A stretch of DNA of 64,000 nucleotides from Microthrixaceae bacterium (GTDB lineage Bacteria > Actinomycetota > Acidimicrobiia > Acidimicrobiales > Microtrichaceae). The stretch lies in the NCBI GenBank assembly GCA_023957995.1, contig JAMLGK010000016.1, positions 1 to 64,000 on the forward strand, given 5' to 3'. The translations under genes and the position numbers were made by a program. The notes below the pieces were generated by a model. It was not told where the DNA came from. It did no database searches and saw nothing but the letters and a program-made list of their open reading frames with translations. Shown here one piece after another: positions 1 to 64,000 of this stretch. Numbering within the stretch: the first letter of the stretch is position 1; each line of letters begins with the position of its first letter.

Positions 1-2305
1 TGGAGCCGAACCCCTGGTTGTCGGCACCGCCGTCGATCCGCGTGGCGGTAGCGGTCACGTTCGATCCCACCAGAGCATCTGCACCGGTGTGGACGAGGTT
101 CGCCGTCAGCCCGGTTCCGGGGGCCACATCGACGTAGCCCAGGTAGGAGCGGGCGTCGTTGCCCGACGACGAGGCGTTCGCGAAGAACTCCACCCTGTAC
201 CGACCCGTCGTGGCTCCAGCAGCGTCGAGGTCGAACACGGCGGTGAAGCTGTCATCGACGGCCTCGGCAGAGGTGAGCGTCGGATGGTTCAGGTAGTCGT
301 TGGCGGCACCCGCGGTCTCGCCGGTCACCGACAGTGGGTTCCTGCCGAAGTCCTCATAGGTGTTGAACGCGCCGTTGAAGGCCACATTCGTGTCGATGAG
401 TGCAGCGAGGTCGATCCCACTGCCGTTGGGTGTACCGGGGAACGCGGCGTTGGGAACGGTGTCGTGAATGCTGTTCCCGAGAACCGCCACGGCGCTCGGA
501 GCCCCGTAGAAGGGGACGCTGTCGATCTCGGCGCTCGCCACCACGATCCCGCCGACCTGGTTGCCGGAGATGTCGTTGCCGTCACCGGGAGCGGCGCCGC
601 CGACGAGAACCTCATCCACCTCACCCAGAACGAAGATCCCGATCGAGTTCGGCTGCGTCAGCGAGGGGTCCACGGCGCCGAGGGCGTTCGGGCCGATCTC
701 GTTTCCCTGGATACGGATGTCGGTCGGGCTGCTGAACAACCCCACCAGCCCGATGTTCGCCACCGTGTTGCCCGAGACGAGGTTCGCACCCTCGCCGGTC
801 GAGTTGCCGATCTGGATGTCGGCGGCATCGTTCCCTGCATTGATGCCGAAGATCTGGTTCGGTCGAGCGACCAGGCCGGATGCGTCGGTACCGATTCGGT
901 TGCCCAGCAGAGAAACACCACTTGCGTCGAGGATGGCAACCCCCGACGCCGTGTTCGCCGAGATGAGGTTGCCGGCACCCGGCGCCGTTCCACCGACGGT
1001 CACATCGGTGGAACCGTCGGAGATGCTGACGCCCTGCTGGGCGTTGCCCATGGCGGTCGTTCCGTCGATCGCCAGCCCGATGATGTTTCCCCGGATCGAC
1101 GTCCCGGTGGAGCTGTCGACCCCGATTCCGTGATTCGCGTTGTTCGAGATGAGGTTGGATTCCCCTCCCGGTCCACCGATGACGGTGTCGATGCAACCGG
1201 ACTGCAGGATGCCGGCATCCCCATTGGGGAGTGCGGTGGTTCCCGACCAGTCGGTCCCGATCCGGTTGCCGGTGATCCGGAGGTTCGTCGTGTCGGCCGG
1301 AGCGACGCCCATGGAGGCGTTCCCGGAGATGATGTTCATCTCGGAGAGTTCGTCGCCCCCCAACAAGAAGTTGTCCACGTTGTCGATCGAGAGCCCGCCG
1401 GCCCCGCCGGGGACGGAGTTCCCGATGGCTGTCTCGCCGTCCGCCGCAACACCGATGTAGTTGCCCTGCACGATCCAGTCATCGCCGCCGGAGTTGGGAG
1501 AGATCGCGGTCTGGTCGTTGCCCACGATCACGTTGCGGTCCGCCGGGTCGGGCCCACCGATCCTGACACCGGAGTTGATTCCGGACGACTGGCACACACC
1601 GCAGCCGACATTGCCGGCATCGACGAGTCCTGTGTGGTCCGTACCTATGTAGTTCCCGGCGACGGTGACGTCGGGGGCTCCTACGCCGATGGCGGTCGGA
1701 TCGTTCGAACCGGTCGGAGTCTCACCGAGTCCCATGTTGATGATCGACAGGCCCCGGATCGAACTTCCGACAGCGGGTGGCTGGAAATCGAATGCGTTCT
1801 CGCCTGCTCCGGCTGTCATTCCCGCGGCGGAGCCATCCACCTCGACGAGGATCCGGGTGTTGAGCGGCTGCGGATTCGGTGCGGTGTTGGCGAGCGCACC
1901 GGGTTGGCTGAAGCCGTTGATGTCGACCGGGTCGGCCAGTGAGGGCAGTCGCGAGGTGAGCGAGATTCGGTAGCCGTTCTGTCCGCCGTTGGTGAAGTCG
2001 GGTGCTCCGGCGATGTTGAACGCGATCTGGTCGGCCCCCGATCCCGCGTCGCATTCACCGGCGGTCGAGAACGGTGAGAAGTCGAAGTTGGCGGAGTTGA
2101 CCGCTTCGCGCAGTGTGCAGACCCCGTCGTCGGCGATCACGTCGCTCGATGAGTTGACCACGATCAGGGTGGCCGCCGAGGCATCGCTCTGGAGCAGGCC
2201 GACCATGGCGGCGAGAACGGCCGTGACGACCATCGCGACGGTGCTTCCCCGCACAGCACGACTCGCCTCGCCGCGGATCCTGTTCCCGGAACGTCTGTAC
2301 TCCAT
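1..2305 (-). CDS. Secreted right-handed beta-helix protein (CSLREA-like), C-terminus beyond window
   Basis: A single frame is open from an ATG at 2305 to the window edge, so at least 768 residues are present and the C-terminus is missing. The first ~45 residues are a signal peptide (basic start, then a hydrophobic stretch ending in Ala-rich sequence). Residues ~60-75 contain the VCTLREAVNSAN motif that opens CSLREA-type surface proteins. The rest is made of imperfect repeats of GNYIGT, GNIIG and IGGP type, the coils of a parallel beta-helix. This predicts an exported or cell-surface protein, possibly an adhesin or polysaccharide-binding protein; no catalytic residues could be assigned. It lies 122 bp downstream of the diguanylate cyclase on the same strand. 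Several ORFs in other frames here are shadows. Confidence 0.85.
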   Translation of the reverse strand, partial: MEYRRSGNRIRGEASRAVRGSTVAMVVTAVLAAMVGLLQSDASAATLIVVNSSSDVIADDGVCTLREAVNSANFDFSPFSTAGECDAGSGADQIAFNIAGAPDFTNGGQNGYRISLTSRLPSLADPVDINGFSQPGALANTAPNPQPLNTRILVEVDGSAAGMTAGAGENAFDFQPPAVGSSIRGLSIINMGLGETPTGSNDPTAIGVGAPDVTVAGNYIGTDHTGLVDAGNVGCGVCQSSGINSGVRIGGPDPADRNVIVGNDQTAISPNSGGDDWIVQGNYIGVAADGETAIGNSVPGGAGGLSIDNVDNFLLGGDELSEMNIISGNASMGVAPADTTNLRITGNRIGTDWSGTTALPNGDAGILQSGCIDTVIGGPGGESNLISNNANHGIGVDSSTGTSIRGNIIGLAIDGTTAMGNAQQGVSISDGSTDVTVGGTAPGAGNLISANTASGVAILDASGVSLLGNRIGTDASGLVARPNQIFGINAGNDAADIQIGNSTGEGANLVSGNTVANIGLVGLFSSPTDIRIQGNEIGPNALGAVDPSLTQPNSIGIFVLGEVDEVLVGGAAPGDGNDISGNQVGGIVVASAEIDSVPFYGAPSAVAVLGNSIHDTVPNAAFPGTPNGSGIDLAALIDTNVAFNGAFNTYEDFGRNPLSVTGETAGAANDYLNHPTLTSAEAVDDSFTAVFDLDAAGATTGRYRVEFFANASSSGNDARSYLGYVDVAPGTGLTANLVHTGADALVGSNVTATATRIDGGADNQGFGS

Positions 2306-2427
2306 CGAGCACCATCGGCACCTCGGCTCTCCGCTTGAGGGCGCCGCTCGGAGGCGAGAGCTCGTGACCCGCTCGTTCGACGGCATTCGGACGGCCCGGC
2401 CCGGCCGAGCAGCCGGGAAGCCGGTGC

Positions 2428-3696
2428 TCAGTGCTCGGTGGCCATGGCGACGACCGCGCCGCCACCCCGCTTGGCCCGGTAGCTGGCCTCATCGGCTCGG
2501 ATCCGCAACTCGGGCACGTCGGTCGAGGGGCCCTTGGCGACACCGACGCTGGCCCCGACGCGCACCTGGCCTTCACCGACGTCGATCGGTTCGCAGATTG
2601 CTGCCACCAGCCGGCCGGCCATGGCCGCCAGGTCGTGGTCCGAGGTCAGGTCGGGGCATACGACCATGAACTCGTCCCCGCCCGTCCGCGCGGTGTGGTC
2701 GACCATCCTCACCGCGGACACGATGCGATCGGCAACCACCCTGAGCACCTCGTCACCAGCGGCATGCCCCGCGGAGTCATTGACGTACTTGAAGCGGTCG
2801 AGGTCCAGCGCGATCACACCGATGTCGGTGCCCGGGACCAGTGTGTCGATGTACTCCTCCAGACCAGCGCGGTTCGCAAGCCCGGTCAACGGGTCGTGGA
2901 TCGCCGCCTGGTGGAGTTGCTGCATCAGCTGCCGGCGCTCCTCGATGTCCTCGACCTGGGTGAGGAAGTGCCGGGGCTCGCCGTCCTCACCACGGAGCAG
3001 GGTCGTGGTCGCCCGGGTCCACACCGGTAGTCCGTCGACCGACACGAAACGCTTCTCCAGCGAGAAGCTGGGGGTCGTGCCGTCCAACAGTTCCACCGCT
3101 GCATCGACGGTCCTGTTGAGGTCCTCCGGATGGGTCGTGTCGAGAACGGAGGTGTCGAGCAGATCACTGTGCGAGCGCCCGAGCAGGTCACACATCGCCT
3201 GGTTGACCCGCACGTACTGTCCCTCCAGCGTGGTGAGGGCCATCCCGATGGGGCTTCGGTCGAAGGCCTGTTCGAAGCGCCCGTTGTCGCTGCGGGTGCG
3301 CGCGGTCGTCCAACTGGGGTCCACATCTGCATCGAGTTGCACGCTGCCCGTCCAACCGACGGTCCGGCCCAACTCGTCGACGACCCTCTCGGCAGTACCG
3401 CGTACAGCCGTCTCGGTTCCGTCGGGCCGCTGGATCCGGAAGCGACGGTCGAACACTGCGTCGTACTGCACCGCTGTCCACCACGCCCCCACGACCTCGG
3501 CTCGGTCCCCGGGGTGCACCAGCGTCATCCAGCGGTCTCCCAGCGCGGCCTCGGGAGGTGCACCGGTCAACTCACACCAACGTCTGTTGACCGTCTCGAC
3601 GCGACCGTCCGGGTCGCTGAGGAACACCGCCGCCGGCGATCGCTCCAGAACCGCGTTCAGGATTGCCTTCTCACAGCGCGTCCGACCGTCATCCAC
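2428..3696 (-). CDS. PAS-PAS-GGDEF diguanylate cyclase
   Basis: Predicted cytosolic enzyme making cyclic di-GMP from two GTP. Two PAS sensor domains lie at about residues 12-125 and 145-255, the second followed by a PAC-like segment ending VEDIEERR. The GGDEF domain (about 265-415) has DPLTGLANR, DLDRFKYVND and an intact RTGGDEF catalytic loop. An RMVD sequence lies exactly five residues before GGDEF, the standard RxxD product-inhibition site. No transmembrane segment is visible, so the signal is probably intracellular. The start is GTG; no better in-frame start lies upstream. Its neighbour downstream is a large exported beta-helix protein, a plausible c-di-GMP-controlled surface output, but that link is inference. 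Confidence 0.93.
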   Translation of the reverse strand: MDDGRTRCEKAILNAVLERSPAAVFLSDPDGRVETVNRRWCELTGAPPEAALGDRWMTLVHPGDRAEVVGAWWTAVQYDAVFDRRFRIQRPDGTETAVRGTAERVVDELGRTVGWTGSVQLDADVDPSWTTARTRSDNGRFEQAFDRSPIGMALTTLEGQYVRVNQAMCDLLGRSHSDLLDTSVLDTTHPEDLNRTVDAAVELLDGTTPSFSLEKRFVSVDGLPVWTRATTTLLRGEDGEPRHFLTQVEDIEERRQLMQQLHQAAIHDPLTGLANRAGLEEYIDTLVPGTDIGVIALDLDRFKYVNDSAGHAAGDEVLRVVADRIVSAVRMVDHTARTGGDEFMVVCPDLTSDHDLAAMAGRLVAAICEPIDVGEGQVRVGASVGVAKGPSTDVPELRIRADEASYRAKRGGGAVVAMATEH

Positions 3697-3785
3697 ACGG
3701 GTCCCATCGTCACAACCGTGGGCCCGCTGGAGAACTTGTCGGTGGAAACCCGACGGTGGAGCCCTCCGAGCGGATGTCGGTGCTG

Positions 3786-6098
3786 TCAGGACTCGATCGG
3801 CACCGAATCGGTCGTGGCCCCGGTCGGTTCATCGGAGTCGGAGGTCTCGGGTTCTCCCTCGATGCTGATGTTCGGCATGATCACATCCAGCCAGTGCGGT
3901 ATCCACCAGCCGGCCCTGCGCATCAGACGCATCAGCGAAGGCACCAACAGCATCCGCACGATGAGCGCGTCGACCAGAACGCCCACTGCGAGCCCGAGGC
4001 CGATCTGCTTGACCATCGGGCTGGGGTTGGACACGAACGACACGAACACCGCGAACATCACCAACGCCGCAGAGATGATGACCCGACCGGTGGTGCCCAG
4101 GGAGCGTTCCACCGCGTCAGACGGATCGCCGGTGCTGAGGTACTCCTCCTGCATGCGGCTCATCAGGAACACCTCGTAGTCCATCGACAGTCCGAAGACG
4201 ATCGCGAACACCAACAGGGGGACGAAGGACACGATGTCGACCTTCGTGTCCATGCCGATCAGGCCGCTGAGCCAACCCCACTGGAACACTGCCACCAGCA
4301 CCCCGAACGTGGCTGCGATGGTCAGCAGGTTCATGAGCACCGCCTTGATCCCGATCAGCACGGAGCGGAACACCACCAACAGCAACAGGAACGCCCCTCC
4401 GAGAACTGCGCCCATGAACAGCGGCATGGCATCGACGATCGCCGCATCCAGATCGATGATCGTGGCCGTGAGACCTCCCACGTGGGCCTGACCCTCGAGC
4501 GGGGTGCCGTCGAGGGCTGCAGGGATGCTCTGTGACCGCAGGGTCCGAACCAGGTCGCTGGTCGCCGGATCGTCGGGGCCCGTTGTCGGTTGGACCTGGA
4601 TCGCGAACGCGGTGGGACTGGGGGTGACGTCGGGAAGCGGCGGGCTGACGGTCTGCACGCCGGGTGTGTCGGCGAGGTTCTGTTGCAGCCCCGCCACGAC
4701 GGCCGCCATGTCGGCGTCGATGGTGCCGGCGTCGTCGGCTGCGTCACCGCCAGCATTCCCATCGGCTCCGTCGCTGTCGGTGTCGGTGTCGGTGTCCGAG
4801 GTGGTCCCGCCGGTCTCGGCCACCACGATCAGCTCGCCGTTGACACCCGGTCCGAATCCGTGGGCCAGGATGTCGTACGCCTGCTTCTGGGTCATCTCGG
4901 GCGGATCGGCGTCATCGCCGACCCAGCCGGTCTGCAGGTCGCGGACCGGAGAGGCGAGCACGACCATGACGAGCACCGCTGCAGCGGCGACCACCACCGG
5001 GTGCTTGGTCACGAGCCGGGCCAGACCGACGAACAGGCCACTGGACGCGGGACGGGTCATCTCGATCGGCTCACCCCGACGCCACGTGAACAACCGGGTT
5101 CCCACCGCCCCGCCGAGAGCGGGCACCAGGGTGACCGCGGCGATCACCATGATGATCACGTAGAGGGCAGCGACGAGACCCATCTGGCTGATGAGCGGGA
5201 TTCCGACTATGACCAACGCCACCGTCGCCAGGCAGATGGTTATGCCGGCGAACATCACCGCTCGCCCAGCGGTCGAGAGCGCCCGCGACATCGCTTCTTC
5301 GGGGGTGTGACCCGCTGCGAGCTCGCCGTATGCACGGGTGAGTATGAACAGCGAGTAGTCCACACCCACTCCGAGGCCGAGCATCGTGCCGAGCGTCGGA
5401 CCCACGGTCGGAATGGTGAAGACGTTCTCGAGCAGCGTGACCAGGGCGCCGGCGAACATCACGCCGATGATTGCGTTGACGATCGGGAGGGAAGCGATGA
5501 ACACCGACCGGAACACCAACAACAACAGCACCAGCGCCACGGCCAGGCCTATCTCGTCCGCGTAGTCCGACAAGGTGGAGGTCGGTGGATTGAACGTGTC
5601 GACGAGGCTGCCGCCGAACTGCACGTTCAGCCCGGCGTCGACGGAGTTCTGAGCGGCCCCCACGACCTTGTCGAAGGAGTCCTCCGGTAGGTCCTTCGAC
5701 GCCGCAGGGAACAGCACGGTCGCGTAGGCGATGGTTCCGTTCGGGGAACTCTGCGAGTTGAGGAGTTGTGTGCTGGCGGCCAGCGGATTGCTGACCGATG
5801 CGACCCCGTCGATTGACTCGAGGTTGGCGATGGTCTGCTGGATCGCGTCCTCGAACTCGTCGACGGTCTCACCGGTGGTCTCGAACACCACCTGGGCGCT
5901 GGTACCGGCCAGTTGCGGGAAGTCCGACGAGAGGACGTCGAGGGCATCCTGTGAATCTGAGCCCGGGATCGAGAAGTCGTTGGTCGTCTCGCCGCCCCAC
6001 TTCGATGCGGCCAGACTCGTCCCCACGGCGACGAGGATCCACACACCGAGGACCACCCAGTGGTGTCGAGCGCATGTTCGGCCGAGGAATTTGAGCAT
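3786..6098 (-). CDS. MMPL/RND-family transporter
   Basis: 770-residue membrane transporter of the MMPL branch of the RND superfamily, which exports lipids or hydrophobic compounds using the proton gradient. It has the duplicated layout: TM1 near residue 15-32, a large extracytoplasmic loop, a TM bundle containing GVGVDYSLFIL (~245-255), a second extracytoplasmic loop and a second bundle with GLSMDYEVFL. The Asp-Tyr pairs are typical of MMPL proton-relay segments. The second loop carries an acidic insert beginning SDTDTDTDSDGAD, encoded in part by hexamer repeats at 4776-4793, probably a disordered linker. AAGGA lies upstream of the ATG. It is 120 bp downstream of a coiled-coil lipoprotein gene, a possible periplasmic accessory. 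Substrate unknown. Confidence 0.9.
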   Translation of the reverse strand: MLKFLGRTCARHHWVVLGVWILVAVGTSLAASKWGGETTNDFSIPGSDSQDALDVLSSDFPQLAGTSAQVVFETTGETVDEFEDAIQQTIANLESIDGVASVSNPLAASTQLLNSQSSPNGTIAYATVLFPAASKDLPEDSFDKVVGAAQNSVDAGLNVQFGGSLVDTFNPPTSTLSDYADEIGLAVALVLLLLVFRSVFIASLPIVNAIIGVMFAGALVTLLENVFTIPTVGPTLGTMLGLGVGVDYSLFILTRAYGELAAGHTPEEAMSRALSTAGRAVMFAGITICLATVALVIVGIPLISQMGLVAALYVIIMVIAAVTLVPALGGAVGTRLFTWRRGEPIEMTRPASSGLFVGLARLVTKHPVVVAAAAVLVMVVLASPVRDLQTGWVGDDADPPEMTQKQAYDILAHGFGPGVNGELIVVAETGGTTSDTDTDTDSDGADGNAGGDAADDAGTIDADMAAVVAGLQQNLADTPGVQTVSPPLPDVTPSPTAFAIQVQPTTGPDDPATSDLVRTLRSQSIPAALDGTPLEGQAHVGGLTATIIDLDAAIVDAMPLFMGAVLGGAFLLLLVVFRSVLIGIKAVLMNLLTIAATFGVLVAVFQWGWLSGLIGMDTKVDIVSFVPLLVFAIVFGLSMDYEVFLMSRMQEEYLSTGDPSDAVERSLGTTGRVIISAALVMFAVFVSFVSNPSPMVKQIGLGLAVGVLVDALIVRMLLVPSLMRLMRRAGWWIPHWLDVIMPNISIEGEPETSDSDEPTGATTDSVPIES

Positions 6099-6218
6099 CG
6101 CTGTGTTCCTTCATCTCCGAGTTCGGACTCGCCTGCAGTGGCTGTTCCGGTCCAACGAGGCCTTCGCGCCGGTAGCGGACGCGGACCCCGGCTGTGCCGG
6201 GGCGTTGAGCGGACCGCG

Positions 6219-6815
6219 TCAGCCGGTCGGATCGTCCGACGCGGCATCCGGTTCGGGCACCGGGGGATCCGTGACCGCCGGGGCCGTCGTCGGTGTCGCG
6301 GGCACCGTCGGCGTGGTGGCTGTGGTCGGCGTGGTCGGCGTGGTCGGCGTGGTCGGATCCGGAGGTGACCAGTTCGCGATGGTCGCCTGTATCTGCGCTA
6401 TCGCTGCCTGGACGTCAGCGGCCGACACCGTGCCGCCGGCCAGGAGTGCCGACAGCGCGTCGAGTTCGCTGCTCAGCTCGTCCAGCTGGGCCAGCAGCGC
6501 GGGATCTCCCGACGCACCGGCCTTCAACGCATCGACCTTGGCCTGCATGCTCGCCACCGAAGCCTGCAGATCTGCGACCTCGGCCGAGGTGAGCTCACCC
6601 TTTTCCGCCACCGAGGCCTTCATCTCGGCCAGCTGCGCCGACATGTCGGCCAACTGGGCCTGCAATGCCGACGCCTTCGAAGTGGTGGTGGATGCCTGCG
6701 GAAACGTGGTGGTCGAACCGCTGTCATCCGACGAGCAGGCGGCTCCCAGCAACAGAACCGGCCCCACGGCCAACGAAACAGCCAGCAGGCGACCCCTGTG
6801 GGCGAGAACAGACAT
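6219..6815 (-). CDS. Coiled-coil putative lipoprotein
   Basis: 198 residues. The ATG at 6815 is preferred over the GTG at 6902 because it begins directly with a signal peptide (MSVLAHRGRLLAVSLAVG) and has a G-rich stretch eight bases upstream. LLGAACSSDD is a somewhat atypical lipobox, with Cys as the lipidated residue. Residues ~45-130 are Ala/Leu/Gln heptad-like sequence predicting coiled coil; the tail (~135-198) is Pro/Thr-rich with TTP repeats. It resembles extracytoplasmic spacer or periplasmic-adaptor-like lipoproteins, but no family is recognised. Location just upstream of the MMPL transporter suggests, without proving, a joint role in envelope export. Confidence 0.75.
   Translation of the reverse strand: MSVLAHRGRLLAVSLAVGPVLLLGAACSSDDSGSTTTFPQASTTTSKASALQAQLADMSAQLAEMKASVAEKGELTSAEVADLQASVASMQAKVDALKAGASGDPALLAQLDELSSELDALSALLAGGTVSAADVQAAIAQIQATIANWSPPDPTTPTTPTTPTTATTPTVPATPTTAPAVTDPPVPEPDAASDDPTG
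6322..6357. repeat. Four 9-bp tandem repeats in lipoprotein tail
   Basis: Unit GTGGTCGGC, last copy one base different. On the minus strand it encodes the Thr-Thr-Pro repeats of the lipoprotein tail. The unit is a multiple of three, so copy-number changes keep frame. Confidence 0.9.
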
Positions 6816-7047
6816 CTGGATATCCCCCCGTCGACCGGTGGACGAAACATCCGGAATCGATCCGGGCATCCGGTCGGACACCAGAGCATCGTAGGTGCTC
6901 ACGGGTGGGGCAACCGACCCCGGCCGTCTTCGCTTTCGAGCGGAGCACTCGGCATGTTCTCACCTTCCGCCGGAGTGGGGAACGTCGGGAGTTCGACCTC
7001 CGGGGGGTTCCCGCAACCGGCCACGGTGCTCCGGTAGGGTCCCCGCG

Positions 7048-8235
7048 ATGTCCCAACGACAAGCGATCAGTTACCGCGCAGTCGTCGGCGCGATCGTGCT
7101 GATGCTCACCCTGGGCGCCTGTTCCTCGGGCTCCGGTGACACCAGCGGCGACGGCTCCTCGTCCGACGACCCTGCGTCCTCGGACGACCCTGCCTCCCCC
7201 GACGGCACTGCTTCCCCCGACGGCGCGGGGCTCGGGGACGCAATCGCGTCCAACACCCGGGGCCAGCGCGTGCGGACACTCGGACAGGGAGCTCCGGTGC
7301 TGAGCCCTCAGACACCCCGGGACAGGTTGGCGAACGGCCTCGCACCGGCGGTGGGAGCACCCCTGTTCGAAGGTGACTACGCAGACCCGTTCGTGCTGGC
7401 CGTCGGCCCGGTGCTGTACCTCTACACGACCAACACCGTCGATCAGAACGTTCCCGTACTCAAGTCGGCGGCAGGATTCGTGGGGGTACCCACCGGCGAC
7501 GCCCTGCCCGAACTCCCCGACTGGACCGAGCCCGGTCTCGTGTGGGCACCCTCGGTGCTGCAGACAGACGACGGCTTCGTGCTCTACTACACCTCCAAGG
7601 ACTCCGAGTCGGACCTGCAGTGCGTGGGCGCGGCCTTCTCCGAAACACCCACCGGCCCGTTCGTCGATGACCAGGGCGGCCCCTTCGTGTGCCAGCGGGA
7701 TCTGGGAGGGACCATCGATGCGAGCCCCTTCGTCGACGAGGACGGAACCAAGTGGTTGCTCTACAAGAACGACGGCAACTGCTGCGACATCCTGACCGAG
7801 ATCTGGAGCCAGAAACTCTCCGACGACGGCCTCAGCCTCGAGGGTGATCCGGTTTCACTGCTGCAGACCAGCGAGTCCTGGGAGGGTCCGCTGATCGAGG
7901 GACCCAGCATGACCCAGAGCGGAGACCGGTACTGGCTGCTGTACTCCGCCAACTGGTGGGACAGCGCCGACTACACCGTCGGCGCCGCTTCCTGTGATTC
8001 GCCGACAGGTCCCTGCACCAAGGTCGGGCAACCGTGGCTGGCGAGTCACCACGAGGCATCCGGTCCGGGCGGTGCAGAGGACTTCACCGACGTCCAGGGC
8101 AACCACTGGGTCGTCTACCACGCCTGGACATCCGACACGATCGGCTACGACGACGGCGGTACGCGCTCGTTGTTCGCGGTTCCGCTCGATCTCGATGGAG
8201 AGGTTCCGGTGCCTGCAGGGGTCGACGGCAGCTGA
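7048..8235 (+). CDS. GH43-like glycoside hydrolase lipoprotein
   Basis: 395 residues. ATG 7048 is chosen because the signal peptide and lipobox LGAC (Cys25) follow at once; the upstream in-frame extension is basic and unstructured. Residues 26-65 are a Ser/Asp/Pro/Ala linker. Residues ~105-395 match the five-bladed propeller of family GH43: Asp113 in YADPF is the likely general base, Asp224 in IDASPF the pKa modulator, and Glu284 in LIEGP the general acid. Such enzymes cleave arabinose- or xylose-containing glycans, so a membrane-anchored extracellular enzyme acting on plant or algal polysaccharide is expected; the exact substrate cannot be read. It is divergent from the coiled-coil lipoprotein across 232 bp. 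Confidence 0.85.
   Translation: MSQRQAISYRAVVGAIVLMLTLGACSSGSGDTSGDGSSSDDPASSDDPASPDGTASPDGAGLGDAIASNTRGQRVRTLGQGAPVLSPQTPRDRLANGLAPAVGAPLFEGDYADPFVLAVGPVLYLYTTNTVDQNVPVLKSAAGFVGVPTGDALPELPDWTEPGLVWAPSVLQTDDGFVLYYTSKDSESDLQCVGAAFSETPTGPFVDDQGGPFVCQRDLGGTIDASPFVDEDGTKWLLYKNDGNCCDILTEIWSQKLSDDGLSLEGDPVSLLQTSESWEGPLIEGPSMTQSGDRYWLLYSANWWDSADYTVGAASCDSPTGPCTKVGQPWLASHHEASGPGGAEDFTDVQGNHWVVYHAWTSDTIGYDDGGTRSLFAVPLDLDGEVPVPAGVDGS
7159..7227. repeat. 18-bp in-frame repeats in GH43 lipoprotein linker
   Basis: Almost four degenerate 18-bp units (7159, 7177, 7195, and a 15-bp partial at 7213) encode SSDDPA, SSDDPA, SPDGTA and SPDGA just after the lipidated Cys. This is a flexible linker built by tandem duplication. 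Confidence 0.8.
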
Positions 8236-8347
8236 CCCCTGCTGCTCTGGGCCCGACCCGGACCCCGGGCGCCCCGGTAAACCTCCCGACCGCCCGCGAC
8301 GTGCGACGACTCGGGCATGTCGGCACCCATCCGTACACTGCGGTGCA

Positions 8348-11300
8348 ATGTCGAACATCCCGGACGTCCAAGCGCTTTCAGATGATGTCCTGGACCGCAC
8401 CTACGACCGCGGCGCGATCCTGCGCGGCACGGAGTACGCGGAACACCGGCGTGTGACGACCCTCAGCGCGGAGCCGGGGAAGATCACCGGCGTGGTCCAG
8501 GGCACCGAGGCCACGCCCTATGTGGTGACGGTGAAGTGGATGGGCAATCCGGGCGGGATCACCGTGTCCGACAGCTGTTCATGCCCGTTGGGAGACGGTT
8601 GCAAGCACTGTGTCGCCCTGATCCTGGCGGTCCGGCGCTCGGCAGCCGAGCGTTCGGAACCTGACTGGCGGCGGGCCCTGGCCGGGGTGGTCTCAGACCA
8701 CGACACCCCGGCCGAGGTGTCGCCGCTGGCGCTCGGAATCGGACTGACCGAGACCCGACGGAGCAGTCACACGTCGAAGCCGGCCGGCACCGAGGTCACG
8801 ATTCGCCCACTGCGCATGGGCCGAAAGGGCCGCTGGATCAAGTCGGGGGTTTCGTGGCGGGAGGTCAGCTCGCCCTACGGGTACTCCTCCCGCGAGCTCG
8901 ACAGCAACCACATGTCGATCCTCCGCTCGATGCTGGCAGGGTCCAAGGACTCCCGGTACCACCCCGGCAACGGGGAGCTTCCGTTGTCACGGTTCGGTCC
9001 CGATGTGTGGTCCCACCTCCGACTTGCCTCCGACGCTGGTATCCAACTCGTACGGGACGAGACCGGTTCAGGTGTCGTCACGATCTCCGACACCCCGGCA
9101 CATGCCGTGGTCGACCTGAGTGCCGGCGCCGAGGGGGCGGTGGCTCTGACCATCTGCTTCGAACACCGGGGCCAACCGGTCGTGCCCTCCCCCGGGATCT
9201 CGGGCACCCTCGGCGCGCCACCCCACGGGCTGTTCGTGCTCGACGGCGAAGCCCTCACCCTGATCCCCCTCGACCGTCCGCTGCACGGCGACCTGGCCAA
9301 GCTCGTCGGCTCCGTCCCGCTGGTGGTTCCGGCCGACGACGTCGACGAGATGATCGACGAGTACCAGCCCCGCCTCGCCCAGCTGGCCAGAATCGCCTCG
9401 TCGGATGGTTCGGTTGCGGTCTCGGCGCCCGAGTTCGATGGACTGTCGGCCACGGTTCGGCGCGATGAGGTCGACAGCGCCGCCATCGAATGGTCGGTTC
9501 GGTACCGGCGCGGTGACCGCGTGAGCACCCACCGGCTCAACCATCCGGGTAGCACCGGGCGGGACCGCGCCGCGGAGTCGGCGGCACTGACCGCCCTCGA
9601 CCTGGTGGCTCACCTCCCCGATGGTCTCACCGACCCCGGAGGACGGCCGATCGACCGGTCTTTGCGAGGTCACGACGCGGTGGTGTTGTTGACGGCGACG
9701 GTTCCGTGGTTGAGGGACAACGGGGTGACCGTCGACGTGTCGGGCGACGTACCCCAACTGCGCGAGGCGACCGAGGACCCGCTCATATCTCTCGCGGTGA
9801 CCGACCCCGACTCCGGCGACCCGGACCGGAACGACTGGTTCGACCTGGCGGTCGAGGTGAGCGTCGATGGCGAGACGATCGAGTTCGCACGACTCTTCTC
9901 CGCGCTCTCGAACGACGAGGAGTTGCTCGTACTCGAGAGCGGCACCTGGCTGCGGCTGGAGCGGCCCGAGTTCGCGAAGCTCCGGGCGCTGATCGATGAA
10001 GCCCGCGGCCTGGCAGACCACAAGGGCAGCTCCACCCTCAGGATCAACCGCTTCCAGAGCAGTTGGTGGGACGAGCTCACGGGACTCGGGGTGGTCGAAC
10101 ACCAGTCCGCGCGCTGGCTGAGCAGTGTGTCGCGACTGAGGGAGCTCTCCGCACCCGAGAGGGTGGAACCGTCCGATTCCCTCACCGCATCGCTTCGCCC
10201 CTACCAGCGTGAGGGCCTCGACTGGCTGGCATTCCTCTACCAGCACCGGTTGGGCGGCATCCTCGCCGACGACATGGGCCTGGGCAAGACCGTCCAGACC
10301 CTGGCACTGTTCCTCCACGTTCTCGACCGATCGCCGGACGCCCGCTTCCTCGTGGTCGCACCGACGAGCGTGGTGGAGAACTGGCACCGCGAAGCGACCC
10401 AGTTCGCGCCGGGAGTGGCCGTGCAGACGGTGCGGGAGACAGAGGTGCGGCGCGGGACCTCACTCGGCGAGGAGATCGGCGATGCCCGCATCGTGGTCAC
10501 CTCCTACGCCCTGTTCCGCATCGAGTTCGACCACTACCGGGAACTCGACTGGGAGCTGCTCGTGCTCGACGAGGCGCAGTTCGTCAAGAACCACCGGGGG
10601 AAGACCTACCAGTGTGTCCGCCGACTCGATGCCGAGGTGAAGCTCGCGATCACCGGCACACCTCTGGAGAACAGCCTCATGGATCTCTGGTCGCTCCTGT
10701 CGATCACCGCACCGGGCCTCTATCCGGACCCGACGCGCTTCTCGGAGGTCTACCGGGTCCCGATCGAGAGCGGCAGCGCTCCCGAACTCCTGGCCACCCT
10801 GCGGCGGCGGATCGCACCGCTGATGAGACGTCGCACCAAGGACGAGGTCCTCACCGAACTCCCACCGAAGACCGAGTTGACCATCGAGGTGGAGCTGAGC
10901 CGCCGTCATGCGCGCATCTACCAGACCCAGCTCCAGCGACAGCGCCAGAAGGTGCTCGGCCTCGCCGACGACCTCCAGAAGAACCGTTTCGAGATCCTCA
11001 AGTCGCTCACCCTGCTGCGCCAGTTGAGCCTCGACCCAGCCCTGGTCGATCCGGAGCACGAGGAGGTGGGTTCGGCGAAGCTGGACCAACTCCTGACCGA
11101 CCTCACCGAGGTGGTGGCCGAGGGACACCGCGCCCTCGTGTTCAGCCAGTTCACCCGATACCTCGCCCGCGTACGCACCCGTCTGGAGGCAGCGGGCATC
11201 GACTACGCCTACCTCGACGGCAGCACGAGAAACCGGGATGCTGCGATCTCGGCCTTCAAGGACGGTCAGGTGCCGGTGTTCGTGATCAGCCTCAAGGCCG

Positions 11301-11584
11301 GTGGCGTCGGTCTCAACCTCACGGAGGCCGACTACTGCTTCGTGCTCGACCCGTGGTGGAACCCCGCGGTGGAGACCCAGGCAGTGGACCGCACGCACCG
11401 CATCGGTCAACGCAATCCCGTGATGGTCTACCGGTACGTGTCCAGCGGCACCATCGAGGAGAAGGTGATGGAGCTCAAGGCGCGGAAGGCAGCCCTGTTC
11501 GACAGCGTCATGGACTCCGACGGCGCCCTGTCGGGATCGTTGAGCGAGGACGACATCAGAGGGCTCCTCGACCTACCGACCTGA
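8348..11584 (+). CDS. SWIM zinc-finger SNF2-family helicase/ATPase
   Basis: 1078 residues from ATG 8348; the longer open frame upstream overlaps the GH43 gene and is rejected. Residues ~76-90 hold a SWIM finger (SCSCPLGDGCKHC, pattern CxC...CxH). The middle is the poorly conserved bacterial SNF2-associated region. The SNF2 ATPase core starts at ~635 with GGILADDMGLGKT (Walker A), followed by LVLDEAQFVKN (DEAQ box, ~740) and TGTPLEN. The helicase C lobe (~855-1010) ends in DRTHRIGQ. The family translocates on double-stranded DNA and remodels protein-DNA complexes; the bacterial role is unclear, with repair, transcription recycling and defence all proposed. No methylase or nuclease partner sits beside it. 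Confidence 0.94.
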   Translation: MSNIPDVQALSDDVLDRTYDRGAILRGTEYAEHRRVTTLSAEPGKITGVVQGTEATPYVVTVKWMGNPGGITVSDSCSCPLGDGCKHCVALILAVRRSAAERSEPDWRRALAGVVSDHDTPAEVSPLALGIGLTETRRSSHTSKPAGTEVTIRPLRMGRKGRWIKSGVSWREVSSPYGYSSRELDSNHMSILRSMLAGSKDSRYHPGNGELPLSRFGPDVWSHLRLASDAGIQLVRDETGSGVVTISDTPAHAVVDLSAGAEGAVALTICFEHRGQPVVPSPGISGTLGAPPHGLFVLDGEALTLIPLDRPLHGDLAKLVGSVPLVVPADDVDEMIDEYQPRLAQLARIASSDGSVAVSAPEFDGLSATVRRDEVDSAAIEWSVRYRRGDRVSTHRLNHPGSTGRDRAAESAALTALDLVAHLPDGLTDPGGRPIDRSLRGHDAVVLLTATVPWLRDNGVTVDVSGDVPQLREATEDPLISLAVTDPDSGDPDRNDWFDLAVEVSVDGETIEFARLFSALSNDEELLVLESGTWLRLERPEFAKLRALIDEARGLADHKGSSTLRINRFQSSWWDELTGLGVVEHQSARWLSSVSRLRELSAPERVEPSDSLTASLRPYQREGLDWLAFLYQHRLGGILADDMGLGKTVQTLALFLHVLDRSPDARFLVVAPTSVVENWHREATQFAPGVAVQTVRETEVRRGTSLGEEIGDARIVVTSYALFRIEFDHYRELDWELLVLDEAQFVKNHRGKTYQCVRRLDAEVKLAITGTPLENSLMDLWSLLSITAPGLYPDPTRFSEVYRVPIESGSAPELLATLRRRIAPLMRRRTKDEVLTELPPKTELTIEVELSRRHARIYQTQLQRQRQKVLGLADDLQKNRFEILKSLTLLRQLSLDPALVDPEHEEVGSAKLDQLLTDLTEVVAEGHRALVFSQFTRYLARVRTRLEAAGIDYAYLDGSTRNRDAAISAFKDGQVPVFVISLKAGGVGLNLTEADYCFVLDPWWNPAVETQAVDRTHRIGQRNPVMVYRYVSSGTIEEKVMELKARKAALFDSVMDSDGALSGSLSEDDIRGLLDLPT

Positions 11585-11611
11585 GACGCGCCCGTGCCGT
11601 CCTCGGGCGAG

Positions 11612-11667
11612 CCCACCACCCAGTGCCCACCACCCAGTCCTCACCACCCAGTGCTCACCACCCAGAG
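11612..11667. repeat. Four 14-bp tandem repeats downstream of the SNF2 gene
   Basis: Units at 11612, 11626, 11640 and 11654, consensus CYCACCACCCAGTG, with changes at the second base and at the last positions. They lie in the short convergent gap between the helicase and the Ddn-like gene. Fourteen is not a multiple of three and the array is non-coding. Function unknown. Confidence 0.9.
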
Positions 11668-11691
11668 GGCCCCGAGCCGTCGTGCAGAGGA

Positions 11692-12135
11692 TCAGGTGGC
11701 CGGTTCGCAGATCACCACCGGGATCTCCCGGTCGGTGTTGCGTTGGTAGCCCTCGTACCCCTTGTAGCTGGCGACGATCCGCGGCCACAGCTCGGCACGC
11801 TCGTCGCCGGTCGCGGTACGTGCCAGCATCGGCACGGTCACAGAATCGCGGGTGATCTCCACATGCGGGTCGGCCGAGAGGTTCTTGTACCAGTCCGGGT
11901 GGTCGCTGTGACCGCCCTTGGACGCCACGAGCACGACCTCGGCGCCATCGATGAGCGGGCTCGTGAGCATCGTCGAGCGACGCTCCCCGGAACGGCGGCC
12001 GATCGTGTGCAGTTCCACGGGCTCCATCCCGAGCAGCGTGCGTGGCCAACGACCCCGCGTCACCTTCAGGGCGAGGCGGTGACCGTTCTCCAGCATCCAG
12101 GCGCCGGCCTCTATGACTCGGTTCGGTGTGGCCAT
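11692..12135 (-). CDS. Ddn-like deazaflavin (F420)-dependent oxidoreductase
   Basis: 147 residues, the size of mycobacterial Ddn proteins. Diagnostic features are the split-barrel core with LHTIGRRSGERRSTML, the HPDWYKNL motif that follows the F420-binding loop, and a C-terminal segment with AELWPRIV and YQRNTDREIPVVIC. Family members use reduced cofactor F420 to reduce quinones, nitro compounds or enones. The N-terminus (about residues 1-30) could be a membrane-associating helix as in Ddn. It is transcribed convergently with the SNF2 gene. Substrate unknown; the F420 assignment is from family knowledge. Confidence 0.9.
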   Translation of the reverse strand: MATPNRVIEAGAWMLENGHRLALKVTRGRWPRTLLGMEPVELHTIGRRSGERRSTMLTSPLIDGAEVVLVASKGGHSDHPDWYKNLSADPHVEITRDSVTVPMLARTATGDERAELWPRIVASYKGYEGYQRNTDREIPVVICEPAT

Positions 12136-12233
12136 GGGACCGCACGCTACAGCTCCTGAGAGACCGCCTCGCGGGAGCGGATCGCCCGAGCAGGTCCACC
12201 TCGGACGGCCAGACCCGATCAGGCCGGGCCCGA

Positions 12234-12656
12234 TCAGGTCAGCTTCGTCTCGGAATCGCTCGTTCGGATCGTTGCGAAGTTCATACCCTCGGAACCACAG
12301 GTGATGCTGTAGTAGAAGCCACCCTCGATGACTATCGAGTCACCGGTGTCGAGCACCACATCGGTTCCACCGGGGCCGGCGCCGTGCACCGTCGCCCCAC
12401 CGTCGATCACCATCAGCAGCTCGGAGTGTCCGTGACGGTGCTCGGCGATGTGGTAGTCGGCCGGGAGGCTGCTGTAGTTCATGTAGAACCCGCCCTCGCC
12501 CCGCACGATCCGCTTGCGTCGTGCGCCCAGACGTTTCGCCTGTTCGACCATCTCTGCGGGAGCGGCCTTGCCACCGGACTGGCCGGACCACCCGATCTCG
12601 TCGAAGTCGAAGTGGAACGCAGCGCTCGGCTGTTCTGTCGACGGTTGTTCGGACAT
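12234..12656 (-). CDS. Cupin-domain protein
   Basis: 140 residues. ATG 12656 is used because AGGAG lies directly upstream; the longer frame to 12725 adds unconserved sequence. The core (~55-135) is a single cupin barrel: EHRHGHSELLMVIDG carries the motif-1 metal-binding His residues, and VLDTGDSIVI is motif 2. Cupins of this size are metal-dependent dioxygenases, isomerases or ligand-binding proteins; nothing narrows this one. It is divergent from the 2-hydroxyacid dehydrogenase gene with a 124-bp shared promoter region that contains palindromes. Confidence 0.8.
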   Translation of the reverse strand: MSEQPSTEQPSAAFHFDFDEIGWSGQSGGKAAPAEMVEQAKRLGARRKRIVRGEGGFYMNYSSLPADYHIAEHRHGHSELLMVIDGGATVHGAGPGGTDVVLDTGDSIVIEGGFYYSITCGSEGMNFATIRTSDSETKLT

Positions 12657-12732
12657 CGTGGACTCCTCGGTTGGTCGCGTGTTCACCGGTGGGTCGAAGA
12701 GCAACCCCTCGAGGATGCCCTCCACTCCCAGC

Positions 12733-12762
12733 CTGATGGTGTCAGTTGCCAGACTGATGGCA
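12733..12762. promoter_or_regulatory. Candidate operator in the cupin/dehydrogenase divergent promoter
   Basis: Two overlapping dyads lie just upstream of ATG 12781: CTGATGGTGTCAG (12733-12745) and TGCCA-N6-TGGCA (12747-12762). The first differs at one central base from the reverse complement of CTGATACCATCAG at 15997-16009, at the end of the TetR gene. A shared site for that TetR is the simplest reading (inference). Confidence 0.5.
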
Positions 12763-12780
12763 CTACCCTAGTTTGTCGCC

Positions 12781-13842
12781 ATGAGTGACTCCCCGTCGAT
12801 CGTGGTCGGCATCCTCTACCCGCCGGAGTGGTTCGGTTCCGAGAGCGGATACGCCGCAGAGGTTGCTGCGCTCGAGGCAACCGACCCGCGGGTGGAGGTC
12901 GTCACGGTCACCTATGTCGAGCCCCACGACGTCCGCACGGCACGAGGGGCCGGGGGCGACGCCGGCGAACTGCCCGAACTCGATCCGATGGACCCCGACG
13001 ACCTGGCGACAATCGCCCGGCTCAACGTCGCGCTGGCCATCGACATACCACCGGACATCACCACGATCGCACCGGACCTCGCGTGGGTTCAGGCCGTCGG
13101 CTCCGGCACCGCCCACCTGCAGGCCGCGGGCCTCGCCGATGCCGGGATCGTGCTCACGTCCAACGGCGGGAGCAACAGCATCGGCATCGCCGAGTTCGTT
13201 CTCGGACGGCTGATCGAGTTCAACAAGCTCTACCCCGAGATCGCCGCCCTGCAGGCCGAGCACGTCTGGAGTCCGAGGTACGGCAGACAGCTGAGCGGTC
13301 AGACCCTCGGTCTCATCGGATACGGGGCCATCAACCGGGCGGTCGCACACCGTGCCGCAGCGTTCGGCATGACGGTGCTCGTCGCCCGCAGGACCCCCAC
13401 GGCCACCGAAGAGGCCCACATCGAGCGCACCTACCCCACCGACGACCTCCACGAGATGCTGGGCCGCTGTGACGCCGTGATCGCCGCTGTGCCGGAGACA
13501 CCCGAGACGGAGAAGATGATGGACTCCGCCGCCTTCGCCGCCATGCGACCCGGCACCTTCTTCGCGAATGTCGGACGCGGCTCCCTGGTCGATGAACCGG
13601 CCCTCATAGCGGCGCTCGAATCGGGTCGACTCGGAGGCGCGGCGCTCGATGTGGCCAACGTCGAGCCGCTACCCGCGGACGATCCGCTGTGGGACGCACC
13701 GAACCTGCGGATCTCCGGACACTGCTCGACCGCCCCCACGTCGCTGATGCCCAACGTGCACCAGCTCTTCCGCGAGAACCTGGAGCGGTTCGTCCGGGGA
13801 GAGACGCTCCTGAACGAGGTCTCGGCCGACCGTGGCTACTGA
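12781..13842 (+). CDS. D-isomer-specific 2-hydroxyacid dehydrogenase
   Basis: 353 residues. NAD(P)-dependent enzyme interconverting 2-oxo and D-2-hydroxy acids in the cytosol. The Rossmann segment LGLIGYGAINRAVA (about residue 178) is embedded in the split catalytic domain. The catalytic triad is visible: Arg near 265 in VGRGSLVDE, Glu near 295 in VEPLPADDPLW, and His near 313 in SGHCS. The first ATG has no clear Shine-Dalgarno, so the transcript may be leaderless. The downstream amidohydrolase starts inside this gene's last codons, which implies coupled translation and a shared pathway. Confidence 0.9.
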   Translation: MSDSPSIVVGILYPPEWFGSESGYAAEVAALEATDPRVEVVTVTYVEPHDVRTARGAGGDAGELPELDPMDPDDLATIARLNVALAIDIPPDITTIAPDLAWVQAVGSGTAHLQAAGLADAGIVLTSNGGSNSIGIAEFVLGRLIEFNKLYPEIAALQAEHVWSPRYGRQLSGQTLGLIGYGAINRAVAHRAAAFGMTVLVARRTPTATEEAHIERTYPTDDLHEMLGRCDAVIAAVPETPETEKMMDSAAFAAMRPGTFFANVGRGSLVDEPALIAALESGRLGGAALDVANVEPLPADDPLWDAPNLRISGHCSTAPTSLMPNVHQLFRENLERFVRGETLLNEVSADRGY

Positions 13843-14647
13843 GATCCTCGTCGACTCACACGTGCACGTGGCGGGTACCGATGAGGTGCGCTATCCGCGG
13901 AATCCCACCGGAGCGGGCAGTGACTGGTGGCGCCGTGAGTGCGGTGTGGAGAACCTCCGCCAGGAGATGGACTCCGTAGGGGTGCAACGCGCGGTCGTGG
14001 TCCAGGCGGTCGGCGTGTACGGCTATGACTGCACCTATGCCGCCGAGGTGGTCGCCGCGGACCCGGAGCGTCTCTCCCTGGTCGTGGCGATCGACATGGC
14101 CGGCCCCGACCCGCTGCGCGCACTCTCGGAGCTCCTGGCAGGGTCACCGGTGGCCGGTGTGCGCCTGTTCGGAGTGGGTGCCTCCGGTTCGGAGTGGCTC
14201 ACCAACGGCAGGGGTGACGAGGTGTGGCGCCGAGCCGCCGAGGACGGGTTCGTGATCGTGCCGACCATCTTCCCCGCTGGGCTCGTGGCGTTGCGGGCGC
14301 TCATGGAGGAACACCCCGAGGTGACCGTCGCCCTCGACCACTGTGCCTTTCCCGACCTCGGTGGCCCCGGGGCCCGCACGGACCTGCTCGAAATGGCGGA
14401 CCTTCCCGGCCTGCACCTGAAGGTGACCTCACACAACCTCGACCGCGACGACGATCCCGCGGAGTTCGTCGACCTGCTCGCTGCTGCCTACGGATCCGAA
14501 CGGTTGTGTTGGGGATCCGATCATCCCCAGCACCAGTCGATGACCTACCCGGAGATGGTCGACCTCGCCCGTCGTTCCGCGGCCAACCTTCCGCCCGACG
14601 AGCGCGCGTCGTTCCTCGGAACCAACTCGCTCGATCTCTGGTGGTAG
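13832..14647 (+). CDS. Amidohydrolase_2-family (TIM-barrel) hydrolase
   Basis: 271 residues, GTG start overlapping the dehydrogenase gene by 11 bp. The metal-site signature is complete: DSHVHV near the N-terminus, DHCAF mid-protein and WGSDHP near the C-terminus. The family includes 2-pyrone-4,6-dicarboxylate lactonase, ACMSD and gamma-resorcylate decarboxylase, that is hydrolysis or non-oxidative decarboxylation of ring-derived acids. With the dehydrogenase upstream and the nitroreductase downstream it suggests breakdown of an aromatic or lactone compound. Exact substrate unknown. Confidence 0.87.
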   Translation: MATEILVDSHVHVAGTDEVRYPRNPTGAGSDWWRRECGVENLRQEMDSVGVQRAVVVQAVGVYGYDCTYAAEVVAADPERLSLVVAIDMAGPDPLRALSELLAGSPVAGVRLFGVGASGSEWLTNGRGDEVWRRAAEDGFVIVPTIFPAGLVALRALMEEHPEVTVALDHCAFPDLGGPGARTDLLEMADLPGLHLKVTSHNLDRDDDPAEFVDLLAAAYGSERLCWGSDHPQHQSMTYPEMVDLARRSAANLPPDERASFLGTNSLDLWW

Positions 14648-14714
14648 CCGACCGAAGCGCACTCCGGACCAGACGGTCCGGGGCACCGACCAACCTCAAC
14701 GACCCGGAGGCCCG

Positions 14715-15398
14715 ATGACCGCCAACCCACCGTTCGATCTCGACACCGTCGACCGGCTGCTCACCACGACCAAGGCCGTGCGCCGACGCCTGGACCTGAC
14801 GCGCCCGGTCGACCGCGAAACCGTCGTCGAGTGCATCCGCCTCGCCTCCTACTCCCCCAATGCCTCCAACGCGCAGGAGTGGCACTGGGTCGTGGTCGAC
14901 GACCCCGAGCTGCGCGCACTGGTCGGCGAGCAGTACCGCAGTTGCACCGTTCCGGTCGTGACCAAGATGCTGGCCACCAAGGAGGAGGCCGGCGACGAGG
15001 CTGGAGCCCGCATCTCCAGGTCGATCATCTACCTGGCGGAGCGAATGGCCGAGGTGCCCGTGCTCGTGATCCCCTGCTACGACGTCGCCGCCGCATCAGC
15101 ACGCTACGGCAACCTGATAGGCCCGGAGCGGGCCACGGCGGAGATGGAACCGGGCATGTTCGCCTCGATCTACCCAGCGGTGTGGAGCTTCCTGCTGGCA
15201 CTCCGCAGCCGCGGGCTGGGCTCGACCCTCACCACCGCGCACCAGTCGGACCAACCAGCCATGGCGGAGATCCTCGGAATACCCTCCACGTGGTTCCAGA
15301 CAGCTCTGATCCCGGTTGCGCACACCACCGGGGGCGACTTCAAGCCTTCGCCGCGCGCACCGGTGGAGGACACGATCGTGTGGAACACACACAGCTAG
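14715..15398 (+). CDS. Nitroreductase-family FMN oxidoreductase
   Basis: 227 residues. Residues ~18-30 (TTTKAVRRRLDLTRPV) and ~45-55 (SYSPNASNAQEWHWVVV) are the FMN-binding N-terminal segment of the nitroreductase fold; a C-terminal half with LRSRGLGSTLTT follows the family pattern. It likely reduces an unsaturated, nitro or flavin substrate with NAD(P)H. GGAGG lies six bases before the ATG. It sits between the amidohydrolase and a TetR gene, only 14 bp upstream of the latter, so is probably part of the same transcription unit. Confidence 0.88.
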   Translation: MTANPPFDLDTVDRLLTTTKAVRRRLDLTRPVDRETVVECIRLASYSPNASNAQEWHWVVVDDPELRALVGEQYRSCTVPVVTKMLATKEEAGDEAGARISRSIIYLAERMAEVPVLVIPCYDVAAASARYGNLIGPERATAEMEPGMFASIYPAVWSFLLALRSRGLGSTLTTAHQSDQPAMAEILGIPSTWFQTALIPVAHTTGGDFKPSPRAPVEDTIVWNTHS

Positions 15399-15412
15399 CA
15401 ACGAGGAGACCC

Positions 15413-16000
15413 GTGGCCACCCCCACCAAGTTCGACCGCCAGGGCGTGTTGGACGTCGCCGCCGACCTTGCCGACGAGCACGGGTTGGCGAACCTGACCC
15501 TGGCGATGCTCGCCTCCGAGGTCGGCATGAGGAGTCAGTCCCTCTATGCACACGTGGACGGGATCGAGGGCCTGCGCGACGGCCTGGCGCTGCGCGGCCA
15601 GGCGATGCTCGCGGACCGGCTGCGGGACGCGGTCATGGCCAAGACCGGCCCCGACGCACTGCGCTCGGTGGTGCGTGCCCTTGCCGACTTCGCCGGGACC
15701 CACCCGGGGCTCTACGAGGCGAGCCTGCGGTCGCCGCACGATTCACCAGAGCTGAGAGAGGCGAACGAACGCACGGTCGCTCCCCTCACAGCGGTGCTCG
15801 AATCGTTCGGACTCGACGGGGATGACCTGACGCACCACTACCGCGTGATCTGGTCGAGCGTGCACGGCTTCGTGACGCTGCGACATGCGGGACTGCTCTC
15901 CTGGGAGGCGAGTCCCGACGAGAGCTTCGAGCTCCTGGTGGAGATGTTCGTCGGCGAGATGCAGCGCTACGCCGACGCGGCCCCCGGAGCACCTACCTGA
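15413..16000 (+). CDS. TetR-family regulator with WHG C-terminal domain
   Basis: 195 residues from GTG 15413, preceded by GAGGAG. The N-terminal HTH spans about residues 9-52 (LTLAMLASEVGMRSQSLYAHVDG) and the C-terminal ligand domain contains the WHG-type pattern WSSVHGFVTLRHAGLL. It probably represses its own cluster and responds to a pathway intermediate. A perfect palindrome overlaps its stop codon, upstream of the UGSC operon, and a related one precedes the dehydrogenase operon, so it may control both. Confidence 0.88.
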   Translation: MATPTKFDRQGVLDVAADLADEHGLANLTLAMLASEVGMRSQSLYAHVDGIEGLRDGLALRGQAMLADRLRDAVMAKTGPDALRSVVRALADFAGTHPGLYEASLRSPHDSPELREANERTVAPLTAVLESFGLDGDDLTHHYRVIWSSVHGFVTLRHAGLLSWEASPDESFELLVEMFVGEMQRYADAAPGAPT

Positions 16001-16015
16001 TACCATCAGTTGGTA
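15997..16015. promoter_or_regulatory. Palindromic operator candidate before the UGSC operon
   Basis: Two interlocked inverted repeats share this stretch: CTGAT-ACC-ATCAG (15997-16009) and TACCA-TCAGT-TGGTA (16001-16015). They overlap the stop codon of the TetR gene and lie about 145 bp upstream of the next start. The match to the 12733 element supports a common regulator. Confidence 0.55.
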
Positions 16016-16067
16016 GCCTGAGTTCCAAAGGTATCCGGTTTGCGAGGGCCAGGCGCCCGCTGCCTCG

Positions 16068-16112
16068 CCCGGAGCAATCCCGCCCAGAGCAATCTCGACC
16101 CGAGCGACCTCG
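16068..16112. repeat. Three imperfect 15-bp repeats upstream of the UGSC-partner gene
   Basis: Units start at 16068, 16083 and 16098 (CCCGGAGCAATCCCG and variants). They lie in a frame that stays open into the gene starting at 16159 and would read PEQSR-PEQSR-PERPR, but no ATG, GTG or TTG precedes them in that frame. They are therefore best treated as 5' leader or a decayed N-terminal extension. Confidence 0.6.
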
Positions 16113-16158
16113 AGAGGAAGTACACCCCGATGGCCATGGCCCGAATCGAGACATCGTT

Positions 16159-17208
16159 GTGACGACCTACGAACCCGAGCTCACCGATGCGCCCGACGAC
16201 CTCGCAGCGGACGAACTGATCGAGTTCTTCAGCGAACGCGGGCTCGGCGACGGATTGCCCCTGGTCGCTCCCACCCCTGAACGGGTCGACTCGATGCTCC
16301 AACACTCCGAGGGACCCGTGGACGAGGTGCTGTTCACCCTCCAACCACGCTCGGGGATCGTCACCCGTCGGGTCGCCGCCATCAACGCCGTCATGGCCGG
16401 ATGCGAACCAGCGGTGTTTCCCGTGGTGCTCACCGCCCTTCGTGCGCTGGCCCGACCAGAGGTCAACATCCGTGGGGTGAACGCGACGACCCAGCTCGTC
16501 GCCCCGATGGTGATCGTCCACGGCGACATCGCCCGTTCCGCCGGGTTCAACTCCGGCGTGGGCTGTTTCGGGCCGGGCAATCGTGCCAACGCCACGGTCG
16601 GGCGAGCGGTACGCCTCGTGCTGCTCCATGTGGCGGGAGCCACCCCCGGCTTGGGTGACGCAGCAACACACGGACAACCTGCCAAGTACACGTTCTGTGC
16701 TGCGGAGAACATCGATGAGTCGCCGTGGGAGGGCTATGCGCACAGCCGGGGAGTCGATGCCCCCAGCGCGGTGACCGTGCACTGCGGCGAGGGGCCACAC
16801 AACGTCCACGACGCCGAGGCCGCGGGCGACCCGGCGCTGATACTCGGCAAGATCGCCTCCGCGATGAGCACCCTCGCGGTGAACAACGCTCCGATCAGCC
16901 AGGGGGAGTACTTCATCGTGCTCGGGCCCGAACACGCTGCCAGTCTCGCCCAGAGGGCGATGTCGCGCCGCGACGTGCAGTCGTACCTCTTCGACCATGC
17001 CCGGCTACCGGCGGGACTGTTCCGACGCCACTTCGAAGAACTCGCCTGGGCCCAGTGGATGAAGGAGGTCGACGACGAACACCTGCTCCCGATGACCGCC
17101 GAGGCGGACAACATCCGGGTGTTGGTGGCCGGAGGACCCGGCAAGCACTCGCTGGTGGTGCCGTCGTGGGGTATGACCCGAAGCGTGACCCTGCCGTTGG
17201 AGGGCTGA
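16159..17208 (+). CDS. UGSC-associated conserved protein of unknown function
   Basis: 349 residues, GTG start; the Shine-Dalgarno is weak. No enzyme family is recognised with confidence. Conserved-looking blocks are DGLPLVAPTPERVD near the N-terminus, MAGCEPAVFPVVL (~75-90) and GCFGPGNRANATVGRAVRL (~133-150), with Cys residues in both of the latter. No signal peptide or membrane segment is seen. It ends three bases before the UGSC-motif protein, so the two are co-translated and probably form subunits of one redox enzyme or a substrate protein with its reductant (inference). Confidence 0.75.
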   Translation: MTTYEPELTDAPDDLAADELIEFFSERGLGDGLPLVAPTPERVDSMLQHSEGPVDEVLFTLQPRSGIVTRRVAAINAVMAGCEPAVFPVVLTALRALARPEVNIRGVNATTQLVAPMVIVHGDIARSAGFNSGVGCFGPGNRANATVGRAVRLVLLHVAGATPGLGDAATHGQPAKYTFCAAENIDESPWEGYAHSRGVDAPSAVTVHCGEGPHNVHDAEAAGDPALILGKIASAMSTLAVNNAPISQGEYFIVLGPEHAASLAQRAMSRRDVQSYLFDHARLPAGLFRRHFEELAWAQWMKEVDDEHLLPMTAEADNIRVLVAGGPGKHSLVVPSWGMTRSVTLPLEG

Positions 17209-17211
17209 CCG

Positions 17212-17757
17212 ATGACCCAGATCTACCTACCCGATTCGGCCCCCGGGCTCGAGATGGCAGCCCTCGCTACATCGCCGGGTTCGTTGGCCGGCAAGCGGAT
17301 TGCGGTTCTCGACAACGGCAAGCCCAATGCGGGGGTCGTGATGACCCGGGCCGCCGAGACACTCGCGGCGCGCGCCGGTGCCGAGGTGAGCCTCGTCACC
17401 AAGAAGGGCCCCCAGGGGTTGTCGGCCAATGCCGCGGTCCCGATGGCCCGGGATGTCCTGGAGAGGCTCCTCGCCGAGTCCGACCTCGTCATAACGGGTG
17501 CGGCGGACTGTGGATCCTGCACCGCCTACTCGGTGCAGGACGCCATCGAACTGGAGCGGGCCGGAATACCGGCCGTCGTGGTCACCACGACGATGTTCGA
17601 GCCGATCGCCACCACGTTGTCGAGCAACTTCGGCCTGGCCGGGACACGCCGCCTGGTGCTACCGCACCCACTCGGCGGCACCGACACGCCGACACTGCAC
17701 GAATGGGCCGATGCGGCGACCGACCAGCTCATCTCGCTGTTCACCACGGGCTCATGA
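17212..17757 (+). CDS. UGSC-family protein (Cys form, CGSC motif)
   Basis: 181 residues. The mark of the UGSC family of (seleno)proteins is the [U/C]GSC motif; here Cys100-Gly-Ser-Cys103, and codon 100 is TGT, so this is the cysteine version, not a selenoprotein. The surrounding fold looks alpha/beta, with strand-helix units KRIAVLDNGKPNAG near the N-terminus and PAVVVTTTMFEPI after the motif. A CxxC-like redox or thiol-transfer role is likely; the family's reaction is not known to me. GGAGG precedes the ATG. The next gene's ATG overlaps its TGA. Confidence 0.85.
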   Translation: MTQIYLPDSAPGLEMAALATSPGSLAGKRIAVLDNGKPNAGVVMTRAAETLAARAGAEVSLVTKKGPQGLSANAAVPMARDVLERLLAESDLVITGAADCGSCTAYSVQDAIELERAGIPAVVVTTTMFEPIATTLSSNFGLAGTRRLVLPHPLGGTDTPTLHEWADAATDQLISLFTTGS

Positions 17758-17984
17758 ACCTCGACCTCGAACCGGCCCGGGAGCTCATGGCGGCCGACGG
17801 CATCGAGCTCACCTTCGTCAGGATGGAGGACGAGGTGGCCCATCTCTCGATGAGCGTCGTGGATGCCGAGTGCGCCGAATGCGTGCTGCCTCCCGAGATG
17901 CTGGAGCCGGTCATCCTCGACCTGTTGCGGACGTCGCACCCCACCCTCGCCGGGGTGCGCATCATCGATCCGATCCAACCCTGA
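17754..17984 (+). CDS. Small NifU-C-terminal-like CxxC protein
   Basis: 76 residues, start overlapping the UGSC stop as ATGA. The sequence reads like the C-terminal NifU domain: an R-x-L-M-A-A-D-G opening, alternating hydrophobic strands, then CAEC (Cys41, Cys44) followed by a helix and a final GVRIID strand. NifU domains carry an Fe-S cluster or act as thiol/Fe donors. Here it probably serves the two upstream proteins as electron or cluster donor. The resemblance is by eye, so the family call is tentative; the gene itself is well supported by overlap and codon use. Confidence 0.7.
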   Translation: MNLDLEPARELMAADGIELTFVRMEDEVAHLSMSVVDAECAECVLPPEMLEPVILDLLRTSHPTLAGVRIIDPIQP

Positions 17985-18000
17985 GGGTCAGCGCGTTCAC

Positions 18001-19014
18001 TCACGCGGTCGGCGGCTCGCCGGAGTACTTCTTCACGAGATCATCCAGCTCGGATGCGATCAGGCGCGTGACGGGCAACTGCCGGTCGGGATCGAGCCTC
18101 CACTGTCGCCACGGGAACACGTCGTACCAACGGTCAAGCTGCTCGAAGTTGAGTGTCGCCACGACCACCTGTTCCTCGGTTCCTGCGCTGGCGAGGACGT
18201 TGTTGAAAGCCGGGTAGGCCGGACCCGCGATCGTGCTGTGGCCGGCTGCGCTGCCGTCGCCGGTCGAACCCGTCCAGTTCGCGCTCAGGGCATACACCAG
18301 GTTCTCCTGGGCCCGGACGACGGTGGTGTTCCGCACGTAATCGGCCTTGCCGGGATTGGCTGCGCTCCTGGTCGGGTTCACGAGGATGCGGGCGCCCTTC
18401 AGCGCCAGGATCCTCGAGAGCTCCGGGTTGGACCAGAAGTCGTAACAGATCAGGATCCCGATGGGCCCGAGGGAGGTCTCCCACACCGGAAGTGCGTCAC
18501 CGGGTGAGTAGTGGCGTGTCTCCAACGGGTGGCCGAGGTGGAGCTTCCGGTAGGTGCCGACGACTCCCTCCGGGCCCACCAGCACCGCAGAGTTGTGTAT
18601 GTGTTCGGGGTGATCCGGATTCACCTCGTCGAGTCCGAACACGATGTAGGTGTCGAGTTCGGCCGCCAGTTCGGCGAGCGTGTTCGTGGATGGCCCGGGA
18701 ACAGGTTCTGCCCAGGAGCGGTGTTCCTCGCTCGGTCCCGACTCCACCGAGCAGGCGTCACAGGTCGATCCGATGGCACCCAGCGCCGATTCGGGGAACA
18801 CCACCAATCGGGCGCCCTGACGGCAGGCCTCCCGGACCTGACGCACCATCTTGGCGAGGCGATAGCTCTTGGTGGCGTCGCCATCCCCGGAAACGCCAGC
18901 GAAGTTGACGCAGGCAACCGTCACCAGGTCGGGCTGGTCACTGCCCCGCACGCCGTGGATGTCCGCCAACGGGGATTGTGGTTCCAGACCCTCGTCGGGG
19001 CGCTCAGCGGTCAT
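18001..19014 (-). CDS. Nitrilase-superfamily carbon-nitrogen hydrolase
   Basis: 337 residues. The complete nitrilase triad is visible: Glu75 in VVFPESALG, Lys157 in YRKLHLGH and Cys190 in ILICYDFW. Such enzymes hydrolyse amides, carbamoyl groups or nitriles through a Cys thioester, and have no cofactor. AAGGAG is placed well before the ATG. It is convergent with the UGSC operon (16-bp gap) and divergent from the KstR-like gene, whose operator palindrome lies in the shared 85-bp promoter, so the same repressor may control both. Confidence 0.9.
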   Translation of the reverse strand: MTAERPDEGLEPQSPLADIHGVRGSDQPDLVTVACVNFAGVSGDGDATKSYRLAKMVRQVREACRQGARLVVFPESALGAIGSTCDACSVESGPSEEHRSWAEPVPGPSTNTLAELAAELDTYIVFGLDEVNPDHPEHIHNSAVLVGPEGVVGTYRKLHLGHPLETRHYSPGDALPVWETSLGPIGILICYDFWSNPELSRILALKGARILVNPTRSAANPGKADYVRNTTVVRAQENLVYALSANWTGSTGDGSAAGHSTIAGPAYPAFNNVLASAGTEEQVVVATLNFEQLDRWYDVFPWRQWRLDPDRQLPVTRLIASELDDLVKKYSGEPPTA

Positions 19015-19065
19015 GGTTGGCTCCTTGTCGACGGTACCGGCACACGGGGAATTGAAGCGATGCGG

Positions 19066-19079
19066 TAGAACACGTTCTA
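19066..19079. promoter_or_regulatory. KstR-type operator (TAGAAC-N2-GTTCTA)
   Basis: TAGAACACGTTCTA, a perfect 6-2-6 dyad, fits the TnnAACnnGTTnnA consensus known for KstR. It ends about 20 bp before the start of a KstR-like TetR gene, which implies autorepression, and could also control the divergent nitrilase gene. Confidence 0.75.
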
Positions 19080-19099
19080 GTGTTGGTCACGTGCCCGGT

Positions 19100-19765
19100 A
19101 TGCAACCGCCCGACGAACTTCGGCCCGACGAACCTCGGCCTGACGAACTTCGGCCTGACGACGTTCGGCCGGACGAGGACGAAGGGGTCGACCCGGCCAC
19201 GCTGACACCCGACCAGCTGGGTAGGCGCCAGAGGCTGATCGACGCGGCCTTCGAGCTCGGAGCGGCGGGCGGCTACGAAGCGGTGCAGATGCGCGACGTT
19301 GCGATCACCGCGAACGTCGCGCTGGCGACGATCTACCGCAACTTCTCCTCCAAGGACGAGCTGCTCGCGGCAGCGATGACCGAATGGACCGATCGACTGC
19401 GGGACCGGGTGGTGCAACGCCCGCCCAAGGGCGATTCCCCCGCCGAGCAGATGATCGATGTGCTCAACCGGGCCTGTGCCGCCATGCAGCGCCAACCGAA
19501 GCTGTCCGCGGCACTCATCCGGGCGTTGTCCTCCCCGGATGCCGGCGCGGTCGGAGGTGGCAGCTCGGTTCGGCGTTCGATCGTGTCGATGGGTGAGGGG
19601 ATCCTGAGCCAACTCGACCAACAGGTGCGGGTCGACATCCTGGCCGTGCTGGGCCATGTCTGGTACTCGAGTCTGATCTCCTGGGCCAACGGTCGGTCGA
19701 GCTTCGAGCGCGTCAACGAAGAACTCGAGCGGGCCTGCCACGTCCTCATCGATCCCTACGACTGA
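19100..19765 (+). CDS. KstR-like TetR-family transcriptional repressor
   Basis: 221 residues. ATG 19100 is used; an in-frame GTG at 19091 would add three residues and neither has a clear Shine-Dalgarno. The first ~30 residues are an acidic pentapeptide-repeat tail. The HTH and helix context read RRQRLIDAAFELGAAGGYEAVQMRDVA...ATIYRNFSSKDELL, and the ligand domain has LNRACAAMQRQPKLSAALIRAL and VWYSSLISW, closely paralleling mycobacterial KstR, the repressor of sterol catabolism that is released by steroid CoA thioesters. A KstR-type box lies at its start and two similar boxes precede the ABC-transporter operon. It probably senses an acyl-CoA made by the pathway. Confidence 0.85.
   Translation: MQPPDELRPDEPRPDELRPDDVRPDEDEGVDPATLTPDQLGRRQRLIDAAFELGAAGGYEAVQMRDVAITANVALATIYRNFSSKDELLAAAMTEWTDRLRDRVVQRPPKGDSPAEQMIDVLNRACAAMQRQPKLSAALIRALSSPDAGAVGGGSSVRRSIVSMGEGILSQLDQQVRVDILAVLGHVWYSSLISWANGRSSFERVNEELERACHVLIDPYD
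19111..19170. repeat. Four 15-bp repeats in the KstR-like gene's N-terminus
   Basis: Units YGACGAACTTCGGCC at 19111, 19126, 19141 and 19156 encode repeated P-D-E-L-R/P-D-E-P-R sequence ahead of the HTH. Frame-preserving; likely a disordered tail. Confidence 0.9.
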
Positions 19766-19776
19766 GCCGGGGGTGT

Positions 19777-21219
19777 TCACAGCACCTCCAGGGCCGGTCG
19801 CTCCCTGAGTGGCTTGTCCCGCAGACGCAGCGCCAACACGATGGACACGAGACCCACCGGAACTCCTGCCAGGAACACGCGCTGCAGTGCCTGGGCGAAT
19901 GCGGCCGGGTCGGCATCGCTGCCCGACAGGGCCGAGTTCAGGAGCCCACCGAAGACGGGCACGCCCATGGTCGCGCCGAGCGATCGGAACAACAGCGTGG
20001 TCGACGTGGCGGTACCGAGATTCTCCACCGGCGCACTGTTCTGCGCTGCCAGCAACGACGGTTGCATGACGAAGCCGATGCCCACACCCAGCACGAGCGC
20101 ATAGAGGCCCATCACCGGACCCGAGGTCCGGGTTCCCACCGTGGCGAGAAGGGCCACGCCCGCGGTCATGAGCAACGATCCGGCGAGGGGCCACAGACGG
20201 TAGGCGCCGGAGCGTTCCACCTGGCGACCCGACACGAGTGTGCCCACCGCCGCTCCGAGCATCAGGGGCATCAGCGTCAACCCGGCCGCCGTCGGACTGA
20301 CTCCACCGACCTCCTGCACGAACAGTGGGATGAAGAAGATCCCGCACCAGATGAGCACCCCGCTGGTGAAGTTCACACCCACTGCGATCCTCACCACCGA
20401 GTCGCGGAGCAGACCCAACGGGAGTGCGGGTTCCGGTGCGACCATCTCCCGCCACACGAATGCCACCAGCACCACCGGAAGGGCGAGGACGAGGGTGACG
20501 ATAGTGGGCGAGGTCCAGGCGAGTTCGGAGCCCCCGAGTGTCGCCACCACCACGAGGGCACTCAGCCCCACGACCATCAGTGCCGAACCGACCCAGTCGA
20601 GTCGGTGCGACACCACCCGCGCGGGTGCATGGAGCCGGACCGCGATGATGACCAGCGCCACGACACCGACCGGCAGGTTCACGAAGAAGGCCCAGCGCCA
20701 ACTGAGGTGGTCGACGAACAGACCCCCCACCAGCGGTCCGGCGATGCTCGACACGGCGAACATGATGCCCTGGTACGAGAGCCATCGACCGAGCTTGCGC
20801 GCGGGCACTATGTCGGCCAGAGCCGCCATCGGAAGGGCCGCCAGGCCGCCACCTCCCACCCCCTGGACGAAGCGGGCGATCAGCAATTGGTCCATCGTGC
20901 GCGCCGCCCCGCACGCCAACGATGCGACCAGGAAGATCGTCAGTGCGATGATCAGCATCCGTTTGCGCCCGAAGATGTCGCCGAGCTTGCCGTGCAGGGG
21001 CATGGTCGCGACTCCGGCGAGCGCATAGGCGGTGACCACCCATGTGACCCTGGAGAATCCACCCAGGTCGTCGGTTATCGAAGGCAGCGCCGTCGCCACG
21101 ATGGTGCCGTCCAACGTGCCCATGATCTGGGCCAGCTGCAATCCGATGAACGCCAGCAGCACGGCGCGCGCGGACGACCGCGGCGCGGCGTCGAGTTCGG
21201 CGGAACCTCTCACCGACAT
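19777..21219 (-). CDS. MFS transporter, DHA2 (EmrB/QacA) type
   Basis: 480 residues from ATG 21219; the longer open frame reaches into the neighbouring gene and is basic nonsense. Motif A is present as GKLGDIFGRKRM after TM2, and motif C-like Gly/Pro-rich sequence (SIAGPLVGGLF) occurs in TM5. About 14 transmembrane segments are predicted by hydrophobicity, as in drug:H+ antiporters of the DHA2 family. As the last gene of the ABC-transporter/FadD unit, 25 bp after the amidohydrolase, it may expel pathway intermediates or xenobiotics. It is convergent with the KstR-like gene (11 bp). Confidence 0.9.
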   Translation of the reverse strand: MSVRGSAELDAAPRSSARAVLLAFIGLQLAQIMGTLDGTIVATALPSITDDLGGFSRVTWVVTAYALAGVATMPLHGKLGDIFGRKRMLIIALTIFLVASLACGAARTMDQLLIARFVQGVGGGGLAALPMAALADIVPARKLGRWLSYQGIMFAVSSIAGPLVGGLFVDHLSWRWAFFVNLPVGVVALVIIAVRLHAPARVVSHRLDWVGSALMVVGLSALVVVATLGGSELAWTSPTIVTLVLALPVVLVAFVWREMVAPEPALPLGLLRDSVVRIAVGVNFTSGVLIWCGIFFIPLFVQEVGGVSPTAAGLTLMPLMLGAAVGTLVSGRQVERSGAYRLWPLAGSLLMTAGVALLATVGTRTSGPVMGLYALVLGVGIGFVMQPSLLAAQNSAPVENLGTATSTTLLFRSLGATMGVPVFGGLLNSALSGSDADPAAFAQALQRVFLAGVPVGLVSIVLALRLRDKPLRERPALEVL

Positions 21220-21244
21220 CGACGCTGCGCACGGGCGCAGCCCG

Positions 21245-22492
21245 TCACTTGAGCGCTCGGGAATCCATGTCACTCGAGAGACGTTCGAGCTTCTTGTCGG
21301 GGATCCCCTCGATCGGCGTCGCGACCTCCTCGACGGTCGGGCCGACCGTTGCCGCGAGAGCATCCATCGCCGCCAGGTCGAAGTCGTAGAAGGCCGCCGC
21401 ATTGCCGGCGAGCATCTGACGGAGTTCCTCCTCGGGAACGTCGTGGAATCGAGCCCGCAGGTTCTCCCGGGTGTATGGGTAGGTGCCCTCGTCGTGGGGA
21501 TAGTCGCTTCCCCACATGAACTTGTGCAGTCCGATCTGGTGGCGGGCCTCGACGTCCGCCTGCTTGGGCTGGCTCACGCCCATCCAGAAGTTCTGTTCGA
21601 AGTAGTCGGTGGCATCGTGGGAAAGGACCTGGTCCTTGCCGTAGCGGATCTCGCCGATCGCGCCGGCGTCGCGCACGCCCCGGATCACGAAGTTGAGCCG
21701 CTCGAGCAGCGGCGGCACCCAGGAACAACCAGACTCGGTGATGACGACCCTCAGGCGCGGGAACCGTTCGAACACGCCCGAGAGCATCATCTGCACCATC
21801 GGACGTTCGGTGTAGAACGGCACCTCGTTGATGTACAACATCATCGCTGTCGGGTACGGGCCGTAGTCGGGATTGCCGGTGCCGCTGTGCACGTTGACCG
21901 GCACGTCGAGGTCCTGGAGGACCTGCCACAACGGGTCGTAGCACGGGTCATAGAGCGGCTTCACCCACTTGACGTCGGGAGCGATGTTGGGCAGCAGGAT
22001 CCCACCTCGGAGTCCGTGCTCCTTGATCCAACGCACATCCTCGATCGCGTCGTCGACGTCGTTGAGGAAGATCTGGCCCACCCCTGCACGCCGTTCGGGG
22101 AACTCCCCACACCAGTCGACGAGCCACCGGTTGTGCGCGTGGATGCCCGCGCGACGATGGCGGTACTGCTCGTCTGTCGGGGGCTTGGCGAAGAGCACGA
22201 AGCTGGGGAAGAACGGCGGGACGGTGTTGGGGAACACCACCTCACCCACTATCCCGTCCTCCTCCTGTTGGGAGTTGCGCATCTCGTTGTCCCAGTTGCG
22301 CAGCCGGCGCTTGTCGCCCATGTCCTTGTAGGGGTTCTTGTACTCACCGCGCCAGGCGTCGAAGTCGTCCAGGAACTCGGGATCGAGGTATTCGCGGTAC
22401 GCCTTGTGGCTCCCGCCGGCATGGCAGTCGGCGGAGATGATCGTGTAGCGATCGGCCCCTACGGCGGTCTGGTTGTTCTCGGTCATGGTCAT
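21245..22492 (-). CDS. Amidohydrolase_2-family metal hydrolase/decarboxylase
   Basis: 415 residues. N-terminal ISADCHAGG replaces the usual HxH with DxH-type ligands, followed by VNVHSGTGN mid-protein and the C-terminal FMWGSDYPHDEGTYP. This is the ACMSD/gamma-resorcylate decarboxylase superfamily in the long form common in actinomycete catabolic clusters. Expected activity is hydrolysis or decarboxylation on an activated ring or acyl substrate. It follows the acyl-CoA synthetase by 13 bp and precedes the MFS gene, so belongs to the ABC-transporter operon. Another, similar gene occurs at 41380. Confidence 0.87.
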   Translation of the reverse strand: MTMTENNQTAVGADRYTIISADCHAGGSHKAYREYLDPEFLDDFDAWRGEYKNPYKDMGDKRRLRNWDNEMRNSQQEEDGIVGEVVFPNTVPPFFPSFVLFAKPPTDEQYRHRRAGIHAHNRWLVDWCGEFPERRAGVGQIFLNDVDDAIEDVRWIKEHGLRGGILLPNIAPDVKWVKPLYDPCYDPLWQVLQDLDVPVNVHSGTGNPDYGPYPTAMMLYINEVPFYTERPMVQMMLSGVFERFPRLRVVITESGCSWVPPLLERLNFVIRGVRDAGAIGEIRYGKDQVLSHDATDYFEQNFWMGVSQPKQADVEARHQIGLHKFMWGSDYPHDEGTYPYTRENLRARFHDVPEEELRQMLAGNAAAFYDFDLAAMDALAATVGPTVEEVATPIEGIPDKKLERLSSDMDSRALK

Positions 22493-22505
22493 GTGTGTGA
22501 ACCCC

Positions 22506-24134
22506 TCAGCTTTCTGACGGTTGGTTGTTGTCGCGGGCCTGGATCAGTGAACGAACGGTCTTGTAGTCGGGTTTGCCGCTCGGTTGGCGCGGCATCTCGT
22601 CTATGAGATGCAGCTCCCGTGGGGCCTTGTAGCCGGCCAGCCTGCCCCTGGTGAACTCCACCAGTTCCTCGAGAGTCGGCTCCTCACCGGGGCGCGGTTG
22701 CACCAATGCCGTCACCCGTTGGCCCCAACGCTCGTCGTCCATTCCGAGCACGAGGGCGTCGAAGACCGACGGATGTGCCTTGAGCACCGACTCCACCTCT
22801 TCGGGGTAGATCTTCTCGCCACCGGAGTTGATGCACTGTGACCCCCGACCGAGCAGCGTGATCGTGCCGTCCAACTCGACCCGCGCCAGATCCCCGGGGA
22901 CCGAATGACGTGCACCCTGCACTTCGATGAAGGTGGCGGCTGACTTCGCAGGATCCTTGTAGTACCCGATGGGAACGTTCCCGCCGCGGGCCAGACGACC
23001 GATCTCACCCGGTCCCACGGGGACGTTGTCGTCATCTATCACCAGCGTGTTGGGTCCGGGAGCCACCGTCAGCAGACCGCCTGTGTCGTCCGGTGGTTCG
23101 AGATCCGAATCGGCGCTCAGCACGCGCATGCCGTTGAAACCACCCTCGGAGGACCCGACGGCCTCGCTGATGAATATGTTCGGCAGCCGGTCGAAGACCT
23201 TCCGCTTGACCACGGGTGAGAACACCGCCGCGGTGGAGCTCAGTGCGACCAGCGACGACAGGTCGTAGGTGCGTTGGTCCATGGCGTCGATGAGCGGAAG
23301 TGCCATCGCGTCGCCGGTGATCGTGACCACCGCTATGTCGTACTCCTCGACCGCTGCCCAGACGAGATGTGGATCGAAGCGGGGCAACAACACGTTGGTG
23401 ACACCCTTGAACAGTCCGCCGAGTGTTCCCCACTGGGCTGCGCCGTGTATCAGTGGCGCCAGGACCAGCCCGACCGGAGGAACCTCCTCGGCCGCTGTCC
23501 TGGCGAGCAGGAACTCGTCGGTGATCCGCTCGCCGGTGACGAAGTCGATTCCGCCGCCGAGCGCGCGCCACACGTCCTCGTGGCGCCACATGACGCCCTT
23601 GGGCATACCCGTGGTACCGCCCGTGTAGAGGATGTACAGGTCGCCGTCGTCGCGGGTAGCGAAATCACGCTCGTCGCTCTGTTCGGCCAGGGCGGACTCG
23701 TAGTCCACGGCACCGGAACGCACCGGAGTATCCGTCCCGTCGTCGATCTCGATCAGGTGTCGGAGGGTGTGGACCCGCTGGGTCACCGCAGCGATCCTGT
23801 CCGCGAACGATGACTGGTAGAGCACCGCGACCACGTCTGCGTTGTCGAACAGGTACGCCAGCTCCTCGTCCTCGTAGCGGTAGTTCACGTTGATGGGAAC
23901 CGCACGCAGCTTGTAGGTGGCGAGCATCGACTCGACGTATTCGATGCTGTTGAGCGAGTAGATCGCGACGTGGTCGCGCTCCCCGATCCCGTTGGCGGCC
24001 ATGTGGTGGGCGAGCCGGTTCGCGCGGGCATCCAGTTCGGAGAAGGTCACCGATCGGTCACCACAGATCAGCGCGGTGCGGTCGGGAACCGCATCCGCGG
24101 TGTGCTCTGCCAGGTCCGCCAGGTTGAACGCCAT
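22506..24134 (-). CDS. Acyl-CoA synthetase (FadD-like, AMP-forming)
   Basis: 542 residues. The ANL superfamily P-loop is DLYILYTGGTTGMPKGVMW (~165-185); the GRGSQCINSGGEKIYPEEVE hinge region and C-terminal PRQPSGKPDYKTVR with the catalytic Lys are also present. The enzyme activates a carboxylic acid through an acyl-adenylate to its CoA thioester in the cytosol. Coupled with the upstream uptake system it would trap the imported acid as CoA ester, and that ester is the likely effector of the KstR-like repressor (inference). Substrate class (fatty acid, steroid or aryl side chain) cannot be fixed from sequence. Confidence 0.92.
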   Translation of the reverse strand: MAFNLADLAEHTADAVPDRTALICGDRSVTFSELDARANRLAHHMAANGIGERDHVAIYSLNSIEYVESMLATYKLRAVPINVNYRYEDEELAYLFDNADVVAVLYQSSFADRIAAVTQRVHTLRHLIEIDDGTDTPVRSGAVDYESALAEQSDERDFATRDDGDLYILYTGGTTGMPKGVMWRHEDVWRALGGGIDFVTGERITDEFLLARTAAEEVPPVGLVLAPLIHGAAQWGTLGGLFKGVTNVLLPRFDPHLVWAAVEEYDIAVVTITGDAMALPLIDAMDQRTYDLSSLVALSSTAAVFSPVVKRKVFDRLPNIFISEAVGSSEGGFNGMRVLSADSDLEPPDDTGGLLTVAPGPNTLVIDDDNVPVGPGEIGRLARGGNVPIGYYKDPAKSAATFIEVQGARHSVPGDLARVELDGTITLLGRGSQCINSGGEKIYPEEVESVLKAHPSVFDALVLGMDDERWGQRVTALVQPRPGEEPTLEELVEFTRGRLAGYKAPRELHLIDEMPRQPSGKPDYKTVRSLIQARDNNQPSES

Positions 24135-24142
24135 TGCCTACC

Positions 24143-24499
24143 TCACTCCCCCGACCGAAGGGCTTCGATGAGCCGATCGGTCTGGGTGGTCTGCTCCCAT
24201 GAGTTCCTGGCCAGCCAGAAACGGAGGAACTGGGCGATGGAGTAGCGCACGAACACGGCGCTGCCCACCACTGCGACCGCGAGTCCGATGATCGCGATCA
24301 CGATCGCGTCGCGCTGTTGGAGCGGGTTGAGCGTGCCGTGGCTCACGAAGTACGCGATGACGGCGACGGCCACCCCGACGCCCATGAGCACCGCACCGCC
24401 CACCAACAGCTTCCGGTCGCGCGAGCTGTTCGCACCGGGTAGGCGCATGTCCGCAACGGCCGCGGTGAACTGTTCGACTCGTTGTTCGTTCTCGAGCAT
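24143..24499 (-). CDS. Small two-TM membrane protein of unknown function
   Basis: 118 residues. Two strong hydrophobic segments (about 31-52 and 65-86) are separated by a short loop; the N-terminus and the C-terminal RLIEALRSGE tail are charged and probably cytoplasmic. No family is recognised. It lies seven bases after LivF and eight before the acyl-CoA synthetase, so is tightly embedded in the operon and may assist coupling of transport to activation at the membrane. Confidence 0.75.
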   Translation of the reverse strand: MLENEQRVEQFTAAVADMRLPGANSSRDRKLLVGGAVLMGVGVAVAVIAYFVSHGTLNPLQQRDAIVIAIIGLAVAVVGSAVFVRYSIAQFLRFWLARNSWEQTTQTDRLIEALRSGE

Positions 24500-24506
24500 G
24501 ACTCTC

Positions 24507-25265
24507 CTATCCGCCCAGGTAGGCCTGGGTCAGCTTGGCTTCGATGTCTCTCGGTCGCCCCGTGTCGATGACGTGGCCCTGCACCATCAGCGCAGCCTTG
24601 TCGGCGACGTTCATGACGATCCGAGCGAACTGCTCCACGAGCAGGATCGACGTTCCCTTGTCGGCCACTTCGCGCACCTGTTCATAGAGCCCCTCGACGA
24701 CCAGTGGGGCGAGCCCCATCGAGAGTTCGTCGAGGACCAGCAGAACCGGGTCGGTGGCCAGGCCCCGCGCCATGGCCAGCATCTGTTGCTGACCACCCGA
24801 GAGCGTTCCGCTGACGCGGTCGAGCAGCGTGGCGAGTTGGGGGAAGTGGGCGATCGACTTCTCCTCCACCTCGGAGCGCCCGACCCCGCGGTGGGTCATC
24901 ATCCAGAGGTTGTCGCGGACCGTCAGGTTGGGGAAGATGCCGCGGCCCTCGGGGATCAGGCACAACCCGAGACGAGCGAGGTCATCGGCACGTGCCCCGT
25001 TCACGCGTCGTCCAGCGAGAACGACATCACCGGCCGATGCCGGATGGAGGCCGGCCAGCACCTTCAAGGCGGTCGACTTGCCGGCCCCGTTGGGACCGAG
25101 CAGGGCAACGACCTCTCCGGGCGCAACGCTGAGGTCGACACCGTGGAGCACCTCGATTCCCTCGTAGGCGGCCCTCACCCCGCGGAGCTCGAGAAGCGCA
25201 GGCTGCGTGCCGGGCTCCGGTTCGCGTTCCGGTGAGCCGGGTCCCGCCACTGGCTCAGCGTTCAC
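24507..25265 (-). CDS. livF: Branched-chain-type ABC transporter ATPase LivF
   Basis: 252 residues from GTG 25265, which overlaps the LivG stop as GTGA. Walker A LLGPNGAGKST, signature LSGGQQQMLAMARGL, Walker B LLVLDELSMGLAP and the switch His region replaced by LLVEQFARIV mark the LivF branch of HAAT transporters. It powers import with LivG and the fused permease at the inner membrane. A variable ~20-residue Pro/Glu-rich leader precedes the ATPase domain. Confidence 0.93.
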   Translation of the reverse strand: MNAEPVAGPGSPEREPEPGTQPALLELRGVRAAYEGIEVLHGVDLSVAPGEVVALLGPNGAGKSTALKVLAGLHPASAGDVVLAGRRVNGARADDLARLGLCLIPEGRGIFPNLTVRDNLWMMTHRGVGRSEVEEKSIAHFPQLATLLDRVSGTLSGGQQQMLAMARGLATDPVLLVLDELSMGLAPLVVEGLYEQVREVADKGTSILLVEQFARIVMNVADKAALMVQGHVIDTGRPRDIEAKLTQAYLGG

Positions 25266-25993
25266 GATGCGCTCCGCGCGTCGGTTCCGAGGTAGGCGTC
25301 GAGGACCACCGTGTTGGCCTGGATCTCGCTCGGGGTGCCCACGGCGATGATCTGGCCGAGATCGAGGACGTGCACGCAGTGGCAAACATCCATGACCAGC
25401 GACATGTCGTGTTCGACGAGAAGCACCGCCGTGCCCTCATCGGCGATCTCCACGAGCAGTCGCCCGAAGCGCTCGGTCTCCCGGTCGTCCTGACCGGACG
25501 CAGGCTCGTCGAGGAGCAGTACCCGCGGCTTGCACGCGAGAGCCCGCCCCAGCTCGACCAGACGGCCCTGTCCGGTGGGAATCGAGGTGGTCCGTTCGTC
25601 GGCTACCTCGCGCAGGCCGACACGGTCGATCACAGCCTCGGTGAGGGCCCCCACGTCGGTGTGGTCGCGGGCCCATCGACTTCGGATGTCCGCGGCCACC
25701 CGGATGTTCTCACGCACGGTCAGCATCGTGAACAGCTCGAGCTGCTGGAACGTCCGTGCGAGGCCGCATCGTGCCCTCTTGTGCAGGCTCGTACCCGTCA
25801 CGTCCCTGCCGTCGATGGTGATGGTGCCACTTGTGGGTGTGACCAGCCCGGAGATGGCGTTGAAGAGGGTGGTCTTGCCGGCTCCGTTGGGTCCGATCAG
25901 CCCGGTGATCTGACCCGCGGGTGCCGCTATGGAAACCCGACTCAGGGCCTGATGGCCTCCGAACTGCACCGAGACGTCGCGGGCCTCAAGCAT
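25262..25993 (-). CDS. livG: Branched-chain-type ABC transporter ATPase LivG
   Basis: 243 residues. Walker A GLIGPNGAGKTTL and Walker B VLLLDEPASG are intact, Q-loop TFQQLELF is present, and the switch His is in LLVEHDMSLVMDV. The signature motif reads IPTGQGRLVELGRAL, so the usual LSxGQ is degenerate (TGQGR); LivG proteins commonly vary here. It overlaps the permease gene by 8 bp and LivF by 4 bp. Together with LivF it forms an asymmetric ATPase pair. Confidence 0.92.
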   Translation of the reverse strand: MLEARDVSVQFGGHQALSRVSIAAPAGQITGLIGPNGAGKTTLFNAISGLVTPTSGTITIDGRDVTGTSLHKRARCGLARTFQQLELFTMLTVRENIRVAADIRSRWARDHTDVGALTEAVIDRVGLREVADERTTSIPTGQGRLVELGRALACKPRVLLLDEPASGQDDRETERFGRLLVEIADEGTAVLLVEHDMSLVMDVCHCVHVLDLGQIIAVGTPSEIQANTVVLDAYLGTDARSAS

Positions 25994-28178
25994 CGAGGTC
26001 CGCCTTGACGAACTCGGCCTTGATCGAGTCGAGATCGAGGGCCTGTTCGATGCGCGCCAGCTGTGCCGGGGTCCATGGCTCGGTGATGCCCACCCACTCG
26101 AGCTCCACGGGGGCTCGTTCGCCGTGCTCGTTGTCAGCTCCCGAATCCTCCTCGGCGGTCGTGGCCCGGGACCGGCGGACCGCCGCTAGGTATGCCAGTG
26201 CACCAGCCGCTGCCAGGAGCACGGCGAAGGGCCAGTTGGAGTACAGCCCAGCTATTCGCAGCGCATAGATGGCCGCCATCGAAACGGCCATCGCGGCCAA
26301 CACCACCGGATCGTTGCGCAGCGGGCTCACGGCGCGGGAGAACACCGGTACCGCGCCGCTCGGATGGCGGCCGAGACCTATGCCAGCCAGACCGGAGAAC
26401 ATCGAGTTGATCTTCGCGAACACAGGTCCCCACCCGGAGGTGAACGGCAGCACACCGAACAGCATCGATCCGGCGAACAGACCGCTCCCGACCAGTCCGG
26501 CGCCACCGACGACGACCACGATGAAGATGGGCAGTCCGTTCAGCAGACCGAACCGGGCCGGAGCCACCGATCCGAGCTGCATCGCATACAGGGCGCCGCC
26601 CAGACCGGCGATGCCCGCCGAGAAGGCGAACACACCGATCCGCGGCCACAGCAGGTTCAACCCGAATGTCGCGCAGGCTGCCTCGCTGTCGCGCATGGCC
26701 ACGAGCTGTCGACCGAATCGACTCCATCGCAACGCCGCGACCAGGAGGGCCACCAACGCGAAGGCGACCGCCGAGAGCATCATGAGCGACCCGGGGGTGT
26801 CGAAGTCGCGGCCGAACAGGCGGACCGGGTCCACGCTGACCGACCCGACCTCGAAGATGCTGATGTGCACCGGGCCGATGTCGAAGTCGGGCAGGTTGAA
26901 CATCCATCGGTCGAGCGCCACCGCGAACGCGGCCGTGGCGAGTGCCAGGTAGATGCCCGACAGGCGCATCACCGGCAGGGCGACCACGATTCCGACCAGG
27001 GCGGCGAACACGACCGCCAGCACCAGCCCGAGCGGTGATCCGCCGACGCCGTGGTGGGCCACGGCGATGGCGCCCACCGCCCCGAAGCTGAGCTGGGCGA
27101 GTGAGATCTGACCGGCGAAGCCGACCAGTGGAACCAGTGAGAGAGCGACGATCCCCAGCGAGAACACCGGGCCGTAGGAGATGAGGCTCACGGTGTCGAG
27201 AGTGGTGACCATCACGACGGCGACCACCACGACCGCTCCCGCCATCATGGCCATTCCCGAATGGGTGGGCGCAGGGAAGTACTCACGGATGTGAGTGCGG
27301 TCACGGAGCCGCGGGTTGGGCACGAGGAGCAGGGCCACGAACAGGATGATCACCGCCGCCGCTGGACGGAACGCGGCGAGGTAACGGTTGTCCCCGGGCA
27401 GGTAGCCAGCGAGGTATCCCTCGGTCAGACCGATCACGATGGCGCCCACGAAGGTCAGCGGGATCGACCGGAGACGACCGAAGATCGCCGCGGCGTATGC
27501 ATTGATGATCAGCAGGGAGAGCGAGCCGGCCTCGAGCGAGAGGGTCGGGGCGATGAGAACTCCACCCACCCCGGCGAGGAAGCCGCCCACCGCCCAACTG
27601 AGTCCCGCTATCCGGTTCGGACGGGCGCCGTTGAGCAAGGTCAGGGTGCCGTCGTCGACGTTCGCCCTCATCGACACGCCGATGCGGGTCCCGTGCAACA
27701 GCCAGCGCAGGCCCGCAGCGACTATCACCGCGACGAGGATCGTGATCCCCTGGTGGTAGGTGATCGTCGTCACGAACACGTCGATTCGCTTGCCCTCGAA
27801 GAACGTCCTGAACGGACGGCTGTTGCCCGGCTCCCAGACGATGTTCGCAACAGCGATCAGCCCCACCAGGAGGCTGATCGACACGACCAGTCGCGTGGCC
27901 TCGCTGGTACCCCGCAGTCCGCGCATTATCACGCGGTCGATCAGCAACCCGATCGCGGGCGCCAGCACCCCCAGCGCCAGGACGAGCGCCACCGGAGTGG
28001 GCATCCCCCAGGCGAAGCGGAACTGCCAGTACGAGAAGGCCACGAACATGCCGATCGCACCGTGCGCGAAGTTGAAGATGCCGGTGGTCGCGTACGTGAG
28101 GACGAGTCCGCTGGCGACGATCGCGTAGACGGCCGACAACGTCAGGCCGACAACGGTGAAGATCAGGAACTTGTCCAC
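25986..28178 (-). CDS. Fused LivH-LivM ABC permease
   Basis: 730 residues from GTG 28178, eight bases after the binding-protein gene; the longer upstream frame runs through that gene and is rejected. Residues ~1-290 are a LivH domain (GLVLTYATTGIFNFAHGAIGMF is its hallmark) and ~310-650 a LivM domain (GYGPVFSLGIVALSLVPLVGFAGQISLAQLSFG region, then LRDSEAACATFGLN). Normally these are separate genes; here one polypeptide supplies both halves of the channel, about 18 TM segments. The C-terminal ~70 residues are soluble and acidic. Substrate is more likely a hydrophobic acid than an amino acid, judged by the operon. Confidence 0.9.
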   Translation of the reverse strand: MDKFLIFTVVGLTLSAVYAIVASGLVLTYATTGIFNFAHGAIGMFVAFSYWQFRFAWGMPTPVALVLALGVLAPAIGLLIDRVIMRGLRGTSEATRLVVSISLLVGLIAVANIVWEPGNSRPFRTFFEGKRIDVFVTTITYHQGITILVAVIVAAGLRWLLHGTRIGVSMRANVDDGTLTLLNGARPNRIAGLSWAVGGFLAGVGGVLIAPTLSLEAGSLSLLIINAYAAAIFGRLRSIPLTFVGAIVIGLTEGYLAGYLPGDNRYLAAFRPAAAVIILFVALLLVPNPRLRDRTHIREYFPAPTHSGMAMMAGAVVVVAVVMVTTLDTVSLISYGPVFSLGIVALSLVPLVGFAGQISLAQLSFGAVGAIAVAHHGVGGSPLGLVLAVVFAALVGIVVALPVMRLSGIYLALATAAFAVALDRWMFNLPDFDIGPVHISIFEVGSVSVDPVRLFGRDFDTPGSLMMLSAVAFALVALLVAALRWSRFGRQLVAMRDSEAACATFGLNLLWPRIGVFAFSAGIAGLGGALYAMQLGSVAPARFGLLNGLPIFIVVVVGGAGLVGSGLFAGSMLFGVLPFTSGWGPVFAKINSMFSGLAGIGLGRHPSGAVPVFSRAVSPLRNDPVVLAAMAVSMAAIYALRIAGLYSNWPFAVLLAAAGALAYLAAVRRSRATTAEEDSGADNEHGERAPVELEWVGITEPWTPAQLARIEQALDLDSIKAEFVKADLDA

Positions 28179-28186
28179 GGCACCAA

Positions 28187-29644
28187 CTACTGCAGGTCGT
28201 CCTCGGACAGACCGAGCGATTCGAGCGTGACGCCTTCGCCGTAGTCGCCGTCGACGCCGACCACGTTGTCCTCGCTGCATTCGAAGAGTCCGTCGTTCGG
28301 CTCGAAGTCGTCGGGCACCTCGAAGCCGTCCGGTGTGGCGTGCACGACGATCGTGCAGCGCGTGAGCTGGTTGGTCGCGGGGTGGGTCCGTGCGTGCAAC
28401 CCGCCGCCGGTCCACTCGTTGACCTTCTTGGCCTCGTCGTACACGCAGGCCCGGGTGACCTCGGATCCGCAGGCCTTCACCGCCTGGGCGAACAGGAGCC
28501 AGGCCGAGAACGAGTTGTAGCCCAGCCCTGCCATGGACTTGCCGTCCGGCAGGTACTCCGCGAAGAGATCCAGGTACTGCTGGGTGGCGGGATTCTCATC
28601 TGCCAGGAACGGCGGGACGACGGTGGCAGCCAGGTACACGCTGTCGACGGCGTCGCCACCGATCTCGATGAAGCGCTCGTCCATCGCGTTCGACCCCGCC
28701 AGGGTCCAGTCGAGCTCGTAGTCGATGTCGGTGATCGCCTGCAGGAGGGCAGCCAGGTTCTCCGGTTCGCCGCTGTAGACGAGTCCCTGCACGCCTGCGC
28801 TCTTGAGTGCCTGGGCGAACGGCGTCCAACTCGACTCCCCCAGAGGGTTGTACTGGGCCTGGTAGACGGTGTTCCACCCGAGCTCCGCAGCACCGTCCTG
28901 GAGCTGGGCATCGATGAAGACCGTCGAGGGAATCGTGCCGGTCAGGAAGCCGACGTTCTCTGTCGAACCGGGAAAGGTCTTCTCGAGGTAGTTCATCGCT
29001 CCGACCTGCAGCTCATCGAGCGATGCCGGGATCGGATTCACGATCAGGTCTGATCCCCGCGACTGGGGTGATACCTGGTACGCCGGGATCTCGGGGAGCA
29101 GGCAGGAGACCCGCTCCACCTGTCCGGTGTCGTCGAAGACGCCTCCCCCTCCGACGAGCATGAAGTCCTCCTCGCAGGCCTCGGTGATGCGCTGCTTGTA
29201 CTCGCTGAGCTTGGCGTCGCGCTCCACGTTGGTGATCTTGCGACCGTTGATGCCGCCTGCGGCGTTGCACCACTCGGTGAACACCGTGCTCGCATCGAAG
29301 AGCTCCTGGTTGAGTCCGGGCCGGCCGGCGTTCTCAGGATCCGAGATGGTCCCCACCACGATCTCGTCGTCGGTCACGCCCTGGGCGGTCGCGCCGGACG
29401 CGTCCCCCGGTCCACAGACATCGGTCAGGTCCCCGAAGTCTCCGGGACCGGCGTCTGATTGACCACCGGAACCACTGGAATCGTCCCCGCCCGCAGGAGC
29501 CGACGTCTCGGACGAACCGGCCTCGACATCGTCGCTCGATCGCGTACACGCTCCCGCCACCAACACCGAAGCGGCGAGTACCGCCACCGCGATGCGGCGT
29601 TTGGACGTACGCGAAAACTTGGATTCATCCGAATGCAGCAACAC
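28187..29644 (-). CDS. ABC transporter substrate-binding lipoprotein (Peripla_BP_6 type)
   Basis: 485 residues, GTG start with a G-run eight bases upstream. A signal peptide (SKRRIAVAVLAASVLVAGAC) ends in the lipidated Cys, followed by a Ser/Gly-rich linker to ~85. The mature part begins VTDDEIVVGTISD, typical of leucine/amide-type binding proteins, and contains six or more Cys that may form disulfides outside the membrane. It captures the substrate for the fused permease. As first gene of the eight-gene unit it has the operon promoter, where two KstR-type boxes occur. Confidence 0.9.
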   Translation of the reverse strand: MLLHSDESKFSRTSKRRIAVAVLAASVLVAGACTRSSDDVEAGSSETSAPAGGDDSSGSGGQSDAGPGDFGDLTDVCGPGDASGATAQGVTDDEIVVGTISDPENAGRPGLNQELFDASTVFTEWCNAAGGINGRKITNVERDAKLSEYKQRITEACEEDFMLVGGGGVFDDTGQVERVSCLLPEIPAYQVSPQSRGSDLIVNPIPASLDELQVGAMNYLEKTFPGSTENVGFLTGTIPSTVFIDAQLQDGAAELGWNTVYQAQYNPLGESSWTPFAQALKSAGVQGLVYSGEPENLAALLQAITDIDYELDWTLAGSNAMDERFIEIGGDAVDSVYLAATVVPPFLADENPATQQYLDLFAEYLPDGKSMAGLGYNSFSAWLLFAQAVKACGSEVTRACVYDEAKKVNEWTGGGLHARTHPATNQLTRCTIVVHATPDGFEVPDDFEPNDGLFECSEDNVVGVDGDYGEGVTLESLGLSEDDLQ

Positions 29645-29676
29645 TTTGGAACCCCCCGGAGTCGATGCTGGTGATC

Positions 29677-29682
29677 ACCATA
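29677..29682 (-). promoter_or_regulatory. Candidate -10 element of the ABC operon
   Basis: TATGGT on the minus strand, about 33 bp before the GTG start and about 20 bp downstream of the first operator box. It is a reasonable sigma70-type -10 hexamer, placing the box over the -35 region where a repressor would block polymerase. Prediction by eye. Confidence 0.35.
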
Positions 29683-29701
29683 CGCCAGATCCTGCACGCG
29701 C

Positions 29702-29715
29702 GAGAACACGTTCTC
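29702..29715. promoter_or_regulatory. KstR-type operator upstream of the ABC operon (proximal)
   Basis: GAGAACACGTTCTC, 6-2-6 inverted repeat, with the same AGAACACGTTCT core as the site at the KstR-like gene. It is 58-71 bp upstream of the binding-protein start. Confidence 0.65.
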
Positions 29716-29810
29716 TCGAAATCGCGCCAATTTCTTCCGGCGGTCAACCAGATGCTCTGCATGGCCCGCTCATGGCAGGCGTACGGGACTTCAAGGCCCG
29801 CTGGCTACGT

Positions 29811-29834
29811 GACGCGAGAACGCGTTCTCGCGTC
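29811..29834. promoter_or_regulatory. 24-bp perfect palindrome with KstR-type core (distal)
   Basis: Perfectly self-complementary over 24 bp; the central 14 bases are GAGAACGCGTTCTC (29816-29829). It lies 108 bp from the proximal box. It could be a second repressor site or a loop-forming partner. It follows the P450 stop (minus strand), so it could also act in termination, although there is no T-tract. Confidence 0.6.
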
Positions 29835-29918
29835 AAAAGGGAGCCACCGACCGCTGGTCGATGGGCCCGGTCGATGGGCCAGAACCGGGTGCACACGACC
29901 CCGGCCGGCACATAGGAC

Positions 29919-31157
29919 CTACCGCACGTCGTAGGTGATCTGCATCTCCTTGATGCCGTTGATCAGGTTCGAGTGCAGACGCCGCGGGGGTGCGGCCAAC
30001 TCGATGTTCTCGATGGTGGCGAGCAGTTCGGTGAACAACAGGCGCAGGGAGAGCCGGGCGAGGTTCGCTCCGAGGCAGAAGTGCTCGCCGATTCCGAAGG
30101 AGAGCTGCGGGTTCGGCGAGCGGTCGATGTCGAAGGTGTGGGGGTGGTCGAATACCGAAGGATCGCGGTTCGCCCCGGCGTACCACATCAGCACCTTGTC
30201 GCCCTTCGCGATCTTCTGGCCTCCGACCTCGACGTCGGCGGTGGCCGTTCGACGGAAGTGATGGATCGGCGGTTGCCAACGCAGTATCTCCTCGACCGCC
30301 AACGGAATGAGATCCGGATCCGCGACCAGCCGATCGAGTGAGTCCCGGTGCTCCAGCAACGCGAGCAGGCCGTGGGACGTCGCAGTGCGGGTCGTCTCGT
30401 TGCCGGCGACGATCAGGAACATGAAGAACAACGTGTACTCCATGTCGTTCAGCTTGCGACCGTCCACCTCCGCCTCGAGCAGCATGCTGGTCAGGCTGTC
30501 GGAAGGGTTCGCCCGCTCGCGGGCCGCCATCTCTGTCGCATACCCGAAGAGCTCCGCCGAGCCTTCCAAGGAGGTCTCGGGAGTCGGAGCTATCTCGGGA
30601 TCCTGATCGTCGATGAGCGCGTGGCTCAGCTCGTAGAGCCGCTGGCGGTCCTCGGGAGGCACGCCCATCAGCTCACTGATCGACCACATCGGGATGCGTG
30701 CCGCGACATCTGTGACGAACTCGCAGCGTGTGCCCTCGCGCAGTTCCCCGACCACTCTGGCCGTCTCGAGCTGGAGCGACTCGGCGAGGCGCGAGATCAT
30801 CCTGGGGGTGAACGCCTTGGCCACGATGTTGCGGAACTCACGGTGCTCCGGAGGGTCCATGCCGATGATCACCATGCGGACCTGATCCAGCCCGTCGTCA
30901 GGTGGATCCAGCCGCAGTGGTCCGCCGACCCAGCTCGAGAACTCCTTGGGCGAGGTCGAGACCTGCTTCACGTCCTCGTGACGCGTCAGTGCCCAGAAGC
31001 CCGGGCCGTCGGACTCCTCGTGCCAGTGCACGGGACTCTCACTGCGCAACTGGTCGAGCCATGCATGCGGTGCAGCCTGCTCCCATACCGATGCGTCGGT
31101 GAGGTCGATGTCCTCGAGGGCGGTACGGGTGCCCTGCGACGTGATCTGATCGGTCAT
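29919..31157 (-). CDS. Cytochrome P450 monooxygenase (CYP125/142-like)
   Basis: 412 residues, soluble bacterial class. The I-helix AGNETT (251-256), ExxR (Glu290-Arg293) and heme loop FGIGEHFCLG with Cys361 are intact. Overall pattern (HREFRNIVAKAFTPRMI, FGIGEHFCLGANLAR) resembles actinobacterial P450s that hydroxylate steroid side chains or fatty acids. It needs ferredoxin and a reductase; no dedicated pair sits beside it. The ATG overlaps the stop of the SRPBCC gene. A KstR-like system next door fits oxidation of a sterol- or terpenoid-like substrate, but specificity cannot be read from sequence. Confidence 0.93.
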   Translation of the reverse strand: MTDQITSQGTRTALEDIDLTDASVWEQAAPHAWLDQLRSESPVHWHEESDGPGFWALTRHEDVKQVSTSPKEFSSWVGGPLRLDPPDDGLDQVRMVIIGMDPPEHREFRNIVAKAFTPRMISRLAESLQLETARVVGELREGTRCEFVTDVAARIPMWSISELMGVPPEDRQRLYELSHALIDDQDPEIAPTPETSLEGSAELFGYATEMAARERANPSDSLTSMLLEAEVDGRKLNDMEYTLFFMFLIVAGNETTRTATSHGLLALLEHRDSLDRLVADPDLIPLAVEEILRWQPPIHHFRRTATADVEVGGQKIAKGDKVLMWYAGANRDPSVFDHPHTFDIDRSPNPQLSFGIGEHFCLGANLARLSLRLLFTELLATIENIELAAPPRRLHSNLINGIKEMQITYDVR

Positions 31158-31669
31158 GACTTCACCTCTGCGAGAGTCGGGTTGGACTCGACCAGCTTGC
31201 GGAACCGGCCGAGCATGTGATTGACCATGAACGACATGACCCGACCGCTGACCTTGGCCCCGATACCGGAACCGTCACGCGCCGTCTTCATGGCCATGGT
31301 CCACTCGATGCGGCAACGCCCCGGCGAGAGCTCGGTCACCTGGTAGTCCTCGGCAAACGCCTGGACACCGTCCTTGGAGACCTCGTTGAAGCGGAACGCC
31401 ATACGCCGGCCGTGCTCGTAGGCGATGAACTCCTCGTATCCGATCAGCCCACCCCTCATGTGGACCGTCCGGGTGGAGCCGACCTCGATCGGGAAGCCGG
31501 AGGTCCAGTCCACCCCGGTGATCGGCATCGCCCACTTCACCCAGGAATCGGCGTCGAGCAGAACCGCGAAGATCTGCTCGGGCGTTGCGGCTATCTCCTT
31601 GGTGGCTCTGTGACAGGTCGGGGCGGTGTCGAAGAACTCGAGCCCCACCTTCTCGCAGTCGAATTTCAT
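31154..31669 (-). CDS. SRPBCC-fold (polyketide cyclase/START-like) protein
   Basis: 171 residues from ATG 31669, with AGGGAG upstream. RATKEIAATPEQIFAVLLDADSW is the standard SRPBCC opening, and the helix at the C-terminus follows FMVNHMLGRFRKLV. The helix-grip fold binds hydrophobic ligands in a central cavity. It overlaps both the TetR upstream (ATGA) and the P450 downstream (ATGA), so it probably carries or conditions the P450 substrate. Confidence 0.85.
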   Translation of the reverse strand: MKFDCEKVGLEFFDTAPTCHRATKEIAATPEQIFAVLLDADSWVKWAMPITGVDWTSGFPIEVGSTRTVHMRGGLIGYEEFIAYEHGRRMAFRFNEVSKDGVQAFAEDYQVTELSPGRCRIEWTMAMKTARDGSGIGAKVSGRVMSFMVNHMLGRFRKLVESNPTLAEVKS

Positions 31670-32259
31670 GTATGGCTCCCTTGTAGGACCGGTTCGGACA
31701 CGAGCAACGGGACCAGGAACGAGTCGATCATCGCCCGTTCCACCTCCTCGTTCTCGGCGGGCATGGCCAGGAACGACACGATGCAGCGCAACAGCCATGC
31801 ACCGCGTCGCTCGATCTCTTCGTACTCCTGGGACTCGGGGTCGAGTTCGCCGACAAGGCCCTCGGTCATCGCCTGCAGCAGGTCGGAACTCTGGCTGACC
31901 GCGATCGGGACAGCCATGTTCTCGGGCTCGAACCACACCGACAGCAGTGGATCGGACCGCACCGCGGCTATGCCACCCATGATCCGGTCGGTGAGCGAGT
32001 CCGGAGCACCGGCATCGCGGGCCTCGGCCAGTCCCGCCGTGATCCGGAGCGTCGCACGGTGCACGAAGCCGAGATGAAGTGCCTCGCGGTTCGGGAAGTA
32101 CCGGTACAACGTGGCCCGCGAACAACCCGCCACCCGGGCGACGTCGATCATCGTCGCGTGGGCCACACCCACCTCGGCGAACGCCCGGCCAGCGGCGTCG
32201 AGCAGGTCGTCCACGGCGAGCTTCTCGTCGGAATGTGGATGCCAGCGGTCGTGAGACAC
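31666..32259 (-). CDS. TetR-family regulator of the P450 operon
   Basis: 197 residues, GTG start. HTH at about residues 15-60 (AFAEVGVAHATMIDVARVAGCSRATLYRYFPNREAL segment). It is the first gene of a TetR-SRPBCC-P450 operon and is divergent from an enoyl-CoA hydratase with only 20 bp between the start codons. A long inverted repeat covers both start codons, so one bound dimer could shut both genes. Confidence 0.88.
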   Translation of the reverse strand: MSHDRWHPHSDEKLAVDDLLDAAGRAFAEVGVAHATMIDVARVAGCSRATLYRYFPNREALHLGFVHRATLRITAGLAEARDAGAPDSLTDRIMGGIAAVRSDPLLSVWFEPENMAVPIAVSQSSDLLQAMTEGLVGELDPESQEYEEIERRGAWLLRCIVSFLAMPAENEEVERAMIDSFLVPLLVSEPVLQGSHT

Positions 32260-32280
32260 AATCGCTAGTATGCCTCACGA
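32249..32280. promoter_or_regulatory. Inverted repeat spanning both divergent start codons
   Basis: TCGTGAG (32249-32255) and CTCACGA (32274-32280) are perfect complements, and the match continues after one mismatch with CA/TG. The GTG of the TetR gene and the ATG of the hydratase gene lie in or beside the arms. Likely TetR operator; see the finding on leaderless transcripts. Confidence 0.6.
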
Positions 32281-33101
32281 TGAACTCCGGTGGCAACGAC
32301 CTCATCCTGATCGACAAACCCCGTCCGCACACGACCGTGATCCGACTCAACCGCCCTGAGCGGATGAACTCCATGTCGTTCGACCTGATGGTCCCGCTGC
32401 ACCGCACGCTCGAGGAGGTGAGTGAGGACAACGACACCACGTGCGTGATCCTCACCGGTGAGGGACGAGGGTTCTGCTCGGGCGCCGACACGAGCAACGA
32501 CGGGGGCGCTCCACCCAACATCGACGGCCTGAGCCTGAGTCGGATCGCGACCAAGGCGATGCAGGTGCTGGCCGACCTGGTGCCGACGATGCAACGGATG
32601 CCACAACCCGTGATCTGCGCCATCAACGGACCCGCCATCGGCGGGGGGATGTGCCTCACGCTGGGTGCAGACATTCGCCTCGCCGCTGAATCGGCCTACT
32701 TCCGGGCGGCCGGGATCAACAACGGACTGACCGCCACCGAACTCGGGCTCAGCTACCTGTTGCCGCGGGCGATCGGATCGACCAGGGCCTTCGAGATCAT
32801 GCTGTCGGGGCGCGACGTCAGCGCGCGGGAAGCCGCGGAGATCGGACTCGTCTCCAGGGCCGTACCCGATGCAGATCTGATGGACGAGGCACTCGACCTG
32901 GCGGACCAGATCAACGGTTGGAGCACCCAGGGCGTCGCCCTCACCAAGCGCACCATGTGGGCCGGTCTCGAGATGGGCAGCCTCCGGGCCGCCATCGAGA
33001 TGGAGAACCAGACCCAGCTGTTCGTGCGGCTGACCACCCAGAACTTCGAGGAGGCCGTCCGGGCACGCCGCGAGGACCGGCCACCCGAGTTCGGGGACTG
33101 A
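32280..33101 (+). CDS. Enoyl-CoA hydratase/isomerase family protein
   Basis: 273 residues from ATG 32280. Crotonase fold: TTVIRLNRPERMNSM, the oxyanion-hole segment GEGRGFCSGADT, and NGPAIGGGMCLTLGADIRLA. The catalytic region reads NNGLTATELGLSYLLPRAIG, whose Glu may supply the hydratase acid/base; the second Glu of classic hydratases is not obvious, so isomerase or hydrolase activity is possible. A beta-oxidation step on a ring-bearing or branched acyl-CoA is the contextual guess. Confidence 0.9.
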   Translation: MNSGGNDLILIDKPRPHTTVIRLNRPERMNSMSFDLMVPLHRTLEEVSEDNDTTCVILTGEGRGFCSGADTSNDGGAPPNIDGLSLSRIATKAMQVLADLVPTMQRMPQPVICAINGPAIGGGMCLTLGADIRLAAESAYFRAAGINNGLTATELGLSYLLPRAIGSTRAFEIMLSGRDVSAREAAEIGLVSRAVPDADLMDEALDLADQINGWSTQGVALTKRTMWAGLEMGSLRAAIEMENQTQLFVRLTTQNFEEAVRARREDRPPEFGD

Positions 33102-33195
33102 CAGACTCGGCGCCCGGGTAGCGACGACACGGGCGACCACCCCCGAAACACCGACCTGCCGAAGAGACGGCGTGCGCCGACAACCAGCGGAGAAA

Positions 33196-33732
33196 ATGGT
33201 GCGACTTCCACCACCTGACAGATCCACACTCGATGCCGAGGTCGACGACCTGTTGTCGCTCGCCACGGCACCCAGCGGTGACACCGCGGAGACCATCGCC
33301 GTGATGGCGCACTGTCCCGCACTCGTCAGACCCTTCCTGGAGTGGTCGATGGCACTGCACACCGAAGGTGTCCTGCCACCGCGACTTCACGAGATCATCG
33401 CCCTGCGCGTCGCCCACAACTGTGGGTCCGGCTACGAATGGGACGAACACGTCGGGTGGGCGACCCGGGCCGGCCTGACGGACTCCGAGATCGCCGCCGT
33501 GGCGGGCGATCCGCAGCAGTGGCCGCCGACCGAGGCGACCGTCATCGCTGCGGTCGACGAACTGCATGTGGAGCGCGATCTCACGGTGCCGACCCTGCAG
33601 GCGCTGCGCGACCGGATGGACGATCCGTGGGTCGTCGAGCTGATCCTCGTCGTCGGGCAGTACACGATGCTGTCGATGCTGTCCTCGGCTACCGGATCCG
33701 CGGCGCACCGATCCCGCCGAGCACGAAACTGA
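33196..33732 (+). CDS. Carboxymuconolactone decarboxylase-like (AhpD-fold) protein
   Basis: 178 residues from ATG 33196 (a GTG at 33172 would add eight). LHEIIALRVAHNCGSGYEWDEHVGWA is the CMD/AhpD helix pair; the second Cys of the AhpD CxxC is replaced (CGSGYEW...H), as in the non-peroxidase branch. Such proteins act as decarboxylases, dehydratase-like enzymes or redox scaffolds in aromatic catabolism. Its 3' end overlaps the convergent TetR gene by 44 bp. Confidence 0.82.
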   Translation: MVRLPPPDRSTLDAEVDDLLSLATAPSGDTAETIAVMAHCPALVRPFLEWSMALHTEGVLPPRLHEIIALRVAHNCGSGYEWDEHVGWATRAGLTDSEIAAVAGDPQQWPPTEATVIAAVDELHVERDLTVPTLQALRDRMDDPWVVELILVVGQYTMLSMLSSATGSAAHRSRRARN

Positions 33733-34312
33733 CCACGTTCTCGATGTCGCGGTCGCTCGGCTGACGATCCGCCCGCAGGTGCCGCGCCAACTCCGCGAAC
33801 ACGAGCGCGTAGACGGTCTCGGCCCAGGCACGCCGTGTGCCCAGCACATCGGCCAGTTGCGCCACTATCTGTTGTTCGGAGGCAGCCTGCTGCTCCGGGA
33901 ACCGAGCGTGGAGGCGTTCGACGTCCACGACGAAGGGCCGCGTGCGCCGGGCCGCATCGCCGTCACGCACCTGTGCCAGCACGCCACGCACCCACTCCGC
34001 CACCCGTTCGTCGGCGGCTGCCTCGTCGGTTCCCTCGACCGCGGCAGTGCGGTGGGCGAGGTAGTCGACCAACCTGGCGCGACCTTCGTCCAACATGACC
34101 AGCAGCAGCTCGTCCTTGCTCCGGAAGTGGCGGTAGAAGGTGGGGTTGGACAGGCCGGCCTCGGCGAGGATCTTCCGCACGGGAGGATCGAGGTGGCCGG
34201 TCTCGGCGGTCACCCGGTAGGCGGCGTCGATCAGCTGGCGCACCTCCGACGCATAGGCCTGGTGACGGTCCGCGAGCGCGCGATCGACCACCTGGTCCGC
34301 CAGCGAGCTCAC
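33689..34312 (-). CDS. TetR-family regulator
   Basis: 207 residues from GTG 34312, overlapping the nitroreductase stop (GTGA). HTH at about 20-65 with KILAEAGLSNPTFYRHFRSKDELLLVML. It is the third gene after an AMP-ligase and a nitroreductase, so it may regulate that operon from its end. Its own 3' end lies inside the convergent CMD-like gene. Confidence 0.87.
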   Translation of the reverse strand: MSSLADQVVDRALADRHQAYASEVRQLIDAAYRVTAETGHLDPPVRKILAEAGLSNPTFYRHFRSKDELLLVMLDEGRARLVDYLAHRTAAVEGTDEAAADERVAEWVRGVLAQVRDGDAARRTRPFVVDVERLHARFPEQQAASEQQIVAQLADVLGTRRAWAETVYALVFAELARHLRADRQPSDRDIENVVSFVLGGIGAPRIR

Positions 34313-35043
34313 CCCGGCCCCTCGGTGTCGAGCCAGGCACGATTGCCGTAGCGGTCGATGCTGGTGACCTCTCCCACCGGCTTCCGCACGGTCGGGCCGT
34401 ACCTGCCTGCCGGCCACCCGATCGGCACGATGCAGACCGGGGTCACCTTCCAGGGGATCCCCAACACCCGTCGGGCGGCGAAGTTCACCGTCAACGGCAT
34501 CGTGGTGAGGTTGGCCCCCAGCCCTGCAGCTCGCGCTGCGAGCAGGAGGTTCTGGACCGCCGGGAAGATCGAACCGTACGAACTCGCTGCGACCACCGGA
34601 CTCGGGGCATGACGGGTTGCGGTCATGCAACACACGATCAGCACCGGGATCCGCTCGAAGTTGTCGACCTGGTGGGCGGTCGCCCGGTGGGTGCGGATGA
34701 ACTTGTCATCCTTGCGGTTGAGCCAGGCGATCGGCTTGTCGACGAGTCTCCAGACCCGGCGGTTCAGCTTCGCCAACCTGGCGATCAGCTCACGGTCGCG
34801 GACCACGATGAACTCCCACGCCTGGTGGTTCTGTGCTGTGGGTGCCTTGGATGCGAACTCGATCAGTTGCTTGACGAGTTCGTCGCTGACCGGTTCGTCG
34901 GTGAGCCGACGGATGGCCCGCTGGGTGCGCATCGCCTCCCCCAACGGCATGTCGAAGTCGTAGGGGTGATCCACTTCTGCGCTGACGGGTGGGGTGTCAC
35001 CCGGGGGCTGGGTGACGTGGCCTGGATCGCGGTCGGAGTTCAT
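34309..35043 (-). CDS. Nitroreductase-family FMN oxidoreductase
   Basis: 244 residues from ATG 35043, which overlaps the ligase stop as ATGA. MRTQRAIRRLTDEPVSDELV and SKAPTAQNHQAWEFIVV are the FMN-binding blocks; LLLAARAAGLGANLTTMPL is the matching C-terminal one. An NAD(P)H-linked reduction of a CoA-bound or free substrate is likely, given co-translation with an acyl/aryl-CoA ligase. It is the second nitroreductase-type gene in the window and is clearly distinct from the one at 14715. Confidence 0.88.
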   Translation of the reverse strand: MNSDRDPGHVTQPPGDTPPVSAEVDHPYDFDMPLGEAMRTQRAIRRLTDEPVSDELVKQLIEFASKAPTAQNHQAWEFIVVRDRELIARLAKLNRRVWRLVDKPIAWLNRKDDKFIRTHRATAHQVDNFERIPVLIVCCMTATRHAPSPVVAASSYGSIFPAVQNLLLAARAAGLGANLTTMPLTVNFAARRVLGIPWKVTPVCIVPIGWPAGRYGPTVRKPVGEVTSIDRYGNRAWLDTEGPG

Positions 35044-36512
35044 GGTCGGTCCTGGGTAGAGGCGGATTCGAGGGCGAGTCGTCTCAAGGTGTGACGGTCG
35101 ATCTGGCCCGTGGCGCTGGTTCTCGGGATCTCGTCGAGCACCAGCAGTTGGCGGGGATGCTGATGCTTGGCGAGCGGCGCGGCACCCCCGGCACCCACGT
35201 GGTTCCTGAGCTGGTCCAGGTCGATCTCGGCACTCGCCACGACCGCAGCGCATACGACCTCGCCCCACCTCTCGTCGGGTACCCCCACGACGGCGACCTG
35301 GTCGATCGCGGGGTGGGTCGCCAGCGCCCGTTCGACCACCTCCGGCTCGATCGCTTCGCCACCGGAGCGGATCAGCGTGCCGGTCCGCCCCACGATCGAG
35401 AGATAGCCGTCGTCGTCGACCTCGGCCAGGTCACCGGTGTGGTACCAGCCGTCGCGAAGGGCCGCTGCGGTCGCGTCGGGATCGCCGAGGTAGCGCTCGA
35501 AGAGCAGAGGGCCGCGCACGAGCAACTCTCCGTCATCGGCGATCGACGTCTCGGTCAGAACGCTCGGCCTGCCGCAACTCCCGGGCCTGGTGAGCAGGTC
35601 GTCGTGGTCCAACGAGGCCACGTTTCCCGCCTCACTACTGCCGTAGAACACCCGCACGCAGGCGTTTGGAGCGAGCGAGACGATCGTGTCGAGGAGCTCG
35701 ACCGATGTGGGCGAGGTTCCGGTGTCGGCGAACCTCAACGCCGGCAGCGTGGCCTCGTCCGCAGGTAGTCCACCCAGGTGCTCGGCCAGTCGCGACCAGA
35801 GCGCGGGTATGGCGTTGAACCGCTCGATGTCATGGCTGCGAAGCGCCGTGGCGAGGGTCTCGGCATCGGTCCCGTCGACGAAGACGATCGCTGCGCGCGC
35901 GTGCCACTGCTGCAGCCCGATGGTCCACCCCGCCATGTGGAACAGGGGCCATGGGCACAATGCGGCTCCTCGCGACTCCAACTGCGCTCCGGGATGTGAA
36001 CGCAGCACGCTCGCCCGGTGCGACACGACCGCCGCCTTGGGAATCCCGGTGCTCCCGCTGGTGAAGAACGCGATGTGGTCATCGGAGTCCGAGACAGCCG
36101 GAAGCTCCACCGGGGCTGCGGGCGCGCCTGGCGGATACCAGGCGACCGGCGCGTCGAGGCGACCGGCGACGTCCGCGAACTCGGGCGGGGCGAGCACGAC
36201 CGACGGTTCCACCTTCTTCGCCACCGCCGCGGTGGTTGCCGCATCGAGACCGGGGTTCAACGGGGCGAACACCACCCCGGCGCGGGCGCAGCCGACGTAG
36301 TGGGCAAGCAGGTCGAAGGAGGTGCCGGCGAGGACCAGGGCAACCTGGCCGGGCCGGTAGCCGTCGGCGACCAGACGTCTGGCGGTGCGATCACCCGCGG
36401 CATCGAGTTCGGAGAAACTGTGGGGAATGCCGCGGATCACCGCAGCGGTGGCATCCGGGGCACCACGCGCCGCATTGGCCACGACTGCTCCGACGGTGAG
36501 ACCTGCTGACAT
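35040..36512 (-). CDS. AMP-dependent acyl/aryl-CoA ligase
   Basis: 490 residues from ATG 36512; the longer frame enters the neighbouring gene. IAFFTSGSTGIPKAAVVSH is the ANL P-loop, GYLSIVGRTGTLIRSGGEAIEP the hinge, and PRTSATGQIDRHTL holds the catalytic-Lys region; the Lys of the usual GK is replaced by Gln here (TGQID), which may lower adenylation activity. It is shorter than FadD proteins and similar in size to benzoate/cyclohexanecarboxylate ligases. It leads a three-gene operon with nitroreductase and TetR. Confidence 0.88.
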   Translation of the reverse strand: MSAGLTVGAVVANAARGAPDATAAVIRGIPHSFSELDAAGDRTARRLVADGYRPGQVALVLAGTSFDLLAHYVGCARAGVVFAPLNPGLDAATTAAVAKKVEPSVVLAPPEFADVAGRLDAPVAWYPPGAPAAPVELPAVSDSDDHIAFFTSGSTGIPKAAVVSHRASVLRSHPGAQLESRGAALCPWPLFHMAGWTIGLQQWHARAAIVFVDGTDAETLATALRSHDIERFNAIPALWSRLAEHLGGLPADEATLPALRFADTGTSPTSVELLDTIVSLAPNACVRVFYGSSEAGNVASLDHDDLLTRPGSCGRPSVLTETSIADDGELLVRGPLLFERYLGDPDATAAALRDGWYHTGDLAEVDDDGYLSIVGRTGTLIRSGGEAIEPEVVERALATHPAIDQVAVVGVPDERWGEVVCAAVVASAEIDLDQLRNHVGAGGAAPLAKHQHPRQLLVLDEIPRTSATGQIDRHTLRRLALESASTQDRP

Positions 36513-36529
36513 CCGGGGCCGCCCGTCGC

Positions 36530-37288
36530 CTAGGAGGGTCGCGGCTGGTTCAGCTCGAACTGGTTGCCTGCAGGATCGTTGAAGAACGTCTGCAGGGATC
36601 CGTTCAGTTCGAAGGGGTCGCCGACCTCGACTCCGAGCCCCCGCAGTCGGGCCACCTCGGCGGCCATGTCGGTGGTCTCGAACGCGATGTGGGGTCCCGC
36701 AGGCGCCACGAAGCCCTCGTCCTCGATCAGGTGGATCTGGATCCCGTTGCCGGTCACCAACCACGACCCGGCGATCCCGAAGTCGGGCCGGGGAAGGACC
36801 TCGAAGCCGAGCACGTCGGTGTAGAAGCCGATCGCACGGTCGTGGTCATCCACCGAGAGCGAGATGTGTTGCACCGGGAGCAGCCCGGGCAGTCGCCTGG
36901 ACTTCATCTCGACCACCACCTCGTGGAAGGGCTGGTCACCGACGTTGATGGCGGTCTCGATGCCGCCGGCGCGGGCAAAGACCACCGCACCGGGTGAGAC
37001 CTCGCCCTCGAGGTAGTCATGGCCGGCAAAGGTGCCGCCGGTGTCGGGCTCGAACCTCGCGGCGACCCGATCTCCCGCGATCTGCACCATCACGTAGTCG
37101 CGGTCATGGCGATGCAGGTCCGACGTCTGACCGGGATCGAGTCGGAGTTCCCACACGCTCATCTGATCGTTGTCGAACAACTTCCTGGTGCCGATGTCGC
37201 CGAACACACGCTCGTCGGGTGCAGGGTCCCGGGGTGCAGGGTCCCGGGGTGCAGAGTCTTCGGTTGCACGATCTTCGGGTGCAGGCAT
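36530..37288 (-). CDS. Cupin-VOC (glyoxalase-like) fusion protein
   Basis: 252 residues. After a repeat-rich N-terminus, residues ~28-130 form a cupin (LHRHDRDYVMVQIAG supplies metal-binding His) and ~137-250 a vicinal-oxygen-chelate domain (VQHISLSVDDHDRAIGFYTDVLGFE, ending FFNDPAGNQFELNQP). VOC domains use His/Glu sites for isomerisation, epimerisation or ring-cleaving dioxygenation. Joining the two metal folds in one chain is unusual and suggests sequential chemistry or sensing. It is 17 bp upstream of the ligase gene, so could belong to that operon. Confidence 0.82.
   Translation of the reverse strand: MPAPEDRATEDSAPRDPAPRDPAPDERVFGDIGTRKLFDNDQMSVWELRLDPGQTSDLHRHDRDYVMVQIAGDRVAARFEPDTGGTFAGHDYLEGEVSPGAVVFARAGGIETAINVGDQPFHEVVVEMKSRRLPGLLPVQHISLSVDDHDRAIGFYTDVLGFEVLPRPDFGIAGSWLVTGNGIQIHLIEDEGFVAPAGPHIAFETTDMAAEVARLRGLGVEVGDPFELNGSLQTFFNDPAGNQFELNQPRPS
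37217..37288. repeat. Five 15-bp repeats at the start of the cupin-VOC gene
   Basis: Units at 37217, 37232, 37247, 37262 and a partial at 37277 encode PAPED, RATED, SAPRD, PAPRD, PAPDE on the minus strand. The first two units (GGGTGCAGGGTCCCG) are identical, pointing to recent duplication. Confidence 0.9.
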
Positions 37289-37356
37289 GAGGCGCTCCGG
37301 CTCGCTCGATCAGGGACAGCTGGGTCTGGGAATGCTGGATCAGGGAACGATGGTTC

Positions 37357-37373
37357 CGAGAACAGTGTTCTCG
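37357..37373. promoter_or_regulatory. 17-bp palindrome in the cupin-VOC / oxidoreductase divergent promoter
   Basis: CGAGAACA-G-TGTTCTCG, a perfect 8-1-8 dyad, midway between start codons at 37288 and 37401. The half-site GAGAAC equals that of the KstR-type boxes but the spacing between AAC and GTT is three instead of two, so the same or a related repressor may bind. Confidence 0.6.
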
Positions 37374-37400
37374 CTGGCCGGTTCAATGTATCATTCGCCG

Positions 37401-37979
37401 ATGCGCCGAGAGATCCTCTTCACCGGAATCGGGGGCCAGGGCGTCCAGCTGGCCGCTCGCACCCTGGCGGAGGCCGCAGTGGCCGACGGTCGCCGCGTTC
37501 AACTGTTCGCCAGCTACGGGGGAATGATGCGCGGGGGCAACAGCGATTCGTTCCTCACCATCGCGGAGGACCCGATCAAGTCACCGCCGGTGCTCGGATC
37601 CGCCTGGGCAGCGGTCGTGATGCACCACGAGCACGCAGGGGACATCTGGCCCAAGCTCCGTGAGGGCGGCCTGGCGCTGGTCAACTCCTCGGTGGTCGAC
37701 CCGGCCAGCCGGCCCACCGACGCCTCTGTCGAGGTGATCGAGATACCGGCACTGGACCTGGCGACCGAGCTCGGCTCCCCCATCGCCGCTCAGCTCGTCG
37801 TGCTCGGAGCTCTCGTAGCCCACACGGGCGTCGTCAGCGCCGACTCCCTGGTGGCCAGCGCCGCTGCGGCGCTGCCGAGCTACCGCGCCGACGCCGTTGC
37901 CGTGAACCGCAGGGCCCTCGACGCCGGAATGGCGATGAGCGGTCTGACACACCCCGCCTGGGAACTGGCGACCGCATGA
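37401..37979 (+). CDS. 2-oxoacid:ferredoxin oxidoreductase, gamma subunit
   Basis: 192 residues; ATG 37401 (another in-frame ATG at 37386 would add five). ILFTGIGGQGVQLAARTLAEAA is the hallmark of the gamma subunit/domain, and FASYGGMMRGGNSDSFLTI follows. It is the first of four genes that overlap by ATGA and rebuild the complete four-subunit enzyme, which decarboxylates a 2-oxo acid with CoA and reduces ferredoxin. Confidence 0.92.
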   Translation: MRREILFTGIGGQGVQLAARTLAEAAVADGRRVQLFASYGGMMRGGNSDSFLTIAEDPIKSPPVLGSAWAAVVMHHEHAGDIWPKLREGGLALVNSSVVDPASRPTDASVEVIEIPALDLATELGSPIAAQLVVLGALVAHTGVVSADSLVASAAAALPSYRADAVAVNRRALDAGMAMSGLTHPAWELATA

Positions 37980-38236
37980 CCGGCCAGACCATCCGCGGCA
38001 CCGTGGTGATCGACACCGAGGCATGCAAGGGCTGCGACCTCTGCATCGACGCCTGCAAGCCGGGGGTGCTCGCCATGACCACCGACCGGACCAACACCCG
38101 TGGCTACAGGTTCCCGGAGTTGCTCGTGGGTTGCACGGGATGCCGGGCCTGTGCCGATGTGTGTCCCGACTTCTGTTTCCAGGTCTACCGGTTCAACGGG
38201 GCCCGGACCTGGTCGCCCGAGGAAGGCCTGAGATGA
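37976..38236 (+). CDS. 2-oxoacid oxidoreductase delta subunit (2[4Fe-4S] ferredoxin)
   Basis: 86 residues. Two classic cluster motifs: CKGCDLCIDACKP and CTGCRACADVCPD, each CxxCxxCxxxC-P. It shuttles electrons from the TPP site in the beta subunit to soluble ferredoxin. Both ends overlap neighbours by four bases (ATGA). Confidence 0.95.
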   Translation: MTGQTIRGTVVIDTEACKGCDLCIDACKPGVLAMTTDRTNTRGYRFPELLVGCTGCRACADVCPDFCFQVYRFNGARTWSPEEGLR

Positions 38237-39324
38237 CCACCCGACTGGTCGAGGGCTCCGAAGCGGTGGCCGACGCGATGATGCGCGCCGGTTGTCGCTT
38301 CTTCGCCGGCTACCCCATGACCCCGTTCACCGAGGTGCTCGAGCACATGGCCGCGGGCCTGCCCGAACTCGGCGGTGTCTGTGTCAACGCCGAGAGCGAG
38401 CTGGAAGCGGTCGGGATGGTGTGGGGTGCCGCCGCGGCGGGAGCCCGGGCCGCCACCGGCTCCACCGGTCAGGGTCTGTCCCTGATGCAGGAATCGATCT
38501 CCGAGGCATCGATGGCCGGCGTCGGATTCGTGGTCCTCAACATGGCCCGGGGCCAGGGGGACTACTACCAGGCCACCCGCGGCGGTGGCCACGGCGACTA
38601 CCGCACCCCGGTGTTGGCCCCGACGGGTCCCGCCGAGGTGGCGGAACTCATCGCCGAGGCGTTCGACCTGGCCGACCGGTGGCGCAACCCGGTCGTGGTG
38701 GTGGGCGACTACTACATGGCACACACCTGGGTGGACATCGAGTCCTCCGCTGACGCGCCGGCTCCGCGGCCCGCCCCCGGATGGACCCTCGACGGGAGCT
38801 CCGGCGGCAGCGGGGCCGCGAAGCTCGTCTCACCTCTGGGCACCACCAAGCAACGCGACGGTGTCGGCTACGACCTGGCCGCCCACTACGACCGGTGTGC
38901 CCGCCGACGCATCGAGATGACCGCTGGGATCACACCCCGGGCCGAACAGGTCCGGACCGACGACGCACAGGTGGTCATCGTCGCCTACGGAACCATGGCG
39001 CTGTACGCCGACGCGGTGGTCAACGACCTGAGGGCTGCCGGCCACAAGGTCGGGCTCGTACGCCCGATCACCCTCTGGCCGTTTCCCGAGGAGCAGGTGA
39101 GGGCCGCCGCCGAGGGAGCGGACGTGGTGGCGGTCTACGAGAACAACGCCGGTCAGATGATCGACGATGTCCGGTTGTCGGTGCTGGGCGCGGTCCCGGT
39201 CGTGGGACTCAACGGGTTCTCCACCGACTCGTCCGCCTTCGGCATCTCCCCCGACGTGACCGTCGAGAACCTCACCGGATCGATCCTGCAGCTACTCGAC
39301 GAGCACAGCGGAGACCCCACATGA
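38233..39324 (+). CDS. 2-oxoacid:ferredoxin oxidoreductase, alpha subunit
   Basis: 363 residues from ATG 38233. Starts LVEGSEAVADAMMRAGCRFFAGYPMTPFTEV, the pyrimidine-binding domain of the TPP enzyme, and ends with the transketolase-C-like domain including VIVAYGTMALYADAVV and RPITLWPFPEEQV. The length matches KorA/VorA-type subunits, not the fused pyruvate enzymes. The ordering gamma-delta-alpha-beta resembles archaeal VOR/IOR-type operons. Confidence 0.93.
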   Translation: MTTRLVEGSEAVADAMMRAGCRFFAGYPMTPFTEVLEHMAAGLPELGGVCVNAESELEAVGMVWGAAAAGARAATGSTGQGLSLMQESISEASMAGVGFVVLNMARGQGDYYQATRGGGHGDYRTPVLAPTGPAEVAELIAEAFDLADRWRNPVVVVGDYYMAHTWVDIESSADAPAPRPAPGWTLDGSSGGSGAAKLVSPLGTTKQRDGVGYDLAAHYDRCARRRIEMTAGITPRAEQVRTDDAQVVIVAYGTMALYADAVVNDLRAAGHKVGLVRPITLWPFPEEQVRAAAEGADVVAVYENNAGQMIDDVRLSVLGAVPVVGLNGFSTDSSAFGISPDVTVENLTGSILQLLDEHSGDPT

Positions 39325-40124
39325 CCACCCGCCGCCCCGATGGGCTCACAGTGCTACCGAGCGACGAGGCGCCGGCCGATGCCACCCTCGTGGCCGACTT
39401 CACAGCAGACCTCGTCGACGTCGGCGAACACCACCTCTGCCCCGGTTGTGGAGAGCCGATCGCGATCCGTGCGGTGATGGACGGCCTGTCGCTCCTCGGA
39501 CTGGCCGACAGGTGCATGGCGGTCTTCGGAATCGGTTGCAGCACCGCCTTTTCCAACAACCTCGACGTCGAGGTCCTCCAGGCTCTCCACGGTCGGGCAC
39601 CGTCGGTGGCCACCGGCGTGATCCGGATGCGCCCCGAACTGGCGGTCTTCACGATCCAGGGCGACGGCGACATGGCCAATGAGGGCCTGCAGGAGGTGTT
39701 GCACGCGGCCGCCCGCGGCGAGAACATCGTGTGCGTCATGTTGAACAACGGCGTGTTCGGCGAGACAGGTGGTCACCTGACGGTGACCACCACGATCGGC
39801 CAGCGCACCAAGAACTCCATCGAAGGGCGCGATGCCGCCGAGCACGGCCACCCGATGCGCATCGCCGAACAGCTGGCGCAGATCGACGGCACCGGATACG
39901 TCGCCCGGGGTGCGGTCAACGATGCGGGCAACGTCGCTCGCACCAAGCGCATGATCGTCGACGCGTTCACCGCCCAACAGCAGGGACTCGGCCTCTCCTT
40001 CGTGGAGATCCTCACCATGTGCCCGACGGGATGGTTCGTACCGACCGATGAGGCGCCGGCCTACCTTGCCGAGACCATTGCGGGAACGCACGCCATCGGG
40101 GTTCTCCGTTCGGAGCTCGCCTAG
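39321..40124 (+). CDS. 2-oxoacid:ferredoxin oxidoreductase, beta subunit
   Basis: 267 residues from ATG 39321. CPGCGEPIAIRAV holds a conserved Cys pair; IQGDGDMANEGLQEVLHAAARGENIVCVMLNNGVFG is the TPP-Mg motif (GDG...NN). FGETGGHLT replaces the usual YGMTGGQ. It ends 11 bp before a convergent cupin gene. Substrate class is uncertain: 2-oxoglutarate, branched 2-oxo acids and arylpyruvates are all possible. Confidence 0.93.
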   Translation: MTTRRPDGLTVLPSDEAPADATLVADFTADLVDVGEHHLCPGCGEPIAIRAVMDGLSLLGLADRCMAVFGIGCSTAFSNNLDVEVLQALHGRAPSVATGVIRMRPELAVFTIQGDGDMANEGLQEVLHAAARGENIVCVMLNNGVFGETGGHLTVTTTIGQRTKNSIEGRDAAEHGHPMRIAEQLAQIDGTGYVARGAVNDAGNVARTKRMIVDAFTAQQQGLGLSFVEILTMCPTGWFVPTDEAPAYLAETIAGTHAIGVLRSELA

Positions 40125-40135
40125 AGCGGCCCGGA

Positions 40136-40660
40136 TCAGTCGCTGTCGGAGGCCCCTGCGCTGAACACTGCCCGGAGGTCCTCGAGACCGGCCGGCAGCT
40201 CGATCGGGGGATCGGGAAGCTGTTCGACACCGCGCGCCGCCAACAGCTGCTGCATCACCTCGGGCTCGTCGCTCCACGAGCGGGGGTCGCCCATCATGAC
40301 CTCGTACAGTTCGACACCCTCGGGCCCTGCGACGAACGGACCGAACGCGGCGCCGTAGGGCAGCTCGATGTGGGTTCCGACACCACAGAGCTCATCGCCG
40401 CACGTGAACTCCCCTGCCAGGACCGTGAGGGTGTGTGGGCTGTGGTGCCCGTGACGCCGGACGATCATGCCCGGATCCCACTTGGCGAACAACGCCAGGT
40501 AGAGGGGCTCGACGGAGAAGGCGACCCAGCGTTCCCACACGTGCGACTCGCTCCCATCGGGGTTGCGTTGGCTGCGCACGGCAATCCAGGGCACGTCGTT
40601 GGGACCGTCGGGATGGATGATCGTGTGGGTCAGTCCGTCTATGCGTGGCACATCGGTCAT
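40136..40660 (-). CDS. Cupin-fold protein (ChrR/dioxygenase-like)
   Basis: 174 residues. LFAKWDPGMIVRRHGHHSPHTLTVLAGEFTCG is the cupin motif-1 block with several His, and IELPYGAAFGPFVAGPEGVELYEVM is motif 2. Residues ~1-50 are unassigned. It is co-translated with the MarR gene (four-base overlap), suggesting the MarR protein responds to a compound the cupin modifies. Confidence 0.8.
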   Translation of the reverse strand: MTDVPRIDGLTHTIIHPDGPNDVPWIAVRSQRNPDGSESHVWERWVAFSVEPLYLALFAKWDPGMIVRRHGHHSPHTLTVLAGEFTCGDELCGVGTHIELPYGAAFGPFVAGPEGVELYEVMMGDPRSWSDEPEVMQQLLAARGVEQLPDPPIELPAGLEDLRAVFSAGASDSD

Positions 40661-41205
40661 GGGTTCTCTTTCGGTGTCTCGGGGTTGTCGGCGTGCTCCA
40701 GGTAGTTCGCATCGAGTGCGACAAGGAGGTCGGTCACGGCCGCATCGATGCGTTCGAGCTGATCGGGACCCAGTCGGGCGAACACCCTGTCCCTTGTGGC
40801 GTCGTACGAGCTGAGCATCCGGTCCGCCAGTGAGCGACCCTGGTCGGTGAGCGCCACGATCACCTTGCGCCTGTCGTCGGTGGAAGCGGTGCGGGTGATG
40901 AGGCCTGCGCGTTCGATCCGATCGAGACCCTGGCTGATCGAACCCATCGGACGCAGCACGTACCGGGCGATCTGGCTCACCTCGAGTGCGTGTGGTGCCG
41001 GCTCCTTGCGCAGCGTGGCCAGGATCACGAAGTCCCGGAACGTCACATCGAAGGATCGCACGGCCTCCGCCTGGAGGAGTTCGAGGTGGATGACCATTCG
41101 CTGGAGCCTGGTGAACAGGGCCGCCGGATCATCGTGGTCGAAGATGTAGGCGGGGACCGCCACGTCCGAAGAGACGGCTGTTCCCTGCGGGGACTGTGCT
41201 GTCAT
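40657..41205 (-). CDS. MarR-family transcriptional regulator
   Basis: 182 residues from ATG 41205 (ATG 41214 would add three; the start is not settled). The winged-helix core holds VSQIARYVLRPMGSISQGLDRIERAGLITRTASTDDRRKVIVALTDQG, with the wing DDRRK typical of MarR. Divergent from the amidohydrolase operon, and the 174-bp promoter has an AT-rich stretch and repeated GTGTCGAC elements. Likely represses the amidohydrolase-ligase operon and its own pair. Confidence 0.9.
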   Translation of the reverse strand: MTAQSPQGTAVSSDVAVPAYIFDHDDPAALFTRLQRMVIHLELLQAEAVRSFDVTFRDFVILATLRKEPAPHALEVSQIARYVLRPMGSISQGLDRIERAGLITRTASTDDRRKVIVALTDQGRSLADRMLSSYDATRDRVFARLGPDQLERIDAAVTDLLVALDANYLEHADNPETPKENP

Positions 41206-41264
41206 GCCACCCATCTTCGCCCCGTGGGGCCTCGGCCTGCGGATATGTGCCGACACCTCTGAAC

Positions 41265-41286
41265 GTGTCGACTGAATGTGTCGACA
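41265..41286. promoter_or_regulatory. Repeated GTGTCGAC elements in MarR divergent promoter
   Basis: GTGTCGAC occurs at 41265-41272 and 41278-41285; TGTCGACA (41279-41286) is itself an 8-bp palindrome. Centre spacing is 13 bp. A shallow dyad (ATTACTC...GAGAATA) lies about 10 bp further on in AT-rich DNA. Candidate MarR operator, weak. Confidence 0.35.
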
Positions 41287-41379
41287 TCGTACCATTATTA
41301 CTCTAGGGTGAGAATATCTACCTCAAGAACGTTTCGGCCCGTCCTCTGGGCGGCCGAACCTCCGAGCGAAGGAGCGCAG

Positions 41380-42567
41380 GTGCGCAACGGATACAAGGTC
41401 TTCGATGCCGACTCACACGTGATCTACCCGGCGGACCTCTGGCAGACATATCTCGACCCGAAGTTCCGCGACCGCGTCACGCGCCGTAGCCCCGCCGGAC
41501 TCGACACCTACAACCCCGTCGTGGTCGACGGCCGGTGGACCCAGCACGACACGAGCCTCTACGGCCAGTTCCAGAAGGCCATCGGCTGGACCGCCGAGGA
41601 CATGGTCGAGCAGTACGGCGACATCGTCACCGAGGGGTTCACCGGGGACCGCGTGGCCGCCGCCCATGCGGTGGACGGCATAGATGTGGCGGTGATCTAC
41701 GGCCCGGAGTACGACCTGTGGCTCGAGGGAATCGACCCGGAGCTGCAGGCCGCGATGGTGCGTGCCTACAACCGCTGGGGAGCGGAGATGCGCGAGACCT
41801 CGGGCGGCCGCGTCCTCACCAGCTCGCCGATCCCGCTCAACGACGTCACGCGGGCGATCGAGGAGATCCGCTACGCACACGACGAACTCGGCATCCGGAC
41901 GTTCTGGGCCCGACCCAACTTCATGAACTTCCGCAACCTGGGGGACCGCTACTACGACCCGATCTACGAACTGCTCCAGGACCTCGACTGCGCCTTCGCG
42001 ACCCACGAGTTCATGGGGTTGCGGGGTCAGACCGAAGGTGTCGACCGGTTCGACACCTTCACCGAATGGCACACCGCCGTGCACACCCACGAGGCGATGA
42101 ACGCCTCGCTGTCGATGATCACCCAGGGGGTGTTCGAGCGCTTCCCGCGCCTGCGCTGTGCCTACATGGAGGCCGGCTGCGGCTGGGTGCCGTCGTGGTT
42201 GCACCGGATCGACGAGCACCTGGAGATGGCCGGCGACTTCGAGTGTCCCGATCTCACGATGACCGCCACGGAGTACTTCAAGCGCAACTGCTGGGTCACC
42301 ACCGAGTGCGAGGACCCCTTCGTGGCCGACGTCATCCGTTGGCTCGGCGACGACAGGATCCTCTGGGAGAGCGATTTCCCCCATCCCGACTCGAAGTACC
42401 CACACACCACCAACGAGTTCATGGAACTGCTGCCCGATCAGATCACCATGGAGTCCAAGGCGAAGATCCTCTGGGACAACACAGTGGACTTCTACAGGTT
42501 CCCCGATGGCTACCTGCCGACCGAGTTCCACGAAGCCACCGACGTCCCTCTGACCGCGACCACCTGA
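41380..42567 (+). CDS. Amidohydrolase_2-family metal hydrolase/decarboxylase
   Basis: 395 residues from GTG 41380, with AAGGAG upstream. N-terminal VFDADSHVIYPADLW gives a DxDSH variant of the HxH pair, followed by FATHEFMG and the C-terminal ILWESDFPHPDSKYPHTT. Same superfamily as the 21245 protein, related to ACMSD and orsellinate/resorcylate decarboxylases. It is the first gene of the six-gene operon ending at 48011, so probably acts on the CoA-linked or free substrate made there. Confidence 0.87.
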   Translation: MRNGYKVFDADSHVIYPADLWQTYLDPKFRDRVTRRSPAGLDTYNPVVVDGRWTQHDTSLYGQFQKAIGWTAEDMVEQYGDIVTEGFTGDRVAAAHAVDGIDVAVIYGPEYDLWLEGIDPELQAAMVRAYNRWGAEMRETSGGRVLTSSPIPLNDVTRAIEEIRYAHDELGIRTFWARPNFMNFRNLGDRYYDPIYELLQDLDCAFATHEFMGLRGQTEGVDRFDTFTEWHTAVHTHEAMNASLSMITQGVFERFPRLRCAYMEAGCGWVPSWLHRIDEHLEMAGDFECPDLTMTATEYFKRNCWVTTECEDPFVADVIRWLGDDRILWESDFPHPDSKYPHTTNEFMELLPDQITMESKAKILWDNTVDFYRFPDGYLPTEFHEATDVPLTATT

Positions 42568-42575
42568 AGGCGCCC

Positions 42576-43952
42576 ATGAGCAAGCTTCGCCGTCCTCGAG
42601 CGGCGGTCGACTTCGACCGGCTGGAGCAGCTGTACCCGGCAGCTCCCGAGTACTTCGACACCGCTTGGTTGGATGATCCCCGGACCATCGAATCCAAACA
42701 GCTCGAGCGGCTCAAGGTACGTGCCGGTCAGGCGCAGCGGGTGCCCTTCTTCGCGAACCGTTGGGACGCGGCCGGATTCGACGCCGGGTCGATCACCAGC
42801 CTGGACGACCTCGTTCGCGCTCCGATGTACACCGTGGACGACATCCGGGCGAGCATCGAGGCGCACCCACCCTTCGGCGACTACCAGGGGGTCATGCCGG
42901 CCGACGCACCACGGGAACCGATGCGGGTGTTCACCTCCGGCGGGACCACAGGACGATCCCGTCCCACGCTCTACACCGCGTGGGACCGCGAGGTGGGGGC
43001 ACTGCTGACCGCACGTGCGCTGTACCTCCAGGGAATCCGCCCCGGCGATGTGGTTCTCAATGCCTGGTCCTACTCCACGCACAACGGCGCCCACATCATG
43101 GACGAGGCGCTGTACAAGTGGCTCAACTGCATCGTGGTCACGACCGGCACCGGCAACGTGACCTCGAGCCGCAAGCAGATCGAGCTCGCACTCGAGTACG
43201 GGGCATCGGCGATCCTCACCACCGGCGACTACCTGCTGCACCTGGCCGAGGTGGCCAGGGACATGGGGATCGACCCCAAGGCCGACCTGGCCCTGACCGC
43301 CCTGCCCAACATCGGCGACGCCGAGGAGCTGGAGGCCACCTTCGGGGTGCCGGTGCTCGACAGCTACGGATTCCACGAGGTGCAGTGGGTGGCCGTGGAA
43401 TGTCCCGCGAAGGCCGGCCTGCACATCTTCGAGGATGCTTTCATCGTGCAGATCGTCGACACCGAGACCGGCGAGCTGCTGCCCGATGGCGAACAGGGCT
43501 CGATCTGCATCACCGAGATCTACAAGACCGGCAGTCCGCAGTTCCGCTACAACATCATGGACCTCTCGACCCTGTACCCCCGGGAACGGTGTGAGTGCGG
43601 GAGCTGGCTCCGGCGCATGGCTCCGTTCGCCGGACGGGGCGACAACATGGTGAAACTCCGCGGCGTGAACGTCTGGCCCGAAGCCCTCGGGGCGATCGCC
43701 ACCGCGGTGCCGGGTGCCACCAGCGACTACTTCGTGCGCGCCTACCGGGAGGGCCACCGCGACGAGATCGAGGTGACCGTGGCCGCAGAACCCGACACCG
43801 ACCGCGCTGCGTTGGCCGCGGCTGTCGAGGCAGAACTGTCCGAACGCGTCGGAGTACGGATCTCCGCGGTGGCGTGCCGCTCCGGCGAACTCGACCGGCT
43901 CACCGGCTTCGGCACCGCCGCCAAGCTGGTCCGCTTCGCGGACGAACGATGA
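42576..43952 (+). CDS. PaaK-like AMP-binding ligase
   Basis: 458 residues, ATG nine bases after the previous stop. VFTSGGTTGRSRPTLYT is the P-loop of the phenylacetate-CoA ligase branch; SYGFHEVQWVAVEC and GRGDNMVKLRGVNVWPEAL are the adenylation and hinge regions. A short CECGS cysteine cluster precedes the hinge. Activation of an aryl or heteroaryl acid is likely. Its stop overlaps the next start as ATGA. Confidence 0.87.
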   Translation: MSKLRRPRAAVDFDRLEQLYPAAPEYFDTAWLDDPRTIESKQLERLKVRAGQAQRVPFFANRWDAAGFDAGSITSLDDLVRAPMYTVDDIRASIEAHPPFGDYQGVMPADAPREPMRVFTSGGTTGRSRPTLYTAWDREVGALLTARALYLQGIRPGDVVLNAWSYSTHNGAHIMDEALYKWLNCIVVTTGTGNVTSSRKQIELALEYGASAILTTGDYLLHLAEVARDMGIDPKADLALTALPNIGDAEELEATFGVPVLDSYGFHEVQWVAVECPAKAGLHIFEDAFIVQIVDTETGELLPDGEQGSICITEIYKTGSPQFRYNIMDLSTLYPRERCECGSWLRRMAPFAGRGDNMVKLRGVNVWPEALGAIATAVPGATSDYFVRAYREGHRDEIEVTVAAEPDTDRAALAAAVEAELSERVGVRISAVACRSGELDRLTGFGTAAKLVRFADER

Positions 43953-44875
43953 GTCGTTCCGGAGCCGAGCCGCGTTCGCTGCACAACGCTGTCGACTACT
44001 GGTGCAACTCGTTCCTGCCCGACAAGTCCGCCGCCTGGCAGCGGGCGATCGACCGCCAGGGCCTGTCGATCAAGGTGCACCGCGATGGGGACGGATTCTG
44101 CACGCCCGAGGAGATGGTGCAACGGCTCGACGGTGCCGGCTTCAGCACCGTGATACTCGTTGCGAGCGCTCCCCCTGCAGCGTCGGTCGTGGACGACCCC
44201 AACCAGTTCGAACACGTCACATGCCGCGCCGGCGAGATCGCCGAACTGGCCCTGGCGTACCCCGGCCGGTTCGTCGGGGTGTGGAGCATCGACCCCACCG
44301 CGGGTGCCGCTGGCGTCCAACGTGCAGAGGCAGCTCTCGGCGAGCCGTGGTGCGTCGGGCTCCACAACCACACACACAGCTGGGATCGACGCTTCGACCA
44401 CCCCGATTTCGATGCCTACTACGACCTCTGTGTCGAACACGATGTCCCCTTCGTCATGCAGGCCGGGCGTTCCGGGGGGAACTTCCCCCATGAGTGCGGT
44501 CACCCCGACGGAATCGAGGAACCGGCCGAGCGTCACCCATCGCTGCGGTTCGTTCTCTCCCACACCGGCTGGCCGTGGACCAGCGAGGCGATCGTCCTGG
44601 CGACACGATTCGACAACGTGTTCCTCGGGACCGCCACCTGGCCCCTGCGCCACTGGAGCGACGAACTCCGGACGTTCATCGACGGACCGGGCCGGACCAA
44701 GGTTCTATACGGCAGCGGCTTTCCCACCACCGGACACCTCCAGGCTGCGCGACAGTTCGCGGACCCGGAACTCACAGCGGGCCTCGATGAGTCGGCGATC
44801 CGGCTGGTCACCGCCGGGAACGCCCGCAAGGTCTTCACCCGTCTACCGCGATCAGTTGCCCTCCAGGAGGTTTGA
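43949..44875 (+). CDS. Amidohydrolase_2-related protein lacking the N-terminal HxH
   Basis: 308 residues from ATG 43949. The barrel can be traced (CVGLHNHTHSWDRRFDHPDF, FVLSHTGWPWTSEAI, VLYGSGFPTTGHL), but the start reads LHNAVDYWCNSFLPD with no HxH, and the C-terminal Asp of WGSDxP is replaced by Gly-Phe (YGSGFP). A canonical metal site seems absent, so the protein may be a non-catalytic or structurally altered subunit. It lies in a tight operon, three bases before the next gene. Confidence 0.75.
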   Translation: MSRSGAEPRSLHNAVDYWCNSFLPDKSAAWQRAIDRQGLSIKVHRDGDGFCTPEEMVQRLDGAGFSTVILVASAPPAASVVDDPNQFEHVTCRAGEIAELALAYPGRFVGVWSIDPTAGAAGVQRAEAALGEPWCVGLHNHTHSWDRRFDHPDFDAYYDLCVEHDVPFVMQAGRSGGNFPHECGHPDGIEEPAERHPSLRFVLSHTGWPWTSEAIVLATRFDNVFLGTATWPLRHWSDELRTFIDGPGRTKVLYGSGFPTTGHLQAARQFADPELTAGLDESAIRLVTAGNARKVFTRLPRSVALQEV

Positions 44876-44878
44876 GAA

Positions 44879-45448
44879 ATGCTCGGACACACCTACAAGG
44901 TCCAGCCCGTTCCACCTGACCCGGATCACACCGTCTACTTCGATGCGGGAGTGCTGCGGATCGGCGTCGAGTACCGGGTGGTCACACCAGAGGCCCTCGC
45001 TGCCACCTACGAGGGCGAAGACCTCGCCGAGGTGGAGGACAACTCCCCCGAAGGGGGCTTCTCCGACCAGGGTCTGTCCATTCACATAGACAGCGTGCTC
45101 GACGACCACGAGTACCTGCGCTTCGACGCCTTCGACGACGATCCCCACTACCACTACGTCGACCGGGCAGAGGGAACCAACACGGTCGTCGGCTTCGACA
45201 CCGCCGCACACGGACCCGTCGTCCCCTGGGTCCTGCACCAGGTGCGCCATCGCCTGGATCCCATGCTGCGCCGGGCGGGCGCCGCCCATGTGGCCGACTC
45301 CCTCGAGGCGGACTCGGGCACGAGGATCGCCGCGATCCTCGAGGACTACCTACCCACCCTGGGAATCGACACCGCCGGTACCGTTCCCGGCAACGACACC
45401 GTTCCCGGCGACGACACCGTCCCCACCGAGGACGAGGTGACATCGTGA
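44879..45448 (+). CDS. Conserved hypothetical protein with repeat tail
   Basis: 189 residues, not recognised. The core (~1-160) is rich in acidic and aromatic residues (DDDPHYHYVDRAEGTNTVVGFD, VVPWVLHQVRHRLDPMLRRAG) and has no membrane segment or signal peptide. The His-rich DDPHYHY segment could bind metal. The last ~25 residues are TVPGND/TVPGDD/TVPTED repeats. Stop overlaps the dioxygenase GTG. Role must be inferred from the operon. Confidence 0.7.
   Translation: MLGHTYKVQPVPPDPDHTVYFDAGVLRIGVEYRVVTPEALAATYEGEDLAEVEDNSPEGGFSDQGLSIHIDSVLDDHEYLRFDAFDDDPHYHYVDRAEGTNTVVGFDTAAHGPVVPWVLHQVRHRLDPMLRRAGAAHVADSLEADSGTRIAAILEDYLPTLGIDTAGTVPGNDTVPGDDTVPTEDEVTS
45380..45433. repeat. Three 18-bp repeats at the 3' end of the hypothetical gene
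   Basis: Units at 45380, 45398 and 45416 encode TVPGND, TVPGDD and TVPTED. Frame-preserving. Confidence 0.85.
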
Positions 45449-46266
45449 CCCTCACCATCACCCCACTCACCGCCAACACCGGTGCACTGGTGGAAGGCCT
45501 GTCTCTGAAGGACGCCACACCAGCGGACATCGCGGAGGTCGAGGCCGCTGTCCACGAGCACCTCGTGTTGCTGTTTCCGGGCCAGGACCTGGATCCCGCG
45601 GACCAGATGCGGGTGGCCGAGCAGTTCGGCACGATCGACGTGGCACCGTTCGGCCCGAAGCACCCCGATGTCGCGGAGCTCACGGTCCTCGACCAGCGCT
45701 CGCCCAAGGGCGAGGGCGCAGATGCCTGGCACAGCGACAACACGTTCCTCGCAGAGCCGCCCAAGTACACGCTGCTCCAGGCGGTCCTGTTGCCCGAGTC
45801 CGGTGGCGACACCTGCTGGGCCAACATGTACCAGGCCTATGAGGCGCTGAGCAGGCCGATGAGGGAGATGCTCGAGGGTCTGACCGCGACCCATGACCTG
45901 ACCAAGATGCTCGCCAGGGCCGTCGCCATGGGCAACAGCGACGCCGACCTCGCAACCATGCGGGCGCGCTACCCCGCCCAGCACCACCCGGTGGTGCGCA
46001 CACATCCGGTCACGGGCCGCAGGGCGCTCTTCGTGAACGGCAACTTCACCACCCAGATCGACGAGCTCACCGAGCTCGAGAGCCAGAGGGTCCTCAGCAT
46101 GCTCGCCGAGCACGTGGCGCTACCCGACTTCCAGTGTCGGTACCGCTGGCAACCCGGCACGTTCGCCATGTGGGACAACCGCTGTCTCCAGCACTACGCG
46201 GTGCCGGACTACACCAGCAGGCGAATCATGCATCGTCTCACGATCAGCGGGGATCGCCCCCGATGA
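45445..46266 (+). CDS. TauD/TfdA-family Fe(II)/2-oxoglutarate dioxygenase
   Basis: 273 residues, GTG start overlapping the upstream stop. The facial triad is complete: His96-x-Asp98 in WHSDNTF and distal His250 in LQHYAVPDY; Arg260 or Arg264 would bind 2-oxoglutarate. Enzymes of this class oxygenate taurine, phenoxyacetates, sulfonates or carnitine-like compounds, releasing succinate and CO2. Its location between the hypothetical gene and the D-aminoacylase-like enzyme suggests cleavage of a side chain. Confidence 0.92.
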   Translation: MTLTITPLTANTGALVEGLSLKDATPADIAEVEAAVHEHLVLLFPGQDLDPADQMRVAEQFGTIDVAPFGPKHPDVAELTVLDQRSPKGEGADAWHSDNTFLAEPPKYTLLQAVLLPESGGDTCWANMYQAYEALSRPMREMLEGLTATHDLTKMLARAVAMGNSDADLATMRARYPAQHHPVVRTHPVTGRRALFVNGNFTTQIDELTELESQRVLSMLAEHVALPDFQCRYRWQPGTFAMWDNRCLQHYAVPDYTSRRIMHRLTISGDRPR

Positions 46267-48011
46267 GCTCCGAGGGCAGCACCGCCGGGGACCTGGTGAT
46301 CCGCGGCGGGACCGTGGTCGACGGCACCGGGCTGCCACGTCGCCGCGCCGACGTGGTCATCAGTGATGGCCGCGTCACCAACGTCGGGCGGGCCGACCGG
46401 GCCACCGTCGACGCGTCCCGGACGATCGACGCCGACGGGCTCGTCGTCGCACCGGGGATCGTGGACGTGCACACCCACTACGACCCACAGGTCACCTACG
46501 ACCCATTGGCCACCAACTCGATCTACCACGGCGTCACGACCGTGCTCGCGGGCAACTGCGGGTTCGCCGTGGCTCCCACACGCCGCTCCGATCGCACCTT
46601 CGTACGTCGGTTGTTCGCCAAGGTCGAGCAGATGGAGCCCACGGCGATGGACGCGGTGGAGTTCAACTTCGAGACGTTCCCCGAGTACCTGGACACCCGC
46701 AGCGGACGCCTGGGGATCAACCTCGCCTGCTACATCGGACACTCCAACGTGCGTCGTTGGGTCATGGGCGAAGCGGGTTCCCAGCGCGAGGCCACCGACG
46801 ACGAGGTGTCGGAGATGCAGGCCGTCGTGCGCGCAGCGATGTCCGCCGGGGCAGCCGGGTTGTCCTCCTCGCACGCCCCGACCCACATCGACGGTGACGG
46901 TCGCCCTGTGCCGTCGCGGTTCTCCAGCCGCTCCGAGCTCCTGGCACTGGCCGAGGCGACCGGCAGCGCAGGTGCGGGCTCCATCACCTACCTCCCCTCC
47001 AGCGCCGTGGGCGGAATCGACGAGGCCGACGAGGACTACTGCATCGCACTCGGAGAGCGCTCGGGACTGCCGATCATCATCCAGGGCCTCGGCGGTCGGA
47101 ACAAGACCGATGCGCCGACCGCCACATGGGACCGAGCGCAGGAGTTCCTCGACCGAGCGGTCGCCAACGGTTCTCCGATCTACAACATCCTCATCACCCG
47201 TCCCCCGGACCGCCCCCTCACCATCGGCCCCGAGAACCAGCTCTACCTGTCGGTCCCCTCCTGGGTGGAGATGCTCGCGCTGCCCCACGACGACCGCGTT
47301 GCGGCACTGCGCAACCCGCAACGGCGAGAGGTGCTCCGATACGCGGTCGAGAACTACAACCGCGACCCCGAGCTCGGCACCACCACGCCACCCCCGTTGT
47401 GGGAGACGGTCTTCGTCCAACACGTCCGCGACGCGGAGCACCGTCACATGCTCGGAAGGTCGCTGGCCGACCTGAGCGCGCAAGCAGGTGCCGCTCCCGC
47501 TGACGTCATGTTGGACCTGGCGCTCTCGGAGGACCTCGAGACCGGATTCCGTTGGAACTGGGAGACCGAGGAGTGGGCGAACGCAGTCCGCGTGGCACAG
47601 CAGGACCCGCGCATGATCATCGGAACCTCCGACGGCGGAGCCCACCTCGCACGCGACGACGCAGCGGACTGGAGTTCGTGGTTCCTGCGCAACTGGGTGC
47701 TCGACCGGGAGGTCTGGAGCCTCGAGGAGGGCATCCGTCAGATAACCCACGTTCCTGCGGCCATCGTCGGACTGGGCGATCGCGGAACGCTGGAGTCGGG
47801 CCGTTGCGCGGACGTATTCATCTTCGATCCCGACCGGATCGATGCGGGTCGCAAGGAGTTCGTCCACGACCTTCCCGGCGGTGCCGGCCGGTTCCGTGCC
47901 TGGCCCGAGGGCGTCCATGCAACCATCGTCAACGGGGTCCCCGTGATCGTCGACGGCAAGCACACCGGACACCTACCGGGGCAGATCGCATCACCGGGGC
48001 CCAACCGGTAG
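46263..48011 (+). CDS. N-acyl-D-amino-acid deacylase-like amidohydrolase
   Basis: 582 residues from ATG 46263. VVAPGIVDVHTHYDPQ (His70, His72) and AGNCGFAVAP with the bridging Cys near 98 are D-aminoacylase hallmarks; IIGTSDGGAHL supplies the catalytic Asp, and a C-terminal composite beta-domain is present. It hydrolyses an amide or N-acyl bond. It is the last gene of the operon, and its stop is 82 bp from the convergent TetR. Confidence 0.9.
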   Translation: MSSEGSTAGDLVIRGGTVVDGTGLPRRRADVVISDGRVTNVGRADRATVDASRTIDADGLVVAPGIVDVHTHYDPQVTYDPLATNSIYHGVTTVLAGNCGFAVAPTRRSDRTFVRRLFAKVEQMEPTAMDAVEFNFETFPEYLDTRSGRLGINLACYIGHSNVRRWVMGEAGSQREATDDEVSEMQAVVRAAMSAGAAGLSSSHAPTHIDGDGRPVPSRFSSRSELLALAEATGSAGAGSITYLPSSAVGGIDEADEDYCIALGERSGLPIIIQGLGGRNKTDAPTATWDRAQEFLDRAVANGSPIYNILITRPPDRPLTIGPENQLYLSVPSWVEMLALPHDDRVAALRNPQRREVLRYAVENYNRDPELGTTTPPPLWETVFVQHVRDAEHRHMLGRSLADLSAQAGAAPADVMLDLALSEDLETGFRWNWETEEWANAVRVAQQDPRMIIGTSDGGAHLARDDAADWSSWFLRNWVLDREVWSLEEGIRQITHVPAAIVGLGDRGTLESGRCADVFIFDPDRIDAGRKEFVHDLPGGAGRFRAWPEGVHATIVNGVPVIVDGKHTGHLPGQIASPGPNR

Positions 48012-48093
48012 CAGCGCCAGCGGCGACACCGACCTGGGTCGTCTGCGCCGGCTGCGTCGCCGACCCCTGGCACAATCCCGCGCCACAGACGGT

Positions 48094-48732
48094 TCAGTCG
48101 AGGACCGCGGTGGCGATCCTCACCAGATCCGATGTCGTCAGACCTTGGGCGTTCGGCTGCAGAGCGCCGTGGATCCGCAGCGTGCTCAGACCGTGCACCA
48201 GCGCCCACGTCGCGGTTGTCAACTCGTCGCTCGGGGTGGACTCGCGCCAGCCTGACCCCTGGAGCCGCTCGACCTGGGTGCGCAACACGTCGTAGCTGGC
48301 TGCTGAGGCCTCGCGGTAGCGAGGGTCGTCGGTGTCGATGAGTGACTGTCGGAACATCAACTCGAACTCGCCGGGATGGTCTGCAGCGAAGTCCGCATAG
48401 GCAGCGCCGAGCGCTCCGAGCTGTTCACGAGGATCATCGGCCCGGCCCACGGCGTCGGCCAGGGCGGCATGCAACGAGGCGAACCCTTCCGCCGCCAGCG
48501 CTGTGAGCAGTCCGGTCTTGCCTCCGAAGTGGTGGGCCGGAGCCGCGTGGGACACCCCCGCCCGGCGGGCCACTCCTCGCAGGCTCAGCCGGTCGGGGCC
48601 GACCGCTGCCAGCTCGTCCCGGCCCGCGTCCAACAGCACTCTCTGGAGATCGCCTCCGAAGTGAACTCCGACGCCGCGACCCGTGTTCTGCCCACCTGAA
48701 CCTGCTGTCGCGTCACGGGATGTGCTTGACAC
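48094..48732 (-). CDS. TetR-family regulator (WHG type)
   Basis: 212 residues if started at GTG 48732 (TTG 48738 would add two). The HTH region ends in GVSHAAPAHHFGGKTGLLTALAAEGF and the ligand domain carries TWALVHGLSTLRIHGAL. Divergent from the FAD oxidoreductase gene, with two copies of a TTGACACTG element between them; the first overlaps this gene's start codon, so it should be autorepressed. Confidence 0.87.
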   Translation of the reverse strand: MSSTSRDATAGSGGQNTGRGVGVHFGGDLQRVLLDAGRDELAAVGPDRLSLRGVARRAGVSHAAPAHHFGGKTGLLTALAAEGFASLHAALADAVGRADDPREQLGALGAAYADFAADHPGEFELMFRQSLIDTDDPRYREASAASYDVLRTQVERLQGSGWRESTPSDELTTATWALVHGLSTLRIHGALQPNAQGLTTSDLVRIATAVLD

Positions 48733-48765
48733 TGTCAACCAACCTCTCTAGATTTCCAGTGTCAA
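48726..48765. promoter_or_regulatory. TetR operator pair TTGACACTG / CAGTGTCAA
   Basis: Perfect inverted nine-mers at 48726-48734 and 48757-48765; in addition TTGACA-C-TGTCAA (48726-48738) is a complete dyad by itself. They cover the TetR start region and lie 63 bp before the FAD enzyme's ATG. Confidence 0.65.
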
Positions 48766-48827
48766 TCATACGCGGTGCAGGCCATGAGCGGTTGTGCGGT
48801 GTGCAGATGTGAACGCGGGAGTCCTGG

Positions 48828-50510
48828 ATGGAAACGAACGAGTGGGATGCGGTGGTCGTGGGTTCGGGACCCGGAGGCCTCACCACCGCGGCATGCCTCG
48901 GAGCAGCGGGCAGGAAGGTGCTCGTGCTCGAGAGACACGACGTGGCGGGCGGAAACACCCAGGTCTTCAGGAGGCACCACGGCGATGACTGGTACGAGTT
49001 CGACGTCGGGGTCCACTACGTCGGTGAGCTGGGCCCGGGTCAGCTCCTCAACAACGTGTTCACCTCGCTCGGGGTCGGTGATCGCCTCACCTTCAGCCAA
49101 CTGGACCCGGACGGGTTCGACACCTTGAGGTTCCCCGACTTCGAGTTCCGTGTCCCCGCATCCTGGGACGAGTACAGGGACCGCCTCTTCGGACAGTTCC
49201 CCAACGAGCGCGCCGGCATCGACACCGCCATCGACGTACTCCGCGGTGTCGCCACAGAGAGCAGGATGATCTTCGGCGGCGACCGCCCGATCTTCGACGA
49301 GTGGGCCTTCCGCCCGTTGTCCGACCTGTTCGAGCGCGCGGAGTTGTCCCAGCAGTGCCAGGCGGTCCTCGACCACTGGTCGATGCTCTACGCAGGTGCA
49401 CCTCGGGAGAGCGCCATCTTCATGCACGCCCGCCTGATCGATCACTACATGGGCGGAGCCTTCTACCCCCGGGGCGGTGGCCAGATGCTCGCTGCCCGGC
49501 TGATCCAGGTGATCGAGGCCTGCGGCGGCGAGGTCCGCACCCTGACACCCGTGCGACGCATCCTCGTGGAGAACGGCCGCGCAACGGGAGTCGAACTCGA
49601 TGACGGCGACCAGATCGCGGCACCCCTCGTGGTCGGCAACGCCGACTACCGACGCATCGTGACCGACCTCGTCGAGGCCGAACACCTCTCCCCCGGCACC
49701 CGCAGCTGGGCGGAGCAGGCCGAGATGACACTCGGGCTGGTGTGTGTGTACGTGGTGGTCTCCAAGGAGATCGAGGGACCCAACACCAACTACTTCCTGC
49801 TGCCGGACTACCGCACCGACGAGCTGCACGAAGAGCTGGAGGCCGGTTCGTTGCCCGATGGCACACTCGGCGCATACATCGCAATGGCGTCGCGCAAGGA
49901 TCCGGGCAACCCCGAACTGTGCCCACCGGGGCACACCAACTTCCAGATAATGACCTACGCACCACGTGGATACGAGTTCTGGGGCGTCGAGGAAGGGCCC
50001 GCCGACGGAGGTCGCTACCGACGCGAGGAGGCCTACCGAAACCGCAAACGGGAGGTGACCGAACGGCTGATCGACTCGGCCGAACAGATCCTCGGACCGT
50101 TCCGCGACGAGATCGTGCACGTCGAGACAGCGACGACGCTGTCCCATGAGCGGTACATCCACAGCAGCGAGGGCACGAGCTACGGCTTCAAGCACTCACC
50201 CGAACAATCGGGCACCTCGCGACCGCAACTGCGCACCGAGATCGATGGCCTCTGGGTGGTGGGCGCCAACACCTCACCCGGCCACGGCATCGCCGGAGCG
50301 GTCATCGGCGGCGTCATGTGCGCCGGTGAGATCCTCGATCGTCCACTGATCGCGCAGGTCGCCCTCGGGGAACAGCTCCTCGACCCGTCGACGATCCCGG
50401 AGGACCCCGAGCACTTCGACGCCCTCGAGTACTCGAGGGGCGCAGCGCTGAGGGCGAAGCGAGCCGGGACCGCAGAGGCGCAGCGCCGTCGACGCTCCTC
50501 GGCCCGCTGA
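48828..50510 (+). CDS. FAD oxidoreductase of the phytoene desaturase/retinol saturase family
   Basis: 560 residues. VVVGSGPGGLTTAACLGAAGRKVLVLERHDVAGG (9-42) is the dinucleotide-binding motif with the GG-rich family extension; LIDHYMGGAFYPRGGGQMLAARL is the substrate-domain motif, and the C-terminus has GLWVVGANTSPGHGIAGAVIGG. Members saturate, desaturate or isomerise polyene and isoprenoid chains. GGGAG precedes the ATG. Context is a dedicated TetR, so an inducible oxidation of a terpenoid or lipid substrate is possible. Confidence 0.88.
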   Translation: METNEWDAVVVGSGPGGLTTAACLGAAGRKVLVLERHDVAGGNTQVFRRHHGDDWYEFDVGVHYVGELGPGQLLNNVFTSLGVGDRLTFSQLDPDGFDTLRFPDFEFRVPASWDEYRDRLFGQFPNERAGIDTAIDVLRGVATESRMIFGGDRPIFDEWAFRPLSDLFERAELSQQCQAVLDHWSMLYAGAPRESAIFMHARLIDHYMGGAFYPRGGGQMLAARLIQVIEACGGEVRTLTPVRRILVENGRATGVELDDGDQIAAPLVVGNADYRRIVTDLVEAEHLSPGTRSWAEQAEMTLGLVCVYVVVSKEIEGPNTNYFLLPDYRTDELHEELEAGSLPDGTLGAYIAMASRKDPGNPELCPPGHTNFQIMTYAPRGYEFWGVEEGPADGGRYRREEAYRNRKREVTERLIDSAEQILGPFRDEIVHVETATTLSHERYIHSSEGTSYGFKHSPEQSGTSRPQLRTEIDGLWVVGANTSPGHGIAGAVIGGVMCAGEILDRPLIAQVALGEQLLDPSTIPEDPEHFDALEYSRGAALRAKRAGTAEAQRRRRSSAR

Positions 50511-50585
50511 GCGACTCCGGGCTCGGCGTTGCTCGGGCATCGGGGGATCGGGGAATCGGTGCACGATCGCTCCCTGCGAGCCACC

Positions 50586-50924
50586 ATGGGAGGTATGGAG
50601 AACTCCGTGCTGGTCCGCGACGACCCGGGCCATGATCGTTACCTGGCCGAGCTGGACGGCTCGGTAGCCGGCTACGCGGTCTATGTGGTGCGCGGTGAGC
50701 GGTGCCTGCTCGTACACACCGAGGTGGGCGATGAGTACGGCGGACGAGGCGTCGGCTCGGCCCTCGCCCGACATGCACTGGATGAGGCCAGGGCAAAGGG
50801 ACTCCTGGTGGTTCCCCTGTGCCCGTTCATGGCCGGCTACATCGAACGGAACCCGGAGTACTCCGACCTGGTGGACCGCGAACTGCTCGAGATACTCGGA
50901 CCCCAGCAGGACCGGGGCGACTGA
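50586..50924 (+). CDS. GNAT-like small N-acetyltransferase (YjdJ type)
   Basis: 112 residues; ATG 50586 and 50595 are both possible. The core follows the short Gcn5-related form: YLAELDGSVAGYAVYVV, LVHTEVGDEYGGRGVGSALARHALDEAR (acetyl-CoA loop GGRGVGSAL) and CPFMAGYIERNPEY. Such proteins lack the full GNAT length and often act on small substrates. It is followed by the CsoR-type operon; no functional link is evident. Confidence 0.85.
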   Translation: MGGMENSVLVRDDPGHDRYLAELDGSVAGYAVYVVRGERCLLVHTEVGDEYGGRGVGSALARHALDEARAKGLLVVPLCPFMAGYIERNPEYSDLVDRELLEILGPQQDRGD

Positions 50925-50954
50925 CGGCCTCCACGTGCACCACAGGGGCTTGCG

Positions 50955-50968
50955 TACCCCAGGGGGTA
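50955..50968. promoter_or_regulatory. CsoR/CstR-type operator at the repressor gene
   Basis: TACCCC-AG-GGGGTA, a perfect 6-2-6 dyad, ends 16 bp before the repressor start and belongs to the same family as three sites further right. Confidence 0.8.
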
Positions 50969-50984
50969 TCCCTACGATGGGTCC

Positions 50985-51254
50985 ATGGACCTTCCTGAGG
51001 AGACGATCTCAGATCTGACCAAACGACTGCACAGGGTGGAGGGACAGGTCCGCGGCATCGCCCAGATGCTCGAGGACGGTCGGGAGTGCCGTGACATCGT
51101 GACCCAGCTCTCCGCTGCGAACCGAGCGCTGGAGCAAGCCGGGTTCATGTTGGTGGCCGCCGGCCTCACCTGGTGCGTCGAGGACCCTGAACGCTCCGCG
51201 GCCGAGGGCTACGCCATCGAGGACGTCCAGAAGATGTTCACCAAGCTGGCCTGA
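50985..51254 (+). CDS. CsoR/RcnR/CstR-family repressor, likely thiol/persulfide-sensing
   Basis: 89 residues, all-helical DUF156 fold. Two Cys survive: Cys35 (ECRD) and Cys64 (LTWCVED). In copper-sensing CsoR a His lies four residues before the second Cys; here that position is Gly60. A Cys-Cys pair without the His is the pattern of CstR, which senses persulfides, so metal sensing is less likely. RLHRVEGQVRGI is the DNA-binding helix. The gene is bordered by a self-operator and is predicted to regulate the MMPL exporter and the small Cys protein. Confidence 0.85.
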   Translation: MDLPEETISDLTKRLHRVEGQVRGIAQMLEDGRECRDIVTQLSAANRALEQAGFMLVAAGLTWCVEDPERSAAEGYAIEDVQKMFTKLA

Positions 51255-51311
51255 CCCGCGACCCTGGCCCGACCCGCAACGGGTCGAACGACTGCCCCTG
51301 GTCGACTCGAC

Positions 51312-51494
51312 TCAGGATCCTCGGATCCGGCTGAGGAATCCGCCGCGCCCCGACGAGGCACCGGCAGCCGCCTTGTCCTCCCGACAGTGGCACCTCTCCG
51401 ATTCCGGGACGTGACCCAGAACCTGGTCGACGTGGGCGCCACAACCGGCCCACGTAGGTCGCTGGCACTTCCGACAGGTCATCTCTCTACACAT
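51312..51494 (-). CDS. Small Cys-rich protein (MCR...CRKC...WAGCGAH)
   Basis: 60 residues, ATG inside an operator palindrome; a second ATG at 51482 would drop four residues. Six Cys (2, 7, 10, 18, 35, 37) in the pattern CxxxxCxxC...GCGAH...CxC, followed by a basic Gly/Ser-rich tail. It looks like a Zn- or sulfur-binding mini-ribbon. Being controlled by the same operators as the exporter suggests a thiol/metal buffer role (inference). Confidence 0.7.
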   Translation of the reverse strand: MCREMTCRKCQRPTWAGCGAHVDQVLGHVPESERCHCREDKAAAGASSGRGGFLSRIRGS

Positions 51495-51508
51495 ACCCCC
51501 TAGGGTAT
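51493..51508. promoter_or_regulatory. CsoR/CstR-type operator over the small Cys gene start
   Basis: ATACCCCCTAGGGTAT, 6-4-6 dyad, covering the ATG region of the Cys-rich gene on the minus strand. Confidence 0.8.
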
Positions 51509-51629
51509 CTGTTGGTGGCCCCGGGGTCAACGCGCGAGTGCCCCACCCACATCGACCTCCGGGCCGGACCGCCACCTGCCGGTCACCGGACCAGCTGGGA
51601 GGAGGACGCCCTGCTTGATCCCCTCCGCG

Positions 51630-51645
51630 ATACCCCCTAGGGTAT
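51630..51645. promoter_or_regulatory. CsoR/CstR-type operator upstream of MMPL gene (site 1)
   Basis: ATACCCCCTAGGGTAT, identical to the site at 51493. It lies 59 bp before the MMPL start codon. Confidence 0.82.
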
Positions 51646-51653
51646 CTGTCTTC

Positions 51654-51669
51654 ATACCCCTCGGGGTAT
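51654..51669. promoter_or_regulatory. CsoR/CstR-type operator upstream of MMPL gene (site 2)
   Basis: ATACCCC-TC-GGGGTAT, perfect 7-2-7 dyad, 24 bp from site 1 centre to centre and 35 bp before the start codon. Paired operators are typical of tightly repressed exporters. Confidence 0.82.
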
Positions 51670-51704
51670 AGAGCAGATCCTTCCGACGAGCGAGGCGGCC
51701 ACGA

Positions 51705-53903
51705 ATGACCCTGAACCCGACCAGAACCGATGACGTCTCGCAGGTCCCCGACCGCCGGTCCGCCGAGCCCGGCACCGGCGGCACGGGCCACGAACCCTGG
51801 TTTGCCAGGCTCGCTCGGTTCTCGGCAACGCACCGCCGTGCGGTGATCGTCGTCTGGTTGATCGCAACCATCGCCGCAGCTCCACTGGCGGTCACGCTGA
51901 CCGGTGCGCTCTCCGGCGCCGGTTGGGAGGCGCAGGGTTCGGTGTCGGCAGAGGTTCGGGACGAGATCCGGGAGGACTTCCCCGAGCTCGGCGCCGAGGC
52001 CGCCATCGTGGTCGTCGACCAGGACGCACCTTTCTCCTCGGATCCGACCGCACTGGCGTCGGTGGTGCGGGACCTCGATGGCGCGCCCGGTGCTGCTTCG
52101 GTGCTCGATCCGTTGAGCCAGGCCCCGGAAGCCGGCCTGATCTCACCTGATGGAACCACCGCGATGATCCCGGTGACCCTCGATGCGGCCGAGGATGCCG
52201 ATCTCCCCGAGTCGGCCGGTGAGCTCATCGACCACGTCGATGGTCTGACGGTGCCCGAGGGCGTGACCGTCGAGGTGACCGGCGAATGGCCTGTGTGGAG
52301 CGATTTCAATGCCACCAACGAGGAGGCACTCCACAAGGCGGAGCTGCTCTCAGCGATCCCCACCATCCTGCTGTTGCTCGTCGCCTTCGGTTCTGCGATC
52401 GCCGCCGGGTTGCCGCTGATGCTCGCCCTCGCAGGCATCGCGGTGGGCTTCGCGTCACTACACCTGCTCGGCACCGAGATGCCGCTGTCTGTCTGGTCGA
52501 TGAACTTCTCGATGATGATCGGACTGGCCGTGGGCATCGACTACAGCCTGTTCATCGTCTCGCGCTACCGCGAGGAACGCGAGGACGGACACGACGCGGT
52601 CGACGCCATCGCCAACACCCTGACCACAGCCGGCAAAGCCGTGTTTCTCTCTGCGATGGCAGTCGTTCTCTCGCTCGCCGCGGTGTTCGTGGTGCCGGTC
52701 ATGGTGTTCCGATCGATGGCGCTCGGCATGATCCTCTCGGTCACCGCGGTCGCTGTCGCTGCGCTGACCCTGCTTCCGGCGGTGTTGGTGTCGCTGGGTG
52801 ACCGGGTCCTGGTCGCCGGGGCCGACGACGACCCCGACCGCCGCGCCGAGGGCCGCTGGGCACGCTGGACCGGACTCGCGCTGTCCCATCCCGGACGCAC
52901 CCTGGCTGCAGGCGCCGCGCTGCTCCTGCTGGTGGCCGCGCCGGCCCTCGGGATGAGACTCGGAATGCCGGGCGCCACGGTGGTCGACGAGGGTCGCTCC
53001 AGCCGCGACGGATACGAACTGTTGTCCGAGGCGTTCGGCCCCGGAGCCGTCGGGCCGCTGTTCGTGACCGTGCCCGTTGCGCAGGCGCCGGAGGTCATCG
53101 ACATCGCCTCGGGGGACCCGAACGTCCTGGACGCCAGGGCGGTGGCAGAGCCAGCCGCCTCGGGCCGCACCGTCGTGCGGGTCACTCCGGCGACGGCCGT
53201 GGACGACGGCGAGACCTCCGAGATGGTCGCCCGGCTCCGCAGCGAAGTGGGTGAGGCAGTTCCCGATGCCTCGGTCGGAGGTCCCGCAGCCCAGAACTAC
53301 GACCTGACCGAGGTCCTCACCGGTCGAGCACCGCTGGCCATCGGCATGATCATGGTCGTGGCGTTCATGATGTTGCTCATCGTGTTCCGGAGCATCACGA
53401 TCGCGATCTCATCCATTCTGATGAACCTGCTCAGTGTGGGCGCCGCGTTCGGATTCGCCACCGTCGTGTTCCAGTACGGAATCGGCGCCGGGCTCATAGG
53501 CATCGAGCACCAGGGCTTCGTGGATGCATGGGCGCCGCTGTTCTTCTTCGCTCTGCTGTTCGGACTGTCGATGGACTACCAGCTGTTCCTGCTCGCCGCG
53601 ATCCGCGAGCGCTACGAGGCGACCGGAGACACCCAGCAGGCAATCCGCGAGGGGATCGCCCGCACAGGGCGCCCGATCACGAATGCCGCGCTGATCATGA
53701 TCGTCGTGTTCGTCGCCTTCGGGGTGACCGGGCCCATTCCCCCCACCGAACTCGGCCTGACCCTCGCACTGGCGGTTCTGCTCGACGCCACCGTCGTGCG
53801 AATGATGCTCGTGCCCTCGCTGATGGGCATCCTCGGGGAATCCAACTGGTGGCTACCCGAGTGGCTGGAGCGGATCCTGCCCAAGGTCCAGTTCTCGCAC
53901 TGA
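51705..53903 (+). CDS. MMPL/RND-family transporter under CsoR/CstR-type control
   Basis: 732 residues. TM1 near 45-66, extracytoplasmic loop, TM bundle with GLAVGIDYSLFIVSRYREER (~268-287), second loop, and second bundle with LFGLSMDYQLFLLAAIRERYE. Both Asp-Tyr pairs are intact. No acidic insert is present, unlike the paralogue at 3786. Two operators in its promoter tie it to the nearby repressor. MMPL transporters usually move lipids or drugs; a sulfur/metal-linked regulon is unexpected, so export of a thiol- or persulfide-related or lipophilic stress compound is worth considering. Confidence 0.9.
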   Translation: MTLNPTRTDDVSQVPDRRSAEPGTGGTGHEPWFARLARFSATHRRAVIVVWLIATIAAAPLAVTLTGALSGAGWEAQGSVSAEVRDEIREDFPELGAEAAIVVVDQDAPFSSDPTALASVVRDLDGAPGAASVLDPLSQAPEAGLISPDGTTAMIPVTLDAAEDADLPESAGELIDHVDGLTVPEGVTVEVTGEWPVWSDFNATNEEALHKAELLSAIPTILLLLVAFGSAIAAGLPLMLALAGIAVGFASLHLLGTEMPLSVWSMNFSMMIGLAVGIDYSLFIVSRYREEREDGHDAVDAIANTLTTAGKAVFLSAMAVVLSLAAVFVVPVMVFRSMALGMILSVTAVAVAALTLLPAVLVSLGDRVLVAGADDDPDRRAEGRWARWTGLALSHPGRTLAAGAALLLLVAAPALGMRLGMPGATVVDEGRSSRDGYELLSEAFGPGAVGPLFVTVPVAQAPEVIDIASGDPNVLDARAVAEPAASGRTVVRVTPATAVDDGETSEMVARLRSEVGEAVPDASVGGPAAQNYDLTEVLTGRAPLAIGMIMVVAFMMLLIVFRSITIAISSILMNLLSVGAAFGFATVVFQYGIGAGLIGIEHQGFVDAWAPLFFFALLFGLSMDYQLFLLAAIRERYEATGDTQQAIREGIARTGRPITNAALIMIVVFVAFGVTGPIPPTELGLTLALAVLLDATVVRMMLVPSLMGILGESNWWLPEWLERILPKVQFSH

Positions 53904-53920
53904 GCTTCTCGCGACGGGCC

Positions 53921-56545
53921 TCACCAACCTGCCAGAACAGCCTGAGCGGCCGCGAGTCGTGCCACCGGCACCCGGAACGGTGAGCACGACACGTAGCCGA
54001 CTCCCACCGACGCGAAGAAGGCCACCGACTCCGGATCGCCTCCGTGCTCGCCGCACACACCGACCGAGAGGTCCGGCTTGACCGAGCGTCCCCGCTCCGT
54101 GGCGATCTTCACGAGTTCGCCGACCCCCCGGTGGTCGATGGTCTCGAACGGGTTGCGGGGCAACAGACCCTCGTCGAGGTAGCGGGGCATCAAGCGCCCC
54201 TCGACGTCGTCGCGGCTGAACCCGAAGGTCATCTGCGTGAGGTCGTTGGTGCCGAAGGAGAAGAAGTCGGCCACCGCTGCGATGTCGTCCGCCCGAAGGG
54301 CGGCTCGCGGCGTCTCGATCATGGAGCCGACCGGAATGTCCAGACCTGCCCGATCCGCTCCGAGTACCGCGTCGAGTTCCTCGTCGATCCAGCCGCGCAC
54401 CAGTGCCAGTTCCGCCGCGGTGACCACGAGCGGCACCATGATCCGCGCCATCGGATTCCCGCCGGCCTCCTTGCGTGCCAGAGCGGCTTCGGCCACGGCC
54501 CGGGCCTGCATCTTGTAGAGACCGCCCTTGAGGATCCCGAGGCGCACACCGCGTGTTCCCAGCATCGGGTTCTCCTCGCGCCAGTCACGCGCAGCCCGGA
54601 AGAGGGCCTTTGCCTCCTCGTCGAGGTCGACCTCGGTCTCACCTTCGATCACCTCGTCGAGCGTGGGCAGGAACTCGTGCAGCGGCGGGTCGAGCAGTCG
54701 GATCGTCACCGGTAGTCCGTCCATGGCTGCGAGCAGTTCCTCGAAGTCGCCGCGTTGCTGTTCGAGCAGCTCCTCGAGCGCCAGACTCTCCTGCTGGTCA
54801 TCGGAGGCAAGGATCATCCGTCGCACGATCGGCAGGCGGTCCCCGAGGAACATGTGCTCCGTGCGGGCCAGGCCGATACCTTCGGCTCCGTAGGATCGTG
54901 CGCGCTCCGCGTCCGGGCCCGTGTCCGCGTTGGCCTGCACCCCGAAGGCGTCGCCCCGCACCTCGTCGGCCCAACCCAGTATCAGGTCGAACTCATCCGG
55001 TACGTCGCCCTCGGTCATGTCGAGGGCCCCGAGAACCACGTTGCCCGTGGTCCCGTCGATCGAGATCACCTCTCCTTCCCTGACCGTCGTACCGCCGACG
55101 GTGAACGACGAAGGCCCTATGTCGAGGGCGTCCGCACCGACGACCGCCGGCTTGCCCCAACCGCGCGCCACGACCGCTGCATGGCTGACCAGACCCCCGC
55201 GCGAGGTGAGTACCCCTTCGGCCACCTCGAGGCCGTGCACGTCCTCGGGTGATGTCTCCTCGCGCACGAGGATCACCGCCACTCCCCGCGCAGCCATCTC
55301 GACGGCCCGGTCGGCCTGGAAACAGACGGTCCCCACCGCAGCGCCCGGCGATGCCGCGAGCCCCGTGGTGATGACCGGAAGGTCGGTCTCGGAGAACCTG
55401 GGATGGAGCACCTGGTCGAGGTGTTGGGGAGCGACCCTCTGGACCGCTTCACGCTGGGTGAGCGCGATCTTCGGGTCCTTGGTCATAGCCACCGCGATGC
55501 GCAACGCGGCCGCACCGGTGCGCTTGCCCACCCGCACCTGCAGCATCCAGAGCTTGCCCCGCTCCACGGTGAACTCCGTGTCGAGCATGTCCCGGTAGTG
55601 CAGTTCGAGCCGATCGAAGATGTCGATCAGCTCGGCATAGGGCCCGGGAAACACGTCCTCCATCTCGTGCAGCGGTTGCGTCCGGCGAATGCCGGCGACC
55701 ACGTCCTCACCCTGGGCATTGACGAGGAAGTCCCCGTAGGAACCCGGCTCACCCGTGGCCGGGTTGCGTGTGAATCCGACACCGGTGCAGGAACTCTCGT
55801 CACTGTTCCCGAAGACCATCGCCTGGACGTTGACCGCCGTGCCCATGTCGTCGGGGATGTGTTCCCGGCGACGGTAGGCCCGGGCCCGCGGGGAGTTCCA
55901 TGACCTGAACACCGCCTCCACCGCGGCCCGCAACTGCTGTTGGGGAGACTGCGGGAACTCGTCCCCGGTCACCTCGGCCACCAAGGCCTTGTAGCGTTCG
56001 ATCACGGTGTCGAGCGATTCGATCGACAGATCGGCATCCGCTGCTACACCAGTGGAGACCTTGACCTCGTCGAAGAGCGAATCGAAGCGGTCGCCGTCGA
56101 CCCCCAGAACGATCTCGCCGTACATCTGCAGGAAGCGCCTGTAGCTGTCCAGGGCGAAACGCCGGTTGCCCGACTGTTGCGCGAGTCCCTCCACGGACTC
56201 GTCGTTGAGGCCGAGATCGAGGACCGTGTCCATCATTCCGGGCATGGAGAACTTCGCACCGGAACGCACGCTCACCAACAACGGTGCCCCCGGATCACCG
56301 AGACCCCTACCCGCCACCGACTCCAGGTTCGAGAGGTGCGCGGCCAACTCCTCATCGAGTCCGTCGGGCCAGCCCGAGTCCATGTAGGCCCGACAGGCCT
56401 CGGTGGAGATCGTGAACCCGGGGGGCACCGGTAGTCCGAGAACCGAACTCATCTCGGCCAGGTTGGCTCCCTTGCCGCCGAGGAGTTCCTTCAACTCCAT
56501 CGGTGGGCGTGGGTGGTTGTGGTCGAACGCGAATATGAAACTCAC
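53921..56545 (-). CDS. ppdK: Pyruvate, phosphate dikinase
   Basis: 874 residues from GTG 56545. This start places the phosphohistidine of GGLVSHAAVVARGWG at residue 455 and the active-site Cys of GVCGEHGG at 831, exactly the numbering of characterised PPDKs, which supports the choice over ATG 56611. The N-terminal ATP-grasp domain begins FIFAFDHNHP and GGKGANLAEM. It interconverts pyruvate + ATP + Pi and PEP + AMP + PPi in central carbon metabolism. It is convergent with the MMPL gene (17 bp). Confidence 0.97.
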   Translation of the reverse strand: MSFIFAFDHNHPRPPMELKELLGGKGANLAEMSSVLGLPVPPGFTISTEACRAYMDSGWPDGLDEELAAHLSNLESVAGRGLGDPGAPLLVSVRSGAKFSMPGMMDTVLDLGLNDESVEGLAQQSGNRRFALDSYRRFLQMYGEIVLGVDGDRFDSLFDEVKVSTGVAADADLSIESLDTVIERYKALVAEVTGDEFPQSPQQQLRAAVEAVFRSWNSPRARAYRRREHIPDDMGTAVNVQAMVFGNSDESSCTGVGFTRNPATGEPGSYGDFLVNAQGEDVVAGIRRTQPLHEMEDVFPGPYAELIDIFDRLELHYRDMLDTEFTVERGKLWMLQVRVGKRTGAAALRIAVAMTKDPKIALTQREAVQRVAPQHLDQVLHPRFSETDLPVITTGLAASPGAAVGTVCFQADRAVEMAARGVAVILVREETSPEDVHGLEVAEGVLTSRGGLVSHAAVVARGWGKPAVVGADALDIGPSSFTVGGTTVREGEVISIDGTTGNVVLGALDMTEGDVPDEFDLILGWADEVRGDAFGVQANADTGPDAERARSYGAEGIGLARTEHMFLGDRLPIVRRMILASDDQQESLALEELLEQQRGDFEELLAAMDGLPVTIRLLDPPLHEFLPTLDEVIEGETEVDLDEEAKALFRAARDWREENPMLGTRGVRLGILKGGLYKMQARAVAEAALARKEAGGNPMARIMVPLVVTAAELALVRGWIDEELDAVLGADRAGLDIPVGSMIETPRAALRADDIAAVADFFSFGTNDLTQMTFGFSRDDVEGRLMPRYLDEGLLPRNPFETIDHRGVGELVKIATERGRSVKPDLSVGVCGEHGGDPESVAFFASVGVGYVSCSPFRVPVARLAAAQAVLAGW

Positions 56546-56772
56546 TTCGGCCCGCTCCGGTCTGTGTTCAGCATCTGTGCCCCTTTCGGGTCCGGCACGA
56601 GCCGGCTCCATCGGCCTCAGACTGCCACGCCCCGGCCCCGTCGGCCATCGATCCGGACACTCTGACCGACGGCGCCGACCCGACCGGTCGCTGTTCCCGA
56701 AGAACCCCTGTTCGGATGGCGCCCCACGTGGTTGTCTGGAGTCAGATCGAACCCGACCCGAGGGAGCCAGCC

Positions 56773-57813
56773 ATGGATGCAGTTCAGCTCACCCAGTGGA
56801 AGCACGATCCGGAAGTCCGTGATGTGCCCCAACCAGATCCGGGCCCCGGCGAGGTCCTGCTGAAGGTGGGTGGCGCCGGGATGTGCCATTCCGACCTCCA
56901 CCTGATCCACGACTTCGAAGCAGGAATGGTTCCCTTCGAACCGCCGTTCACGCTGGGCCACGAGAACGCCGGCTGGGTCGAAGCACTCGGAGCAGGGGTC
57001 TCCGGGCTCGAGGTCGGGCAGCCGGTCGCCCTCTACGGACCCACCGGCTGCGGCCGTTGCCACCGTTGTGTACAGGGGATGCAGAACTACTGCGAGCGTC
57101 AGGCCGAACTCACCTCCATGGCGGCGGGCCTGGGAGAGGACGGTGGGATGGCGCCCTACATGCTGGTTCGCGACTCCCATCGGCTGCTGGCGCTCGGAGA
57201 TCTGGACCCCGTGCAAGCCGCACCGCTGACCGATGCAGGCCTGACCCCGTACCACGCGATCAAGCGCTCCCTCGGCCTGCTGGTGCCTGGCTCCACCGCG
57301 GTCGTCATCGGAGTGGGAGGACTGGGCTACATGGGTGTGCAGATTCTCGATGCCCTCACCCCCGCAACCGTGATCGCCGTCGACACACGACGCTCTGCCC
57401 TCGACATGGCCGCTTCGAGCGGCGCCCTCCACACGCTCGTGCCCGGTGAGTCGACCGCGGCAGAGATCACCGAGCTGACCAGGGGAAAGGGAGCCGACGT
57501 GGTGCTCGACTTCGTGGGCAACGAGACCACCATGCAGCTGGCGGTCGCCAGCGGGCGCCCGCTCGGACACATCACGATCGTCGGCATCGGCGGCGGTACC
57601 TACCCGTTCGGTTTCTTCAGCGCCCCCTACGAGGCATCGCTGGCCACCACCTACTGGGGCAGCATCTCGGAACTGATGGAGGTGCTGGAGATGGCCGAGC
57701 GGGGACTCATCCGTGCCGAGGTCGAGCGGGTCTCCCTCGCTGACGCGCCGGAGACCTACCGGCGACTGGCCCGCGGCGAGGTGAACGGCCGCGCCGTGGT
57801 CGTCCCGGCCTGA
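56773..57813 (+). CDS. Zinc-dependent alcohol dehydrogenase
   Basis: 346 residues from ATG 56773. Catalytic Zn ligands Cys38 (GMCHSDLH) and His63-Glu64 (LGHENAG), structural Zn Cys93/96/99/107 (GCGRCHRCVQGMQNYC) and the coenzyme loop VIGVGGLGYMGVQ are all present. Medium-chain NAD(P)-dependent dehydrogenase for an alcohol or aldehyde; alpha-keto or aryl alcohol substrates are common for this subgroup. GGGAG precedes the start. Confidence 0.93.
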   Translation: MDAVQLTQWKHDPEVRDVPQPDPGPGEVLLKVGGAGMCHSDLHLIHDFEAGMVPFEPPFTLGHENAGWVEALGAGVSGLEVGQPVALYGPTGCGRCHRCVQGMQNYCERQAELTSMAAGLGEDGGMAPYMLVRDSHRLLALGDLDPVQAAPLTDAGLTPYHAIKRSLGLLVPGSTAVVIGVGGLGYMGVQILDALTPATVIAVDTRRSALDMAASSGALHTLVPGESTAAEITELTRGKGADVVLDFVGNETTMQLAVASGRPLGHITIVGIGGGTYPFGFFSAPYEASLATTYWGSISELMEVLEMAERGLIRAEVERVSLADAPETYRRLARGEVNGRAVVVPA

Positions 57814-57884
57814 GCCGCCCTGGAGGTCTGGATCCCCCGCTGCGACCTCACCGCGGGATGGCCGAACTCACTGTGCGGGGGCCA

Positions 57885-58196
57885 CTAGAAACCCACGGCG
57901 GCCAGTGCCCACGCCACGGGAAGTCCGACTGCCATCGCTGCCATGACGTTCTGGGTTCGCCGCACCACGATGAACGCGGCCACGACGGCGACCGCGTCGG
58001 CCAGCGGCGCTCCGGAGACCGCTCCGTCATGTGTGAACAACATCGAGCCCAGCAGAGCGGCAATCGCTGCAGGGCCGACGAGCGCCAGGGGTCCTTCGAG
58101 CCACTCAGGGACGGACCGGGAGCCGAGTGCCACGAACATGGAGGCCCGCAACCCGTAGGTGCAGGCGCCGATCACAACCAGAACGGCCCAGGTCAC
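57885..58196 (-). CDS. azlD: AzlD-family branched-chain amino acid exporter subunit
   Basis: 103 residues from GTG 58196, with GGAGGTG upstream, overlapping the AzlC stop (GTGA). Four short hydrophobic helices, ending in VVRRTQNVMAAMAVGLPVAW, are typical of AzlD. It partners AzlC in exporting branched-chain amino acids or related small molecules. Confidence 0.9.
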   Translation of the reverse strand: MTWAVLVVIGACTYGLRASMFVALGSRSVPEWLEGPLALVGPAAIAALLGSMLFTHDGAVSGAPLADAVAVVAAFIVVRRTQNVMAAMAVGLPVAWALAAVGF

Positions 58197-58936
58197 GACG
58201 ACACCTCCACCGCTCGAGGCGTGACGCGGGCACTCGCCTGGCCCGCCAGCATCCCTGCCAGAGTGGCCACCAGGACCGAACCGTGCAGGGGCAGGCCGAC
58301 GCCCACCGTTGCGACCAGCCCTGCTGTGACCGCCGCGACCACAGGTGTACGTCCGGTGGCGGACTTCGCGAGCAGTCCGACCATCGCGAGGGGCGCCGCC
58401 AGGTCCAGCCGCAGGGCCTGTGGTGCACCGGCCCCGACCAGCAGAGCCGCGATCTGCGAAGCGACCCATGCGAGGACCAGCCAGGCGGCGGCCCCCACGT
58501 AGTAGGCGGCCCGCCCCGAACGGTCGAGGTCACCGCGCTCGAAGCGCGGAGCACAGGTGAAGTGCATCTGATCGATCACCGGCAGCGCCAGGAGCAGACG
58601 CTGCCACAGCGGCCGGTCCGCGAACCATCGGGCGAGAGATGCGCTGTAGAGCAGGATCCGAGCATTGATGCTGACCGCCGAGAGGATGACCACGACGGGG
58701 GTGGTGCCTCCATCGAGCATCTGGATGGTCGCCAGCTGCGCAGCACCGGCGAGGATCACCGGACCGCTGAACAAGCCCTCGGCAGAGGTGAGGCTGGAGG
58801 CCCCGATCGCAGCCCCGATCGCCAGACCGAACGGCACGATTCCCATCACCATGGGCGTGATGTCCCTGACGCCCTCGAACGCAGCGCCACCGAACCCGTG
58901 GGCGACGCTCCGGGGCTGGAGGTGGACGGTTCTCAT
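58193..58936 (-). CDS. azlC: AzlC-family permease subunit
   Basis: 247 residues from ATG 58936, overlapping the deacetylase stop (ATGA). Contains GVRDITPMVMGIVPFGLAIGAA, QLATIQMLDGGTTPVVVILSAVSINARILLYSASLA and about seven hydrophobic segments, the AzlC pattern. It forms a heterodimer with the AzlD encoded next. Confidence 0.93.
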   Translation of the reverse strand: MRTVHLQPRSVAHGFGGAAFEGVRDITPMVMGIVPFGLAIGAAIGASSLTSAEGLFSGPVILAGAAQLATIQMLDGGTTPVVVILSAVSINARILLYSASLARWFADRPLWQRLLLALPVIDQMHFTCAPRFERGDLDRSGRAAYYVGAAAWLVLAWVASQIAALLVGAGAPQALRLDLAAPLAMVGLLAKSATGRTPVVAAVTAGLVATVGVGLPLHGSVLVATLAGMLAGQASARVTPRAVEVSS

Positions 58937-59850
58937 GAGTCGTCCCGCTGATCGGGGCCGGTATCGGCCCGGGGGGCCATCTGACCCGCCAGCTCCGAGG
59001 CGGTCGGGGTTCGGAAGGTCTCCCGCCGCCACCAGCTGAAGTAGGTCTGCTCACCGACCGCCTGCGCGAGCCCGTCGGTCTGGCTTCCGTGGCGTGCGAG
59101 GGCCGCGCGCTTCCTCACGAGCTCGGTCCGGTTGAGTGAACACTCCAGCGCCACCCCGGCTTGGGGCACCGTCGCGGGTCGACCGTGGCGATGCTCGGCG
59201 AAAAGGCCGAGCTCGTCGTGCATGGCGCCGTACTCCCTCGCGAAATCGCTGGTCATCGTTGCGTAGAGGAGCTCGGTTCCGGTGCGGCGGGCCCACCAGG
59301 CCGAGGTGGTCCATGCCGACACCTGGGCGTGGTCGGGATGACCTGTGATCCCGTCAGGTCCGAACGTCACGATCGCGTCGGGCCGCAACTCGTCGATGCA
59401 GCCGATCAACGCCGCGACAGCCATCTCGGATTCGGTCGCGACACAGCCACCGTCGGGGAGACCGAGCACCCGCACGTCGGTCACGCCCAGCTCACCGAGG
59501 CTCGAGCGCAGCTCGGCCTCCCGGTACGCAGCGAACGCCTCGGACCCGGCCAGCTCAGGATCCTCCGAGCCGAGCTCACCGCGGGTGGCGGTCACCACCT
59601 TGACCTGCCCCCCGGAGTCGATCACCCGACCCATCAACCCGGCCGACAGGTACGCCTCGTCATCGGGGTGTGCCCAGACCCCCAGAAGACGCCTCGGAAG
59701 TGCTCTGCTGAGTGGGATCGCAACGTTGCCCACCAGTTCCCGGCGGCCGGCCGTGCCGGGCACCGACGGAGGCACCATCAGATCTGTTGTGGAGGGAACC
59801 ACTGCAGATCTGTGGACCTCGTTGATCGTGTCGCTCTCGGTGATGGTCAT
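58933..59850 (-). CDS. PIG-L (LmbE)-family deacetylase
   Basis: 305 residues. GVWAHPDDEAYLSAGL (AHPDDE at 60-65) and TGHPDHAQVS supply the Zn-binding residues of N-acetyl-sugar or amide deacetylases such as MshB and Mca. In actinomycetes these act on mycothiol precursors, conjugates or antibiotics; the class here is not determined. Co-translated with azlC, which hints that the deacetylated product is exported (inference). GGAG lies upstream of the ATG. Confidence 0.92.
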   Translation of the reverse strand: MTITESDTINEVHRSAVVPSTTDLMVPPSVPGTAGRRELVGNVAIPLSRALPRRLLGVWAHPDDEAYLSAGLMGRVIDSGGQVKVVTATRGELGSEDPELAGSEAFAAYREAELRSSLGELGVTDVRVLGLPDGGCVATESEMAVAALIGCIDELRPDAIVTFGPDGITGHPDHAQVSAWTTSAWWARRTGTELLYATMTSDFAREYGAMHDELGLFAEHRHGRPATVPQAGVALECSLNRTELVRKRAALARHGSQTDGLAQAVGEQTYFSWWRRETFRTPTASELAGQMAPRADTGPDQRDDS

Positions 59851-59921
59851 GCTGCTTGCTCCTGGTCGATCGGTGATGGATCGAACGTACGGAGATCCGG
59901 CCCCGGTTCCTTGGAGGTGAT

Positions 59922-59948
59922 CTGGAGAGTTCTTGAAGTTCTCTCCAG
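59922..59948. promoter_or_regulatory. 27-bp dyad between deacetylase and FAD monooxygenase genes
   Basis: CTGGAGAG (59922-59929) and CTCTCCAG (59941-59948) are exact complements flanking a loop whose centre CTTGAAG is again palindromic. A 10-bp palindrome GTTGTACAAC follows at 60000-60009. Likely operator or hairpin; owner unknown. Confidence 0.5.
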
Positions 59949-60066
59949 CAGATCTCCAGTGCCGCTACAGGACCTGTGGGCACGGCGGCCTCAAGGTGGG
60001 TTGTACAACGCCCGTGACGGGCCAGACCCACGGAGACACACCATGAGAAACACCGGATCCCAGCAG

Positions 60067-60179
60067 TTCAGCAACACCGCGCCGTTCAGCAACACCGCGC
60101 CGTCCAGCAACACCGCGCCGTCCAGCAACACCGCGCCGTCCAGCAACACAGAGCCGATCCAGCAACACAGAGCCGATCC
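60067..60179. repeat. 18-bp repeat array ending in a 19-bp frame-shifting duplication
   Basis: Units of 18 bp (TTCAGCAACACCGCGCCG and TCC variants) start at 60067, 60085, 60103, 60121 and 60139 and encode [F/S]SNTAP in the frame of the upstream ATG at 60043. Then AGCAACACAGAGCCGATCC occurs twice in tandem (60142-60160, 60161-60179). Nineteen is not a multiple of three, so the reading frame slips by one. Confidence 0.9.
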
Positions 60180-60205
60180 AGCATCCCGAGCACGACCACT
60201 ACGAC

Positions 60206-61360
60206 GTGATCATCGTCGGGGCACGCGCCGCGGGTGCTTCGACGGCGATGCTGTTGGCCCGCGGTGGCCTGAGGGTGCTGGCCGTCGACCGCAGCGCCTA
60301 CGGCAGCGACACCCTCTCGACCCATTCCCTGTCGAAGTCCGGTGTGCTCCTGCTGAGCCGCTGGGGAGTGCTCGACCGCGTGAAGGCGGCCGGCACTCCG
60401 GTGACCAGGACCGTCGAGTTCCGCTACGGGGGCGATCCGGTCCGCATCGACGTGTCCGGCGAGGGCGACGTCGACGGCCTCTACTCGCCACGACGAACCG
60501 TGCTCGACGTCGAACTGGTGGACGAAGCCCGCCGGAGCGGAGCGGAGATCTGCCACGGCGTGTCCGTCGCGGGGCTCTCGTTCGACCCCACGGGCAGGGT
60601 GAACGGCGTGGAGCTGAACCTCGGAACCTCGACGCGGCGTATCGGCGCACGGTTCGTCCTGGGAGCCGATGGTGGCCGCTCGCGTGTGGCAGCGGCGGTC
60701 GGAGCCAGGACCATCGTCGAGGATCCGTCCTGCTCGGCGTTCATCTTCAGCTACCGCACCGGCCTGGCCGACGACCTGATTCAGAACGACTACGAGGTGC
60801 GCGGCCGGGCGTTCGGTGTGATCCCCACCAACGACGGCCTCGCCTGCGTCTGGGTGGCCATGTCCCCCCAACGGTTCCGCACCGAAGCACGCGGCAACCT
60901 CGAGGGGGCTTTCGCGGCCGAGGTCGACTCGTCGGAGAAGATGACCGAGTTGCTCCGCGGCACAGAGAGGGTCGGAGGATTCCGGGGGGCACCCGGCCAC
61001 CCGGGATTCCTCCGGCAGGCACACGGTCCGGGATGGGCACTCGTGGGTGATGCCGGCTACTACAAGGACCCCGTGAGTGCCCACGGCATCACCGATGCCT
61101 TCGTCGGTGCCGAGCTGTTGAGCTCCTCCCTGATCGATGTGATCAACGACGGCGCACCGGAACAGGAAGCCCTGGCTCGGTTCCAGATGCACCGTGACGC
61201 ACTGGCGGCGACATTGATGCCGCCGGTGGCGGCGCTCGCACGCCTGGATCTGGACGGACCCGCCTCGGCGATGGCATTCCGCCAGTTGAACGAAGCCCTC
61301 AAGTCGGAATGGCAGCTGTTGCACTCAGACGCGGTGGCGCAACCGGCTGCGGTCTGCTGA
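60206..61360 (+). CDS. FAD-dependent monooxygenase; N-terminal repeat out of frame
   Basis: 384 residues from GTG 60206, the first start in this frame. VIIVGARAAGASTAMLLARGG is the FAD-binding motif of the PHBH-like monooxygenase branch (GxRxAG form), with GADGGRSRVA and GDAGYYKDPVSAHGITDA as the later FAD sites. A better start is ATG 60043 with GGAG upstream; reading from there gives a repeat-rich tail that would join the enzyme at EHDHYDVIIVG if one 19-bp repeat copy were missing. As written, translation from 60043 goes out of frame. So this copy is either truncated/phase-off or carries a sequence error. It hydroxylates or epoxidises an unknown substrate. Confidence 0.8.
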   Translation: MIIVGARAAGASTAMLLARGGLRVLAVDRSAYGSDTLSTHSLSKSGVLLLSRWGVLDRVKAAGTPVTRTVEFRYGGDPVRIDVSGEGDVDGLYSPRRTVLDVELVDEARRSGAEICHGVSVAGLSFDPTGRVNGVELNLGTSTRRIGARFVLGADGGRSRVAAAVGARTIVEDPSCSAFIFSYRTGLADDLIQNDYEVRGRAFGVIPTNDGLACVWVAMSPQRFRTEARGNLEGAFAAEVDSSEKMTELLRGTERVGGFRGAPGHPGFLRQAHGPGWALVGDAGYYKDPVSAHGITDAFVGAELLSSSLIDVINDGAPEQEALARFQMHRDALAATLMPPVAALARLDLDGPASAMAFRQLNEALKSEWQLLHSDAVAQPAAVC

Positions 61361-61392
61361 TCCGGGGTCGCCGGTCAGACGCCGAGAGCCAG

Positions 61393-61413
61393 TCGGCCGG
61401 TGAAGCCGGTCGG
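61393..61413. terminator. Candidate stem-loop between convergent genes
   Basis: CGGCCGG-tgaag-CCGGTCG forms a seven-pair stem (one G-U), extendable by a U-G pair, in the 84-bp gap between the FAD gene and the AAA/TPR gene. There is no T-tract, so an intrinsic terminator is not certain. Confidence 0.35.
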
Positions 61414-61444
61414 GCACCGAAGGCAGCCGGACGCCCGAGGACGG

Positions 61445-64000
61445 TCAGTCACTCCGGTCGGCGATGGCGAGCCGCTCGAGCCGGGCCAGCCCGGCCGAGC
61501 CGGCTTCGCGCGCCACCACGTCGAGGATCGCGTTGGCCTCCGAGTCGCGGCCCCGGGCCCTCAGCACGCGCGACATCCACAACCGGCTCTCGTTGCACCA
61601 CAGCACCGATCCCCCGGCTGCATCGGCCTCCAGGGCGACGCTGAGGAGCTGCTCGGCTGCATCGAGGTCGCCGATCACCAGCGACAACATGCCGAGGTAG
61701 CGCTCGGCTCGCCCGAAGCAGAGCAACCCCGACCCTGTCGTGACGTTCGTTCCGGTCTGTCGCTCGAACCTGCTGCGCAGATCCTTGCAGGCCTCCACAT
61801 CGCCCAGCTGCACCATGGCCTCGATCAGCAGCACCATCACCGTGCTCCACATGGCGTCGAGGGGCAGCTCGAAGTGGTTGTGCCTCACCGCTGCGAGCAC
61901 GTCCGCCGCTTCGCTCCGATCGCCGGTCTCGACCAGGAGGAGCGCCAACCCGGGAGCCCAGATGGCGTCGTCGGCTGCGGTGGACAACACGTGGCGTACC
62001 AAGGGCGCCATCGTCGAGAGACGATCCTGCTCGCGACGGATCAGGAACATGCGCAACCCATAGGTACCGCCGCCGTCCTCCTCGGGCAGCTGGTCGGCGA
62101 GTTCGAGACAGTGTTCGGCGAGTTCCTCGCTGGCATCCAGGTCACCCCTGTAGAAGGCCTCCATGGCCTCCTGGTTGGCCCGGATGAACTCCCAGAACCG
62201 CGAGTGCGAACGCTCCTGGAGATCCGCCATCGTGTGGACGAGTTGGCGCCGCTGTTCGAAACGCCCGGTCAGGGTCGCGTAGAGGATCCGGTCATGGATC
62301 GCGTGCAGCGCCACGTCGCCATCGTCGATGAGCGGTTCGAGCTCGGCCAGGCGCTCCAGCATGGATTCGAGGCCGTCGACCCCCTCGTAGAACATGACCT
62401 GTCCGAGATAGACGCTGAGCACCGCAGCTTCGACATCGGGGGAGCCGAGTTCAGCCGCCAGTCGCCGCGCATGTTCGAAGGCATCCCCGACCTCGTCGCG
62501 GTGACCCGACATCGCGAGCGCACGCAGCGTTGCGACCGCGAGCCGGGCCCGCAGGTTTGGCCCGTCCTCCACCACTTCGCCGCGTTCGCCGGCCTCGTCG
62601 AGCACGGTTGTCGCCTCGCGCAACAGCTCGAGGGCGGTCGCCCCGGGCAGGCCGGGGCGCCAGCTTGCGTCCTCATAGCGCAGCGCTGCTTCGACCCGGA
62701 GGGCCGCGTCGTCGGTTCCACGGGCCTCGTCGACGGCCAATCCGAACGTCCTCGCCGCGGTCATGTTCTGGCCACCGCGCGACTCGGCGACGCCTTGTTC
62801 GATCGCCAACTGGGCGATCAGCGCCGCGTCGTGCGGATCCGCCAACCCGCGTGCCCGGCGCGACAGCTCGGCCGCTTCCTCGAACGAGAACTGCTCGAAG
62901 GACTCCCGCGCGGCCCGACGAAGCCGATCGATCGCGACAGGCCGGAGATTGGAGTCGATCGCTGCCGCCTCGGAGGTGTGGAACGCCAGTTCCGGCAGGT
63001 GACGCGGATCCTCCCCGAAGAGGTCGGCGATGGCGAGTGCGATCCGGCGGTGCATCCGCGCCTGGCGAGAGGAGCTCAGCTCGCCGCGGAGGGAGGACCG
63101 TACGAGTGCGTGGGTGAATCGGAATCGGTCGGCGCCCACGTCGTCGAGGAGCCGGGCGGCCACCGCCAGCTCGAGGTCGTCGAGGAGATCCAGCTCGTCC
63201 CGCCCGGTCGCGGCAGCCACGACCCTGAGTTCGAACTCGAGGCCGAGCACCGAGACGATCCGCAGCGTTTCCTGCACCTGTTCGTCGAGGCTCGCCACCC
63301 GTCGACGTACCGCACTCTCCATGTCGACCGAACCGTCAGCCTGGTTCACCGCCTGGAGGAACAGCGGGTTCCCCGCTGTCTGTCGCATGATCTCGTCGAT
63401 GTCGAGATCCCTGCCGACCAACTTCACGGCTTCGGCACTGGTCAGTCCGTCGAGACGCAGCACCGCGTTCTCCTGACGACCGAGACCTGCCGCAATCAGG
63501 TCGGAGACACGCGGGTTGAGATCCGGGGCGGTATCCCGGCTGGTGAGCACGAAGGTCACCGCGGCGTCGTTCTGGCGCCGTTGCAGGTGCGACAGGAGTT
63601 GCAGTGTCGAGTCCGCGGCCCAGTGGACGTCATCGATGATCATCGTGACCGGCGCTGTCGAGCTGAGTTCGCCGAGCCAGTCCGCAACGGCCTCGAACAT
63701 CCGGTAGCGCCTCGTCTCGCTGTCGATCGCCGACTCGCTGCGTCGATCACCCTCAGAGTTCTCGGGTGTGTCGCCGGCGGAAGGCAGCAACGGACCGAGA
63801 CCGCTCGGAGCGCTCGACGCGCCCTCGGCGTGGCCCGATGTCTGGCGTAGAACCTCTATGAACGGCTGGTACGGCACCCTGAGGTCCTCACCGTTGCGAC
63901 CGAAACAGACGAGATGGTTGCGATCGCGCGCGAGCCGGGCAACCTCGGCGGCCAGGCGGGTCTTTCCGATTCCGGGTTCGCCGACGATCCAGATCCATCC
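61445..64000 (-). CDS. AAA/TPR signalling ATPase (STAND-like), N-terminus beyond window
   Basis: At least 851 residues; the frame is open to the window edge, starting inside a Walker A (GEPGIGKTRLAAEVARL). Walker B is MIIDDVHWAA, and the C-terminal ~500 residues are Ala/Leu-rich helical repeats of TPR type ending RLERLAIADRSD with no LuxR HTH. Proteins of this layout carry an N-terminal adenylate cyclase, BTAD or kinase domain, which is not visible here. It is therefore a large ATP-dependent switch of undetermined output. Confidence 0.85.
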   Translation of the reverse strand, partial: GWIWIVGEPGIGKTRLAAEVARLARDRNHLVCFGRNGEDLRVPYQPFIEVLRQTSGHAEGASSAPSGLGPLLPSAGDTPENSEGDRRSESAIDSETRRYRMFEAVADWLGELSSTAPVTMIIDDVHWAADSTLQLLSHLQRRQNDAAVTFVLTSRDTAPDLNPRVSDLIAAGLGRQENAVLRLDGLTSAEAVKLVGRDLDIDEIMRQTAGNPLFLQAVNQADGSVDMESAVRRRVASLDEQVQETLRIVSVLGLEFELRVVAAATGRDELDLLDDLELAVAARLLDDVGADRFRFTHALVRSSLRGELSSSRQARMHRRIALAIADLFGEDPRHLPELAFHTSEAAAIDSNLRPVAIDRLRRAARESFEQFSFEEAAELSRRARGLADPHDAALIAQLAIEQGVAESRGGQNMTAARTFGLAVDEARGTDDAALRVEAALRYEDASWRPGLPGATALELLREATTVLDEAGERGEVVEDGPNLRARLAVATLRALAMSGHRDEVGDAFEHARRLAAELGSPDVEAAVLSVYLGQVMFYEGVDGLESMLERLAELEPLIDDGDVALHAIHDRILYATLTGRFEQRRQLVHTMADLQERSHSRFWEFIRANQEAMEAFYRGDLDASEELAEHCLELADQLPEEDGGGTYGLRMFLIRREQDRLSTMAPLVRHVLSTAADDAIWAPGLALLLVETGDRSEAADVLAAVRHNHFELPLDAMWSTVMVLLIEAMVQLGDVEACKDLRSRFERQTGTNVTTGSGLLCFGRAERYLGMLSLVIGDLDAAEQLLSVALEADAAGGSVLWCNESRLWMSRVLRARGRDSEANAILDVVAREAGSAGLARLERLAIADRSD

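Follow-up and report, generated by a model that had tools for sequence, protein, structure and literature searches.

What brings an exporter of the MMPL class under the control of a CsoR-family repressor? Known MmpL3-fold pumps carry lipids, siderophores, or drugs, and the persulfide regulons known so far serve to oxidise or transfer sulfur and to export sulfite. In the window, the whole 64,000-nucleotide stretch of Microthrixaceae DNA that was analysed, genes for a CsoR-family repressor (cstR), a Cys-rich protein (cys60), and an MMPL transporter are linked by inverted repeats (Table 1), and the original prediction suggested that this set may be a new export module answering thiol/persulfide or metal stress. 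The comparisons described below support well a conserved regulon that joins a CstR-type repressor to an MMPL clade.

Table 1. Positions in the window of the predicted operators, the genes that they link, and a possible promoter element
Feature	Position	Strand	Remarks
Operator 1	50954..50969	.	GTACCCCAGGGGGTAT; directly upstream of cstR
TACGAT	50973..50978	+	Possible -10 element, inferred from sequence; separated from the cstR ATG by 6 bases
cstR-like repressor	50985..51254	+	89 aa; PF02583; Cys35/Gly60/Cys64, no His
Cys protein (cys60)	51312..51494	-	60 aa, MCREMTCRKCQRPTWAGCGAHVDQVLGHVPESERCHC...; no family match in Pfam or NCBIfam
Operator 2	51493..51508	.	ATACCCCCTAGGGTAT; minus strand reads ATACCCTAGGGGGTATG
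Operator 3	51630..51645	.	ATACCCCCTAGGGTAT; upstream of MMPL gene
Operator 4	51654..51669	.	ATACCCCTCGGGGTAT; upstream of MMPL gene; 24 bases past operator 3
MMPL/RND transporter	51705..53903	+	732 aa; Pfam MMPL; MmpL3 fold; no cysteine

Operator dyads and promoter layout

The locus contains four near-identical 16-bp inverted repeats of the form ATACCC-N4-GGGTAT, all within positions 50954-51669 of the window, as had been claimed together with the three genes that they link. Operators 2 and 3 are identical in sequence, and the first base of operator 1 is G, leaving one mismatch to ATACCC...GGGTAT; the originally given starts at 51493, 51630, and 51654 are right, and that at 50955 lies one base inside its dyad. 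The window holds three exact gapped dyads versus 0.01 expected, a number reached in none of 100 shuffles. An exact dyad is also present in 25 of 61 related genomes, and a reversed control pattern in none of them. In the 3.54-Mb genome, the search for further exact or one-mismatch sites returned, beyond the four at the locus, a single G+C-rich copy (C33:30528). The shuffles, the reversed-pattern control in the relatives, and the genome-wide site count together rule out an origin of the dyads by chance; they are genuine and, except for the G+C-rich look-alike, confined to the cstR-cys60-MMPL locus.

The dyad of cstR sits right upstream of TACGAT, and the position of this hexamer suggests a leaderless cstR transcript. 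Operator 2 contains TACCCT (51507-51502, minus strand), another possible -10 element, and on the minus strand it ends in the A and T of the start codon of the Cys-protein gene. Among 14 distinct Cys-protein genes, which were found by the motif, 12 have a dyad that starts exactly 14 bases upstream of the start codon; at this spacing, the dyad reads ATACCCT and closes with the A and T of the ATG, so that TACCCT would act as a -10 element in the right position for leaderless transcription of the Cys-protein gene. Upstream of the MMPL gene, pairs of dyads with a spacing of 22-24 bases are common (the window and loci L128, L150, and L170). The repressor is predicted to bind all four dyads: in its reduced form, it would occupy these 16-bp sites, which overlap or abut the promoters of cstR, cys60, and the MMPL gene, and block RNA polymerase, covering promoter and start alike at all three genes.

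The repressor and the spacing of its sites

The CsoR/RcnR domain (DUF156, PF02583) spans the whole repressor (E = 1.1e-22; 80.7 bits versus a cut-off of 22.8). Just as originally described, it has two conserved cysteines (Cys35 and Cys64) and no copper-site His between them; Gly60 replaces this residue, and the Cys-His-Cys Cu(I) site of copper CsoR and RicR proteins is thus missing. Staphylococcus aureus CstR, the persulfide sensor of the cst operon (cited in PMC7533328), is alike in that it has two conserved Cys, lacks the copper His, and belongs to an autoregulated sulfur regulon, but unlike in its targets (CstA, CstB, SQR, and TauE), which are not known to include an RND/MMPL exporter.

All four operators, except for base 1 of operator 1, also fit ATACC-N6-GGTAT, the same 16-bp (N4) site that is bound by ScCsoR (SCO0620), a two-Cys CsoR-family repressor of Streptomyces coelicolor, which is released from DNA by polysulfide via Cys37 as demonstrated by EMSA and mass spectrometry (PMC7533328). 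The ScCsoR circuit further resembles the present one in having two sites in one promoter, autoregulation, and a sulfane-sulfur context, but its described targets are a PDO, a rhodanese, and a sulfite transporter, without mention of an MMPL pump or a small Cys protein (PMC7533328).

The only other member of the repressor family in the same genome is a Cys-His-Cys CsoR (C7:76717), whose gene is divergent from that of an HMA-domain protein and has in front of it ATACCCACTATGGGTAT, a dyad longer by one base (17 bp, N5). This difference extends to the relatives. When the repressors having a nearby site were classified by the residues read from their alignment, all 30 Cys-Gly-Cys proteins (plus two Cys-Gly-Ala proteins) were associated with N4 and all 22 Cys-His-Cys proteins with N5, with no exceptions (Fisher p = 4e-15, a value to be read with caution because the sequences are related). 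This set was gathered partly with the N4 pattern, and the fair subset consists of the loci fetched by protein alone, in which the split is 6 of 6 for N4 versus 21 of 21 for N5. The copper CsoR of Streptomyces lividans belongs to the same protein family and has a similar G-tract dyad with TAC/GTA ends, but is a Cu(I) sensor with the His, controls copZA, and binds TAC-N9-GTA, which corresponds to N5 and is one base longer (PMC3902906). In a CsoR relative of a Thermus sulfur pathway, adding or removing one base between the half-sites lowers the affinity by ~10- to 15-fold (PMC10318464). A one-base difference in spacing may thus provide a simple sequence rule that separates sulfur from copper regulons in the CsoR family.

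These observations bear directly on a copper regulon of the CsoR/RicR type, in which the Cys protein would be a metallothionein and the pump would handle copper or a copper chelate. RicR is indeed the best NCBIfam match of the repressor, yet with 59 bits versus a cut-off of 175, and most of its relatives with a solved structure are copper CsoRs. A small Cys-rich protein is part of RicR regulons. The G-tract dyads are common to both groups (PMC3902906). Against copper, the His is replaced by Gly in all the repressors with an N4 site, the Cys-His-Cys CsoR with its N5 site lies beside the HMA protein in the same genome, and the genes recognised behind the sites are those of sulfur, not copper. 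Given the absent His, the spacing of the sites, and the genes around them, we reject the copper reading as highly improbable. Sulfur is preferred to a metal because the 16-bp site is shared with ScCsoR, sulfur genes lie behind the site in relatives, and a separate copper-type CsoR has its own 17-bp site; on the same grounds, the sulfur half of the stress originally proposed is favoured over its metal half.

Genes behind the sites and MMPL clades in relatives

For the 25 related genomes with an exact dyad, ~4 kb on either side of every exact site was fetched, and a gene was counted when it started within 300 bases of the site and pointed away from it. A recognised gene was found downstream of 50 of the 60 exact sites, most often the Cys protein (21), cstR (15), MMPL (11), and PDO-rhodanese (6), followed by thioredoxin, rhodanese, and SulP (4 each), and also CoA-disulfide reductase-rhodanese, CMD, DUF302, and glutaredoxin. 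In relatives, the site precedes or adjoins genes for PDO-rhodanese, SQR, CoADR-rhodanese, Trx, SulP, and TauE. In named genomes, orthologues of the repressor are encoded beside PDO-rhodanese (L011-L016), CoADR-rhodanese together with the Cys protein (L017 and L018), TauE (L011), or thioredoxin (L010 and L019). The gene content at the sites is that of a persulfide (CstR) regulon.

While a regulon of sulfur genes is found in the relatives, only cstR, cys60, and the MMPL gene have the site in the genome of the window itself. As the original prediction had stated, the immediate surroundings of the locus showed no gene for a rhodanese or dioxygenase, but elsewhere the genome encodes both a type III SQR (C23:37690; 74% identity) and a PDO-rhodanese (C32:79814; 58% identity), and the notion that it lacks these enzymes is wrong. 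Both genes are without the site and lie outside the regulon, which in this genome therefore consists of the repressor, the Cys protein, and the exporter and includes none of the enzymes known to act on sulfur. A suspected in-frame TGA in the SQR gene turned out to be an ordinary stop codon.

The association of the pump with the site was examined by a search with the MMPL protein only, run against three overlapping sets of genomes: the 61 relatives, 395 from the class, and 396 from the phylum. Sequence identities fell into a clade at 60-74%, a sister clade at 38-43%, and paralogues at 31-38%. Of the MMPL orthologues, defined by at least 60% identity and available upstream DNA, 22 of 22 have the site, located before the MMPL gene in 20 cases and before a cstR-MMPL operon in two, versus none of the 14 paralogues tested. 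In a tree from which fragments were left out, the first clade (20 of 20 with the site) received an SH-aLRT support of 100, and the two clades jointly stood apart from the paralogues with a support of 99. This contrast between orthologues and paralogues, together with the tree, rejects a local coincidence of MMPL and cstR.

The sister clade is heterogeneous. In one other family, several genomes carry an MMPL-cstR-DUF302 arrangement with two dyads (L204, L206, L208, and L213); other members have near-sites, and in further ones the repressor is of the ArsR type, with OsmC, thioredoxin, SQR, PDO, or DUF302 nearby. The pump family is thus not tied to CstR alone. We do not claim the ArsR protein as a sulfide sensor, as it scored 41 bits versus the BigR cut-off of 155. 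On plasmids of Nocardia farcinica and Rhodococcus, genes for MMPL, cstR, YgaP-like, DUF302, TauE, and MBL-fold proteins form one run. Because of the sites in the first clade, the loci of the sister clade, and these plasmid operons, the association of MMPL with sulfur is one that spans the phylum Actinomycetota. Comparison over hundreds of genomes has thus borne out both the CstR-like nature of the repressor and the membership of the transporter in its regulon, whereas the module is not peculiar to the window but widespread. The SUL modules of Antarctic Arthrobacter plasmids are alike in combining a CsoR-family regulator and a small hypothetical protein with a sulfur dioxygenase, rhodaneses, TauE, and DUF302, but their extra transporter belongs to the major facilitator superfamily, not MMPL (PMC6305408). 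No description of the MMPL-CstR pairing was found in the open-licence literature.

The companions of the sister-clade pumps raise the question of how specific the signal is. OsmC, CMD (AhpD-like), and thioredoxin are genes of general thiol and peroxide stress. CsoR-family repressors can respond to other thiol-reactive agents. A repressor sensing thiol-reactive electrophiles broadly, with the pump exporting xenobiotics or serving in disulfide stress, would accord with both points; the persulfide dioxygenase, SQR, rhodanese, TauE, and CoA-disulfide reductase-rhodanese genes at the same site point instead to sulfide and persulfide specifically, making the broad electrophile sensor improbable. Sulfur is probably the signal, and we consider a CstR-type regulon responding to sulfane sulfur likely as a whole, an estimate that covers the regulon and its signal and not the substrate of the pump. 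Persulfides or polysulfides would modify Cys35 and/or Cys64 and cause the repressor to leave the DNA, upon which the Cys protein and the exporter would be made.

The pump, its possible cargo, and the Cys protein

The transporter matches Pfam MMPL in two stretches (E = 8.6e-82), and a fold search assigned it to the RND fold. Its structure model (mean pLDDT, 85; built from a 30-row alignment) matches mycobacterial MmpL3 (PDB entries 6or2 and 7nvh) over the full length, with a TM-score of 0.84 and 25% identity, and fits MmpL3 better than MmpL4/5, HpnN, or CusA. Two Asp-Tyr pairs (Asp279-Tyr280 and Asp624-Tyr625) are invariant in the alignment; the corresponding pairs form the proton relay in MmpL3. 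Unlike MmpL3, the transporter lacks the C-terminal cytoplasmic domain and has a sulfur gene context, and it falls far below the NCBIfam equivalog cut-off for the trehalose monomycolate exporter MmpL3 (242.5 versus 1400 bits).

From this fold, the protein would be a proton-driven pump, most likely one that removes hydrophobic or amphiphilic reactive-sulfur species from the membrane, with an organic polysulfide, a thiol persulfide conjugate, or S8 as candidate cargo. That the substrate is a sulfane-sulfur compound is a tentative guess, and slightly more doubtful is the wider proposal that, across Actinomycetota, a persulfide sensor controls an RND/MMPL-class pump dedicated to exporting sulfane sulfur, be it as organic polysulfides, thiol persulfides, or S8. 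The same structural evidence could be read in another way: sulfane sulfur would be sensed, but the pump would maintain the envelope, moving a lipid that replaces or protects sulfur-damaged membrane material and carrying no sulfur itself. The MmpL3 fold at 25% identity in a family of lipid transporters, the retained Asp-Tyr pairs, and the absence of cysteine from the pump are all consistent with such a role, whereas the recognised MMPL neighbours across the phylum are genes of sulfur and thiol chemistry, among which lipid synthesis genes are not recurrent; we regard envelope maintenance as unlikely. Should the pump indeed export sulfane sulfur, detoxification by export would stand beside the known oxidation route of SQR, PDO, and rhodanese, and a pump of the mycolate, siderophore, and drug class regularly placed under a persulfide sensor would provide sulfur homeostasis with an export arm. 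A function would thereby be assigned to unannotated MMPL genes, chromosomal and plasmid-borne, of Actinomycetota including Nocardia and Rhodococcus.

The tiny Cys-protein family would likewise gain a testable role. Its member in the window, present as originally described, probably acts as a buffer or relay for sulfane sulfur or a metal, and a zinc-knuckle or sulfur-relay function is our guess. The low-confidence model is a zinc-knuckle-like β-hairpin, for which the fold search gave no match in the PDB. Residues Cys2, Cys7, Cys10, Cys18, His21, and Cys35 are invariant in the alignment of the family.

Operator position and spacing

At 12 of the 14 genes found for the small Cys protein, the start codon is overlapped, at a fixed distance, by the gene's operator (ATACCC...GGGTAT), an arrangement that suggests that the operator itself contains a promoter for a leaderless transcript. 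Across many genomes, His-less repressors are accompanied by the 16-bp dyad (N4), whereas His-bearing ones are accompanied by the 17-bp form (N5). A canonical Cys-His-Cys CsoR is encoded in the window's own genome at C7:76717 (contig 7; loci L007 and L145), divergent from an HMA protein gene, with the 17-bp dyad ATACCCACTATGGGTAT. Behind ten exact dyads (loci L102, L103, L111, L118, L121:12424, L129, L131, L133, L134, and L136), no recognised gene was found; MFS transporter, methyltransferase-like, and DsbA-like protein genes adjoin some of them, and the neighboring genes are possible further members of the regulon.

Features in the window
Feature	Position	Strand	Remarks
Operator overlapping start of small Cys protein	51493-51508		Homologous genes in L079, L082, L084, L096, L098, L101, L110, L119, L152, L153, L181
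Second MMPL gene	3789-6098	-	31% identical

MMPL genes and their neighbors

The second MMPL gene of the window has no ATACCC...GGGTAT-type dyad. In a same-genus genome (G001, L128), the reading frame of the MMPL orthologue changes at about residue 473, splitting the gene, and a 134-residue MMPL remnant (77% identity) is present in G017 (L169), reflecting either decay or assembly error.

In other Actinomycetota, sister-clade MMPL genes are adjoined by the gene of an ArsR-family repressor whose C-terminus carries two Cys residues (LC..VCGG) (L192-L198, L202, and L212); OsmC or CMD-like genes occur at some of these loci. This pump may thus have acquired a second type of regulator. On a Nocardia farcinica plasmid (L222), integrase and organomercurial-resistance genes lie ~1 kb from an MMPL-cstR-DUF302 operon, and the module may therefore travel on mobile elements.
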